Source: an uncultured Mycoplasmatota bacterium
Lineage (GTDB): Bacteria > Bacillota_I > Bacilli_A > RF39 > UBA660
Direction: 5' to 3'
Length of the DNA stretch: 43,903 nucleotides
NCBI GenBank assembly: GCA_947643405.1
Contig: CANRVY010000013.1
Location: forward strand, 1-43,903
Below the pieces are notes generated by a model that did no database searches, was not told the DNA's origin, and saw nothing but the letters and a program-made list of their open reading frames with translations. A program made the position numbers and the translations under genes. Positions 1 to 43,903 of this stretch are shown here, piece by piece; position 1 is the stretch's first letter; each line of letters begins with the position of its first letter.

Positions 1-48
1 TGCACTTTTTAAAGTGTAATGCATACAAACTATGCACTTTAGTTTGAT
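1..48. repeat. Nested dyad at window edge downstream of htrA
   Basis: Short stretch after the htrA stop. TGCACTTT occurs at 1-8 and 33-40 and its inverse AAAGTG at 11-16, and GCATA/TATGC arms lie between, so hairpins can form on either strand. No clear T-tract follows on the minus strand within the window, so it cannot be called a terminator with confidence. The element is cut by the window edge. Confidence 0.35.
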
Positions 49-1137
49 TCAACGTGCTTTTTGATTTAATGTCAAGGTAGTTTCTTTTTCCTCTCCATTT
101 CTATTATAAATTACTTTTATTTTATCCCCAATGCTATATTTATACAAATTATACCTAAAATGGGCAACATCTTCAATTTTATCATCATTTACTTTTAAAA
201 TAACATCACCTTGTTGCAATCCAGCCTTTTCTGCTACCGAATTTGCTTCTACATTTACAATGACAGCTCCATATGTAATACTTTTATGTAATATAATTTT
301 ATTTCTATATAATGCATAAGAATTGCTTACATCAAGTAAACTGACACCAACTACTGGGCGTTCTATTTTTTCGCCTTTCTCTAATTTTTCGACTGAAGCC
401 ATTACCAATTCAATTGGAATTGCAAAGCCCATGCCTTCGATCTCATCTTCTACTAATTTTAAAGAATTTACACCTATCACTTCTCCATTAATATTTACCA
501 GTGGTCCTCCACTATTACCTGGATTTATTGCTGCATCGGTTTGCAATACTGACATCATATAACTACCATTCCCACTTGAAGATTCGACAGAAACTGTTCT
601 ATCTTTTCCCGATAAGATTCCTTTTGTAACCGTTCCTCTATAAGCGTTTCCAACTGGTGTTCCAACCGTAAATAATGTATCTCCTAACTCTAATTTACTA
701 CTTTCTCCAATTTCTGCGACTGCCAAAACTCCGCTAATATTCATGGAAAGGACTGCTATATCTGCATACTCATCACTTCCTAAAACCTTTGCATCTACAG
801 TTTCGCCCTCCATATTAACAACCTTTATAGAAGTCGCTCCCTCTATCACATGATGATTTGTTATAACAAATCCTTCTTGATCATTTTTCTTATAAATAAA
901 GCCGCTTCCGCTTCCTGTCTGCCTTCCATTTCTATAAGACTCTACCACCACTACCGCATCATAAATTTTATAAACAGCTTCTTTTATTGAATCTGCTTCT
1001 GTAATCGAAACTGTTTTTACAGACTTTTCTATTGTTTCTGTTTTTATAGGAAAAAATCGAATGGTTACTAAAGTTCCAGAAACACCTATAAAAATTGACA
1101 ATATAATTGTAACTATATAAATTATTTTTTGCTTCAT
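49..1137 (-). CDS. htrA: Membrane-anchored S1C serine protease with PDZ domain (HtrA/DegP type)
   Basis: Surface quality-control protease that degrades or refolds misfolded exported proteins. One N-terminal membrane segment (about residues 5-27) is followed by a trypsin-like domain with a readable catalytic triad: His96 in TNHHV, Asp126 in YADIAV and Ser209 in GNSGGP. A single PDZ domain occupies about residues 265-355. The 362-aa length suits Gram-positive HtrA proteins. The start has a strong AGGAGGAAAA ribosome-binding site and lies only 9 bases after the stop of the upstream Abi gene, so the two are probably co-transcribed. Stop codon is TGA. The family call is firm; the exact substrate is unknown. 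Confidence 0.93.
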   Translation of the reverse strand: MKQKIIYIVTIILSIFIGVSGTLVTIRFFPIKTETIEKSVKTVSITEADSIKEAVYKIYDAVVVVESYRNGRQTGSGSGFIYKKNDQEGFVITNHHVIEGATSIKVVNMEGETVDAKVLGSDEYADIAVLSMNISGVLAVAEIGESSKLELGDTLFTVGTPVGNAYRGTVTKGILSGKDRTVSVESSSGNGSYMMSVLQTDAAINPGNSGGPLVNINGEVIGVNSLKLVEDEIEGMGFAIPIELVMASVEKLEKGEKIERPVVGVSLLDVSNSYALYRNKIILHKSITYGAVIVNVEANSVAEKAGLQQGDVILKVNDDKIEDVAHFRYNLYKYSIGDKIKVIYNRNGEEKETTLTLNQKAR

Positions 1138-1146
1138 TTTTCCTCC

Positions 1147-2079
1147 TTAGTCCATATCAACAATATCTCTCCAATTATCTGGAAAACCTATTTTATTTAA
1201 AATTGTATTTAATGGCAATACTTCTACTTTCCCATCTAATATATCAATTTCATAACTTAATTCATAAATTAACTCTCGAAACTCTTCTTCTCTAAGCATT
1301 TGTTTCATGATGATAATAAGTGCATATAAGTCATTTTTCCCAAAATCATACTCATCTTTTGTTTGGCTAATATCCAACATATGATGGTATTTATTATCTG
1401 GAATCACTCTTTGGGTTCTATGATCATATAAAATATCTTCATGAGCGCATAAATTTCTAAAATTTGAAAGAAGGGCTAAATATATAGTCAAAGATTCAAT
1501 ATCAATACTATATATATCTGCTATTGTTTCTTGATCCTCTGCTTTTAGTATACAATATAATTCAGAAACAATTCCAAATGACAATACTTTTACTAAAATC
1601 CACATTGGGATATAACCATAATTGCTAAGGTAATGCATAGTAGCTGCATGTTGTTTTCCATTTACTCTTATTTGTCTTTTCATTTTATTTAGAACATCAT
1701 GTACTTGTCTCACTCTTAAATTATCTTGCGTAAAATTTTTAGGATCCAAATAATCTTTTTCTTTAAAGCCATACTTTTTTGATAATGTATAACTAATAAT
1801 TGACTTAATATTGTTTTCAATTATTAATAAATATTTGAACATAATATTTCGTATTTTCCGGTCAAACAAAAACATTGCATAAAGCTCATCAAAAGTCGTT
1901 CCTTCAATAAATCTATTTTCTTTCACTGTGCGCATAAACAAGTGTCTATATCCACTAATAAAAAAGTAATTTTCGCGGAATAGAATTTCTTTTGCTTTAT
2001 CTAAGTCATCAACTATCAACCCTTTTGATTTTAGAATTTCTATTTGTTCATCTAAGGTTTTAAATATCTTGCCGCCCAT
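1147..2079 (-). CDS. Abi_2 family (AbiD/AbiF-like) HEPN-type abortive-infection protein
   Basis: Resembles the Abi_2 family, phage-defence or toxin proteins of Firmicutes. Diagnostic pieces are the early NYFFISGYRH segment (about residues 37-46), the FDRKIRN helix (72-78) and a C-terminal RNLCAH motif (R208-x4-H213). This R-x4-6-H pattern is typical of HEPN ribonuclease active sites, so an RNA-cleaving activity is inferred. Length 310 aa is normal and the frame is intact. Start ATG has AGGTGG at 2084-2089. It is the first gene of a likely two-gene unit with htrA. No antitoxin gene lies beside it; the 5' intergenic region is about 208 bases. Confidence 0.85.
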   Translation of the reverse strand: MGGKIFKTLDEQIEILKSKGLIVDDLDKAKEILFRENYFFISGYRHLFMRTVKENRFIEGTTFDELYAMFLFDRKIRNIMFKYLLIIENNIKSIISYTLSKKYGFKEKDYLDPKNFTQDNLRVRQVHDVLNKMKRQIRVNGKQHAATMHYLSNYGYIPMWILVKVLSFGIVSELYCILKAEDQETIADIYSIDIESLTIYLALLSNFRNLCAHEDILYDHRTQRVIPDNKYHHMLDISQTKDEYDFGKNDLYALIIIMKQMLREEEFRELIYELSYEIDILDGKVEVLPLNTILNKIGFPDNWRDIVDMD

Positions 2080-2096
2080 ATTACCACCTAGTATTC

Positions 2097-2125
2097 ATTA
2101 TATCATACTATTTATGAAATAAATA
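2097..2125 (-). promoter_or_regulatory. Candidate promoter of the Abi gene with overlapping dyad
   Basis: Minus strand reads TATTTA, 17 bases, TATAAT, with an extended -10 (TGa before TATAAT). The -35 is weak and lies in a 6+6 bp inverted repeat (2109-2114 with 2120-2125, 5-base loop) that could be an operator. Transcription would start only 1-2 bases before the ribosome-binding site. Confidence 0.45.
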
Positions 2126-2227
2126 TGTTTTTTTTATGGTATTTTCGTGTGATTTTCTAGAATTTTACTCTTATTATAATTGCTTTTTTGTTATTTTTAT
2201 ACATCAAAATTTCAGTTTTTATAAAAG

Positions 2228-2280
2228 AAAAAAGTAATTATTAAAGTTAAATATTAATAATATATTTTTTTAATAATTAC
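2228..2280 (-). terminator. Intrinsic terminator of the amidase gene
   Basis: A perfect 12-bp inverted repeat (2234-2245 with 2269-2280, 23-base loop) is followed on the minus strand by a T-rich run. The stem is almost entirely A-T, so strength is uncertain, but it begins 7 bases after the amidase stop. Confidence 0.55.
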
Positions 2281-2287
2281 CTTTAAG

Positions 2288-2947
2288 TTAAGAAAAATAT
2301 TTAATGATTCCATTTAAAATTGAATTTGCCACTTTATCTTGATACCAATCTTGTGTTAATAAATATCGATCATTAGGATTACTTAAAAATCCAACTTCCA
2401 AAAGAACTCCTGGGCGCGTAATTCGCTTATGCAAATACATAGAATCCGTTTTTTTATAATTCCGTTTGGAGTCTAGACTTTTCCTAAATTCGTCTTGCAT
2501 TATTTTAGCAATTTTCTCATTTTCAGGATTTACATCATCATAATATGCTTCTGCCCCATGCCAACTACTAGATGTTTCTGCATTTAAATGAATTGATAAA
2601 TATAAATCGCAATTAGAACGATTTATAATATTAGCTCTCCTTGACAAATCACTACGCTTTCTATTAATAGCATATGGAACTGATAAATCATAATCTCCAT
2701 CTCGTGTCAGATATACTGTTACTCCAGCACTCTCAAGCTTTTGCTTTAACTTGTTGGCAATTTTTAAATTAATCGACTGTTCTTCTATTTTCTTATAAAG
2801 GGCTCCTGGATCTGCTCCGCCATGTCCTGGGTCTAAATAAATTATTTTATTTTTTAAAGCTTTTGGTTTTTCTTCTGCTTTTACAAAATGAAAACTACAA
2901 AGACATAAAAGTAATAAAACAATCATTCCAGTTTTATATTTCGTCAT
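2288..2947 (-). CDS. N-acetylmuramoyl-L-alanine amidase, Amidase_3 family (CwlD/AmiC-like)
   Basis: Zinc amidase that cuts the bond between N-acetylmuramic acid and L-alanine in peptidoglycan, outside the membrane. A hydrophobic N-terminus ending near KAEEKPK is a signal peptide or anchor. Zinc and catalytic residues can be placed (numbering from the ATG at 2947): His42 in DPGHGG, Glu56, His120 in SIHLNA and Glu184 in LLEVGF. At 219 aa it is a bare catalytic domain without wall-binding repeats, like CwlD. An upstream in-frame TTG (2962) is less likely, because AGGTGAT sits 7 bases before the ATG at 2947; ATG at 2950 is also possible. Whether it acts in sporulation is not shown. Confidence 0.9.
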   Translation of the reverse strand: MTKYKTGMIVLLLLCLCSFHFVKAEEKPKALKNKIIYLDPGHGGADPGALYKKIEEQSINLKIANKLKQKLESAGVTVYLTRDGDYDLSVPYAINRKRSDLSRRANIINRSNCDLYLSIHLNAETSSSWHGAEAYYDDVNPENEKIAKIMQDEFRKSLDSKRNYKKTDSMYLHKRITRPGVLLEVGFLSNPNDRYLLTQDWYQDKVANSILNGIIKYFS

Positions 2948-3009
2948 CATATCACCTATCAAAATATATGTAAATAAAGAAGGTTTCTATACATAAAATA
3001 TGTTTTAAT

Positions 3010-3046
3010 AAAAAAAGAGTTTATTTTCTAAATCTGAAATAAACTC
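3010..3046 (-). terminator. Intrinsic terminator overlapping the 3' end of the pseudouridine synthase gene
   Basis: A 10-bp perfect stem (3017-3026 with 3037-3046, 10-base loop) is followed on the minus strand by seven T. The 5' arm is made of the last codons of the gene and the stop codon (3028-3030) lies in the loop. Confidence 0.9.
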
Positions 3047-3684
3047 CATGGAAAAGTTCTAGATGGCTTTTTGTTAAATGTCATTTTATCTTTTGTTATT
3101 GGATGATAAAATGATAATTCATAGGCATAAAGTGCAATCTGTTCTCCTATTTTACTATTTTTATTATACTTCTGATCACCATAAAGAGGATGATTTCTAC
3201 TAGAAAATTGTACTCTTATTTGATGACTTCTACCTGTTTTCAAATCAATATCTACAAGACTATAATTTTCTTTACTATCCACTACTAAATAATTTAAGAT
3301 GGATTCTTTTCCAGAACGATCAATAAACACTTTATTTAATTTTTCATTTTTTTTCAAACAATCACGCAAAGTGCCTTCCTTTTTATCTAAACTTCCTTCT
3401 ACTATTGCATAATATTTTTTTTGAATTTGGTGATTCCTTACTTGTTCAGACAAACGCGAAGCTGCTTTGCTTGTCTTCGCAAACACCATAATTCCTCCTA
3501 CTGGTCTATCTAATCGATGAACTAACCCTAAGTATACATTTCCTGGTTTTTGATAACGTTTTTTTATATCTTCTTTTAAAATAGACAATAAATCTTTGTC
3601 ATGGGTATCATCTTCCTGTACTAATATATTAGCTGGTTTCTCTACAACCAATACATGATTATCTTCATAAATGATATTAATCAT
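3028..3684 (-). CDS. RluA/RsuA-superfamily RNA pseudouridine synthase
   Basis: Converts uridine to pseudouridine in rRNA or tRNA. The HRLDRPVGG motif carries the catalytic aspartate (Asp59 from the chosen start), followed by the KTSKAASRLSEQ segment and the RSHQIRVQF signature of the RluA family. No S4 domain is present, so it is a short single-domain member and its target base cannot be named. In-frame starts exist at GTG 3711, ATG 3702 and ATG 3684. ATG 3684 is preferred because the protein then begins MINIIYEDNH as in relatives, and it overlaps the upstream methyltransferase stop as ATGATTAA, suggesting translational coupling. Confidence 0.88.
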   Translation of the reverse strand: MINIIYEDNHVLVVEKPANILVQEDDTHDKDLLSILKEDIKKRYQKPGNVYLGLVHRLDRPVGGIMVFAKTSKAASRLSEQVRNHQIQKKYYAIVEGSLDKKEGTLRDCLKKNEKLNKVFIDRSGKESILNYLVVDSKENYSLVDIDLKTGRSHQIRVQFSSRNHPLYGDQKYNKNSKIGEQIALYAYELSFYHPITKDKMTFNKKPSRTFPWSLFQI

Positions 3685-4552
3685 TACTTTGCCATCTTCC
3701 ATATATTCCACAAGGCAATATCAGGTTATTTCTTTCTACTGGCAATCCGACTTCTCCTGCATCTACTTTACCTTTTGGATAAAGAGGTAATAAAGTTGTC
3801 TTCAATATATTTTCTAAAACAATACTCGATATTCCAGTTGTATAAGAATTAATTAACACAAATAAGGGTTTATCACTTAAGATTTTAATACAAGCATTGA
3901 TCAAAGTATAAATACTATCTTCAAATTTCCAAACTTCACCATTTGGCCCTCTACCATAGCTAGGTGGATCCATAACAATCGCATCATACTTATTCCCACG
4001 ACGACATTCTCTTTCCACAAATTTTAAACAATCATCTACAATAAAACGAATAAAATTATTTTCTAAACCTGACAATCTCATATTTTCTTTTGCCCATTCT
4101 GTCATACCTTTTGAAGCATCTACATGAACTACATCTGCTCCAGCCTTTGAGCAGGCCATTGTAGCTCCACCAGTATACGCAAATAAATTGAGAACCTTTA
4201 TTTTACGATTACTATTTTTTATTTTATTCATCATAAAATCCCAATTTGCTGCTTGTTCTGGAAATAAACCTGTATGTTTAAAATTTGTGGGACTAATCTT
4301 AAAAATTAAATCTTTATAATTTATTGTCCAATATTCTGGGAGAGTCTTAAAAAACTTCCACTCCCCTCCGCCTTTGTTACTTCTAAAATACTGACCATCT
4401 ATTTTTTTCCATATATCAATATCTTTATTAACAGTCCAAATGGCTTGTGGATCTGGTCGCCTTAAAATAATACCATTCCAGCTCTCCAACTTTTCTCCGT
4501 TTCCTGCATCTAAACACTTAAATTCAATCCATTCATTGCTAACCCTTATCAT
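3677..4552 (-). CDS. Class I SAM-dependent methyltransferase, RlmI/RlmK-like (COG1092 type)
   Basis: Probable RNA methyltransferase. The SAM-binding motif I is LNLFAYTGG (121-129), with Asp145 after the next strand, Asp173 in VDDC and the target-side motif DPPSYGRG (195-202). Compared with E. coli RlmI it lacks the N-terminal PUA domain and the motif VI cysteine expected of m5C enzymes: the matching segment reads LINSYTTG. Cytosine-C5 chemistry is therefore doubtful and the modified base is unknown. It lies one base after the 112-aa gene and overlaps the pseudouridine synthase, so two RNA-modifying enzymes are probably made together. Confidence 0.8.
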   Translation of the reverse strand: MIRVSNEWIEFKCLDAGNGEKLESWNGIILRRPDPQAIWTVNKDIDIWKKIDGQYFRSNKGGGEWKFFKTLPEYWTINYKDLIFKISPTNFKHTGLFPEQAANWDFMMNKIKNSNRKIKVLNLFAYTGGATMACSKAGADVVHVDASKGMTEWAKENMRLSGLENNFIRFIVDDCLKFVERECRRGNKYDAIVMDPPSYGRGPNGEVWKFEDSIYTLINACIKILSDKPLFVLINSYTTGISSIVLENILKTTLLPLYPKGKVDAGEVGLPVERNNLILPCGIYGRWQSND

Positions 4553-4553
4553 G

Positions 4554-4892
4554 TTATTTAAACCTCACTTCATGTTCTAATTGTTTTAAATCGGAAACTG
4601 TTCTTTGATAATCTTGTTCACCAATTTCTTTTTTTGATTCTAACGGACTATTTTCTCCAATAAGTTTTTCACTTTTTAAACTTTTTACATTCGATAAAAT
4701 TTCATTATAATCATTTGGATTCATTTGTCCTTGAAATCGATTTAAAGTACTAAGAACTTCATTCTTTTTTGTTGGATCTATAGACATTGCTTTTAAATTT
4801 GAAACAGAATTCTGTAAAGAAGAATTTTGATTAAAATTAATTTGCTTTTGAAATACTTGATTTCCAAATATATTTTTGTTATTAAAGTCCAT
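4554..4892 (-). CDS. Unknown 112-aa polar protein
   Basis: Not recognised. The sequence is hydrophilic, rich in Asn, Gln, Ser and Lys, with no membrane segment, cysteine or known motif. The middle and C-terminal parts look helical (leucines spaced through SNLKAMS, LSTLNRF and SDLKQLEHE). ATG has a GGTGAT ribosome-binding site. It is one base upstream of the methyltransferase gene and has its own candidate promoter (4908-4936), while also lying downstream of the 174-aa gene. Intact frame and operon position argue that it is real; function cannot be inferred. Confidence 0.7.
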   Translation of the reverse strand: MDFNNKNIFGNQVFQKQINFNQNSSLQNSVSNLKAMSIDPTKKNEVLSTLNRFQGQMNPNDYNEILSNVKSLKSEKLIGENSPLESKKEIGEQDYQRTVSDLKQLEHEVRFK

Positions 4893-4907
4893 ATTATCAC
4901 CATATAA

Positions 4908-4936
4908 ATTATAATATAAATACTTTTATAAATCAA
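4908..4936 (-). promoter_or_regulatory. Candidate sigma-A promoter for the 112-aa gene and RNA-modification genes
   Basis: Minus strand TTGATT, 17 bases, TATAAT. The -10 ends so close to the ribosome-binding site that the leader would be almost absent. The tandem 25-bp duplication lies immediately upstream of the -35. Confidence 0.6.
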
Positions 4937-4940
4937 GAAA

Positions 4941-4990
4941 GGAAATTATAGATTAATAATAAACAGGAAATTATAGATTAATAATAAACA
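4941..4990. repeat. Tandem 25-bp duplication
   Basis: Two identical 25-base copies, 4941-4965 and 4966-4990. The copies begin GGAAATTATAG and end AATAAACA. The second copy contains the last codons (Val-Tyr-Tyr) and stop of the 174-aa gene, so the duplication repeated the gene's tail without altering the product. Confidence 0.95.
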
Positions 4991-5502
4991 CTTTTAATAG
5001 CTCTATCAAACTCCTGCAATATTTGATCTAATACTTTATCGAAGCAATGATCTTTTATCCGTTTCATATTAAATATAAAAATTTGATTATCTCCCAATAA
5101 GTTTTTATTTTTCTGACTGGCATAAATTTGATTTATATTTGAGTCTGCTTTTAATTCATTAATATCTTCCTTTTTATATAAACCATATTGATTACATAAT
5201 TCTAATTCTACTGGACATTTATAGAAAAAAGATAAAAGCAAACAGGCTTCAGAATGATCAAAATCTTGATTATTATGAGATGTATATTTGAGTCTTACTG
5301 TTATATCATTTTCTTTTAGGTCCACTTTTCCTATCATACGGATCGTTTTTAATTCATTGAGCATAAAGTCAATCACAAAATTTTTTTCTTGTGGATTAAT
5401 TTTTGTTTCTATTATATTGAGTGGAGTTTTCCACAAGTATTTTAAAAAACTTTCTAGGATTTCCACATTATTTAGAAAAAACTTTTTTGTTTTTCCATTC
5501 AT
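4978..5502 (-). CDS. Unknown 174-aa protein
   Basis: Not recognised. A soluble protein of mixed charge without signal peptide or membrane segment. It has a conspicuous ACLLLSFFYKC stretch (about residues 86-96) and a C-terminal helix ending VYY. ATG follows GAGGTGATAAA, a good ribosome-binding site, and a promoter lies just upstream. It heads the unit that continues through the 112-aa gene to the methyltransferase and pseudouridine synthase, so a link with RNA modification is possible but only by position. The 3' end lies in the tandem 25-bp duplication. Confidence 0.7.
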   Translation of the reverse strand: MNGKTKKFFLNNVEILESFLKYLWKTPLNIIETKINPQEKNFVIDFMLNELKTIRMIGKVDLKENDITVRLKYTSHNNQDFDHSEACLLLSFFYKCPVELELCNQYGLYKKEDINELKADSNINQIYASQKNKNLLGDNQIFIFNMKRIKDHCFDKVLDQILQEFDRAIKSVYY

Positions 5503-5519
5503 TTTATCACCTCAGACAA

Positions 5520-5548
5520 ACTATATCAACATTTAAACAGAAATGCAA
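5520..5548 (-). promoter_or_regulatory. Candidate extended -10 promoter of the 174-aa gene
   Basis: Minus strand TTGCAT, 17 bases, TATAGT with TGa immediately upstream (extended -10). It lies 18 bases before the ATG. Confidence 0.6.
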
Positions 5549-5613
5549 ATTGTAAAAACAAAAGATCTGTATTTCTATTCTTTTTAATAATCAAAATTTG
5601 TTAACTAAATTTC

Positions 5614-5636
5614 AAAAAAAGACTACAAAAGTAGTC
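5614..5636 (-). terminator. Intrinsic terminator directly after the duplicated-domain gene
   Basis: GACTAC (5621-5626) pairs with GTAGTC (5631-5636) around a 4-base loop, and seven T follow on the minus strand. The stem abuts the stop codon (5637-5639). Confidence 0.9.
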
Positions 5637-7073
5637 CTAAATATAAAGTCCTTCTAAAAAGTAAAATTTCCCATCATCATGCTTTTTAAAGACATATCGA
5701 TAAGTAACATACTCTAAGTCCCAATACTCTTCCAAAATCTTCGTAATACTAACGTTTCTTTTTAAGTAGATTTCATAACCCCTGCTTTGATAAATATCTA
5801 AACGATTTCCTTTTTTATCTATAAAACGGATTTTATAATCCAAATAAAGAGTATCTTCTTTTTCATATATATGTTCAAGTTTTGATTCTACATACTTTCT
5901 ATTAGTTGAACAAACATTTTTCTCCAAATTTATAATAAAGCGATATTGTTCTCCTTCTTTAATTCCCTTAAAATTAAGTCTTTCAAATTCCTCTAGTTCT
6001 GATTTTAATTCTTCTCCCCAGAAGCTTTTATAAATGTCCTTTATTTCTTGTTCTGTAAATAGATACTCTTTCTTTCCATTTTCTTCTTGTTCTTCTTTAT
6101 CAAAAGACTCATTTTTATATGCATGAGAAAGTGCTAATAAGATACGATCCGATATTTGCAGACTCTCTATTGAAAACTTATCTTTCTGATATACATGTTC
6201 TTCAGTAAAATCAATGCAATCACTATCTAATGTTAACATGTTTATATTTTTTAAAGTTTCTTCTGATCGTTCTATTTCTTTAAGACTATTTACTGTATTT
6301 TTCTTTTTCCCTTCTGAAAAATGATAATTTCCTGTTTTTTCTTGTTCAAATATAAATGTATAATGTTCCAATTTCGTTTGATATTTTGAAGCACTTTTGC
6401 TTAAATCATCTTCTGTTTCTGCTACTGTATCAAGGTAAATTGTAAATTCTTTATCTTGATATATATGATAAACAACATTATTTCCATGACTAGAATCTTC
6501 AATATAATAGAGAATTACATAATCTACTATTATCTGTTTATCTTTCATTGTTGCAGTTAAAATAATTGGCTGAAAACGTTTCATGTAATTTGTTTCTTCA
6601 CAACTAATATTTTCACTTGCTTCAACATGATAAGCATTTTCTTCTTCCTCATATGTATAATTAGTATTATTAATAGAAAAAGTAAAGTCTTGATACTCAT
6701 CTATTTCACCCCAATAACTTTTAACATATTGCTTCATATCATCTGACGATACAATATTGCTTGATGATGGTGATAATTTTTTATAAGCTGTATCTATCTT
6801 TTCAGAAAGTTCAATATCTTCTATTTTAAATTGGTTTTCATCATATCTTCCCAGATTATCTATTCGATTACATCCTTCATTCATATTTGGATAAGGAAGG
6901 TTTTGAACCAATTCACTATTTAAATCTAAGGTTTCCTCTTTCACTTCTGCTTCCTTTAAAGGCTTTGTTTTCTCCTCTTCTGGTTGATTTAAAAATAACC
7001 ATGTCATAACCCCAATTAAAATGATTACTAGAGTTGTCATCAAATTTAAAATTACCACTGCTTTATTTTTCAT
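5637..7073 (-). CDS. Membrane-anchored protein with two tandem copies of an unknown extracellular domain
   Basis: Family not recognised. One N-terminal membrane helix (about residues 7-28) precedes a Lys/Glu-rich linker, so the rest is probably outside the cell. The ectodomain is an internal duplication of about 200 residues: copy 1 about 51-256, copy 2 about 280-478. Matching landmarks are KSYWGE (118-123) with KSFWGE (349-354), Cys68 with Cys286, Cys158 with Cys388, and the closing GNYHFSEG with GKFYFLEG. Each copy has exactly two cysteines, so one disulfide per domain is plausible. It has its own terminator and a probable promoter, and is therefore monocistronic. A sensor, adhesin or wall-associated role is possible. 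Confidence 0.8.
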   Translation of the reverse strand: MKNKAVVILNLMTTLVIILIGVMTWLFLNQPEEEKTKPLKEAEVKEETLDLNSELVQNLPYPNMNEGCNRIDNLGRYDENQFKIEDIELSEKIDTAYKKLSPSSSNIVSSDDMKQYVKSYWGEIDEYQDFTFSINNTNYTYEEEENAYHVEASENISCEETNYMKRFQPIILTATMKDKQIIVDYVILYYIEDSSHGNNVVYHIYQDKEFTIYLDTVAETEDDLSKSASKYQTKLEHYTFIFEQEKTGNYHFSEGKKKNTVNSLKEIERSEETLKNINMLTLDSDCIDFTEEHVYQKDKFSIESLQISDRILLALSHAYKNESFDKEEQEENGKKEYLFTEQEIKDIYKSFWGEELKSELEEFERLNFKGIKEGEQYRFIINLEKNVCSTNRKYVESKLEHIYEKEDTLYLDYKIRFIDKKGNRLDIYQSRGYEIYLKRNVSITKILEEYWDLEYVTYRYVFKKHDDGKFYFLEGLYI

Positions 7074-7096
7074 TTTGCACCCCTATTCTATTCAAT

Positions 7097-7105
7097 AGTA
7101 TAACA
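7097..7105 (-). promoter_or_regulatory. Candidate extended -10 element for the duplicated-domain gene
   Basis: Minus strand TGtTATACT lies 24 bases before the ATG. No good -35 is seen at 17 bases, so only the extended -10 is claimed. Confidence 0.4.
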
Positions 7106-7111
7106 TAAATA

Positions 7112-7136
7112 TCAAAAAAAAGACACAATTGTCTTT
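7112..7136 (-). terminator. Intrinsic terminator of the J-domain gene
   Basis: AAAGACA (7119-7125) pairs with TGTCTTT (7130-7136), followed on the minus strand by a T-run. It begins about 20 bases after the stop codon. Confidence 0.8.
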
Positions 7137-7156
7137 GATAGTTGTTATATGGAATT

Positions 7157-7894
7157 TTATTTTTGTTTTCCAGAAGAAATTTTCTGTATTACAATATCAT
7201 AAAATCTTTCAGAAAAATTATCTCTTTGTCTTTTGCAAAATTCAATCCATGCTTCTATTGTATCTTTTTTAGTATATTCGCTACTTAAAAGTAAAAAAGA
7301 ATTATAATCAGGCAAATTCTCTACAATAATATTGTCGTTAAAAAAAGGAATAGAACTATTTGATGTTAAATTAGTATGAATATCTCTCTCTGATATGGCA
7401 CCAGTGCTTAAAAACATTATACTTCTCCTCATTTTTTCTACATCCGAATCACATAATGCAAATAATTTAGCAAATTCATTCCCAATTATTTTTTTCTTGA
7501 AACAAAAGCTCCAGAATAACTCTATAGTACTAGCTATTTCAATTGAAATTTGTTCTTCCCACCATTTTGCACCATCAAATATATGATAAAAATTATAATC
7601 TATAGTTAGTTTATAAATTTTATCTACAATTTCAGTACATGCGATTTCTGCTTCTTCATTTCCATTAATTATATATTCATATATGCCATAATATGAGTGT
7701 TTCATTTGTCTTTCATTTTTTGGAAATCCTTTACAAAGTAATTCATATTCGCTATTTATTTCTGCACATATATTATTAAGTTGCTCAAATTCATATTCAT
7801 CTTTAGCTAAATCAGGATGATACTGTTTTATTAGTTTTAAGTATTCTTTTCTTAAGTCATTTAGATTTTGGCAATTTTTAAAATATTTTAGCAT
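7157..7894 (-). CDS. J-domain protein (DnaJ-like N-terminus, unknown C-terminal part)
   Basis: The N-terminus is a J-domain with the HPD tripeptide at residues 26-28, flanked by helices LRKEYLKLIKQY and FEQLNNICAEINSEYELL; this motif stimulates DnaK ATPase. The remaining 180 residues have no Gly/Phe region, zinc fingers or client-binding domain of DnaJ, so this is a specialised co-chaperone or a J-like scaffold. The start at 7894 (245 aa) is chosen over the longer frame at 7951, because GGAAGAGG lies just before it and the extra residues overlap the promoter. Monocistronic between two terminators. The C-terminal function is unknown. Confidence 0.78.
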   Translation of the reverse strand: MLKYFKNCQNLNDLRKEYLKLIKQYHPDLAKDEYEFEQLNNICAEINSEYELLCKGFPKNERQMKHSYYGIYEYIINGNEEAEIACTEIVDKIYKLTIDYNFYHIFDGAKWWEEQISIEIASTIELFWSFCFKKKIIGNEFAKLFALCDSDVEKMRRSIMFLSTGAISERDIHTNLTSNSSIPFFNDNIIVENLPDYNSFLLLSSEYTKKDTIEAWIEFCKRQRDNFSERFYDIVIQKISSGKQK

Positions 7895-7916
7895 TTTTAA
7901 CCTCTTCCTTATAAGT

Positions 7917-7945
7917 ATTATAGCATACTGTAAACTTTTTTTCCA
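7917..7945 (-). promoter_or_regulatory. Candidate promoter of the J-domain gene
   Basis: Minus strand TGGAAA, 17 bases, TATAAT with TGc immediately before the -10 (extended -10). It sits in the short gap after the ribosomal operon terminator. Confidence 0.6.
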
Positions 7946-7953
7946 CAGCAAAA

Positions 7954-7980
7954 CTAAAAAAGATGCTTATTTTGCATCTT
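7954..7980 (-). terminator. Terminator of the S10-spc-alpha operon
   Basis: AAGATGC (7960-7966) pairs with GCATCTT (7974-7980) around a 7-base loop, and a T-run follows on the minus strand. The rplQ stop codon (7967-7969) lies inside the loop and the final codons form the 5' arm. Confidence 0.88.
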
Positions 7981-8323
7981 CCTCAACTAATTCTAAAATT
8001 ACTTCTAACGCATCGTCTCCTCTACGTTCTCCCAATTTTAGAATTCTTGTATATCCACCGTTACGATTAGTATAACGAGGGGCTAAAACATCAAATACTT
8101 TCTTTACAGCAGTATTATCATTTTGTAAGAATGCTAATGCTTTTCTTCTTGCAACTAATGAACCATCTTTACCATATGTAATCATTTTATCAACAAACTT
8201 ACGAACTTCTTTGGCTCTAGGTTCTGTTGTTTTAATGCTTTCATTCATGATTAGGTCTTTTGTTAGGTTAGCAAGCATGCTTCTTCTATGTTTATTAGTG
8301 CGTCCTAATTTTCTATAAGCCAT
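7967..8323 (-). CDS. rplQ: 50S ribosomal protein L17 (bL17)
   Basis: Large-subunit protein located near the peptide exit tunnel. The N-terminus [20 protein letters not shown] is the invariant bL17 opening and the 118-aa length is standard for Firmicutes. It is the last gene of the ribosomal operon, 17 bases after rpoA, in the usual rpoA-rplQ order. The terminator hairpin is built into its final codons. Confidence 0.98.
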
Positions 8324-8340
8324 ATTATTCCTCCTAACTA

Positions 8341-9288
8341 TTAATCTTCATCACGGAATCTAAGTCCCATATCTTTAATTTTATCCATAACTTCTTTTAA
8401 AGATTTTTTACCTAGATTACGAATCTTCATCATTTCTAATTCTGATTTTTCTGTCAAATCACCTAAAGTATTTACTCCAGCTCTTTTTAAACAGTTGTAT
8501 GCGCGAACAGAGAAGTCTAAATCATCAATAGACGTTTCTAACTTTTTAAGTTTGCTGTCTTCTTGTTTTGCATTCATAATTCCTGTCACATCAGCAATTT
8601 CGCTTAAGTCAGTAATAATATTTAAATGTTCAATTAAAATCTTTGCCCCTAATGCCATTGCTTCCTCTGGACGAATAGAGCCATTTGTTGTAACATTCAT
8701 AATTAGTCTATCATAACTTGCATCTTGTCCAACACGAGCATTATCTACATCGTAGCTAATTCTCTCTATTGGTGAATAAAGAGCATCTATTGGAATATAC
8801 CCTATATTACCTTCTACATACTTTTTATTTTCATTTGATGGAACATAACCTCGTCCATTTGCTACAATCATTTCCATATCAAGTTTTCCGCCTTTTGATA
8901 ATGTTGCTATTACTTGATCTGGATTAATAATTTCAATATCTGCATCTGCTTCAATATCTGCAGCTGTCACAACTCTTTCTTCACTTACTGACAAATGCAA
9001 TATTTTATCTTCATTAGAGTGATTTTTTACTACTACGTTTTTAAGATTCAATACGATTGTTGTTACGTCTTCTACTACTCCATCCATTGATTGAAATTCA
9101 TGCATAACTCCATCAATTTTAACTGCTACAATAGCACTTCCTGGCATACTAGAAAGCATAACTCTTCTAAGTGCATTACCAATTGTTGTTCCAAATCCTC
9201 TTTCTAAAGGTTCTAATTCAAATTTCCCAAAATTATTATTTTCAACATATTCTGTTATTTTATAAATTGGTTTTTCAAAGTTTAACAC
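8341..9288 (-). CDS. rpoA: DNA-directed RNA polymerase subunit alpha
   Basis: Alpha subunit, the dimeric platform for RNA polymerase assembly. The N-terminal domain (about 1-230) holds [20 protein letters not shown], the assembly region; the C-terminal domain (about 245-310) holds helix-hairpin-helix signatures ([19 protein letters not shown] and [10 protein letters not shown]) that touch UP elements and activators. The 315-aa length is normal. Co-transcribed with rpsK and rplQ. Confidence 0.99.
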
Positions 9289-9305
9289 TTAATCACTCCC
9301 TTTCA

Positions 9306-9689
9306 TTATCCACGTGGACGTTTTGGTGGACGACATCCATTATGTGGAATAGGTGTTACATCAGAAATTGAAGTAATCTCTAATCCAGCAGTTTGTAATG
9401 AACGAATTGCTGTTTCTCTTCCAGAACCTAATCCTTTTACGAAAACTTCAACCTTTTTCATACCCATTTCTACAGCTGCTTTTCCTGCTGCTTCTGCAGA
9501 CATTCCTGCTGCAAATGGAGTTGATTTTTTACTTCCTTTGAATCCTAATGTTCCAGCTGAAGCCCAGCTAATTGCATTTCCATCTTTATCACTAATTGTT
9601 ACAATTGTGTTATTGAATGTTGAATGAATAAAAGCTTTACCTTCTGGCACATTCTTTTTCACTTTACGTTTTCTTGGTTTATAAGCCAT
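9306..9689 (-). CDS. rpsK: 30S ribosomal protein S11 (uS11)
   Basis: Platform protein of the small subunit that helps shape the mRNA exit region. [13 protein letters not shown] near the N-terminus and the terminal [13 protein letters not shown] are uS11 hallmarks. The 127 aa are normal. It lies between rpsM and rpoA; as is usual in Firmicutes, rpsD is not in this alpha operon. Confidence 0.99.
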
Positions 9690-9716
9690 GTATATAACCT
9701 CCTTTATTCGTTTGCA

Positions 9717-10082
9717 TTATTTTTTCTTATTTGCAACTACTTTTCCTTTACCCTTACGAGTTCTTGCATTACGGTTTGTTCTTTGTCCTCTTACTGGCAA
9801 CCCTTTTTTATGACGAGTTCCTTCGTAAGAATTAATTTCCATCTTAGTTTTGATGTTCATGTTAACTTCACGGCGTAAGTCTCCTTCAGTTAGATAGTTA
9901 TTTAAAACATCACGAATTGCAACTAATTCGTCATTTGTTAAATCTCCTGCTTTTTTATTAACATCGATTTTAGCTTCTTTTAAAATTGTATTAGATAAGC
10001 TTCTTCCGACACCATAAATATAAGTTAAAGCAATTTCAATTCTTTTATTATTTGGTATATCTACACCTTTAATACGTGCCAT
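9717..10082 (-). CDS. rpsM: 30S ribosomal protein S13 (uS13)
   Basis: Small-subunit head protein forming intersubunit bridges and contacting tRNA through its basic C-terminal tail. [20 protein letters not shown] and the late [18 protein letters not shown] segment are diagnostic. The 121 aa are standard. The gene follows rpmJ after 15 bases in canonical order. Confidence 0.99.
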
Positions 10083-10097
10083 AAAACACCTCCTATA

Positions 10098-10211
10098 TTA
10101 CCCTTGTCTTTGTTTATGTTTTGGATTTGTACAAATTACTTGTACTTTTCCCTTACGTTTAATAATTTTGCAATTTTCACACATTTTTTTTACTGATGGT
10201 CTTACTTTCAT
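10098..10211 (-). CDS. rpmJ: 50S ribosomal protein L36 (bL36), zinc-binding form
   Basis: A 37-aa protein, too short for many gene callers. It begins [15 protein letters not shown] and ends PKHKQRQG. Cys11, Cys14, Cys27 and His32 form the zinc ribbon, so this is the zinc-containing (C+) paralogue. ATG at 10211 has a ribosome-binding site (GTAGGAGGGATTT). It lies between infA and rpsM as in most Firmicutes, 11 bases after infA. Confidence 0.97.
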
Positions 10212-10222
10212 CTAAATCCCTC

Positions 10223-10438
10223 CTACTTTCTATAGGTTATTCGCCCACATGTTAAATCATATGGTGACATTTCCACAGTGACTTTATCACCTGCTAAAAT
10301 GCGAATATAATTCATTCGGATTTTACCAGAAACGTGGGCAATTATAATATGTTTATTCTCTAATTCTACTCTGAATTTTCCGCCTGGTAATACTTCTAAT
10401 ACTTTACCCTCAACTTCGATTACATCTGTTTTTGCCAT
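10223..10438 (-). CDS. infA: Translation initiation factor IF-1
   Basis: Single OB-fold protein that binds the 30S A site during initiation. [28 protein letters not shown] and the ending [14 protein letters not shown] are the family signature. The 71-aa length is typical. The start lies 4 bases after the map stop, with AGAGGTGATTAG as ribosome-binding site. Confidence 0.98.
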
Positions 10439-10442
10439 CTAA

Positions 10443-11189
10443 TCACCTCTTTGTCAAAATTTGATACCCATCTTTGGTAACTAGAACAGTATGTTCAAAG
10501 TGTGCAGAAGGTTTTCCATCTGCTGTGATAATTGTCCAATCATCATCTTCTAAGAAAATATGTGGTGTTCCTAGATTTAACATTGGCTCTACAGCGATAA
10601 CCATTCCTTCCTTCAAGATAGGCCCAGTATTCTTTTTTCCATAGTTTGGTACATCTGGTTCTTCATGGACATCACTACCAACCCCATGACCAACTAATTC
10701 TCTTACTACCCCTAAGTGATACTTATTTGCAACTTCACTTACGGCGTTCCCGATATCCCCAACATGTGCTCCTTCTTTTATCACAGATAACCCTGCAAAT
10801 AAGGATTCTTCTGTTTGTTCTAGAAGTTTCTTCAAATCGTTATCTATTTTTCCTACTGGATAAGTCCAAGCAGAATCTCCATGATAACCTTTGTAACATG
10901 CTCCAATATCGATAGAAATTATGTCACCATTTTTTAGTTTTCGATTTCCTGGAATTCCATGTACTACTTCATCATTGATAGAAGTACAAATACTCCCTGG
11001 AAAACCATCATAATTTTTAAATGAGGGAGTTGCCCCTCTGCTTATTATATAATCATAAGCAAGCGTATCTAGCTCTTTTGTTGTAATACCTGGTTTAATA
11101 AACGGTTTTAAATAATTATGGGTATCGCCAGTTATCCCACCAGCTATTTTAAGGAGCTCTATTTCTCTTTCGCTTTTTATAGGAATCAT
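10443..11189 (-). CDS. map: Methionine aminopeptidase, type I
   Basis: Removes the initiator methionine from new proteins. The five metal ligands are visible: Asp94 and Asp105 (SIDIGACYKGYHGDSA), His168 (VGHGVGSD), Glu201 (AVEPM) and Glu232 (HFEHT). The 248-aa length is that of type I enzymes without an SH3-binding extension. It overlaps adk by 4 bases (ATGA), so the two are translationally coupled. Confidence 0.98.
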   Translation of the reverse strand: MIPIKSEREIELLKIAGGITGDTHNYLKPFIKPGITTKELDTLAYDYIISRGATPSFKNYDGFPGSICTSINDEVVHGIPGNRKLKNGDIISIDIGACYKGYHGDSAWTYPVGKIDNDLKKLLEQTEESLFAGLSVIKEGAHVGDIGNAVSEVANKYHLGVVRELVGHGVGSDVHEEPDVPNYGKKNTGPILKEGMVIAVEPMLNLGTPHIFLEDDDWTIITADGKPSAHFEHTVLVTKDGYQILTKR

Positions 11190-11851
11190 AGTTTACTACT
11201 TCCTTCCAAGAAAGAAGAGATTTCTTTAAAAGTGTCATCTTTACTATTAACACTAGAAACACGATATAATACATTTTTACTATCGTAGTAATCAATCAAA
11301 GGCTGTGTTTTTTCTAAATAGGTATCATAACGTAGTCCAAATGTTTCACTATTGTCATCTGCTCTTTTTACAAGTTTATTTCCACAATGGTCGCAAATTC
11401 CATCTTCTTTTGGTTGTGCTTCTTCTATAATAGTATTATAGACAGAACCACAAAGAGGACAAATTACTCGGCCTTCTATTCTCTTGCAAGCAAGTTCTTT
11501 TTTGACATCTAAATAAATTACAATTCCTAACTTCTTATTTAGTTTTCTCAAAATATTTTCATAGGCAATTGCCTGTTCTATATTTCTAGGAAAACCATCT
11601 AAGATATAACCATTGTTGCAGTCTTTTTGTTGTAATCGTTCTTCTAATAATTCTAAAATAATATCATCACTCACAAAAGCTCCACTGCTAATTTGTTTTT
11701 TAATATACTTTCCTCTTTCATCATCTACTAGAGATGCTCCACGAAGAAGATCTCCAGTAGAAATATGAGGAATTTGATAAGCTTCACAAAGCATTTTTGC
11801 TTGTGTACCTTTTCCTGCTGCTGGAGGAGCTATAAAGATAATGCTTTCCAT
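11186..11851 (-). CDS. adk: Adenylate kinase, zinc LID form
   Basis: Interconverts ATP plus AMP with two ADP. The P-loop reads APPAAGKGT (8-16), slightly different from the common GPPGAGKGT. The LID holds Cys131, Cys134, Cys153 and Cys156, a structural zinc site typical of Gram-positive enzymes, and DGFPRN (85-90) is the AMP-side motif. The 221 aa are normal. It starts two bases after the secY stop. Confidence 0.98.
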   Translation of the reverse strand: MESIIFIAPPAAGKGTQAKMLCEAYQIPHISTGDLLRGASLVDDERGKYIKKQISSGAFVSDDIILELLEERLQQKDCNNGYILDGFPRNIEQAIAYENILRKLNKKLGIVIYLDVKKELACKRIEGRVICPLCGSVYNTIIEEAQPKEDGICDHCGNKLVKRADDNSETFGLRYDTYLEKTQPLIDYYDSKNVLYRVSSVNSKDDTFKEISSFLEGSSKL

Positions 11852-11852
11852 A

Positions 11853-13124
11853 TTATCTTCTTCTTCCTCTCTTATACTGGCGGCTTACTAACTGACTTTC
11901 CATTTGCTTATAAGTTTCAAGCGCTACTCCTACTACAATTAAAAGTCCTGTCCCTCCTAGTTGCACACTCGTTGGTAAACTAGATATAGAACCGAACACA
12001 AGTGGAAGTCCTGCTATTATTGCTAAAAAGATAGCACCTACAATTGTAATTTTGTTTAAAACTCCACTTACATATTTCTCAGTATCAGTTCCTGGACGTA
12101 CTCCTGGAATAAAACCACCATTTTTGTTTAAATTTTCAGCTAATTCTTTTGGTTTTAATTGTAAATATGTATAAAAATACGCAAAACCGATAATTAATAG
12201 AATATACAAGATAAGTCCTGTACCACTACTCATCGTTAGCCATTTATTTACAAATAATGTAAATCCATCTTTTTTCACAAACTGTGCTATTATTGCAGGT
12301 ATTGAAAGTAATGCAGATGCGAAAATGACAGGTACTACACCAGCTGAATTAAGTTTAAATGGAATATAACTATTTTTTGCTCCAACACTATTCACTGAAC
12401 GATTAGCGTATTGAATTGGCACTCTTCTTTCCGCACTTTGTTCAAATACTACTCCAATTACAATTGCTAAGTAGACAATTACTAAAAGCGCAAATTTTAC
12501 AATTCCTAAAGTTAAAGCTTGCGTACTAGTTGTTACAATCAAACTTTGCCAAGCACTTACAAACATTGTTGGAAGACTTGCAATAATACCAGCCATAATA
12601 ATTAATGAAATTCCATTTCCTATTCCTTTTGCAGTAATTTGATCTCCTAACCAAAGTAAGAACGCAGTTCCTGCTGTTAAAATAAGAGCAAATTCCATAT
12701 AATCAATTGGAGTCCCACCTTTGATTACAGAGAAAGAAAATAAATATCCTTGAAAGAATGCTAATGCAATTCCTACTACTCTTGTAATTTGATTTAATTT
12801 TGCTCTTCCTGTTCCACCTTGTTTAGAAAGTTCTGCCAAATAAGGAATAATATCCATTTGTAATAATTGAATAACAATAGATGCTGTAATGTAAGGCATT
12901 ACACCTAATGAGAAGATAGAAAATTTTTCCATTGCTCCTCCACCCATTGCATTAATGAGTTCTAAGAACCCTAACTTTCCGGCATCAAATGCAGATGAGT
13001 TTACTCCCGGAACGATAATAGTTGTTCCTAGTTTAAAAATAAATAAACAGAAGAAAGTAAAATAAATTCTCTTTCTTAAGTCTTTATTCTTGGGATTAAA
13101 TATTTGCTTCATTGTTGCAAACAT
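11853..13124 (-). CDS. secY: Preprotein translocase subunit SecY
   Basis: Channel protein of the Sec translocon with ten predicted membrane helices. Signature stretches include LGVMPYITASIVIQLLQ (helix 2 region), GNGISLIIMAGI and RRVPIQYANR. The 423-aa length is standard. It lies directly after rplO (one base between them), as in most spc operons. An ATG four codons in (13112) is an alternative start. Confidence 0.99.
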   Translation of the reverse strand: MFATMKQIFNPKNKDLRKRIYFTFFCLFIFKLGTTIIVPGVNSSAFDAGKLGFLELINAMGGGAMEKFSIFSLGVMPYITASIVIQLLQMDIIPYLAELSKQGGTGRAKLNQITRVVGIALAFFQGYLFSFSVIKGGTPIDYMEFALILTAGTAFLLWLGDQITAKGIGNGISLIIMAGIIASLPTMFVSAWQSLIVTTSTQALTLGIVKFALLVIVYLAIVIGVVFEQSAERRVPIQYANRSVNSVGAKNSYIPFKLNSAGVVPVIFASALLSIPAIIAQFVKKDGFTLFVNKWLTMSSGTGLILYILLIIGFAYFYTYLQLKPKELAENLNKNGGFIPGVRPGTDTEKYVSGVLNKITIVGAIFLAIIAGLPLVFGSISSLPTSVQLGGTGLLIVVGVALETYKQMESQLVSRQYKRGRRR

Positions 13125-13125
13125 T

Positions 13126-13569
13126 TTAGATCACCTCTGCTTTTCCACCTAATTTTTCTATTTGTTCTTTTGCTACAGTAGAGAATTTATGTGCTTTTAC
13201 ATTTACTTTTTTCTCTAATGTACCATTACCTAATACTTTAATTCCATCTAATTGATTCTTAATTAGTCCCATCTCTTTTAGAAGTTCTGGAGTAATCGCT
13301 GCTCCATCTTCAAATTTGTTTAAATCACTTAAATTAATAACAGCATATTCTGTTTTAAATCTGGCATTTGTAAAACCTCTTTTTGGTAAACGACGGAATA
13401 AAGGTAATTGTCCACCTTCAAATCCTGGTCTTACTCCTCCACCACTTCTTGCATTTTGTCCCTTATGTCCTTTTCCAGCAGTTTTTCCATGTCCACTGCT
13501 TGTTCCACGACCAACAATTTTACGCTTTTTTGTTGCGCCTTCATTTGGATACATTGTATGTAATTTCAT
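13126..13569 (-). CDS. rplO: 50S ribosomal protein L15 (uL15)
   Basis: Large-subunit assembly protein with a Gly/Arg/Lys-rich extended N-terminus: [18 protein letters not shown] and [20 protein letters not shown]. The 147 aa are normal. It follows rpsE after a single base, leaving no room for the rpmD gene that usually separates the two. Confidence 0.98.
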
Positions 13570-13570
13570 A

Positions 13571-14074
13571 CTATCTGATCTCCTCTACTTTTTTACCACG
13601 TAAACGTGCTACTTCTTCTATTGTTCTTTGTGATTTAAGTGCATTAAGGGTTGCATATGCCATATTTATTTTTGTATTTGATCCAAGAGATTTTGATAAG
13701 ATATCTTTTACACCAGCAAGTTCTAATACTGCTCTAACAGGTCCACCAGCTTTTACTCCAGTACCTTTTGAAGCAGGTTTTAACATAACTCTACTAGCTC
13801 CTCTTACACCAATTGCTTCATGAGGGATAGTTCCATCAACGATAGATACTCTTGACACATTTTTAGTAGCTGCTGCAACAGCTTTTTTAATAGCATCTGG
13901 TACTTCGTTAGCTTTTCCAGTTCCAAGTCCAACTTGGCCTTTTCTATCTCCTACAGCAACAGTAGCAGAGAAACGGAAATGACGACCACCTTTTGTTACC
14001 TTTGTAACACGACCAATATTAATTACTTCTTCTTCGAATTGTTTTGGTCTTGGTTCTCTTCTTCTATTTTCCAT
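13571..14074 (-). CDS. rpsE: 30S ribosomal protein S5 (uS5)
   Basis: Small-subunit protein lining the mRNA entry channel and contributing to decoding fidelity. [21 protein letters not shown] is the dsRBD-like segment and the C-terminal domain contains [22 protein letters not shown]. The 167 aa are standard. It lies between rplR and rplO. Confidence 0.99.
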
Positions 14075-14088
14075 GTGTTTTCCTCCTT

Positions 14089-14451
14089 TTAGAATTCTAA
14101 TCCATTTTCGCGAGCAGCTTCAGCTAAAGCCTTTACACGACCATGATATAGGTATCCACCTCTATCAAAAACTACAGTTTTTATTTTTGCATCTTTTGCT
14201 CTTTTGGCAAGTAATTCTCCTACTTTAGTTGCGGCTTCAATGTTTCCACCATTTTTTAGTTTCAACTCTTTATCGATAGAAGATGCACTTACTAATGTAA
14301 CAGATGCTTCATCATCGATGATTTGTGCAAAAATGTTTCCGTTAGATCTAAACACATTTAATCTTGGTGTATTTACTGTTCCTGCTACTTTAGATCTTAC
14401 ACGTGCATGTCTAGCTTTACGTACATCGTTACGAGATACTTTTTTAATCAT
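14089..14451 (-). CDS. rplR: 50S ribosomal protein L18 (uL18)
   Basis: Central protuberance protein that binds 5S rRNA together with L5. The basic N-terminus ([15 protein letters not shown]), [19 protein letters not shown] and the closing [22 protein letters not shown] are characteristic. The 120 aa are standard. Position is canonical between rplF and rpsE. Confidence 0.99.
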
Positions 14452-14480
14452 AAGTATTACTCTCCTTTACTATTTAAATA

Positions 14481-15011
14481 TTAAGATGCTTTCTTTCCTT
14501 CTTTACGACGAACAATTTCATCTTTATAACGAATACCTTTCCCTTTATATGGTTCTGGTTCTCTTATTTTTCTAACATTAGCAGCAAATTCACCAACTAA
14601 ACATTTGTCAATTCCTCTGATTGTAAGTTCTGTATTACTTGGACACTCTAATGTAATTCCTTCTGGAACTTTTACTTCTACAGGAAGAGAATACCCAGCA
14701 GTTACTACTAAGTCTTTTCCTTTTAAAGCAAAACGATATCCTACTCCAAGAGATTCTAGTCCTTTTTCAAATCCCTTAGTAACTCCTTCAATCATATTAC
14801 TAATGTTTGCGTTTGCAGTACCGTGAAAACTTTTATAATTATCATTTTCTCTTGTAACTGTTAATTCATTTCCATCAACTTTAATATCGATGTGGTTGTT
14901 AATTTCAGTAGAAAGTTCACCTTTAGGACCTTTTACTGTAACAACATTACCGTCTTTAGATACTGTAACGTTTTCTGGTATAGTTAATACTCTATTTCCT
15001 ATACGACTCAT
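14481..15011 (-). CDS. rplF: 50S ribosomal protein L6 (uL6)
   Basis: Protein near the GTPase-associated centre with two related domains. MSRIGNRVLTIPENV opens it and the C-terminal REPEPYKGKGIRYKDE is invariant in the family. The 176 aa are normal. It lies between rpsH and rplR. Confidence 0.99.
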   Translation of the reverse strand: MSRIGNRVLTIPENVTVSKDGNVVTVKGPKGELSTEINNHIDIKVDGNELTVTRENDNYKSFHGTANANISNMIEGVTKGFEKGLESLGVGYRFALKGKDLVVTAGYSLPVEVKVPEGITLECPSNTELTIRGIDKCLVGEFAANVRKIREPEPYKGKGIRYKDEIVRRKEGKKAS

Positions 15012-15029
15012 AATAATCCTCCTAACTTT

Positions 15030-15425
15030 CTACCAAATATAAGCTAAAACTTCTCCACCTAATGATTTTTCTCTAGCTTCTTTATCAGTCATAATTCCTT
15101 TTGAAGTAGAAATGATGGCAATTCCAAGACCGTTTAATACGCTTGGGATTTCTTCTGCTTTAGCATATACACGTAATCCTGGTTTAGAAATTCTTTTAAG
15201 TCCAGTAATAACGCGTTCTTTTTTATCTCCATATTTTAAATCTAATGTAATAACATCAAATTTATCGTTTTTTGCTACTTTATAATCACTGATAAATCCA
15301 GTTTCTTTTAAAATTCTAGCAATTTCAGTTTTCATTTTTGAAGCGGGTACTTCAACTTCTTTGTATCGCATTTGATTGGCGTTACGAATTCTTGTAAGCA
15401 TATCTGCGATTGGATCTGTTACCAT
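15030..15425 (-). CDS. rpsH: 30S ribosomal protein S8 (uS8)
   Basis: Primary 16S rRNA-binding protein and, in E. coli, the translational repressor of the spc operon. [17 protein letters not shown] and the [26 protein letters not shown] ending are diagnostic, the latter quoted here only as landmarks at residues 107-131. The 131 aa are standard. Confidence 0.98.
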
Positions 15426-15442
15426 ATATATCCTCCCATCTA

Positions 15443-15628
15443 CTACCAGCTAGATTTAGTAACCCCTGGTATTTGTCCTTTATAAGCTAATTCTCTAAAA
15501 CAAATACGGCAAATTCCATATTTTCTAAGTACAGCATGAGGTCTTCCACATCTTTGACAACGTGTATATTCTCTTACTTTGTACTTTGGTTTACGACTAG
15601 CTTTTACTATCATACTTTTTTTAGCCAT
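15443..15628 (-). CDS. rpsN: 30S ribosomal protein S14, zinc type (uS14)
   Basis: Small-subunit head protein. The 61-aa form with two Cys pairs (CQRCGRPH and CRICF) is the zinc-binding S14 of Gram-positives. The opening [20 protein letters not shown] is typical. It lies between rplE and rpsH in the usual place. Confidence 0.99.
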
Positions 15629-15643
15629 AATATCCTCCTATAA

Positions 15644-16183
15644 CTATTTCTTAAAAGGCATTCCGAAACCTTTTAATAAGTCATGTGCTTCTTCGTTAGT
15701 ACGAGCTGTTGTTACAAATACAATATCCATACCACGAACTTTTACAACGTTATCGTATTCAATTTCTGAGAAAATTAATTGTTCAGTTAATCCTAATGTA
15801 TAATTACCTCTTCCATCAAATGATTTATTTGAAATTCCTCTGAAATCACGTACACGTGGTAATGTAATACTAATTAGTTTATCTAAGAAGTTATACATAT
15901 TTTCTCCACGTAATGTTACTTTACAACCAATTGCTTGACCTTCTCTTAATTTAAATCCAGCTATGGCTTTTTTGGCTGTTGTAGCAACTGGTTTTTGTCC
16001 TGTAATAGCTTCTAAATCTGCTATAGCAGCTTCTAACATTTTACTGTTATGAGCAGCATCTCCAACACCCATATTTACTACAATTTTATCTAATTTTGGA
16101 ACTTCCATAATACTTGTGTAATTATATTTTTCTCTCAAACTTGGTACGATTTCATTTAAATATTTTTCTTTTAGGCGGTTCAC
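15644..16183 (-). CDS. rplE: 50S ribosomal protein L5 (uL5)
   Basis: 5S rRNA-binding protein of the central protuberance that contacts P-site t[23 protein letters not shown] and the [18 protein letters not shown] segment are diagnostic. A frame extension up to TTG at 16201 is probably not translated: it consists of the ribosome-binding site GGAAGGAGGG itself. GTG at 16183 then gives a 179-aa protein of normal length beginning MNRLKEKY. Confidence 0.96.
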
Positions 16184-16201
16184 TCTTAACCCTCCTTCCA
16201 A

Positions 16202-16510
16202 TTAGTCAAGGACTTCATTAGATTTTTTGCAAACTCTAACTTTTTTTCCTTCTTTATTTACTGTGTGTCCAATTCTAGTTCCTTTTTTTGTTTTAGGATC
16301 TAGTATCATAACATTTGAAGCATGAATTGGTGCTTCCATTTCTACAATACTTCCAGCATTTCCACCTTGAGGTTTGATATGCTTTTTACGAACATTTACG
16401 CCTTCAATGATTACTTTATTTTCGTCACGAAGAATTTTTGTAATAGTTCCTTCTTTTCCTTTATTAGAACCAGCAATGACTACTACTTTATCTCCAGTTT
16501 TCAAGTTCAT
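16202..16510 (-). CDS. rplX: 50S ribosomal protein L24 (uL24)
   Basis: Assembly-initiator protein near the tunnel exit with an N-terminal KOW fold: MNLKTGDKVVVIAGSNKGKEG. The ATG at 16510, preceded by TTGGAGGGAAAAAGC, gives 102 aa as expected. The longer frame starting at 16555 overlaps rplN and is not supported. The next gene's ribosome-binding site follows the stop directly. Confidence 0.97.
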   Translation of the reverse strand: MNLKTGDKVVVIAGSNKGKEGTITKILRDENKVIIEGVNVRKKHIKPQGGNAGSIVEMEAPIHASNVMILDPKTKKGTRIGHTVNKEGKKVRVCKKSNEVLD

Positions 16511-16526
16511 GCTTTTTCCCTCCAAA

Positions 16527-16895
16527 CTATAGCACTTCTTTAGCAAGTGATACAATCTTCATAAAATCTTTTTCACGTAATTCACGTGCTACTGGTCCAA
16601 ATACACGAGTTCCAACTGGGCTCTTATCATCTTTAATAATAACGCAAGCATTATCATCAAATTTAATATAAGATCCATCTTCTCTTCTTAGACCAAATTT
16701 ACTTCTAACGATTACAGCTTTCACTACCTTACCACGTCCAACTGTACCATTAGGAGTTGCTTTTTTAATAGTTCCAACAACTATATCACCAATATTACCA
16801 GTTTTAACTTTGCTTCCACCTAATACACGAATCACTAAAAGTTCACGTGCACCTGAGTTATCGGCAACTTTTAAACGGCTTTCTTGTTGAATCAT
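16527..16895 (-). CDS. rplN: 50S ribosomal protein L14 (uL14)
   Basis: Interface protein that forms a bridge with 16S r[23 protein letters not shown] and the ending [18 protein letters not shown] are the family signature. The 122 aa are standard. It lies between rpsQ and rplX. Confidence 0.99.
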
Positions 16896-16925
16896 ATATG
16901 AATCCTCCTTTATCCGTTACAGCTA

Positions 16926-17186
16926 TTATAAGATAACTGCTTTTTCTACTATTTCAACCAAACGGAAACGTTTTGTTCTAGATAGTGGTCTAGTTTCTGC
17001 AATACGTACAGTATCTCCAGTTTTTGCTTCATTTTTTTCATCATGTGCAGTAAATTTTTTAGAATATTTAACACGTTTTTTGTATAATGGGTCAGTTTTA
17101 TAAGTTTCAACTAAAACAGTAATTGTTTTGTCGTTCTTGTCGCTAACTACTTTACCAACTAATTCACGAGCTTTATTTTCTTTCAT
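16926..17186 (-). CDS. rpsQ: 30S ribosomal protein S17 (uS17)
   Basis: Primary 16S rRNA-binding OB-fold protein. [26 protein letters not shown] and [16 protein letters not shown] identify it. The 86 aa are normal. It follows rpmC after 11 bases. Confidence 0.98.
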
Positions 17187-17197
17187 ACGTTACCTCC

Positions 17198-17389
17198 CTA
17201 TTTACCTTCACGTTCACGAAGAATCGTTTTCATACGTGCTACTAATTTTCTAAGTTCTCTAATTCTTGATGGTTTTTCTAAATTCCCAGTAGCTTGGCTA
17301 AAACGTAAGTTAAATAATTCTTCATTAGATTCTTCAATTTTTTTCAAAATTTCTTCATTAGACATTGCTCTAATTTCACTATTTTTCAT
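17198..17389 (-). CDS. rpmC: 50S ribosomal protein L29 (uL29)
   Basis: Small helical protein at the tunnel exit, part of the docking site for SRP and trigger factor. It begins [20 protein letters not shown] and contains [23 protein letters not shown] 17389 gives a 63-aa protein; a GTG 12 bases earlier is part of the ribosome-binding region GGTGAGG. It overlaps the rplP stop by 11 bases, so the two are likely coupled. Confidence 0.97.
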
Positions 17390-17813
17390 TAGCCTCACCA
17401 CTTTCTTCTTTTTTTACAAATTTACATTTAATTGGAAGTTTATGCATAGCAAGTCTTAATGCTTCACGAGCGATTTCTTCACTAACGCCTCCAATTTCAA
17501 ACATGATTTTTCCTTTTTTTACTACTGCAACCCAAGCCTCTGGTTGACCTTTACCTTTACCCATACGAGTTTCTAATGGGATTTTAGTTAATGATAAGTG
17601 TGGGAAAATGTTAATCCATACTTTTCCTCCACGCTTCATATAACGAGTCATAGCAACACGGGCAGATTCGATTTGTTGTTGTGTAATCCAAGCTCCCTCC
17701 ATTGCCATTAATCCATATTCACCAAAATGAAGTTCTTTATTTCCTCTCGTAACTCCATCATATCTTAAACGATGAGGTCTACGATATTTAGTTCTTTTTG
17801 GAATGACTGCCAT
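17379..17813 (-). CDS. rplP: 50S ribosomal protein L16 (uL16)
   Basis: Late-assembling protein at the A-site tRNA elbow. [20 protein letters not shown] and the [20 protein letters not shown] segments are diagnostic. Of three in-frame ATGs (17840, 17819, 17813) the last is chosen: GGGAGG lies 8 bases upstream, giving MAVIPKRT and 144 aa. It overlaps the 3' end of rpsC by 26 bases. Confidence 0.97.
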
Positions 17814-18468
17814 TTTCATTACCTCCCTTATTTTTTGCACCAGGAAGTATTTCTCCTTTGTAAATCCATACTTTTACACCGATTTTTCCATAAGTTGTAT
17901 CAGCTTCTTTATGAGCATAATCAATATCTGCTCTTAAAGTATGAAGTGGAATATTACCTTCTGTATATCCTTCTGTTCTTGCCATATCAGCTCCACCTAA
18001 GCGCCCTGATACAGAAGTTTTAATTCCTTTTGCGCCTGCTTTCATTGCATTACGAATTGCTCTTTTTTGTGCAATTCTAAATGATACACGGCCTTCGATT
18101 TGATGTGCAATATTTTCTGCAACTAATGCTGCATCTACATCTGGATTCTTAATTTCCATAATTGAAATTTGAATCTCTTCTTTTACTAATTTTGATAATT
18201 CTTTTTTTATTTTTTCAATTTCATCTCCGCCATGACCAATGACAACACCAGGTTTTGCAGTGTTAATAATTACATCTGTCTTTTTAGCGGTTCTTTCGAT
18301 AAGAATACTTGAAACTGCTGCGTCTTTTAATCTTTTAGATAAATATGCGCGAATCTGTACATCATTATTTAAAAACTTAGCGAAATCTTTATTATCAGCA
18401 TACCACTTAGATTCCCAAGTTTTATTGATTCCCATTCTAAGTCCGACTGGACTAACTTTTTGACCCAT
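17788..18468 (-). CDS. rpsC: 30S ribosomal protein S3 (uS3)
   Basis: mRNA entry-channel protein with helicase activity on the ribosome. The opening [20 protein letters not shown], the KH motif [16 protein letters not shown] and the C-terminal [14 protein letters not shown] are readable. The 226 aa are near usual. Its 3' end overlaps rplP. Confidence 0.99.
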
Positions 18469-18485
18469 CAGTTACCCTCCTTTGC

Positions 18486-18821
18486 TTAATTTTTTTCACT
18501 TACAATAATTGTAATATGACTTGTTCTTTTTTTGATTGGATCTACATGTCCACGAGAACCAAATCTCATTCTTTTCATTGTAGCTCCTTCATTTACATAT
18601 GCTTCTTTTACAACTAATTTTTCTTTATCTAACCCCAAGTTGTTCTCAGCATTTGCTACTGCAGAAGTTAATACTTTACGTATTATTCTTGCAGCTTCTT
18701 TATTCATGTTATTTAAAATTTTATCAGCTTCGATTACGTCTTTACCACGTACTAAATCGATCACTAAACGAGCTTTACGAGCTGGGATTCTAATTCCCTT
18801 TGCAATCGCTTTTGCTTCCAT
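18486..18821 (-). CDS. rplV: 50S ribosomal protein L22 (uL22)
   Basis: Its long beta-hairpin lines the exit tunnel, where macrolide-resistance changes occur. IPARKARLVIDLVRGKDV and the hairpin segment GATMKRMRFGSRGHVDPI are clear, and no unusual substitution is evident. The 111 aa are standard. Confidence 0.99.
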   Translation of the reverse strand: MEAKAIAKGIRIPARKARLVIDLVRGKDVIEADKILNNMNKEAARIIRKVLTSAVANAENNLGLDKEKLVVKEAYVNEGATMKRMRFGSRGHVDPIKKRTSHITIIVSEKN

Positions 18822-18841
18822 TTTAGTCCTCCCTTCGCCTG

Positions 18842-19114
18842 CTATTTTTTACCTTTGTCGTCACCGTGTCCGCCAAATTTACGAGTTAAAGCAAACTCTC
18901 CTAATTTATGTCCTACCATGTCCTCTGTTACATAAACAGGAATAAATTCTTTACCATTATGAACAGCAAATGTGTGTCCAATAAATTCAGGATAAATTGT
19001 TGAACGGCGTGACCATGTTTTAATTACTTCTTTTTTTCCAGATTCATTTACTTTTTTAACCTTATTCATCAAACTTTTATCAACGAAAGGTCCTTTTTTT
19101 AAACTTCTAGCCAT
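18842..19114 (-). CDS. rpsS: 30S ribosomal protein S19 (uS19)
   Basis: Head protein forming a bridge with the large subunit together with S13. [35 protein letters not shown] and [15 protein letters not shown] are signatures. The 90 aa are normal. It lies between rplB and rplV. Confidence 0.99.
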
Positions 19115-19130
19115 TTAAACCATCCTTTCA

Positions 19131-19961
19131 CTATTTGTTACGACGACGAACAATCAACTTATTTGAAGCTTTTTTGCTGTCTCTTGTCTTATATCCTAAT
19201 GCTGGTTTACCCCATGGAGTAACAGGCCCTTTACGTCCAATTGGCGCACGTCCTTCTCCACCACCGTGAGGGTGATCATTAGGGTTCATAACAGAACCAC
19301 GAACCGTTGGACGGATACCCATATGTCTTTTACGTCCTGCTTTCCCGATTTTTACTAATTCATGATCTGCATTTCCTACTTCTCCGATAGTAGCTCTACA
19401 AGTACTTAATACTTTACGAACTTCTCCACTTGTTAAACGAAGTAATGTATATCTTCCTTCACGTCCTAATATTTGAACTGAGGATCCAGCTGAACGAGCA
19501 AGTTCTCCGCCTTTTCCTGGTTTTAATTCAATATTATGAACCATTGTACCTTCAGGAATGCTTGCTAATGGTAATGCGTTACCAACTTTGATATCAGCAT
19601 TTTCTCCACTTTCAATTTTCATTCCAACTTTTAAGCCTTTTGGAGCGATAATATATCTTTTTTCTCCATCTGCATATTTAATTAAAGCAATGTTAGCAGT
19701 TCTGTTTGGGTCGTATTCGATAGAAGCAACTGTTCCTATAACACCATCTTTATTTCTTTTGAAATCGATGATACGGTATTTTCTTTTTGCTCCTCCACCA
19801 CGGTGTCTTACAGTAATTCTACCTTGGTTGTTACGACCACCATTTTTCTTTAATGTTACAACTAATGATTTTTCTGGAGTTGTCTTTGTAATTTCATCGT
19901 TGATCAATTTTGACATTCCACGAGTACCGTTAGTCATTGGTTTATATGTTTTAATTGCCAT
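19131..19961 (-). CDS. rplB: 50S ribosomal protein L2 (uL2)
   Basis: One of the proteins closest to the peptidyl transferase centre. The early [14 protein letters not shown] and the C-terminal [20 protein letters not shown] (with the conserved histidine) identify it. The 276 aa are standard. Gene order rplW-rplB-rpsS is canonical. Confidence 0.99.
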
Positions 19962-19981
19962 ATATGTGTCCTCCTAATTTG

Positions 19982-20257
19982 TTAGTTAAGTTCAATTGAA
20001 CTTCCTTCTTTTAATTTAACAATTGCTTTTTTTACACGGTTAGTCTTACCAATATAGCGACCAACTCTTTTTTTCTTAGGTTTTACGTTAATGGTATTAA
20101 CGTTTTCTACTTTTACATTAAAAATGTTTTCGATTGCTTGTTTAATCTGAGTCTTATTTGCTTTTGTATCAACGCTAAATACATAAGTATTGTGCTCTGC
20201 TAATTCAGCGCTTTTCTCAGTAATAATTGGAGCTTTTATAATACTTCTATAATTCAT
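19982..20257 (-). CDS. rplW: 50S ribosomal protein L23 (uL23)
   Basis: Tunnel-exit protein that docks trigger factor and [38 protein letters not shown] and [13 protein letters not shown] are typical. The 91 aa are slightly short but complete. Its ATG overlaps the rplD stop by one base (TAATG), indicating coupled translation. Confidence 0.98.
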
Positions 20258-20880
20258 TATACAAGCACCTCCTCAATTGCTTTTACTGCTGCTTCAGTAA
20301 TAATCATTTTATCTGCTGCAACAATGTCTAATGTGTTGATTTCAGATGCTTCTAATAAAACAATGTTTGCTAAGTTACGAGTTCCTAAAATAACATTGTC
20401 ATTTAATTCCTCAACTACAATTAATGTTTTACCATCTGCGTTTAAGTTTTTAAGGATATTTTTCATATCTTTTGTTTTGTTTGTTTCTGCGATAAAGCTA
20501 TCTAATACTATTAATCCTTTATCTAATACTTTATAAGATAGAGCAGATTTTAAAGCTAATCTTCTTTCTTTTCTGTTCATCTTTTTGCTATAACTTCTTG
20601 GATGTGGTCCAAATACAATACCACCTTTAATCCAATGAGGTGCACGAGTACTTCCTTGACGAGCGCGTCCTGTACCTTTTTGTTTCCATGGCTTTCTACC
20701 TCCACCACTAACTTCGCTACGAGTTTTGGTATCAGCTGTTCCTTGTCTTAAAGCATTTCTTGTTAATGTAATTGCATCATATAATACAGCATCATTTGGA
20801 GTAATTCCCCATACTGTTTCATTTAAGGTAATATCTTTTACTTTTTCACCTTTTATATTTAATACAGATAATTTTTCCAT
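20257..20880 (-). CDS. rplD: 50S ribosomal protein L4 (uL4)
   Basis: Tunnel-wall protein; in E. coli also the autoregulator of the S10 operon. The internal loop [20 protein letters not shown] and the segment [18 protein letters not shown] are diagnostic. The 207 aa are standard. It is a candidate ligand of the structured leader upstream of rpsJ, although no L4-binding site has been shown here. Confidence 0.98.
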
Positions 20881-20891
20881 ACTATTCCTCC

Positions 20892-21656
20892 TTACTCAGT
20901 CACTTCAGTAGCTTCTGATTGTTCTACTTCTTCAGTAGTTTCTACAGTTTCTACTTCTGTGCTTTCTGGATTCTCAGGTGTTTCTTTTGTAACGTAAGAG
21001 ATTAATTCTTCTCTTGCATTTACTTTATCAGGATTTTTTACAGCTGATTCAATAATTACTAATGAATTTTTAGCTCCTGGAACATTACCTTTGATTAAAA
21101 TTACATTATTTTCCAAATCAACAGCTACAACTTCTAAGTTTTGGATTGTTACTGTTAATTGTCCCATATGTCCTGGTAATTTTTTACCTTTGAATACACG
21201 CATTGGTCTCATAGTTCCCATTGAACCTGGTTTTCTATGATAATGTGACCCATGCCCCATAGGCCCACGACTTTGTCCGTGACGTTTAATAACACCTTGG
21301 AAACCTTTTCCTTTTGTTACTCCTGTAACATCAACTACTTCTCCTTCAACAAAAGTATCAACTTTAACCTCTTGTCCTAGAGAATAATTGTTTACATCTA
21401 CACCTCTAATTTCTCTAAAGAAGCGCTTAGGTGTAGTGTTTGCTTTATTGGTATGACCAATAGAAGCTTTTGTCGCTAACTTTTCTCTCTTTGTATCAAA
21501 ACCAAGTTGAATTGCTTCATAGCCATCGTTTTCCATAGTTTTAATTTGTGTTACCACATTTGGTTCTACAGATACAACAGTTACTGGAATCAATTTGCCT
21601 GATTGTGTAAATACTTGAGTCATTCCAATTTTACGACCTAAGATTCCTTTTTTCAT
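20892..21656 (-). CDS. rplC: 50S ribosomal protein L3 (uL3) with long acidic C-terminal tail
   Basis: Large-subunit assembly protein reaching toward the peptidyl transferase centre. The core (about residues 1-210) is ordinary: [14 protein letters not shown] at the start, then [17 protein letters not shown] and [20 protein letters not shown]. The protein continues about 40 residues beyond the usual end with an acidic Glu/Thr/Val/Pro-rich tail (about 218-254), so the total is 254 aa where 205-215 is common. The tail shares the frame of the core and precedes a normal rplD gene, so a frameshift is unlikely. Confidence 0.97.
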
Positions 21657-21670
21657 AACTTTTCCTCCTA

Positions 21671-21979
21671 TTATAATTTAATCTGAATATCAACACCACT
21701 TGGAATATCTAAATGAGTTAATGCCTCAATAGTCTCCTTACTTGGATTATTGATATCAATAAGTCTTTTGTGTGTTCTTTTCTCAAATTGCTCACGTGAA
21801 TCTTTATATTTGTGAACAGCTCTTAAGATAGTGATTTTTTCTACTTCTGTTGGAAGTGGAATTGGACCACTTACTTCTCCACCAGTTCTTTTTACAGTCT
21901 CAACGATTTTTGCGCAAGCTGTATCTAAACTTTTGTGTTCAAATGCTTTCAATTTGATGCGAACTTTTGTCTTAGACAT
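21671..21979 (-). CDS. rpsJ: 30S ribosomal protein S10 (uS10)
   Basis: Head protein, also NusE in antitermination complexes. [33 protein letters not shown] and the closing [16 protein letters not shown] identify it. The 102 aa are standard. It is the first gene of the ribosomal operon, with GAGAGGAGGATATAA before its ATG and a structured leader of about 130 bases. Confidence 0.99.
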
Positions 21980-22012
21980 ATTTATATCCTCCTCTCGCCT
22001 ATATCCAGTATA

Positions 22013-22085
22013 GACTTGCTCCGTGTAAAAACCTGAATTCCCTTTTAATTTGTTTTACAACTTAACCGGGTGTTTCAGCAACCTC
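22013..22085 (-). ncRNA. Candidate structured leader of the S10 operon
   Basis: The untranslated leader between the promoter and rpsJ can fold: an outer stem TTGCT/AGCAA (22077-22081 with 22016-22020) encloses an inner stem formed by TGTAAAAC and GTTTTTACA (22052-22059 with 22024-22032, one bulge). No T-run follows, so it is not an attenuator hairpin of the usual kind. By position it could be an autoregulatory ribosomal-protein leader; the ligand is unknown. Confidence 0.5.
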
Positions 22086-22113
22086 ACACATCAATGCATG
22101 CCACACATTCAAA

Positions 22114-22142
22114 AGTATACACGATAATTGTATGAAAATCAA
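22114..22142 (-). promoter_or_regulatory. Promoter of the S10-spc-alpha operon
   Basis: Minus strand TTGATT, exactly 17 bases, TATACT. It lies about 135 bases upstream of rpsJ, after the terminator of the preceding gene. Confidence 0.8.
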
Positions 22143-22184
22143 CACTTTTTTATGATTTTCGTGAAAATTTTTTCAAGTTTTTGT

Positions 22185-22217
22185 GTAAAGAAAAAGAAAA
22201 GTTCAATTATACTTTTC
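22185..22217 (-). terminator. Intrinsic terminator of the CPCC membrane protein gene
   Basis: GAAAAGT (22196-22202) pairs with ACTTTTC (22211-22217), loop 8, followed on the minus strand by a T-rich run. The stem touches the stop codon (22218-22220). Confidence 0.7.
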
Positions 22218-24611
22218 CTATTTCGGATTAATTCGTTGCCAAATTGTTTTCGATACTTTAGCAATTTCTTTTTTACTGTCTTCCAATTTATTTTCTTCAA
22301 ATCGTTTTTGAAAAACTTGCTCTATATGTTCTTTTAATTCTTTTTCTGTTTTTAGCTTACTGAGTTTTGTAGTTATCTGTTTGATTTCTGTCTGATATTC
22401 TTCGGCTGGAGTATCATTTTTAATTATATTTAATGGATCCCAATTATAAATTTCTTCTTCTATAATTTTATTTTTTTCGGCTTTTAATAGTTTTTTTGAG
22501 TTTTTCTTTTTGCTTAGCGCTAAAAGAGTTTCTACAATTTGGTCTACCATTTTCTTTGTTTCTATATCTGGTGAAAACTCATTACAAGATTCCCAAATAT
22601 TATTTTTTGCATTGTCTAAGGTTTCTGCTTTTTCTATAATAAATAGTTTATTTTGATAATATATTCTAAAATATTTTTTTTGATATTCATAAAATGGAAT
22701 AACCGATTTTTCTCTTATAAATCCTTTTTCTTGTAATTGTAATTTTAATAGTTTTAAAATTCTGTCACTATTAACTTTTACTTTTTCCCTTTCAAAAGGC
22801 ATTCGAGTAAAAGTTTTGTAATCTTCCATAATTGCTCCATAGACTTTATAATTTTCTTTTGCCACTTTCAGTCTTACTTTATTAACTCCTGCCATGTCTG
22901 GATTACTGTTTTGTAAACTGTTATTTCTCCAATAACATACTGGGCAAGGTTCTTTATAGTAATCATTTAAATATCCTTCTGTCGTATTATATCCACAGCA
23001 AGCACATTTGTATTTTCGAACTTCATAATTCCTATTATATCCAAAGCAGTCTCTAAATAATTTTCTTCCAATATAATTATGAAAATTTAAAGTTCTAGCT
23101 CTATAAAAACGATTCCAGTAATTAATCATTTTTGAGTATCCTTTGCACAATAGTTCTTTATTATTTTCTGCAAATTCTTTTATTGTTGTATTATTTTGTC
23201 CTTTTAGCTTGTTATAAATAAGTGCTAGAATTTCATATACATATTCTTCACTTATTTTTAGGAAAAATGGATATTCCCAATCTTGTAGTTCCATATCTAA
23301 AATTTTTCTTACATATTTTTCTCTTATATGTCCATCAAAATGTCTTGTGTAAACACAATAGAGCATTAATTTTTCGGTTTGTGTTAAATCTGCGTCTTCT
23401 ACTTCTTCTAATTTGATTCGATATGGAATATCTACTATTTCTTGATTTAATCGATAAGTGGTCTTTTTATCACTGACCCGAATATTTTCTATATGAAGTT
23501 TTTTAGCTAGACTAAGCCAATCTTCCTCCAAAGATTTTGGAAATAAAAAGGCCAAATTAAAAAAGATTGGATTTATTTTTTTAGCTTTTTCTTCTTTTTT
23601 TTCTTCTAAAACGACTTCCTTTTCCTCTATTTTTTTTGATTCTTCTACTTTATTAGTTTTTTCCATTTTTTCAGGTGCTTCTATTTTTTTGGGTTCCTCT
23701 ACTTTCTCAGGCTCTTCTGTTTTCTTAGGTTCTTCTATTATTGCTAATTTCTGTTTATCTGATTGATCAATTTTATATTCTGATATAAACCAACATAAAA
23801 CAACAAGAGATATAATTGCAAGACCAATTGCAAGAACCATCTCATTTCCAATTCTTCCGCTTGCACATAACAACATATAAGCCGTTAAATCTATGGCGAT
23901 TAAAGCTATTGTTAATAAAAAGAAAGATATTAAAAATGTCATTTTAGTTTTTCTTTTCTGTACTACTTTTTTAGGCGTTGATAAACTAGATAATGCATAA
24001 GAAATCATCATGACACCAGCAAGTCCAAATCCAATTCGTTTTAGCGTTTCATTAGCCACTATCTTATATTCTATTAATACAAAAGCAAAAGCTATATATA
24101 ATAAAGATAATAGAAAGAATAATGCAATTGTAATTGAGGCTTTATGGCTTTTCTTTTTTTCTGGCATTTTTTTTATATCTTTTACTAATTTTATTTCATT
24201 TAAAAAGGCTTTTTCAATCACTTTTTTCGCATTTTTAAATTTATTTTTTTCAATACAACAAAGCATTAGTGTAATCTTATTTTCTATGTTGTAAGTAAAA
24301 CCATATTCGTTATTTGTTGTCATAGAAAGAATTTGATTTGATGGAGTTATTCCACATAGCCCTAACATTAATTCTTCATTTTCTACAAATAAAGTTGTGG
24401 AGTGTTCTTCTTTGGTTTGATATTCAAAAATTGGTTTATCAAATCCACAGGTTATATTTTTATCTTTTATATCCACTTCAATTACATATAAACGAATAAG
24501 AGATGAAGTTTTATTGGAGGAATAATTTTTTATGGTATAGCTAAATTCAATTGGTTCTCCGTTTTGTTTTACTTCAAAGTTTCCAAATGGTGTAGAAATC
24601 ACATTTTTCAT
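22218..24611 (-). CDS. Large membrane protein with charged linker and CPCC cysteine-rich domain
   Basis: Full-length function unknown. Order of parts: a soluble N-terminal region (1-150) that looks beta-rich; four membrane helices (about 158-180, 192-212, 225-249, 257-277); a low-complexity Glu/Lys/Pro linker (about 293-345) of repeated EEPKK/PEKVE units; a conserved cytoplasmic-looking domain (about 347-530) with IPYRIKLEEVEDADLTQTEK; a Cys_rich_CPCC-type motif (536-593: Cys536, Cys538, Cys539, then CPVCYW at 556-561 and the ANKV-like GVNKVRL); and a C-terminal helical part. The cysteines probably bind zinc. It has its own terminator and candidate promoter. CPCC proteins are often of unknown role; this 797-aa architecture is not one I recognise. 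Confidence 0.75.
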   Translation of the reverse strand: MKNVISTPFGNFEVKQNGEPIEFSYTIKNYSSNKTSSLIRLYVIEVDIKDKNITCGFDKPIFEYQTKEEHSTTLFVENEELMLGLCGITPSNQILSMTTNNEYGFTYNIENKITLMLCCIEKNKFKNAKKVIEKAFLNEIKLVKDIKKMPEKKKSHKASITIALFFLLSLLYIAFAFVLIEYKIVANETLKRIGFGLAGVMMISYALSSLSTPKKVVQKRKTKMTFLISFFLLTIALIAIDLTAYMLLCASGRIGNEMVLAIGLAIISLVVLCWFISEYKIDQSDKQKLAIIEEPKKTEEPEKVEEPKKIEAPEKMEKTNKVEESKKIEEKEVVLEEKKEEKAKKINPIFFNLAFLFPKSLEEDWLSLAKKLHIENIRVSDKKTTYRLNQEIVDIPYRIKLEEVEDADLTQTEKLMLYCVYTRHFDGHIREKYVRKILDMELQDWEYPFFLKISEEYVYEILALIYNKLKGQNNTTIKEFAENNKELLCKGYSKMINYWNRFYRARTLNFHNYIGRKLFRDCFGYNRNYEVRKYKCACCGYNTTEGYLNDYYKEPCPVCYWRNNSLQNSNPDMAGVNKVRLKVAKENYKVYGAIMEDYKTFTRMPFEREKVKVNSDRILKLLKLQLQEKGFIREKSVIPFYEYQKKYFRIYYQNKLFIIEKAETLDNAKNNIWESCNEFSPDIETKKMVDQIVETLLALSKKKNSKKLLKAEKNKIIEEEIYNWDPLNIIKNDTPAEEYQTEIKQITTKLSKLKTEKELKEHIEQVFQKRFEENKLEDSKKEIAKVSKTIWQRINPK

Positions 24612-24702
24612 ACAACTACTTCCTTTCCACAGCTTAAATAATTGTTTACTATTCTACCACATTGTTGATTTCTTTTCCATAGTAAATTTTATCCTTTTTA
24701 GT

Positions 24703-24731
24703 ATTATAACATTAATTATTTATTTCAATTA
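24703..24731 (-). promoter_or_regulatory. Candidate extended -10 promoter of the CPCC membrane protein gene
   Basis: Minus strand TAATTG, 17 bases, TATAAT with TGt before the -10. It would give a leader of about 85 bases, within which nothing else was recognised. Confidence 0.45.
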
Positions 24732-24754
24732 TTGCGCTATATAGAGTTCACAAT

Positions 24755-24783
24755 TTCTTGAATAAAAAGAAATATGTTATAAT
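24755..24783 (+). promoter_or_regulatory. Promoter of gpsA
   Basis: TTCTTG, 17 bases, TATAAT with TGt immediately before the -10 (extended -10). It lies 27 bases upstream of the ATG. Confidence 0.7.
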
Positions 24784-24810
24784 AAAAGTGTATTCTAAAG
24801 GAGGAATTAT

Positions 24811-25785
24811 ATGAAAGTTGCTATATTAGGTCCTGGAGCATATGGAATTGCTCTAGCAAGCGTTTTGGAAAATAACAAAAATGAAGTTACTATGTGGTCA
24901 AAGTTTTCCACAGAAATAGAAGAATTAGATAAAACAAGAACTAGTCCAAAGTTACCAGACTACATAATCCCTGTGGATATTTCTTTTACTAGTGATATGA
25001 AAGAAGCAGTTTCTGGCAAAGAACTAATTGTAATTGCTGTTCCTGCTGCTTTTGTAGACGATGTCGCAAAAGAACTCAATCCGCTTTTACAGGAAAATCA
25101 ACATCTATGTATTGCTAGTAAGGGAATTGAAAACGATACTTGCTTATTTGTAGATGACGTTATTAGAAAATATATTAATACTAAAAATTTAGCTGTCATT
25201 TCTGGGCCATCATTTGCTGTTGATATTGTAAAAAAAATACCAATTGGATTATCATTAGGAACAAACAATGAAGTAACAGCTTCTATTGTTATGAAAGCAT
25301 TTAAAAACGATTATTTTAAATTAAGAATTACAGATGACATCAAAGGGATAGAAATTTGTGGTTCCATTAAAAACGTCATTGCTATTGCAGCTGGTATGTT
25401 AGAAGGAATGCAATTGCCAGAGTCAACAAAAGCAATGTTTATTACTGAATCATTGCATGACATCAAAGAATTAATCTTTAAACTAGGAGGAGATAAAAAA
25501 ACCATTTTATCATTTGCTGGTTTTGGGGATTTACTTCTTACTTGTACAAGTCCTAAGTCAAGAAATTTCTCATTTGGATATCTTATCGGAAAGAAAATAC
25601 CAAAAGATGAAATTGAAGATTATAAATGTGCAACTACTATTGAAGGACTATATACATTAAAATCAATTTATCAACTTACCAAAGATCAACATGTAGATAT
25701 GCCAATTATTGACTTAATTTATAACATTGTTGAAAACGGAAAAAATCCAGAAGAATTAAAACGATTTTTGATTGAGAAAGACTAA
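24811..25785 (+). CDS. gpsA: Glycerol-3-phosphate dehydrogenase [NAD(P)+]
   Basis: Reduces dihydroxyacetone phosphate to sn-glycerol 3-phosphate, the backbone of membrane phospholipids. The nucleotide-binding loop is ILGPGAYGIALA (4-15). SGPSFAVDI and GSIKNVIAIAAGMLEG include the catalytic lysine region, and GFGDLLLTC is the substrate-side motif. The 324 aa are normal. A strong AAAGGAGGAATT site precedes the ATG. It is one of only two plus-strand genes and stands alone between a promoter and a terminator. Confidence 0.97.
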   Translation: MKVAILGPGAYGIALASVLENNKNEVTMWSKFSTEIEELDKTRTSPKLPDYIIPVDISFTSDMKEAVSGKELIVIAVPAAFVDDVAKELNPLLQENQHLCIASKGIENDTCLFVDDVIRKYINTKNLAVISGPSFAVDIVKKIPIGLSLGTNNEVTASIVMKAFKNDYFKLRITDDIKGIEICGSIKNVIAIAAGMLEGMQLPESTKAMFITESLHDIKELIFKLGGDKKTILSFAGFGDLLLTCTSPKSRNFSFGYLIGKKIPKDEIEDYKCATTIEGLYTLKSIYQLTKDQHVDMPIIDLIYNIVENGKNPEELKRFLIEKD

Positions 25786-25818
25786 GCATACGATTTACAG
25801 TATGCTTTTTTATTTTTA
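25785..25818 (+). terminator. Intrinsic terminator of gpsA
   Basis: AGCATAC (25785-25791) pairs with GTATGCT (25800-25806) with an 8-base loop and a following T-run. The stem shares its first base with the TAA stop. Confidence 0.92.
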
Positions 25819-25837
25819 TAAATTATTACCTTTTATA

Positions 25838-25863
25838 CAAAATAAAAAAGACCAGATTGGTCT
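25838..25863 (-). terminator. Intrinsic terminator of rpsF-ssb-rpsR
   Basis: AGACCA (25849-25854) pairs with TGGTCT (25858-25863) around a 3-base loop, with a T-run following on the minus strand. The rpsR stop codon (25862-25864) is part of the stem. Confidence 0.85.
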
Positions 25864-26080
25864 ATTTTACAAAAGGTATTAAACCCATAAAACGTGCTTT
25901 TTTAACCTCATTAGCAATATGTCTTTGATGTTTTGCGCATGCTCCTGTAATTCTTCTTGGTAAGATTTTACCTTTATCATTACTAATGTATTTTTTTATA
26001 ATTTCTGCATCTTTATAATCAACGCTTTTTCCAGCGCACATTTGACAGATCTTTTTCTTTTTTCTATAAAATTCAGCCAT
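25862..26080 (-). CDS. rpsR: 30S ribosomal protein S18 (bS18)
   Basis: Platform protein that dimerises with S6. [33 protein letters not shown] (here given only as landmarks within residues 21-53: [15 protein letters not shown]) is the family core. Two early cysteines (CQMCAGK) suggest a zinc-binding variant together with Cys48. The 72 aa are standard. Third gene of the rpsF-ssb-rpsR unit. Confidence 0.98.
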
Positions 26081-26094
26081 GTTTTTTCCTCCTT

Positions 26095-26559
26095 TTAGTC
26101 TAAGAAGTTATCATCAATTGAAACACTATCTCCAAAGTCTGCAAATGGATCATTATCTATATTGATATCATTCATTGGCTCGCTTTGATAGTCATATGGA
26201 GTTGGTTCATTTGAACTATTTGAGCTCCTATTTTGACTCTGTGATTTTGACTCTAGAAATTGAACAGCATCAGCAACAACATCTGTTGTATAACGCTTAT
26301 TTCCATCTTTATCATCATAACTTCCTGTTTGTATTCTACCTTCTACAGATACTAGACTTCCTTTGTCCAAGAAATTGCATACATTTTCTGCTTGTTTTCT
26401 CCAAACTATAATATTGATAAAGTCTGTATCTCTTTGGCCTTGCGCATTACTAAAACTTCTATTAACAGCTAACGAAAAACGTGCATAAGGTAAATTTGAT
26501 CCTGTATAACGCAATTCTGGCTTTCCTGTTAATCTTCCTATAAGTACAACACGATTCAT
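26095..26559 (-). CDS. ssb: Single-stranded DNA-binding protein with atypical C-terminal tip
   Basis: Protects single-stranded DNA in replication and recruits partners. The OB fold (about 1-105) begins [19 protein letters not shown] and contains [17 protein letters not shown] Ser/Gln/Asn-rich linker follows. The C-terminus is acidic but ends SIDDNFLD rather than the usual DDDLPF, so the Pro-Phe tip that partner proteins bind is missing. The 154 aa are otherwise normal. It lies between rpsF and rpsR as in most Firmicutes, near the replication origin in relatives. Confidence 0.96.
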
Positions 26560-26573
26560 ATAATACCTCTTTT

Positions 26574-26864
26574 CTACTTTTCAATTTTTGTAATTAAATG
26601 ACGAACAATATCATTGCTGATAAGTGCCAAACGATCAAATTCTTTAATCGCTTTGTCATCATTTGCTTCTACATCAAAAACAAAGTAGTAACCGCTTTTA
26701 AAATTTTTGATTTCATAAGCTAATTCACGTTGACCCATTTCTTTTGTTTCAATAACTTTAGCTCCATTGGAAGTCAAAATACTAGAAAAGTTTTCTACAA
26801 CTTTTTTGATTTCATCTTCTCCTAATGTTGGTCTAACAATAAACATAATTTCATAGTTTCTCAT
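26574..26864 (-). CDS. rpsF: 30S ribosomal protein S6 (bS6)
   Basis: Platform protein partnering S18. The protein begins [18 protein letters not shown] and contains [23 protein letters not shown] at 26864 is used: AAGGAGGTGTGTAAA precedes it, whereas the upstream in-frame extension to 26906 lacks a site and family support. The 96 aa are standard. First gene of the rpsF-ssb-rpsR unit. Confidence 0.97.
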
Positions 26865-26930
26865 TTTACACACCTCCTTATGGTCTATTGGCTTTAAATA
26901 AAGCAAGGAGTAAATTAATACTCGCTATAG

Positions 26931-26959
26931 ATTATAACAAAAAGGAACACATTTGTAAA
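26931..26959 (-). promoter_or_regulatory. Promoter of rpsF-ssb-rpsR
   Basis: Minus strand TTTACA, 17 bases, TATAAT with TGt immediately before the -10. The leader of about 60 bases contains a small hairpin (GCTTTA/TAAAGC, 26891-26904), but the conserved S6:S18 leader motif was not recognised. Confidence 0.8.
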
Positions 26960-26976
26960 GACTTCACTTTTATTCT

Positions 26977-27009
26977 ATGAAAAAAGAAGCTTCTGCATGA
27001 AAACTTCTT
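26977..27009 (-). terminator. Intrinsic terminator of ychF
   Basis: AAGAAGCTTC (26984-26993) pairs, with two wobbles, with AAAACTTCTT (27000-27009); loop 6; a T-run follows on the minus strand. The stem includes most of the ychF stop codon (27008-27010). Confidence 0.85.
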
Positions 27010-28108
27010 ATACATTAAATCTAAAATGGCAAATATCTCCATCTTGCATTATATATTTCTTGCCTTCTAAACGCATCTTTCCTGCTTCTCTTACTGCTTT
27101 TTCGCTTCCACATTCTTTTAAGTCATCATAGCTCATAATTTCTGCTCTAATAAAGCCTCGCTCAAAATCACTGTGAATAATTCCCGCACACTCTGGCGCT
27201 TTCATTCCTCTCTTAAATGTCCAAGCTCTGCATTCATCACTTCCCGCTGTAAAATAAGTGGCTAAGCCTAATAGAGAATAAGTAGCTTTAATAAGTTGAT
27301 CTAAACCACTTTCTTCTATTCCTAATTCTTTTAAAAACTCTTTTTTCTCTTCTTCTTCTAATTCACTTAATTCTGATTCTACTTTTGCACTTACTGTAAT
27401 AACTTCTGATCCTTCTTTTTTCGCATATTCTCTTACCTGTTTTACATATTCATTATCTTCTGCTGCTAAATCGTTTTCACTAATATTTGCCATATAAATA
27501 ATTGGTTTCCCAGTCAATAAATTAAATGGTCTTAAAATTTTATTTTCTTCTTCTGTCAGTTCCATTTTTCGAACTGGTTCATTCTTTTCCAATTGTTCTC
27601 TTATTCTATTTAATAGACTATATTCTGCAATCGTTTCCTTATCCTTTGACATGCCTGCTTTTTTTCCTATTCTTCCAATTCGATTATCTATTACTTCTAA
27701 ATCTGCAAGCAAAAGTTCTACATTAATAATTTCAATATCACGAATCGGATCTACACTATTTTCAACGTGGATAATATTAGAATCACTAAAACATCTCACA
27801 ACTTCTACAATAGCATCTACTTCTCTAATATGGGATAAGAATTTGTTGCCTAATCCTTCTCCATTCGAAGCTCCCTTTACTAACCCTGCTATATCTGTAA
27901 ATTCAAAAGCTGTTGGGACTAAGCTATCAGGCACATATAGATTTTGGAGAAATTCTAATCTTTTATCTGGCACAGTTACAACTCCTACATTTGGATCTAT
28001 TGTTGCAAATGGATAGTTTGCCGCTAAAATGTTCTTTTTTGTAATTGCATTAAATAAAGTTGATTTCCCTACATTTGGTAATCCTACAATTCCTGCTGTT
28101 AAACTCAT
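27008..28108 (-). CDS. ychF: Redox-regulated ATPase YchF (Obg family)
   Basis: Conserved Obg-family P-loop protein that prefers ATP and binds ribosomes. G1 is GLPNVGKST (8-16), G3 is DIAGLVKGAS, and the G4 position carries the NxxE-type variant (NISEND) that explains the adenine preference. The C-terminal TGS domain is in ECRAWTFKRGMKAPECAG onward. The 366 aa are standard. It has its own promoter and terminator. In B. subtilis its orthologue (yyaF) is next to rpsF, as here. Confidence 0.97.
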   Translation of the reverse strand: MSLTAGIVGLPNVGKSTLFNAITKKNILAANYPFATIDPNVGVVTVPDKRLEFLQNLYVPDSLVPTAFEFTDIAGLVKGASNGEGLGNKFLSHIREVDAIVEVVRCFSDSNIIHVENSVDPIRDIEIINVELLLADLEVIDNRIGRIGKKAGMSKDKETIAEYSLLNRIREQLEKNEPVRKMELTEEENKILRPFNLLTGKPIIYMANISENDLAAEDNEYVKQVREYAKKEGSEVITVSAKVESELSELEEEEKKEFLKELGIEESGLDQLIKATYSLLGLATYFTAGSDECRAWTFKRGMKAPECAGIIHSDFERGFIRAEIMSYDDLKECGSEKAVREAGKMRLEGKKYIMQDGDICHFRFNV

Positions 28109-28132
28109 ATTTATACCTCTTTTCTACAAACT

Positions 28133-28160
28133 ATTATACTATAGATTACTTTATTATCAA
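28133..28160 (-). promoter_or_regulatory. Promoter of ychF
   Basis: Minus strand TTGATA, 16 bases, TATAAT, 24 bases before the ATG. The -35 lies within the T-run of the upstream terminator. Confidence 0.75.
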
Positions 28161-28188
28161 AGAAAAATCAGCTCATATTGAACTGATT
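28158..28188 (-). terminator. Intrinsic terminator of the parA-abgT unit
   Basis: AATCAGCTC (28166-28174) pairs with GAACTGATT (28180-28188) with one wobble around a 5-base loop, then a T-rich run on the minus strand. The stem overlaps the abgT stop codon (28187-28189). Confidence 0.85.
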
Positions 28189-29701
28189 AAAGTGTGGAAT
28201 AGCCACCTATTCCTAGTGGCAATCCTGCCATATACCAACATATTAAAATCAAAATCCATAAACCAGCTATCATTAATGTAATAGGCATTATTAGTTTCAT
28301 AGTTCCGAAAATTGTTACTTCTTCACTTGTTTTATTATCTCTCTGTAAAAAAGCTATCATAACAATAAAATAAATAAATAATGGCGTCATAGCTTTCCCA
28401 ATTCCGTCTGAAACTTTAAATATAAATTGTGTAAAATCTGGAGTAATATTTGCCCTCATAAAAAGAGGAATAATAATTGGCGAAGCCAAACTCCATTTTG
28501 TTACATTGGATGGAGTTAAGATGCTCATTAATATAATTGCTATCATAAAACTGATAATCAAAGGAATTCCGGAGAACGGAAAAGAACTTAATACCTCTAT
28601 AATATTCGTTGCAGTCACTTCTCCTAAATTTGTCCATTCTAATATACCTGTCATTACAGATGTAAAAAACATTAATACAAATACATATCCAATACTATCA
28701 AAACTTTTTGACAAGTTAAAACTGTATTCATGAGTATTTTTAATATTTCCAGAAAAATATCCATATAATCCACCACAGAGCATTGCAATAATTAAAAATA
28801 TCAACATGATACCATCTCTAAATGGAGCAGTTTCACTAAATAATTTTGCTATATAAGTTTCTTGTGTATTATCTAATAATAATCCTGATCCAGGAAATCC
28901 TGGAATTATCATATATACACTAATGCCTACCATGAGAAGGAAAAGAAAGTGACTTGCCATTAAAGCTTTTTTTGATATGATCAAATCATCGTCTTCCTCC
29001 ATTGGCTTCTTAAATTTTGGTTCTAGAAATTTATGGATTAATAAACTTCCAACAAAAGCCAAAATAATTGTACTTGCTATCATAATGTAAATATTAGATA
29101 ACAATTGATATTGATAATTTTTATCTACATCAATTGTTGCTGCTGCTTGTGTTAATTGACCTAATTGATAAGCATTAAAATTATAATAAATTCCTGTACC
29201 ATATCCTAATGTAATTCCCAAAAATATGGTTAACACTCCAAGCATTTGGTTTTTCCCCAAATACTTATACATAGCACTTACTAAAGGAATTAAAATAATA
29301 TAACTATATTCTCCAATAATAGAAGAAATTATACCTAACAAAAAAATTATAAAAGTTGTTGCTGTTGCATTTAATTTTTTAAAAGGCGAAAAAATAGCTT
29401 TAAATAACCCACTTGAATCTCCAATTCCAACTGCAATAAAAGACATAATAATTAATACTAATGGTTCAAAGGAACGGAAATTAACAACAATATTGCTAAA
29501 AATATATTTAATTCCTTCTACAGTAAAAATATTTTTTACAGTTACAAGAGAAGATTCCAAGGTTCCATTTACAATCGATGTTTTATGACCTTGTATTCCT
29601 AAAATCGAAAAAACAGAACTCAAAAACATAATTAAAAATGTTAATAAAATGATTGTTATTACTGGACCCAGCATAAGTTTCTTTTTATTTTTCTTCTTCA
29701 T
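28187..29701 (-). CDS. AbgT-family transporter (p-aminobenzoyl-glutamate type)
   Basis: Polytopic membrane protein with about 12 hydrophobic segments. The region LTPSNVTKWSLASPIIIPLF, then ANITPDFTQFIFKVSDGIGK and MTPLFIYFIVMIAFLQ near the C-terminal third, matches the AbgT signature. Known AbgT members import p-aminobenzoyl-glutamate or export sulfa-type antimetabolites; the substrate here is unknown. The 504 aa are normal. It is the last gene of a unit with parA, parB, mscS and DUF951, 8 bases after the latter, with GAGTAGGAGGAACT before its ATG. Confidence 0.85.
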   Translation of the reverse strand: MKKKNKKKLMLGPVITIILLTFLIMFLSSVFSILGIQGHKTSIVNGTLESSLVTVKNIFTVEGIKYIFSNIVVNFRSFEPLVLIIMSFIAVGIGDSSGLFKAIFSPFKKLNATATTFIIFLLGIISSIIGEYSYIILIPLVSAMYKYLGKNQMLGVLTIFLGITLGYGTGIYYNFNAYQLGQLTQAAATIDVDKNYQYQLLSNIYIMIASTIILAFVGSLLIHKFLEPKFKKPMEEDDDLIISKKALMASHFLFLLMVGISVYMIIPGFPGSGLLLDNTQETYIAKLFSETAPFRDGIMLIFLIIAMLCGGLYGYFSGNIKNTHEYSFNLSKSFDSIGYVFVLMFFTSVMTGILEWTNLGEVTATNIIEVLSSFPFSGIPLIISFMIAIILMSILTPSNVTKWSLASPIIIPLFMRANITPDFTQFIFKVSDGIGKAMTPLFIYFIVMIAFLQRDNKTSEEVTIFGTMKLIMPITLMIAGLWILILICWYMAGLPLGIGGYSTL

Positions 29702-29709
29702 AGTTCCTC

Positions 29710-29892
29710 CTACTCACTGACTACTTTTTTCATTTTCTTATTAAAATCTATTCTAGGAAGCATAATACTTCTTCCACACCCATTACATTTTATTTTAATA
29801 TCAGCACCAACTCTAGTAACTTCCCATTCATTGGTGCCACATGGATGACCTTTTTTCATAATCACAATACTTCCTACTTTATATTCTTTCAT
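29710..29892 (-). CDS. DUF951 family protein (YyzM-like)
   Basis: Small basic protein of unknown function, widely conserved next to ychF and parB in Firmicutes (B. subtilis YyzM). The motif KKGHPCGTNEWEVTRVGADI, then CNGCGRSIMLPR, is the family signature; Cys18, Cys36 and Cys39 with His16 could bind zinc. The 60 aa are full length. Its ATG lies inside the end of mscS (14-base overlap), so translation is probably coupled. Confidence 0.93.
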   Translation of the reverse strand: MKEYKVGSIVIMKKGHPCGTNEWEVTRVGADIKIKCNGCGRSIMLPRIDFNKKMKKVVSE

Positions 29893-30685
29893 TATGTATC
29901 ACCACCTGTAGATAAGGAATTATAATATGATTCTTATCCAATGCTAGTTTTATTGCCTTTCTAAGCAATCTCTCTACACCATATTGTTCCATTGCTTTAC
30001 AAGGAGCAACAATTCGATATACAATTCCGTTTTCTCCTAAAGATTGTACTCCTAATAATTCTATTTTTCCTTTTAACATAGGAATTTTCTCTTGTTCTTC
30101 TACACAGACACTAGATAATACTTTTTCCACTTTCTGAAGATCAGATTCATAGGCTACTTGCACATCAACAATCGCCATAGAACTGTGCATATTAAAATTA
30201 GTTACTTCTGTTAATGTTCGATTAGAAATAATCTTTGTTTCCCCTGTATACGCTTTTATTCTTGTGGTTTTTAGGCCTAAAGAAATAACTTCTCCTTTAA
30301 AGCCACCTACTTCAATCCAATCTCCCACTCGAAATTGGTCTTCAAATAAAATAGAAATACCAGCAATAATATCTTTTAACAGATCTTGCATAGCAAGTCC
30401 TAATACTGCTCCAATTACTCCGAATGAAGCTAATATGGCTTTTGTGTCAATCCCATATACATTTAATATTAATAGAATATCAATTGATAAAATAATATAT
30501 TTTATAATACTTTTTAATACGGTCAAAATGGTTTGTCGTTTTTTGTGATCCAATCGCTTCACTGGCATTTTAGAAAAATGCTTTATTATTTTTCCAATAA
30601 ATATATAAATTAGAACACTACAAAGAATAATTAATGAAGGTTCTATAACTTCTTTGATCAATAGAGCCTCTTTTAAAGTTTCCAT
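29879..30685 (-). CDS. Small-conductance mechanosensitive channel, MscS family
   Basis: Osmotic safety valve that opens under membrane tension. Two N-terminal membrane helices (about 13-33 and 58-80) precede the pore helix TM3 (about 82-110: ASFGVIGAVLGLAMQDLLKD), then the beta domain FRVGDWIEVGGFKGEV and a cytoplasmic alpha-beta domain. The 268-aa, three-helix size is typical. Located directly after parB (3-base gap) in the same transcription unit. Confidence 0.93.
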   Translation of the reverse strand: METLKEALLIKEVIEPSLIILCSVLIYIFIGKIIKHFSKMPVKRLDHKKRQTILTVLKSIIKYIILSIDILLILNVYGIDTKAILASFGVIGAVLGLAMQDLLKDIIAGISILFEDQFRVGDWIEVGGFKGEVISLGLKTTRIKAYTGETKIISNRTLTEVTNFNMHSSMAIVDVQVAYESDLQKVEKVLSSVCVEEQEKIPMLKGKIELLGVQSLGENGIVYRIVAPCKAMEQYGVERLLRKAIKLALDKNHIIIPYLQVVIHNERI

Positions 30686-30688
30686 ACA

Positions 30689-31564
30689 TTACTCCTTTAC
30701 ATTTAAAATTTCTAAAATTCTATTCAAATCTGCAACGTTACTAAAATGTATTTCTACTTTTTTATCTTTTATTTTTACTTTTGTATCTAATTTTTCTCTC
30801 AATAAATCTTCTACATATTTATAATCATTATTACTTTCTTTTTGCCTATGAATTTTTACTTTTTTTTCTACACTCTTATCTGAAGCTATTGATTCTATTT
30901 CTCGAACTGGTAATTTTTCTTCAATAATTTGGTGAGCAAGTTCAATAATTCTTTCCTCAGATTCTAGTTTGCTTAATACCCTAGCGTGTCCCATACTAAT
31001 CGTTCCATTCGCTACTTCTGTTTGAACTTCTTTTGGTAATCTTAGCAATCCTAAGATATTTGTAATATGGCTTCTACTTTTTCCTATTCTTCTTGATAAT
31101 TCTTCTTGAGTAATATCTAAGCTTTCTATCATTCTTCTATATGCTTCTGCTTCCTCTATCGCACTTAAATTTTCTCTTTGTAGATTTTCTAAAAGAGCTA
31201 TTTCCATCATTTGCTCATCTGTAAATTGTCTAATAATTGCTGGGATTTTATCTAATCCAGCCATTTTGCTAGCACGATATCTTCTTTCTCCTGCTACGAT
31301 TTCATAGCCTTTAATACTTTTTTTTACAATAATAGGTTGGAATACACCATGTTCTTTAATCGAATTAGCAAGTTCTGCTAAGCTTTCATCTTTAAATACT
31401 TTACGTGGCTGATATGGATTTGGACGAAGTTCAGAAATATCAAGTTCCATGATTTCTTCTTTTGATGTTGTTTCATAAATTTGTCTTTCCATACTTTCAA
31501 TATCTAAATTATCACTATTAAAAAGTTGTTCAAGACCTCTACCTAATGCTCTTCTACTTTCCAT
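30689..31564 (-). CDS. parB: Chromosome partitioning protein ParB (Spo0J)
   Basis: CTP-dependent DNA clamp that loads at parS and organises the origin region. N-terminal RRALGRGLEQLF resembles the segment that stimulates ParA. ELRPNPYQPRKVF and GERRYRASKMAG form the CTP-binding ParB/Srx fold, and the HTH region EELSRRIGKSRSHITNIL contacts parS. The 291 aa are normal. It overlaps parA by 11 bases. Confidence 0.97.
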   Translation of the reverse strand: MESRRALGRGLEQLFNSDNLDIESMERQIYETTSKEEIMELDISELRPNPYQPRKVFKDESLAELANSIKEHGVFQPIIVKKSIKGYEIVAGERRYRASKMAGLDKIPAIIRQFTDEQMMEIALLENLQRENLSAIEEAEAYRRMIESLDITQEELSRRIGKSRSHITNILGLLRLPKEVQTEVANGTISMGHARVLSKLESEERIIELAHQIIEEKLPVREIESIASDKSVEKKVKIHRQKESNNDYKYVEDLLREKLDTKVKIKDKKVEIHFSNVADLNRILEILNVKE

Positions 31565-32339
31565 TTCTTTCTAATACCTCCTTTGCTAAATTAAGATATG
31601 CTTCTGTTCCTCGACTATTTGGATCATAAGCAATAATTGGTTTCCCATGACTTGGAGCTTCTGATAAACGAACTAATCTTGGTATAATCGTATCATAAAC
31701 CCTTTCTTTAAAATAACTTTTAATATCTTCTACTACTTCTAACCCTAAATTAGTACGGTTATCTAGCATAGTTAATAAGACACCCTCTATATCTAATGTT
31801 GGATTTAAATTTTTTTGTGCTAACATAATGGAATTTAACAATTGCATTATTCCTTCTAGGGCAAAAAACTCGCATTGAACTGGGATAATAACTGAGTCGG
31901 CAGCACTTAGTGCATTACTTGTTAGAATTCCTAAAGAGGGAGGACAATCAATAATAATATAATCAAACATTGATTTTGCTTCATCTAAATACTTTTTCAA
32001 TTGTGCTTTGGGTTTAAAACCTGGCTCTAATTTACTCTTTTCTAATAATTCTAAATCAGAACCTGCTAATAAAATATTCGAAGTAATAATATACAAATTT
32101 TTAAATTTTGTCTTGATAATTACTTCATCAATAGTAGCATTATCAACCATTAAATCATAAATGTTCTTTTTTACTTCACCTTTATCAATTCCAACCCCAG
32201 TTGTTGCATTTCCTTGAGGATCTAAATCGACTAATAATACCTTTTCTCTTAAAGCACCTAAAGAGGCTGCTAAATTAATACTAGAAGTTGTTTTCCCTAC
32301 TCCTCCTTTTTGATTAACTAAGGCTATTATTTTTCCCAT
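31554..32339 (-). CDS. parA: Chromosome partitioning ATPase ParA (Soj)
   Basis: Walker-type ATPase that binds DNA nonspecifically and, with ParB, acts in origin segregation and DnaA control. The deviant Walker A is NQKGGVGKTTSSINLA (residues 9-24) and DLDPQGNATTGVG, YIIIDCPPSLG follow. The 261 aa are standard. First gene of parA-parB-mscS-DUF951-abgT. A promoter is expected in 32340-32414; only a weak extended -10 (TGaTAAAAT) is visible. Confidence 0.98.
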   Translation of the reverse strand: MGKIIALVNQKGGVGKTTSSINLAASLGALREKVLLVDLDPQGNATTGVGIDKGEVKKNIYDLMVDNATIDEVIIKTKFKNLYIITSNILLAGSDLELLEKSKLEPGFKPKAQLKKYLDEAKSMFDYIIIDCPPSLGILTSNALSAADSVIIPVQCEFFALEGIMQLLNSIMLAQKNLNPTLDIEGVLLTMLDNRTNLGLEVVEDIKSYFKERVYDTIIPRLVRLSEAPSHGKPIIAYDPNSRGTEAYLNLAKEVLERNGK

Positions 32340-32414
32340 TTACATCACCATTTCCTAATTACGTTCTATATCATATTTTATCATAAATATCTATTGATAG
32401 CTATCTTAATTTTT

Positions 32415-32445
32415 GAAAAATAAAAAAAGATATTTTCCATATCTT
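32415..32445 (-). terminator. Intrinsic terminator of the ksgA-ftsH unit
   Basis: AAGATAT (32427-32433) pairs with ATATCTT (32439-32445), loop 5, followed on the minus strand by a long T-run. Unlike most terminators here, it is 57 bases from the stop codon. Confidence 0.85.
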
Positions 32446-32502
32446 CAAAATGCTTTATTTTCATAACTCTTTTATATATTTTTTATAAATAAAAAAGAAG
32501 AA

Positions 32503-34497
32503 TTATTTTTCTAATCCTTCTAATTTTTCTACCAATTCTTCTTTTGATAAATTTTCGACATCTTCAAGATCTTTTTCATGTGCTATTTCTTGTAATTCTT
32601 TTAATGATAAATCTTTTAAACTAGCTTCCTTAAAGTCACTTTCATCCACTTCTTTGTCATCATCTGGCATGCAACCATGTTTAACAAGATAATCAATTTG
32701 TTCTTTTGTTATTGTTTCATATTCTAACAATGTTGTTGCTATTAAATCTAATAGCTTTTTATTTTCATAAATAACAGATTTTGCTTTTTCATAACATTCA
32801 TGAATAATCTTTCTCTGTTCTTGATCAATTTCAAATGCAACTTGACTTGAGAAATTCTTACTTTTATTATAATCCCTTCCCAAAAAGACACTAGATTCTT
32901 GATGCTCGAATTGAACTGGTCCTAATTCACTCATACCATATTCTGTTACCATAGCACGAGCTATCTTTGTTGCTTTTTCAAAATCATTATGCGCTCCAGT
33001 AGTCACTTCATGAAAAATAATTTCTTCAGCTACACGTCCACCAAGTAATCCACTAATCGTTCCTAATAATTCACTTTTGGTTTGTAAATATGTTTCTTCT
33101 TTTGGAAGCATTAAATTATATCCGCCTGCTGCTCCACGTGGAACTATTGTAATTTTTTGAACTTCATTTGCTCCATCTAAGCATAATCCTAAAACCGCAT
33201 GCCCCGCTTCATGGTAAGCAACCACTTTCTTTTCATGCTCTGTATATTTATGACTTTTTTTAGCTGGCCCCATCAATACACGGTCATGGGCTTCATCAAT
33301 TTCTGTCATACTAATTGCTTTTTTATTTCTTCTAACTGCAAGTAAAGCCGCTTCATTTAGTAAATTTTCTAAATCAGCTCCGCTAAATCCAACTGTTCTT
33401 TTGGCAATATTGGAAAGTTCTACTGCTTTACTAAACGTTTTTCCTCTTGCATGAACTTTCAATATTTCTTCTCTTCCTTTTATATCAGGCAGATTAACTG
33501 TTACTTGTCTATCAAATCTTCCAGGACGAAGTAAAGCTGGATCCAAAACATCTGGGCGATTTGTTGCTGCTATAATAATAATTCCTTCATTTGCTCCAAA
33601 ACCATCCATCTCCGTTAACAACTGATTTAAGGTTTGCTCTCTTTCATCATGTCCGCCACCTAATCCTGCACCTCTTTGACGTCCTACAGCATCTATTTCA
33701 TCAATAAAAATTAAACATGGAGCGCTTTGTTTTGCCTGCTTAAACATATCTCTTACACGACTTGCTCCTACACCAACAAATAATTCTACAAATTCACTAC
33801 CACTAATATAGTAAAATGGAACATTTGCTTCTCCTGCTACTGCACGCGCTAACAAAGTCTTTCCTGTTCCTGGAGGCCCCACTAATAAAACCCCCTTCGG
33901 AATTCTGGCACCTAATGATTGAAATTTTTTAGGGCTTTTTAAGAAATCTATTAATTCTGCGACTTCCTCTTTTTCTTCATCTAATCCAGCTACATCTTTA
34001 AATGTAACTTTTTTATTATTTTCTGATAACCGTGCTCTACTTTTTCCAAAATCCATTGATTTATTAGCACTTCCCATTTGTCTTGTGATTATGAAAAAGG
34101 CTCCGCCTAATAAAATCAACATTGGCACAATATTAATTAAGAACAATACAATTTTATTAGAATCAGGATCACTGATTGTCTCTAACTTAAATTTATGTTC
34201 TGCTTCTAAATCCATTAATTTTGTCATTGATTCTTCTGCTAGTGGCAGCTTTAATATAAAGGTTTCATTTTCATTATAATCTTTCAGCTTTCCTCGAATC
34301 TCATAAACATAAGCACTACTTCTAGGAATCACCTTGATTTCTGTTACATCTCCCTTTTCTGCTGCTTCTATAAATTTATCATACGTAATATTATTTACTT
34401 TTTGATTAATTATATTGAAAAAATACATGACACTAGCTATGACTAGAAATAAAAACAAATATGGTACTAACCCTCTTTTCACAGCTTTTTTATTCAT
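32503..34497 (-). CDS. ftsH: ATP-dependent zinc metalloprotease FtsH
   Basis: Membrane-bound AAA+ protease that extracts and degrades membrane and regulatory proteins. Two membrane helices (about 11-29 and 126-147) flank an external domain. Walker A is GPPGTGKT, Walker B IFIDEID, and the metalloprotease site is HEAGH, with the aspartate ligand further on. The acidic C-terminal tail (about 610-664) contains a SAP-like [15 protein letters not shown] and [15 protein letters not shown] repeat. The 664 aa are normal. Last gene of ksgA-ung-tilS-ftsH; hpt, which lies between tilS and ftsH in B. subtilis, is absent. Confidence 0.98.
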
Positions 34498-34513
34498 TTA
34501 ATCTTTTCCCTCC

Positions 34514-35815
34514 TTAATAGTACCTAAGTATTATATCATATTTTTCTTCTTTTGTTTTATCAAATTTCGATTTTTTCACTCCAGGAAGCCAGACTATTTT
34601 TCCTGTTTTGTCTGTAACAATCGGATATGACATTCTAGTATGTTCTGGTACTTTAGAATTTATAAAAATTTCTTTTATTTTTTTACTTCCGTTTAATCCC
34701 TTTACTTCCATTTTATCATGTTCTTTCCTTGTTCTTACGAAAAGTGGAAATTCTATCTCTTCTTTTTTTAATCGGCAAATAAAATTTGAGTCTGACTCTT
34801 CTTCCTTCACGAACCTTATTTCATGTCCATTTGGAAGTCTGATATCATGTTCTAAGATCATCTCATAAGAAGTCCCTTTTTGTTCCCCAAATAATATTTT
34901 GCGATATTCTTTTTTTATCACTAAATTGTTTGGAAATATTAACTTTGTGCCTGATTTTACGTTCATAATTAAATTTTCTAATAACTCAATATGAATTGTT
35001 TCTAATAATTCTTGCTTCTCTTTATATATATCACTCAATATAAGTTGCAATATTCGCTTGGCAATAATCTTTTCTAAATGATTCCAACAAGAAATATCTA
35101 ATATGTTACTACAAAAACGAACTTCCTTTTCTTTTTGCGCTTCCTTTTGGATAAAGCGTTCCATTTGCTCTAATTCTTGACTTAACTTTAAAAACTTTAA
35201 ATGGACATTTCTATGCTCTTTTTTTAAAAAAGGCAATATATTTTTCCGAATTCGATTTCTCGTATAAACATCTTTATCATTTGAACTATCTATTTGATAT
35301 GGAATATTATTTTGAACATTATATTTTAGCAATTCTTCTTTTGTATATTTTAGTAAAGGTCTAACTATTGTATAATCATTTTTTTTTGAAATTTCTGAAA
35401 AACCATGCAATGCCTCTATAGTAGAACCTCTCATCATTCTAAATAACATCGTCTCTACCAAATCATCTCCATGATGCGCTGTAAAAAGGTAATGACTATG
35501 ATACCTTTTCATAATTATTTCAAAAAAATGATATCTTTTTTTATGAGCTTGATTATGAAAGTTGTTTTTATCATAATCTTCAATTTTCATACTTTCAAAA
35601 GTATAATGGTGTTTTTTACAGTAATCTTTTACAAATTTTTCATCTTCATCTTGACCTACTCTTCCCGTATTATGATGTACATGGGCACATATGATATTCT
35701 CAAAATAAGAGTCTAATAAAGACAACAACGCCATAGAGTCTGGGCCACCTGATACTGCTATTACAATTGGTTCCTTTGAGTCAATTTTTAATTTTCTGAT
35801 TGTTTCTTCAATCAT
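34514..35815 (-). CDS. tilS: tRNA(Ile)-lysidine synthetase
   Basis: Attaches lysine to C34 of the minor tRNA(Ile), allowing AUA decoding; essential in most bacteria. The ATP-pyrophosphatase loop SGGPDS is at 22-27, followed by CAHVHHNTGR and FTAHHGDDLVETMLFR in the N-terminal domain. The C-terminal domain ends VWLPGVKKSKF near residues 410-420. ATG at 35815 overlaps the ung TAA by one base; the upstream TTG at 35821 is less likely. The 433 aa are standard. AUA codons are frequent in this AT-rich genome. Confidence 0.96.
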   Translation of the reverse strand: MIEETIRKLKIDSKEPIVIAVSGGPDSMALLSLLDSYFENIICAHVHHNTGRVGQDEDEKFVKDYCKKHHYTFESMKIEDYDKNNFHNQAHKKRYHFFEIIMKRYHSHYLFTAHHGDDLVETMLFRMMRGSTIEALHGFSEISKKNDYTIVRPLLKYTKEELLKYNVQNNIPYQIDSSNDKDVYTRNRIRKNILPFLKKEHRNVHLKFLKLSQELEQMERFIQKEAQKEKEVRFCSNILDISCWNHLEKIIAKRILQLILSDIYKEKQELLETIHIELLENLIMNVKSGTKLIFPNNLVIKKEYRKILFGEQKGTSYEMILEHDIRLPNGHEIRFVKEEESDSNFICRLKKEEIEFPLFVRTRKEHDKMEVKGLNGSKKIKEIFINSKVPEHTRMSYPIVTDKTGKIVWLPGVKKSKFDKTKEEKYDIILRYY

Positions 35816-36465
35816 TACCAATCAATCCCTTTTCCATACATATTCTCTAAAAATTCATTTGTCTTAGAAAAGGGTTTACTTCCAAAAAAGCCTCGATATG
35901 CAGATAATGGTGAAGGATGAACACTCTCTATTATTTTATGTTTTGGGTTTGTAATCAGTACTTTTTTACTTCTTGCATAACTTCCCCACAAAATGAAAAC
36001 GACAGGTTCCTCTCTCTCACTAAGCATCTTTATAATATTATCTGTAAATATTTCCCATCCTTTTTCTTTATGCGATAATGGTCTATCTTTTACAACAGTC
36101 ATAATAGAGTTCAATAATAATACTCCCTTTTTGGCCCAGTCAGTTAAATCACTACAATTTCGTTTTACGCCAATATCATCTTCCAATTCTTTAAAAATAT
36201 TTTGTAACGAAGGTGGAATTGGAACGCCTTCTTGTACAGAAAAAGAAAGTCCATGAGCTTCTCTTTCACCATGATAAGGATCTTGTCCTAAAATAACTAC
36301 TTTTACTTCATCATAATCTGTATATCTCAAAGCATTAAATATATTTTTATATTCTGGATATACAATTCTATGTTGATATTCCTCTCTAATAAATACACCT
36401 AATTTCTTAAAATAGTCTTTTTTAAATTCTTGTTCCAACATAACATCCCATTTTTTATTAATCAT
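35815..36465 (-). CDS. ung: Uracil-DNA glycosylase
   Basis: Family 1 enzyme that removes uracil from DNA. The water-activating loop GQDPYHG is at 60-66 (catalytic Asp62) and HPSPLSAYRGF carries the catalytic histidine. ATG 36465 gives MINKKWDVMLEQEF and 217 aa, matching the family; it overlaps the ksgA stop as ATGATTAA. The upstream extension to 36489 is not supported. Dut, the enzyme that prevents uracil incorporation, is encoded 4 kb away. Confidence 0.96.
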   Translation of the reverse strand: MINKKWDVMLEQEFKKDYFKKLGVFIREEYQHRIVYPEYKNIFNALRYTDYDEVKVVILGQDPYHGEREAHGLSFSVQEGVPIPPSLQNIFKELEDDIGVKRNCSDLTDWAKKGVLLLNSIMTVVKDRPLSHKEKGWEIFTDNIIKMLSEREEPVVFILWGSYARSKKVLITNPKHKIIESVHPSPLSAYRGFFGSKPFSKTNEFLENMYGKGIDW

Positions 36466-37309
36466 TACTACACACACCTTTACTAACACTATTTGCTATA
36501 TCAATAAATATATCAAGTGATAATTGCTCTGCTCTTACACTTAAGTCAAAACCATTCTTTTTTAATACTTGCTCAATAATCTCTAGTGGGTACTCTTTTA
36601 AATTATTTTTTATCGTTTTTCTTTTTTGTTTAAAACTATCTCTGATCAATTTAAAAAAATATTCCTCATCTATCACTTTCCTTTGAGTTTCCTTCTTTTT
36701 CATTTCGATAATAATACTATCCACATTTGGTTTTGGAATAAATACATGTTTACTAACATCCATTAATTTTTTCACTTCAAAATAATAATTTAAAAAGATA
36801 GATAAAGAACTATAATCTTTCGTTCCTGGAGAGGCTTTAAATCTATCTCCAACTTCTTTTTGGACCATGATAACAATTTTACTAACTGGAATTTTTTCTT
36901 CTATTAACTTCATAATAATTGGAGTTGTTATATAATAAGGTAAATTTGCTACTACGTATAAGGTCTCATATGTGTAAGAAGAAAGTTTTTCTTTTACATT
37001 GGCGGTTAAAAAATCCTCAAACACAACCTCTACATTTCGTTTCTCTTTTAATAATTCTTGCAGCACTGGCTTTAATTTTGTATCGATCTCAAAACATAAT
37101 ACATTTTTGGCTACTTCACTTAATTTATAAGTAAGAGCCCCCGCCCCTGGGCCAATTTCTAAAACTAGAGTATTTGGAGTTATTTTTGCTTTATATATAA
37201 TAGCATCAATGATATTTTCATCTACAATAAAGTTCTGTCCAAAACTTTTTTTAAAATTAAATCCATGCCTTTCTAAAATATCAGAAAGTTTTTTTGGTGA
37301 ATATTCCAT
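36458..37309 (-). CDS. rsmA: 16S rRNA (adenine1518/1519-N6)-dimethyltransferase
   Basis: Also called KsgA; dimethylates two adenines in the 3' hairpin of 16S rRNA late in 30S assembly. KSFGQNFIVDENIID is the opening signature, EIGPGAGALT the SAM-binding loop and NLPYYITTPI the catalytic motif. The 283 aa are normal. First gene of its unit with promoter 27 bases upstream and AGGAGGAGTTT as ribosome-binding site. Confidence 0.97.
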   Translation of the reverse strand: MEYSPKKLSDILERHGFNFKKSFGQNFIVDENIIDAIIYKAKITPNTLVLEIGPGAGALTYKLSEVAKNVLCFEIDTKLKPVLQELLKEKRNVEVVFEDFLTANVKEKLSSYTYETLYVVANLPYYITTPIIMKLIEEKIPVSKIVIMVQKEVGDRFKASPGTKDYSSLSIFLNYYFEVKKLMDVSKHVFIPKPNVDSIIIEMKKKETQRKVIDEEYFFKLIRDSFKQKRKTIKNNLKEYPLEIIEQVLKKNGFDLSVRAEQLSLDIFIDIANSVSKGVCSND

Positions 37310-37335
37310 AAACTCCTCCTATTGCTGTTTTATTT

Positions 37336-37364
37336 ATTATATCTACTTTTCTTTCTTTTTTCAA
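37336..37364 (-). promoter_or_regulatory. Promoter of rsmA-ung-tilS-ftsH
   Basis: Minus strand TTGAAA, 17 bases, TATAAT. The -35 begins 2 bases after the T-run of the upstream terminator. Confidence 0.8.
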
Positions 37365-37365
37365 C

Positions 37366-37387
37366 AAAAAAGAGGATTAAAATCCCC
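37366..37387 (-). terminator. Intrinsic terminator of the G5/3D gene
   Basis: GAGGAT (37372-37377) pairs with ATCCCC (37382-37387) with one wobble, loop 4, followed by six T on the minus strand. The stop codon (37377-37379) lies in the hairpin. Confidence 0.8.
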
Positions 37388-38075
37388 ATCTTTGTACACT
37401 AAATTTTATATTTCTTCCAGTGATGCTTCCTGCTATTGCATCTGCTGATGAAGCATAGGCTAAATCTATCCAAACAGTTCCATTTTTCCAAGCACTATTC
37501 ATAGATCCGCCACGATCTAAAACAACGCCATAAAATGGCTCTATTTTCCCATTATCTACTTTTATTATAGTTCCACATGGAAACGCTGATGCTGCTGATA
37601 ATATTCTTACTTTTCCATATTCTTTGTCTTCATAATAAATTCCATTCGTTATTAAACTATGCTTCCCTCGATTTTCAGTATGGCAAGCAACTGTTCCTGT
37701 ACTACTACAACCAGGACAATCAGGACCATAACCTGTAATTCGACCGACATATTCTCCTGCTGCTCCTGTTCCTTGTTCTATTATTTCTGTTACTGGCTCT
37801 TTCACAATTATTTTCTCATCATTTTCTTTTATTGTAGTAATCCCTACTTCGCCTGATACTATTACTTTTTTAATTGTTGAAGGAGTCTTTGAATTGTATA
37901 CAACTTTAGTTTCATAAGGAATTATTTCATTCAAAGCACTATAACTCTTATTTTCATTCACATTTGTTGCTTCTAATAATTCTCTTCTTATAACAGAACC
38001 ACTAAAAATAGAAACAAATCCAATTAACAAACAACTAGCCCATTTTCCAATTGTAGTTAGAATGGCAATATTCAT
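37377..38075 (-). CDS. Surface protein with G5 and 3D-like barrel domains (YabE-related)
   Basis: Likely cell-wall protein. An N-terminal membrane segment is followed by a G5 domain (about residues 49-102, PYETKVVYNSKTPSTIKKVI), which binds wall polymers, and a double-psi-barrel-type 3D region at the C-terminus. The latter has VVLDRGG (canonical DTGG) and WIDLA, so the aspartates are kept but the second residue is changed to Arg. Five cysteines (CPGC, VACH, FPCG) are unusual for the family and could form disulfides. ATG 38075 follows GAGGTGAATC; GTG at 38084 is upstream. Position between tatD and ksgA equals yabE in B. subtilis. Confidence 0.82.
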   Translation of the reverse strand: MNIAILTTIGKWASCLLIGFVSIFSGSVIRRELLEATNVNENKSYSALNEIIPYETKVVYNSKTPSTIKKVIVSGEVGITTIKENDEKIIVKEPVTEIIEQGTGAAGEYVGRITGYGPDCPGCSSTGTVACHTENRGKHSLITNGIYYEDKEYGKVRILSAASAFPCGTIIKVDNGKIEPFYGVVLDRGGSMNSAWKNGTVWIDLAYASSADAIAGSITGRNIKFSVQRWGF

Positions 38076-38114
38076 ATGATTCACCTCTTATGTTATTCCC
38101 CTACTATCATATTA

Positions 38115-38873
38115 TCATAGAGATTTATTCAAGTCAAATCTAGAAAATGCATTCTTAGTTGTAATATCTATTACTTCTTCTGCAGATATTCCTTTTATTA
38201 AAGCTAAAGCTTCAGCGACTAATAAGACATTCTTTGGCTCATTTTTGGAGCCTCTAAATGGTTCAGGAGCCAAATAAGGACTATCTGTTTCTAATAATAT
38301 ATGGTCTAGTGGTAAAAAAGATACCACATCTTTTAAAACTCGACTATTTTTAAATGTCAGTACGCCTCCTACTCCAAAGTAAACATCCAATTCTAAAAAA
38401 CGCTTTGCCATTTCTACACTGCCACTATAACAATGCAATACCATTTTTATACCTCTATATTCTTTCATGATATTATAAGTATCTTCGATAGCATCTCTAC
38501 TATGTATCACTACTGGTTTATTATATTTTTTAGCTAGATCAAGTTGTTTTTTAAAGAATTGCATCTGCTTTTCTTTTTCTTCTATTCCATAATGATAGTC
38601 TAAACCAATTTCTCCAATGGCAACTATTTTATCTTCTTTTAAATTGTCCTCAATCCATTCTAAGGAACTTTGACTACTAATTCCTACTTCTGTTGGATGA
38701 ATACCTATGGCTCCATAAACAGTGGGATACTCTTTTATGAGTTCTAATACTTCTTGATTTGTTGTATCATTGACTCCTGCTGCTATCATTTTATTATGCC
38801 CCATATTATTAACAATGAATTCTACATTCTCATAATCTTCTTTGCACAAATGGCAATGCGTATCTATCATCAT
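38115..38873 (-). CDS. tatD: TatD-family metal-dependent deoxyribonuclease
   Basis: TIM-barrel hydrolase of the TatD/YabD family, associated with 3'-5' nuclease activity. Metal ligands appear in MIDTHCHL, GEIGLDYHYG, KPVVIHSRDA, LHCYSGS and ETDSPYLAPEPFRG. The 252 aa are standard. GGTGATAAT precedes the ATG and is placed directly after the terminator of the small upstream gene. In B. subtilis its counterpart lies next to metS, as here. Confidence 0.95.
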   Translation of the reverse strand: MMIDTHCHLCKEDYENVEFIVNNMGHNKMIAAGVNDTTNQEVLELIKEYPTVYGAIGIHPTEVGISSQSSLEWIEDNLKEDKIVAIGEIGLDYHYGIEEKEKQMQFFKKQLDLAKKYNKPVVIHSRDAIEDTYNIMKEYRGIKMVLHCYSGSVEMAKRFLELDVYFGVGGVLTFKNSRVLKDVVSFLPLDHILLETDSPYLAPEPFRGSKNEPKNVLLVAEALALIKGISAEEVIDITTKNAFSRFDLNKSL

Positions 38874-38880
38874 ATTATCA

Positions 38881-38912
38881 CCAAAAAAATCATACCATTA
38901 ACCGATATGATT
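38881..38912 (-). terminator. Terminator after the 55-aa gene, just before the tatD ribosome-binding site
   Basis: AATCATA (38888-38894) pairs with TATGATT (38906-38912), loop 11, followed by T on the minus strand. The T-run touches the tatD ribosome-binding site, so either tatD is expressed by readthrough or the hairpin tunes it. Confidence 0.65.
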
Positions 38913-38913
38913 T

Positions 38914-39081
38914 TCAACTTCTCACTTTTATAAAAATATAACGGACAAAATATACTAAAACACAAGTTAAGTAAATCATGTCTACTATATTTTTTTCTAC
39001 TACAATACTACCAAAAACTAACAATGAAACAGCGATGAAACCTAATACAACCCACTTCATATCTTTATTCTTAGTAGTCAT
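38914..39081 (-). CDS. 55-aa two-helix membrane protein
   Basis: Small gene in the 308-base gap between tatD and metG. The product starts MTTKNKDMKWVVLG, has two hydrophobic helices (about 9-28 and 32-50) separated by EKN, and ends IKVRS; TGA is the stop. Good ribosome-binding site (GAAGGAGAAAAT), own extended -10 promoter and own terminator support a real gene. No family recognised. Confidence 0.8.
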   Translation of the reverse strand: MTTKNKDMKWVVLGFIAVSLLVFGSIVVEKNIVDMIYLTCVLVYFVRYIFIKVRS

Positions 39082-39113
39082 ATTTTCTCCTTCTATTTTT
39101 AAACAACACTATT

Positions 39114-39143
39114 ACTATAGCATGTTTAAAATAATAAAAGCAA
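39114..39143 (-). promoter_or_regulatory. Promoter of the 55-aa membrane gene
   Basis: Minus strand TTGCTT, 18 bases, TATAGT with TGc before the -10 (extended -10), 33 bases upstream of the ATG. Confidence 0.65.
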
Positions 39144-39181
39144 CTAAATAATAATTTTTTTGTTCGACAATTTACAACTAT

Positions 39182-40759
39182 TTACATCTTATTTCTATTA
39201 TATTCTTCTATTTCTAACATTTTTTTATCTTTATCAATACGTGCAAATAAAGGTGATGGTTCACTCAGCTCAATTCCAATATCTAAACCATTAAATTCTT
39301 TTAAGGAATCTATAAATCGATTCTCTGTATTTAGCTGTTTGAATATTGCATCTGCTGTTTCGGGTAAAAAGGCTTGTAACAATACTGCTCCAGAACGAAT
39401 AGCTTCTAATAAGTTATAAAGCACTGTTGCTAAGCGACTCTGTTTTTCAGGATCTTTTGCGAGTGCCCATGGCATTGTTTCATCTATGTATTTGTTACTT
39501 CTTCTAAAAATTTCAAATACTTCATCAATTGCGTCTGCTACACGATATTCATTCATTTTTTCTTCTACTCTTTTTGGAGCTTTACTTACAATATTTATCA
39601 ATTCTTGGTCTATGTCTTCTGATGCTATTGGTTCTTTTACAATTCCATCAAAATATTTTTTAGACATCGAAATAGTACGATTCACTAGATTTCCTAAAAT
39701 ATTTGCCAAATCAGAATTAATTCTTTCAATTAATAACTCATAAGTAAATGTTCCATCACTTGCAAATGGAATCTCATGTAATAAGTAATATCTAACTGCA
39801 TCTGTTCCAAATAGACTAACCAAATCATCAGCATAAATAATATTCCCTTTTGATTTGCTCATTTTATCATTTCCGCAAAGTAGCCAAGGATGACCAAATA
39901 CTTGATTTGGAAGTGGCAAATCTAGAGCCATTAAAATAATCGGCCAATAAATAGTATGAAATCTTAAAATGTCCTTTCCAATTAAATGCAAGTCAGCTGG
40001 CCAATATTTATGAAAACGCTCACTACTTTCCCCTTCTGGGTTATATCCTAACATAGTAATATAATTACTTAATGCATCTATCCAAACATACACAATATGA
40101 CCCGGGTCAAATTCTACTGGAACTCCCCATGTAAACGATGTTCTAGAAACACATAAATCCTGTAAGCCTGGTTTGATAAAGTTATTAATCATTTCATTTT
40201 TTCGACTTTCTGGCTCAATAAAATGTGGATGTGTTTCTATATATTCTTCCAATTGTTTACTATATTTGCTTAATTTCAAGAAATATGCTTCTTCTTTCAT
40301 TTTATGGACATCTCTTCCACAATCTGGGCATTTTCCATCTATCAACTGCGTTTCAGTAAAAAATGATTCGCAAGGTGTACAATATAATCCTTCATATTCA
40401 TCTTTATAAATATCACCCTGTTCATAAAGACGTTTAAAGATTTTTTTTACACATTCTTCATGTACTGGAGTAGTCGTTCTCATAAAACAATCATAACTAG
40501 TATTCATAACATCCCAAATTCTGCGTACTTCAAGTGCAATTTCATCAACAAATTCCTGAGGTTGTTTTCCCGCCTCTTTGGCTTTTATTTCTATTTTTTC
40601 ACCATGTTCATCTGTTCCAGTTTGAAAATAAACATCATATCCCATTAATCTTTTAAAGCGTGCGATCGCATCTGCTAACACAATCTCATAAGTATTTCCT
40701 ATATGGGGTTTTCCCGATGTATAAGCAATTGCCGTTGATATATAAAATTTTTCTTTCAT
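39182..40759 (-). CDS. metG: Methionyl-tRNA synthetase
   Basis: Charges tRNA(Met). The HIGH-type motif is PHIGN (18-22), the KMSKS motif KMSKSKGN is near residue 300, and a zinc knuckle (CTPC, CPDC at about 125-150) lies in the connective domain. At 525 aa it lacks the C-terminal EMAP/tRNA-binding domain of longer MetRS forms. Its ATG overlaps the dut stop by 4 bases (ATGA), so it is co-translated with dut and lies under the T-box. Confidence 0.97.
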   Translation of the reverse strand: MKEKFYISTAIAYTSGKPHIGNTYEIVLADAIARFKRLMGYDVYFQTGTDEHGEKIEIKAKEAGKQPQEFVDEIALEVRRIWDVMNTSYDCFMRTTTPVHEECVKKIFKRLYEQGDIYKDEYEGLYCTPCESFFTETQLIDGKCPDCGRDVHKMKEEAYFLKLSKYSKQLEEYIETHPHFIEPESRKNEMINNFIKPGLQDLCVSRTSFTWGVPVEFDPGHIVYVWIDALSNYITMLGYNPEGESSERFHKYWPADLHLIGKDILRFHTIYWPIILMALDLPLPNQVFGHPWLLCGNDKMSKSKGNIIYADDLVSLFGTDAVRYYLLHEIPFASDGTFTYELLIERINSDLANILGNLVNRTISMSKKYFDGIVKEPIASEDIDQELINIVSKAPKRVEEKMNEYRVADAIDEVFEIFRRSNKYIDETMPWALAKDPEKQSRLATVLYNLLEAIRSGAVLLQAFLPETADAIFKQLNTENRFIDSLKEFNGLDIGIELSEPSPLFARIDKDKKMLEIEEYNRNKM

Positions 40760-41247
40760 TTTCTTTCCTCCTTATTGGTACTACCAAATCCACCTTGTCT
40801 TTCCGTTTCTATCGCTTCTTCGTTATCAACCATCAAAAATTTTGTAAAAATTCCTTGTCCAATTCGATCTCCCACTTTTATTATAAAATCTTCATTGCTA
40901 TGATTTTGAAGACTGATCCATGCATGTCCTTCATTAGATATATTATTAAAATAATCACTTTCAAATATTCCAACTTGATTCGTCATTCGCACATTGTATT
41001 TAAATCCTATCGAACCTCTTACAACAAGCATTAGCATCTCATCTTCATTCATCGCTATTTTTATACCTGTTGGAATTTTCTTTACATCTCCTGGATGTAA
41101 AACAAAATCGATTGGGCTTTTAAAATCATAGCCTGCACTAAATTTTGTTTGACGTTTTGGAAGCTCATGATTCTCGTAAACTTCTCTATCATTCCCGATA
41201 TCCTTTTTCCATTGTTCCCAACTAATTTTTTCAAAATATCTTCCCAT
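40756..41247 (-). CDS. dut: Deoxyuridine 5'-triphosphate nucleotidohydrolase (dUTPase)
   Basis: Hydrolyses dUTP to dUMP, keeping uracil out of DNA and feeding thymidylate synthesis. Trimeric-type motifs are SAGYDFKSP (motif 1), VRGSIGFK (motif 2), GIFESDYF (motif 3, with Asp), and C-terminal RQGGFGSTN (motif 5). The 163 aa are a little longer than usual because of an N-terminal extension of about 25 residues. It is the first gene behind the T-box and overlaps metG by ATGA, an unusual partnership. Confidence 0.93.
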   Translation of the reverse strand: MGRYFEKISWEQWKKDIGNDREVYENHELPKRQTKFSAGYDFKSPIDFVLHPGDVKKIPTGIKIAMNEDEMLMLVVRGSIGFKYNVRMTNQVGIFESDYFNNISNEGHAWISLQNHSNEDFIIKVGDRIGQGIFTKFLMVDNEEAIETERQGGFGSTNKEERK

Positions 41248-41303
41248 TCATCATACCTCCACTTTTATTATACGAAATTCGTCTTAAAAATCTTTCAAAA
41301 AAG

Positions 41304-41552
41304 AAAAAAACACGTCCAAATAAAAGGACGTGGGATAACGTGGTACCACCTTTTTTTATAAAATAAGCTTTTCTTGTAAGAACTACACATACTCATTTTA
41401 CCTTGCTTTTGTAACGCAAATTGCGGTTTATCCTAAAAATTCGGATAAACAACTCCAGAGCCATTCGTACTAGTTTTTATTACCTACTTTCACCAAATGT
41501 AAGTTCTCTTTGAATAATTGCTAGTATTCTCTCTTTCAAAGTTTTTAAAACG
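41304..41552 (-). promoter_or_regulatory. T-box riboswitch, methionine specifier, upstream of dut-metG
   Basis: Senses uncharged tRNA(Met). Read on the minus strand, stem I opens with AGAGAG, has an ACTAG/CTAGT helix and a GGTGAAAG distal loop, and its specifier loop reads ACGAATGG with codon ATG. The conserved T-box AGGTGGTACCACG is at 41339-41351. The terminator is CACGTCC/GGACGTG (41311-41317 with 41326-41332) with seven T after it. dut begins 57 bases downstream. This region explains the otherwise empty 41248-41575 stretch. Confidence 0.95.
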
Positions 41553-41557
41553 AAGTC

Positions 41558-41586
41558 ATTATATCATGTTTTCTATTATTGTTCAA
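41558..41586 (-). promoter_or_regulatory. Promoter of the T-box-dut-metG unit
   Basis: Minus strand TTGAAC, 17 bases, TATAAT. The -35 lies in the last codons of the spoVT-like gene. Confidence 0.8.
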
Positions 41587-42103
41587 GATGTTTCGCTAGA
41601 AAATTAGCAACTATTTTAACTATTTGTTCTTCTGCTTCAGACAACGTTTCTGTTTTTGATAATATGAGTACAATCCCTAAGACATCTCCATTTGCTATAA
41701 TAGGGGCATATGTATAACTCCCAGTTTCTTCTATTTCCGATATTTTAATTGATTTTATGTTTTTTTCTAATATCTGACTTCTTTTCTTTATTATCGTTTC
41801 TAATTCATCGCTTATTTTCTGTCCTAAATATTTTTTTTTCAGTTCTCCTGATATAGCGACTATACTATCACTATCTGTAATTATTATATTTTTCTTTAGT
41901 AAATTAGAAATTGTATCTGTTAGTTTTTGGGCAAATTCATCTAAACTATGAATAGAAGAATATTTTTTTAATATAATGGATTCATTATCTATATAAATTT
42001 CTAAATTTTCACCCTCTTTAATACGTAATGTTTTCCTGATCTCTTTTGGTATCACAATTCTACCTAATTCATCAATTCTTCTTACAACACCAGTTGCTTT
42101 CAT
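41576..42103 (-). CDS. spoVT: AbrB/SpoVT-type transcription regulator with GAF-like domain
   Basis: DNA-binding regulator. The N-terminal swapped-hairpin domain MKATGVVRRIDELGRIVIPK is the AbrB/SpoVT signature; residues about 60-175 form a GAF-like domain ending AKHLEQ, as in SpoVT. ATG 42103 gives 175 aa; the longer frame to 42235 overlaps ppaC and is not supported. In B. subtilis SpoVT acts in the forespore, but sporulation cannot be inferred from this gene alone. It is divergent from the pyrophosphatase gene and upstream of the metG T-box, where B. subtilis has abrB. Its ribosome-binding site GTGAGGAAA is half of a 9-bp hairpin. Confidence 0.88.
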   Translation of the reverse strand: MKATGVVRRIDELGRIVIPKEIRKTLRIKEGENLEIYIDNESIILKKYSSIHSLDEFAQKLTDTISNLLKKNIIITDSDSIVAISGELKKKYLGQKISDELETIIKKRSQILEKNIKSIKISEIEETGSYTYAPIIANGDVLGIVLILSKTETLSEAEEQIVKIVANFLAKHLEQ

Positions 42104-42105
42104 AT

Positions 42106-42139
42106 TTTCCTCACTTTCTAACCATATTTTGTGAGGAAA
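42106..42139 (-). promoter_or_regulatory. Inverted repeat masking the spoVT ribosome-binding site
   Basis: TTTCCTCAC (42106-42114) and GTGAGGAAA (42131-42139) are perfect 9-bp arms with a 16-base loop. In the mRNA, the 3' arm is the ribosome-binding site next to the ATG at 42103, so folding would block initiation. It may equally be a protein-binding operator. Confidence 0.6.
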
Positions 42140-42151
42140 TAACAATTTTAT

Positions 42152-42180
42152 ACGACACTTTTTCAAAAATATGATATAAT
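42152..42180 (+). promoter_or_regulatory. Promoter of the pyrophosphatase gene
   Basis: ACGACA (weak -35), 17 bases, TATAAT with TGa immediately before the -10. A perfect 10-base palindrome CGTATATACG (42181-42190) follows at the expected start of transcription and may be an operator. Confidence 0.65.
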
Positions 42181-42208
42181 CGTATATACGGATTTTAAGG
42201 AGGAGTTT

Positions 42209-43831
42209 ATGGAAAAAGTTTATGTTTTTGGTCATAGAAGACCAGATACTGACAGTGTCACCGCTGCGATTACCCTTTCTTACTTAAAAAACCAATTAGG
42301 AGTAAATGCAGTGCCAGTAGTATTGAGCGATATCAATAATGAAACAAAATATGCGCTTGATTTTTTTAAAGTAGATACTCCAAAGTATCTAAATGATGTA
42401 AAAGTGAAAGTAAAAGATTTAAACTATTCAAAAAAATATTTCATCACAGATAAAACTTCTGTTTATCAGGGATTTTTAGCAATGACAAATGCAAAAATTC
42501 ACAAAATTCCAGTTGTTGATGAAGCACAACATTTAGTTGGAATTCTGAGTATGGGTGATATTGCAGAAGACCAATTATCCAATGAATTACATCATTTAAA
42601 AGCTTCTTATGATAATATTTTAGAAGTTTTAAATGGAACTGCACTTACTCGTTTTGATGAAGAAATAGAAGGGGAAGCTTTTGTTGCATCTTATAAAAGT
42701 ACAACAATTATTGAAACAATAAAAATAGACCGTTCTAGTATTGTCATTATGGGTGATAGACATAGTGTTATTGAATATGCAGTTAACAATAAAGCTCGTT
42801 TAATTATTTTAACAGGAGGTTCTAATATTAAACCTGAACATGTTGAAATTGCAAAAGCAAATAAGGTTAATATCATTAAAACAGATTATGACACATTTAA
42901 AGTAACCAGAATTTTTAATTTATGTAAATATGCAAGTGAAATTGTATCTGTTAAAAATGTTTTATGCATTCAAGAATTAGATGATGTCAAGGAATTTATT
43001 TCTATAGCGAATCAAACGAAATATAGCTATTATCCTGTTATCAATAGAGATGAAAAATGTTTAGGAATGCTAAGACTTTCAGATGCAAATGAAGTAAAAC
43101 GTCACAAAGTTATTTTAGTTGACCATAATTCTTATGACCAAAGTGTTGTTGGTTTAGAAGAAGCGGATATTATGGAAATTATAGACCACCATAATATTGG
43201 AACAATAGGAACGTCTATGCCTATTAATTTTAGAAATATGCCAGTAGGTAGTACAAATACAATTATATATCAACTTTACAATGAAAATTTAATTCCAATT
43301 CCAAAACAAATGGCGGGATTAATGTTATCTGGAATTTTATCTGATACACTTATTTTAAAATCACCTACAACTACAGATTTAGATAGAACTGTTGTTACTG
43401 AATTAAGTAACTTAATAGGAATAGATTATAAAGAGTATGGAATTAATATGTTAAAGGCTGGTTCTAGTATAAAAGGAAAAACACCTTATGAAGTCCTTTA
43501 TACAGACTTTAAAATTTTTCCATTAGGGGATAGAAAAATGGGAATTGGTCAAATTACAACAACCAATGCTGAAGAAATTTTATCTAACAAAGATGCTTAT
43601 GTTGATTTATTAAACCAAGTTTCTATGGAGAATGATTATTATTTTACAGCTCTATTTATAACTGATATTATTGAAAATGGTTCTTATATTTTATATAGTA
43701 ATGAAGGAGCTAGTTTACTTCGTTCTGCATATGGACTTAGAACCATTCAAGAAGGAACTTATTTACCAAATATTGTTTCTCGTAAAAAACAAGTTGTTCC
43801 AAATATTATGGCACAATATGAAGCAAAATAA
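42209..43831 (+). CDS. ppaC: Manganese-dependent inorganic pyrophosphatase with CBS-DRTGG-CBS insert
   Basis: Family II pyrophosphatase that hydrolyses pyrophosphate to phosphate. The DHH domain starts MEKVYVFGHRRPDTDS (metal ligands in GHRRPDTDS, 8-16) and continues after the insert at VDHNSYDQ (304-311) and IIDHHNIG (324-331). The DHHA2 domain ends with the substrate-binding SRKKQ. The regulatory insert (about 70-295) contains CBS 1, a DRTGG domain and CBS 2, which in relatives binds adenine nucleotides and controls activity. The 540 aa are normal for this form. Ribosome-binding site AAGGAGGAGTTT; single-gene unit. Confidence 0.95.
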   Translation: MEKVYVFGHRRPDTDSVTAAITLSYLKNQLGVNAVPVVLSDINNETKYALDFFKVDTPKYLNDVKVKVKDLNYSKKYFITDKTSVYQGFLAMTNAKIHKIPVVDEAQHLVGILSMGDIAEDQLSNELHHLKASYDNILEVLNGTALTRFDEEIEGEAFVASYKSTTIIETIKIDRSSIVIMGDRHSVIEYAVNNKARLIILTGGSNIKPEHVEIAKANKVNIIKTDYDTFKVTRIFNLCKYASEIVSVKNVLCIQELDDVKEFISIANQTKYSYYPVINRDEKCLGMLRLSDANEVKRHKVILVDHNSYDQSVVGLEEADIMEIIDHHNIGTIGTSMPINFRNMPVGSTNTIIYQLYNENLIPIPKQMAGLMLSGILSDTLILKSPTTTDLDRTVVTELSNLIGIDYKEYGINMLKAGSSIKGKTPYEVLYTDFKIFPLGDRKMGIGQITTTNAEEILSNKDAYVDLLNQVSMENDYYFTALFITDIIENGSYILYSNEGASLLRSAYGLRTIQEGTYLPNIVSRKKQVVPNIMAQYEAK

Positions 43832-43857
43832 AAAGTTGGAAAATCCAACTTTTCCTA
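43831..43857 (+). terminator. First terminator after ppaC
   Basis: AAAAGTTGGA (43831-43840) pairs with TCCAACTTTT (43844-43853), loop 3. The stem begins with the last base of the stop codon; the following T-run is short. Confidence 0.75.
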
Positions 43858-43871
43858 AATTGAAATTTGAA

Positions 43872-43897
43872 CCGCACCAGAAAGGTGCGGCTTTTTG
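43872..43897 (+). terminator. Second, GC-rich terminator after ppaC
   Basis: CCGCACC (43872-43878) pairs with GGTGCGG (43884-43890), loop 5, followed by CTTTTTG. It is far richer in G+C than other terminators here and backs up the first. Confidence 0.85.
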
Positions 43898-43903
43898 ATA
43901 TAA

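Follow-up and report, generated by a model that had tools for sequence, protein, structure and literature searches.

The 43,903-nucleotide stretch analysed here (the window), from an uncultured Mycoplasmatota bacterium, encodes a 797-aa protein (22218..24611, minus strand, ATG start) that we read, with slightly better than even confidence, as a membrane-tethered polyimmunity protein. Because its inner part combines a zinc-ribbon-type antidote domain with other small domains, at least one of them likewise antidote-like, the protein probably acts as a shield, tethered to the membrane, against several toxins that rival bacteria produce. We regard as firm the gene itself, the CPCC and tail domains that it encodes and the link of CPCC proteins to a toxin family; what the whole protein does we infer. 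Immunity proteins are usually small, single and encoded next to their toxin. Polyimmunity proteins, as set out in the accessible portion of Zhang et al. 2012 (PMC3482391), join several immunity domains in one chain and usually have no toxin gene in their operon.

Gene, locus and predicted membrane topology

The open reading frame is confirmed as real, more than a chance frame. It is flanked by rpsJ (21671-21979, minus strand), the first gene of a ribosomal operon, and by the divergent gpsA (24811-25785, plus strand), and rplC is also read nearby. These coordinates agree with the earlier note, which had placed the gene between the ribosomal operon and gpsA. No toxin gene is present among the adjoining frames, which are read as rpsJ, rplC and gpsA.

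A Shine-Dalgarno-like GGAAAGGAA (24620..24628, minus strand), read from the sequence, lies about 8 nt 5' of the ATG, and a consensus scan picked up a well-placed promoter-like site with a TG ahead of its second hexamer (24651..24679, minus strand). Such sites occur at chance frequency (17 found versus 19.1 expected from shuffles), so the promoter that the earlier note had assigned to the gene does not stand out. The 797-aa gene may be its own unit because the scan also places a promoter-like site ahead of rpsJ (22142-22114). The proposed terminator has weak support. The consensus scan found none after the frame, as the G-C pairs of the hairpin there are too few, and folding yields a weak candidate directly 3' of the stop codon, an AT-rich hairpin with a T-rich stretch (22194..22219, minus strand; -8.5 kcal/mol, z -2.0, equalled by 7 of 200 shuffles). 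When the folded stretch is shortened so that it cuts into this hairpin, no signal is seen (z -0.2).

The domains of the protein, all encoded on the minus strand, begin with an N-domain (residues 1-145; 24177..24611) that is modelled as beta-rich with a C-terminal helix and predicted to be cytosolic. Four membrane helices follow (residues ~155-279; 23775..24149), based on strong hydrophobic segments between ~155 and 283 and on the predicted structure, which places them at 157-181, 187-210, 223-250 and 257-278. Transporter and other membrane families were considered for this region and rejected, as they gave only sub-threshold Pfam matches there. The helices lead into a Glu/Lys-rich linker (residues 288-345; 23577..23750). 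Of its 58 residues, 19 are Glu and 17 are Lys, and its length and sequence vary among orthologues. Basic residues outnumber acidic ones (K+R versus D+E) by 9 to 4 in residues 130-155, before helix 1, and by 5 to 0 in residues 211-222, between helices 2 and 3, and after helix 4 the two are in balance (5 versus 6). Because basic residues precede helix 1 and join helices 2 and 3, both ends of the protein are predicted to be cytosolic, and the C-terminal part would thus lie on the cytosolic side.

The whole-protein model is of moderate quality (mean pLDDT 66.4, pTM 0.34, with the CPCC part mostly under 50), and Foldseek returned no PDB match to it at E 0.001 or better. The earlier note had described an unfamiliar order of N-domain, four helices, linker, helical domain, CPCC and helical tail. 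That order is correct. Searches of Pfam, NCBIfam, PDB sequences, PADLOC and PHROGs gave no characterised family that matches the protein over its full length. Within the C-terminal part, the helical domain, CPCC domain and tail were correctly recognised, and the DUF1871 identity and the division into several separate domains had been missed. A role in anti-phage defence was considered and rejected: the window protein has no PADLOC match, and one orthologue matches CARF_2M at a chance-level E of 0.03.

The N-domain profile matches this genus only (5 of 147 genomes, own included). The domain has no sequence-family match, nor any sequence match to the DcrB/PsbP/DUF1795-like fold. In fold, its model resembles DcrB (6e8a, Z 8.4), PA94 (1tu1, 7.4) and SciW (6xrr, 6.7), values that lie in the chance range by the fold tool's own note and that glycosidase sandwich domains match at the top (Z 8.4 and below). 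The SciW entry also contains the Rhs1 membrane domain. On account of this resemblance, the N-domain might be a relative of DUF1795-type chaperones such as SciW, which hold the membrane part of Rhs toxins, and might catch the entry segment of a toxin at the membrane while the row of antidotes blocks the toxin domain that follows, an idea that we regard as improbable. If it were true, the protein would represent a new class of membrane-stationed toxin trap for incoming Rhs or contact-delivered toxins, and membrane-stationed CPCC immunity would have been invented a second time, independently, in a fusion protein of genome G062 described below.

CPCC domains and the toxin family beside them

The CPCC domain (Cys_rich_CPCC, PF14206; residues 534-609; 22785..23012) scores 57.2 bits in the window protein against a cut-off of 24.5 (E 1.4e-15), and 58.2-66.2 bits in the three intact orthologues. 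Its five cysteines are kept, being invariant in all six aligned sequences, and the first cysteine motif of the window protein reads CACC, not CPCC. PHROGs matches the CPCC part to a family of unknown function (E 0.0013).

A PF14206 search of the phylum found matches in 24 of 392 genomes, at 40 places. Thirty of these are loci, two of which (L059 and L060) repeat others (L047 and L041), leaving 28 distinct loci. Of the ten remaining places, nine fall within those loci, most of them being the second of two motifs in a tandem protein; the tenth (in G404, near 1667402) was left out of the counts. With a toxin profile built from 7 sequences and about 1.5 kb of flank covered on each side of CPCC, a toxin of one family was found to adjoin CPCC in 14 of the 28 distinct loci (the 7 profile seeds, L051, which is identical to a seed, and 6 others). 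The toxin lies just upstream of CPCC in 13 of them and overlaps its downstream end in L039. In other loci, the profile matched 0 of 3116 reading frames. No such toxin occurs within ~1.5 kb on either side in the remaining 14 CPCC loci, which include two fusions (the window gene and L036) as well as L054 and L055, rubrerythrin-type by reading.

At 1.7e-12, the toxin profile matches chain A of PDB 8ey4, which is named as a PT-VENN domain-containing protein. A CPCC protein forms chain I of that structure, and another entry, 8ey3, contains one as well. Judging from its two chains, 8ey4 appears to be a toxin-immunity complex. We take the toxin family beside CPCC to be a nuclease of the BECR kind. 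The earlier note had mentioned that some CPCC domains lie near toxin-immunity loci, and both the gene pairing and chains A and I of 8ey4 bear this out. Literature searches on CPCC with immunity and on 8EY4 returned no match, PF14206 appeared in the literature searched on a halovirus subject only, and 8EY4 is not mentioned in the accessible portion of PMC9086364.

The genome that carries the window gene also encodes a small CPCC protein, and its gene is paired with a toxin from the family of 8ey4 chain A. The toxin is the tip of a gene that reads as Rhs-type, with Pfam RHS_repeat matching at no better than E 0.3, and that overlaps the CPCC gene by 4 bp. No viral contig matches this small CPCC protein. 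In locus L012 of the same genome (contig C9, 12562-15864), two tandem Rhs-type C-terminal regions have cores that are almost the same but tips that differ, and the first tip shares 4 bp with an 87-aa CPCC gene; the arrangement looks like a toxin-swapping locus. Locus L048 (G351, 120-1680) encodes a phage protein of the MuF type that bears the same toxin tip; a CPCC gene directly follows, and the two read as a phage-type toxin-immunity pair. Tandem CPCC-type matches within one protein of ~160-255 aa beside the toxin occur in L041, L043, L045, L047, L050, L051, L052, L057 and L058, and these proteins are possible double-headed immunity proteins. Among plasmids, 70 records match CPCC. Five were examined for neighbours, with an RHS protein directly upstream in one, a DUF6531 protein three genes before in one, an endonuclease gene two genes before in one and neither in two.

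The CPCC domain of the window protein is related to chain I of 8ey4 (PF14206) through the domain itself and its kept cysteines, but sits in a 797-aa membrane protein and has Asn in place of a nearly universal Asp. Among sequences caught by a C-x-C-C pattern, with tandem-motif proteins not counted, W-x-x-D occurs in 15 of 16 other CPCC sequences and W-x-x-N in all four orthologues; the motif is a feature of this comparison, not one set by Pfam. The sole other exception is L006, the second membrane fusion. The orthologues also have GGAN shortened to GVN or GIN. Binding of the domain to the known toxin family may have been lost or changed; its target may be a different toxin variant, or it may have taken on another role. 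No toxin frame of the 8ey4 chain A family was found in the loci of the window gene, L026 and L001.

The second membrane fusion (L006, the same place as L036; 1186-2286 in G062) encodes 366 aa with two membrane helices, a CPCC domain (88.8 bits) and a DUF4275 domain (46.7 bits). Like the window protein, it carries CPCC behind a membrane anchor, followed by a small domain, and has no W-x-x-D Asp. It differs in its two helices and other partner domains, and comes from a genome of another family of the same class. Since it is a second such fusion, tethering of CPCC seems to have arisen more than once.

Helical domain, fourth domain and tail

The helical domain between linker and CPCC (residues 346-531; 23019..23576) belongs to an unnamed family that also exists as stand-alone proteins of ~185-240 aa. 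Pfam identifies no family (0) in the domain or its stand-alone relatives, and NCBIfam gives no convincing match. The conserved domain had been spotted in the earlier note, but not the stand-alone family, which has immunity neighbours in two lineages. Six of the 10 loci from the genome search are stand-alone proteins and the other four are congeners. Eight plasmid records, from Bacteroides, Phocaeicola, Burkholderia, Streptomyces and Streptantibioticus, also encode the domain, which is present in Bacillota, Bacteroidota, Pseudomonadota and Actinomycetota. A profile search of 392 genomes of the phylum gave four matches, one of them the window; the others (L062-L064) were read and dropped as chance. 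A phage origin was likewise rejected, as, with the search settings applied, no phage record (E up to 0.01) or viral contig encodes the domain.

Neighbours of the stand-alone domain were examined in 11 loci (6 genomic and 5 of the 8 plasmids). In both Exiguobacterium loci the helical-domain gene begins 4 bp after an Imm64 gene (E ~2e-22). On a Bacteroides finegoldii plasmid it is preceded by an integrase and a MobV gene and followed by DUF2750 and SMI1/KNR4 (SUKH) genes. Named immunity genes thus directly adjoin the domain in 3 of the 11 loci, from two lineages. No named immunity neighbour was seen in the other eight (L018-L020, L024 and L029-L032), where neighbours were partly Pfam-scanned (L019, L020, L024), read (L018) or taken from annotation (L030, L032), and where L029 and L031 have no neighbour genes. 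No toxin was recognised beside the stand-alone domain in the 11 loci. In the accessible portion of PMC3482391, DUF2750 equals Imm16, Imm64 and SUKH proteins are treated as immunity proteins, and several polyimmunity loci lie by recombinases. Because immunity genes neighbour it in two lineages, the helical domain likely has an immunity role, and its family, for which the copies of Pfam and NCBIfam searched contain no model, is probably a new one among immunity proteins. In L024 (4836-5825), two small genes without Pfam matches, one with cysteine motifs, follow the stand-alone helical-domain gene and are possibly further immunity genes.

The fourth domain (residues 610-703; 22503..22784) is modelled as a small, fast-evolving alpha/beta domain with an alpha-beta4-alpha-beta-alpha fold (mean pLDDT 79). 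Its profile matches this genus only (4 of 147 genomes, own included). Assignment to T4_MRH was rejected as a sub-threshold Pfam match in one of four members (18.8 bits versus a cut-off of 24.4). Foldseek and VIA-align comparisons with the PDB gave nothing above the chance range (best E 0.31; best Z 7.0). A match among viral structures, A0A8S5QFZ7 (E 2.1e-4), is an uncharacterised protein. To us, the order of helices and strands recalls Imm59.

The C-terminal tail (residues 704-797; 22221..22502) is helical and DUF1871-like (PF08958). As a separate stretch it scores 23.3 bits against a cut-off of 22, with 22.6 bits in the genome search and 18.9 bits when the whole protein is scanned. PF08958 matches all four orthologous tails at E values up to 5, and the orthologues are neither listed in the whole-protein scan nor over threshold in the genome search. 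The tail model aligns with 1u84 (title APC36109) over 80 residues of a target of 81 (Z 9.4, rmsd 2.5), a Z value that, according to the note of the fold tool, does not by itself prove a match between helical folds; the top match, at a tied score, is 3r2x chain C, a designed protein of the same size. We take 1u84 to be the solved member of DUF1871. The tail is thus similar to that family both in sequence, just over cut-off, and in fold, but forms the C-terminal part of a fusion, unlike stand-alone members. To our knowledge, no function has been assigned to the latter, and we know of no immunity role for DUF1871. No immunity context was found for it, because a search of the phylum matched 3 of 295 genomes (the window, a stop-broken frame and one unconvincing on reading) and a plasmid search for the tail matched none. 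In the literature searched, DUF1871 appears on other subjects.

Spread of the gene and competing readings

At E 0.001 or better, the whole protein matches 8 of 98 genomes. These are the own genome, four congeners and three genomes outside the genus (G062, G072 and G024), whose matches are partial. The complete architecture is present in three congeners (G001, G002 and G005). Matches in G004 are pieces of the N-terminal part and the helical domain, and the fifth congener, G003, has no match at this threshold. The gene is hence whole or partial in 4 of 5 congeners, with one full-length copy at a fixed place in the genus, and in the three intact cases it still lies between rpsJ and gpsA. A full-length match was not found in the 92 genomes outside the genus.

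The intact orthologues are 56-66% identical to the window protein and the G004 protein 33%. In the genomes of the intact orthologues, gpsA is 85-87% and rplC 95-98% identical (rplC over 230-255 residues), and the 797-aa protein diverges far faster than either. Its dN/dS ratios of 0.19-0.27 across six pairs, rough values because synonymous sites are near saturation, indicate purifying selection. Change is fastest in the linker and the fourth domain, and the N-domain is the most conserved part in four of the six pairs. In G004 (L021 / L005), the frame is cut after the helical domain by a transposase-like gene, the start of which we take to be IS200-type, and contains stops in the N-terminal part; here the gene seems to be on its way out.

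For a polyimmunity protein speak the CPCC score over cut-off and the toxin pairing of CPCC genes, the DUF1871 match of the tail, the Imm64, DUF2750 and SUKH neighbours, fast divergence under purifying selection, a toxin-free operon and the positive-inside charges. Against it stand the W-x-x-N in CPCC, immunity neighbours of the helical domain in only 3 of 11 loci, the 14 of 28 CPCC loci where no such toxin occurs, a DUF1871 tail and a fourth domain that are not known to act in immunity, two domains that could not be assigned, and the one fixed single-copy place in the genus, with the gene cut in G004 and unmatched in G003. The count of immunity domains draws on a solved entry and gene order for CPCC and on gene neighbours only for the helical domain, whose immunity role would follow from those genes. 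The DUF1871 tail and the fourth domain may share such a role, judged by their company only.

In the proposed mechanism, the four helices would anchor the protein in the cell membrane, and the flexible, charged linker would carry the row of small domains on the cytosolic side. At least two of these, the helical domain and CPCC, would be descended from immunity proteins, which block incoming polymorphic toxins of other bacteria by binding them. The simplest mode of action would be stoichiometric binding of toxin domains that reach the cytosol. As a presumed benefit, tethering would put antidotes where contact-delivered toxins emerge into the cytosol.

Alternatively, immunity-derived domains could have been captured and reused, making the protein a sensor or adaptor at the membrane that responds, for example, to zinc, envelope stress or incoming toxins and has itself ceased to neutralise a toxin, a scenario to which we give about one chance in four. 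It accommodates the Asp-to-Asn change in all four orthologues at a site also without Asp in L006, the fixed place in the genus and the conservation of the N-domain. However, no signalling or catalytic domain was found in family and PADLOC scans, and the fourth domain diverges fast, as expected of an interface in conflict. We consider it rather unlikely that this is a housekeeping membrane protein of the lineage, with CPCC as a structural zinc ribbon close to immunity by chance. One full-length copy adjoining ribosomal genes and gpsA, kept whole or in part in most congeners, would fit such a role, but the restriction of full-length matches to the genus, conservation far below that of the neighbour genes, the insertion that cuts the gene in one congener and the small stand-alone relatives of three domains do not. 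A chimeric assembly or misread frame is conceivable in a draft genome of 57 contigs, but the same architecture and neighbours in three other assemblies and a dN/dS of ~0.2 make it exceedingly improbable.

The best reading is that the window protein is a membrane-tethered variant of the polyimmunity proteins described in 2012 (PMC3482391, accessible portion). It would share with them several unrelated small domains of immunity type in one chain, and like them it has no toxin gene alongside. It differs by its four-helix anchor and N-domain and, as opposed to the variable polyimmunity loci of that portion, by its single copy at a place that is fixed within the genus. CPCC, DUF1871 and DUF4275 are not found as terms in the accessible portion of PMC3482391. 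Literature searches on membrane-anchored, tethered or multi-domain immunity returned the polyimmunity term, or 'membrane-anchored immunity' in other systems only.

This work links CPCC proteins to a toxin family and presents the helical domain as a probable new immunity family. In a genus with small genomes, an antidote-type chain is kept in most of those sampled. If our reading of the window protein as a tethered polyimmunity protein is true, bacteria can maintain a polyvalent defence that stands ready where toxins enter.
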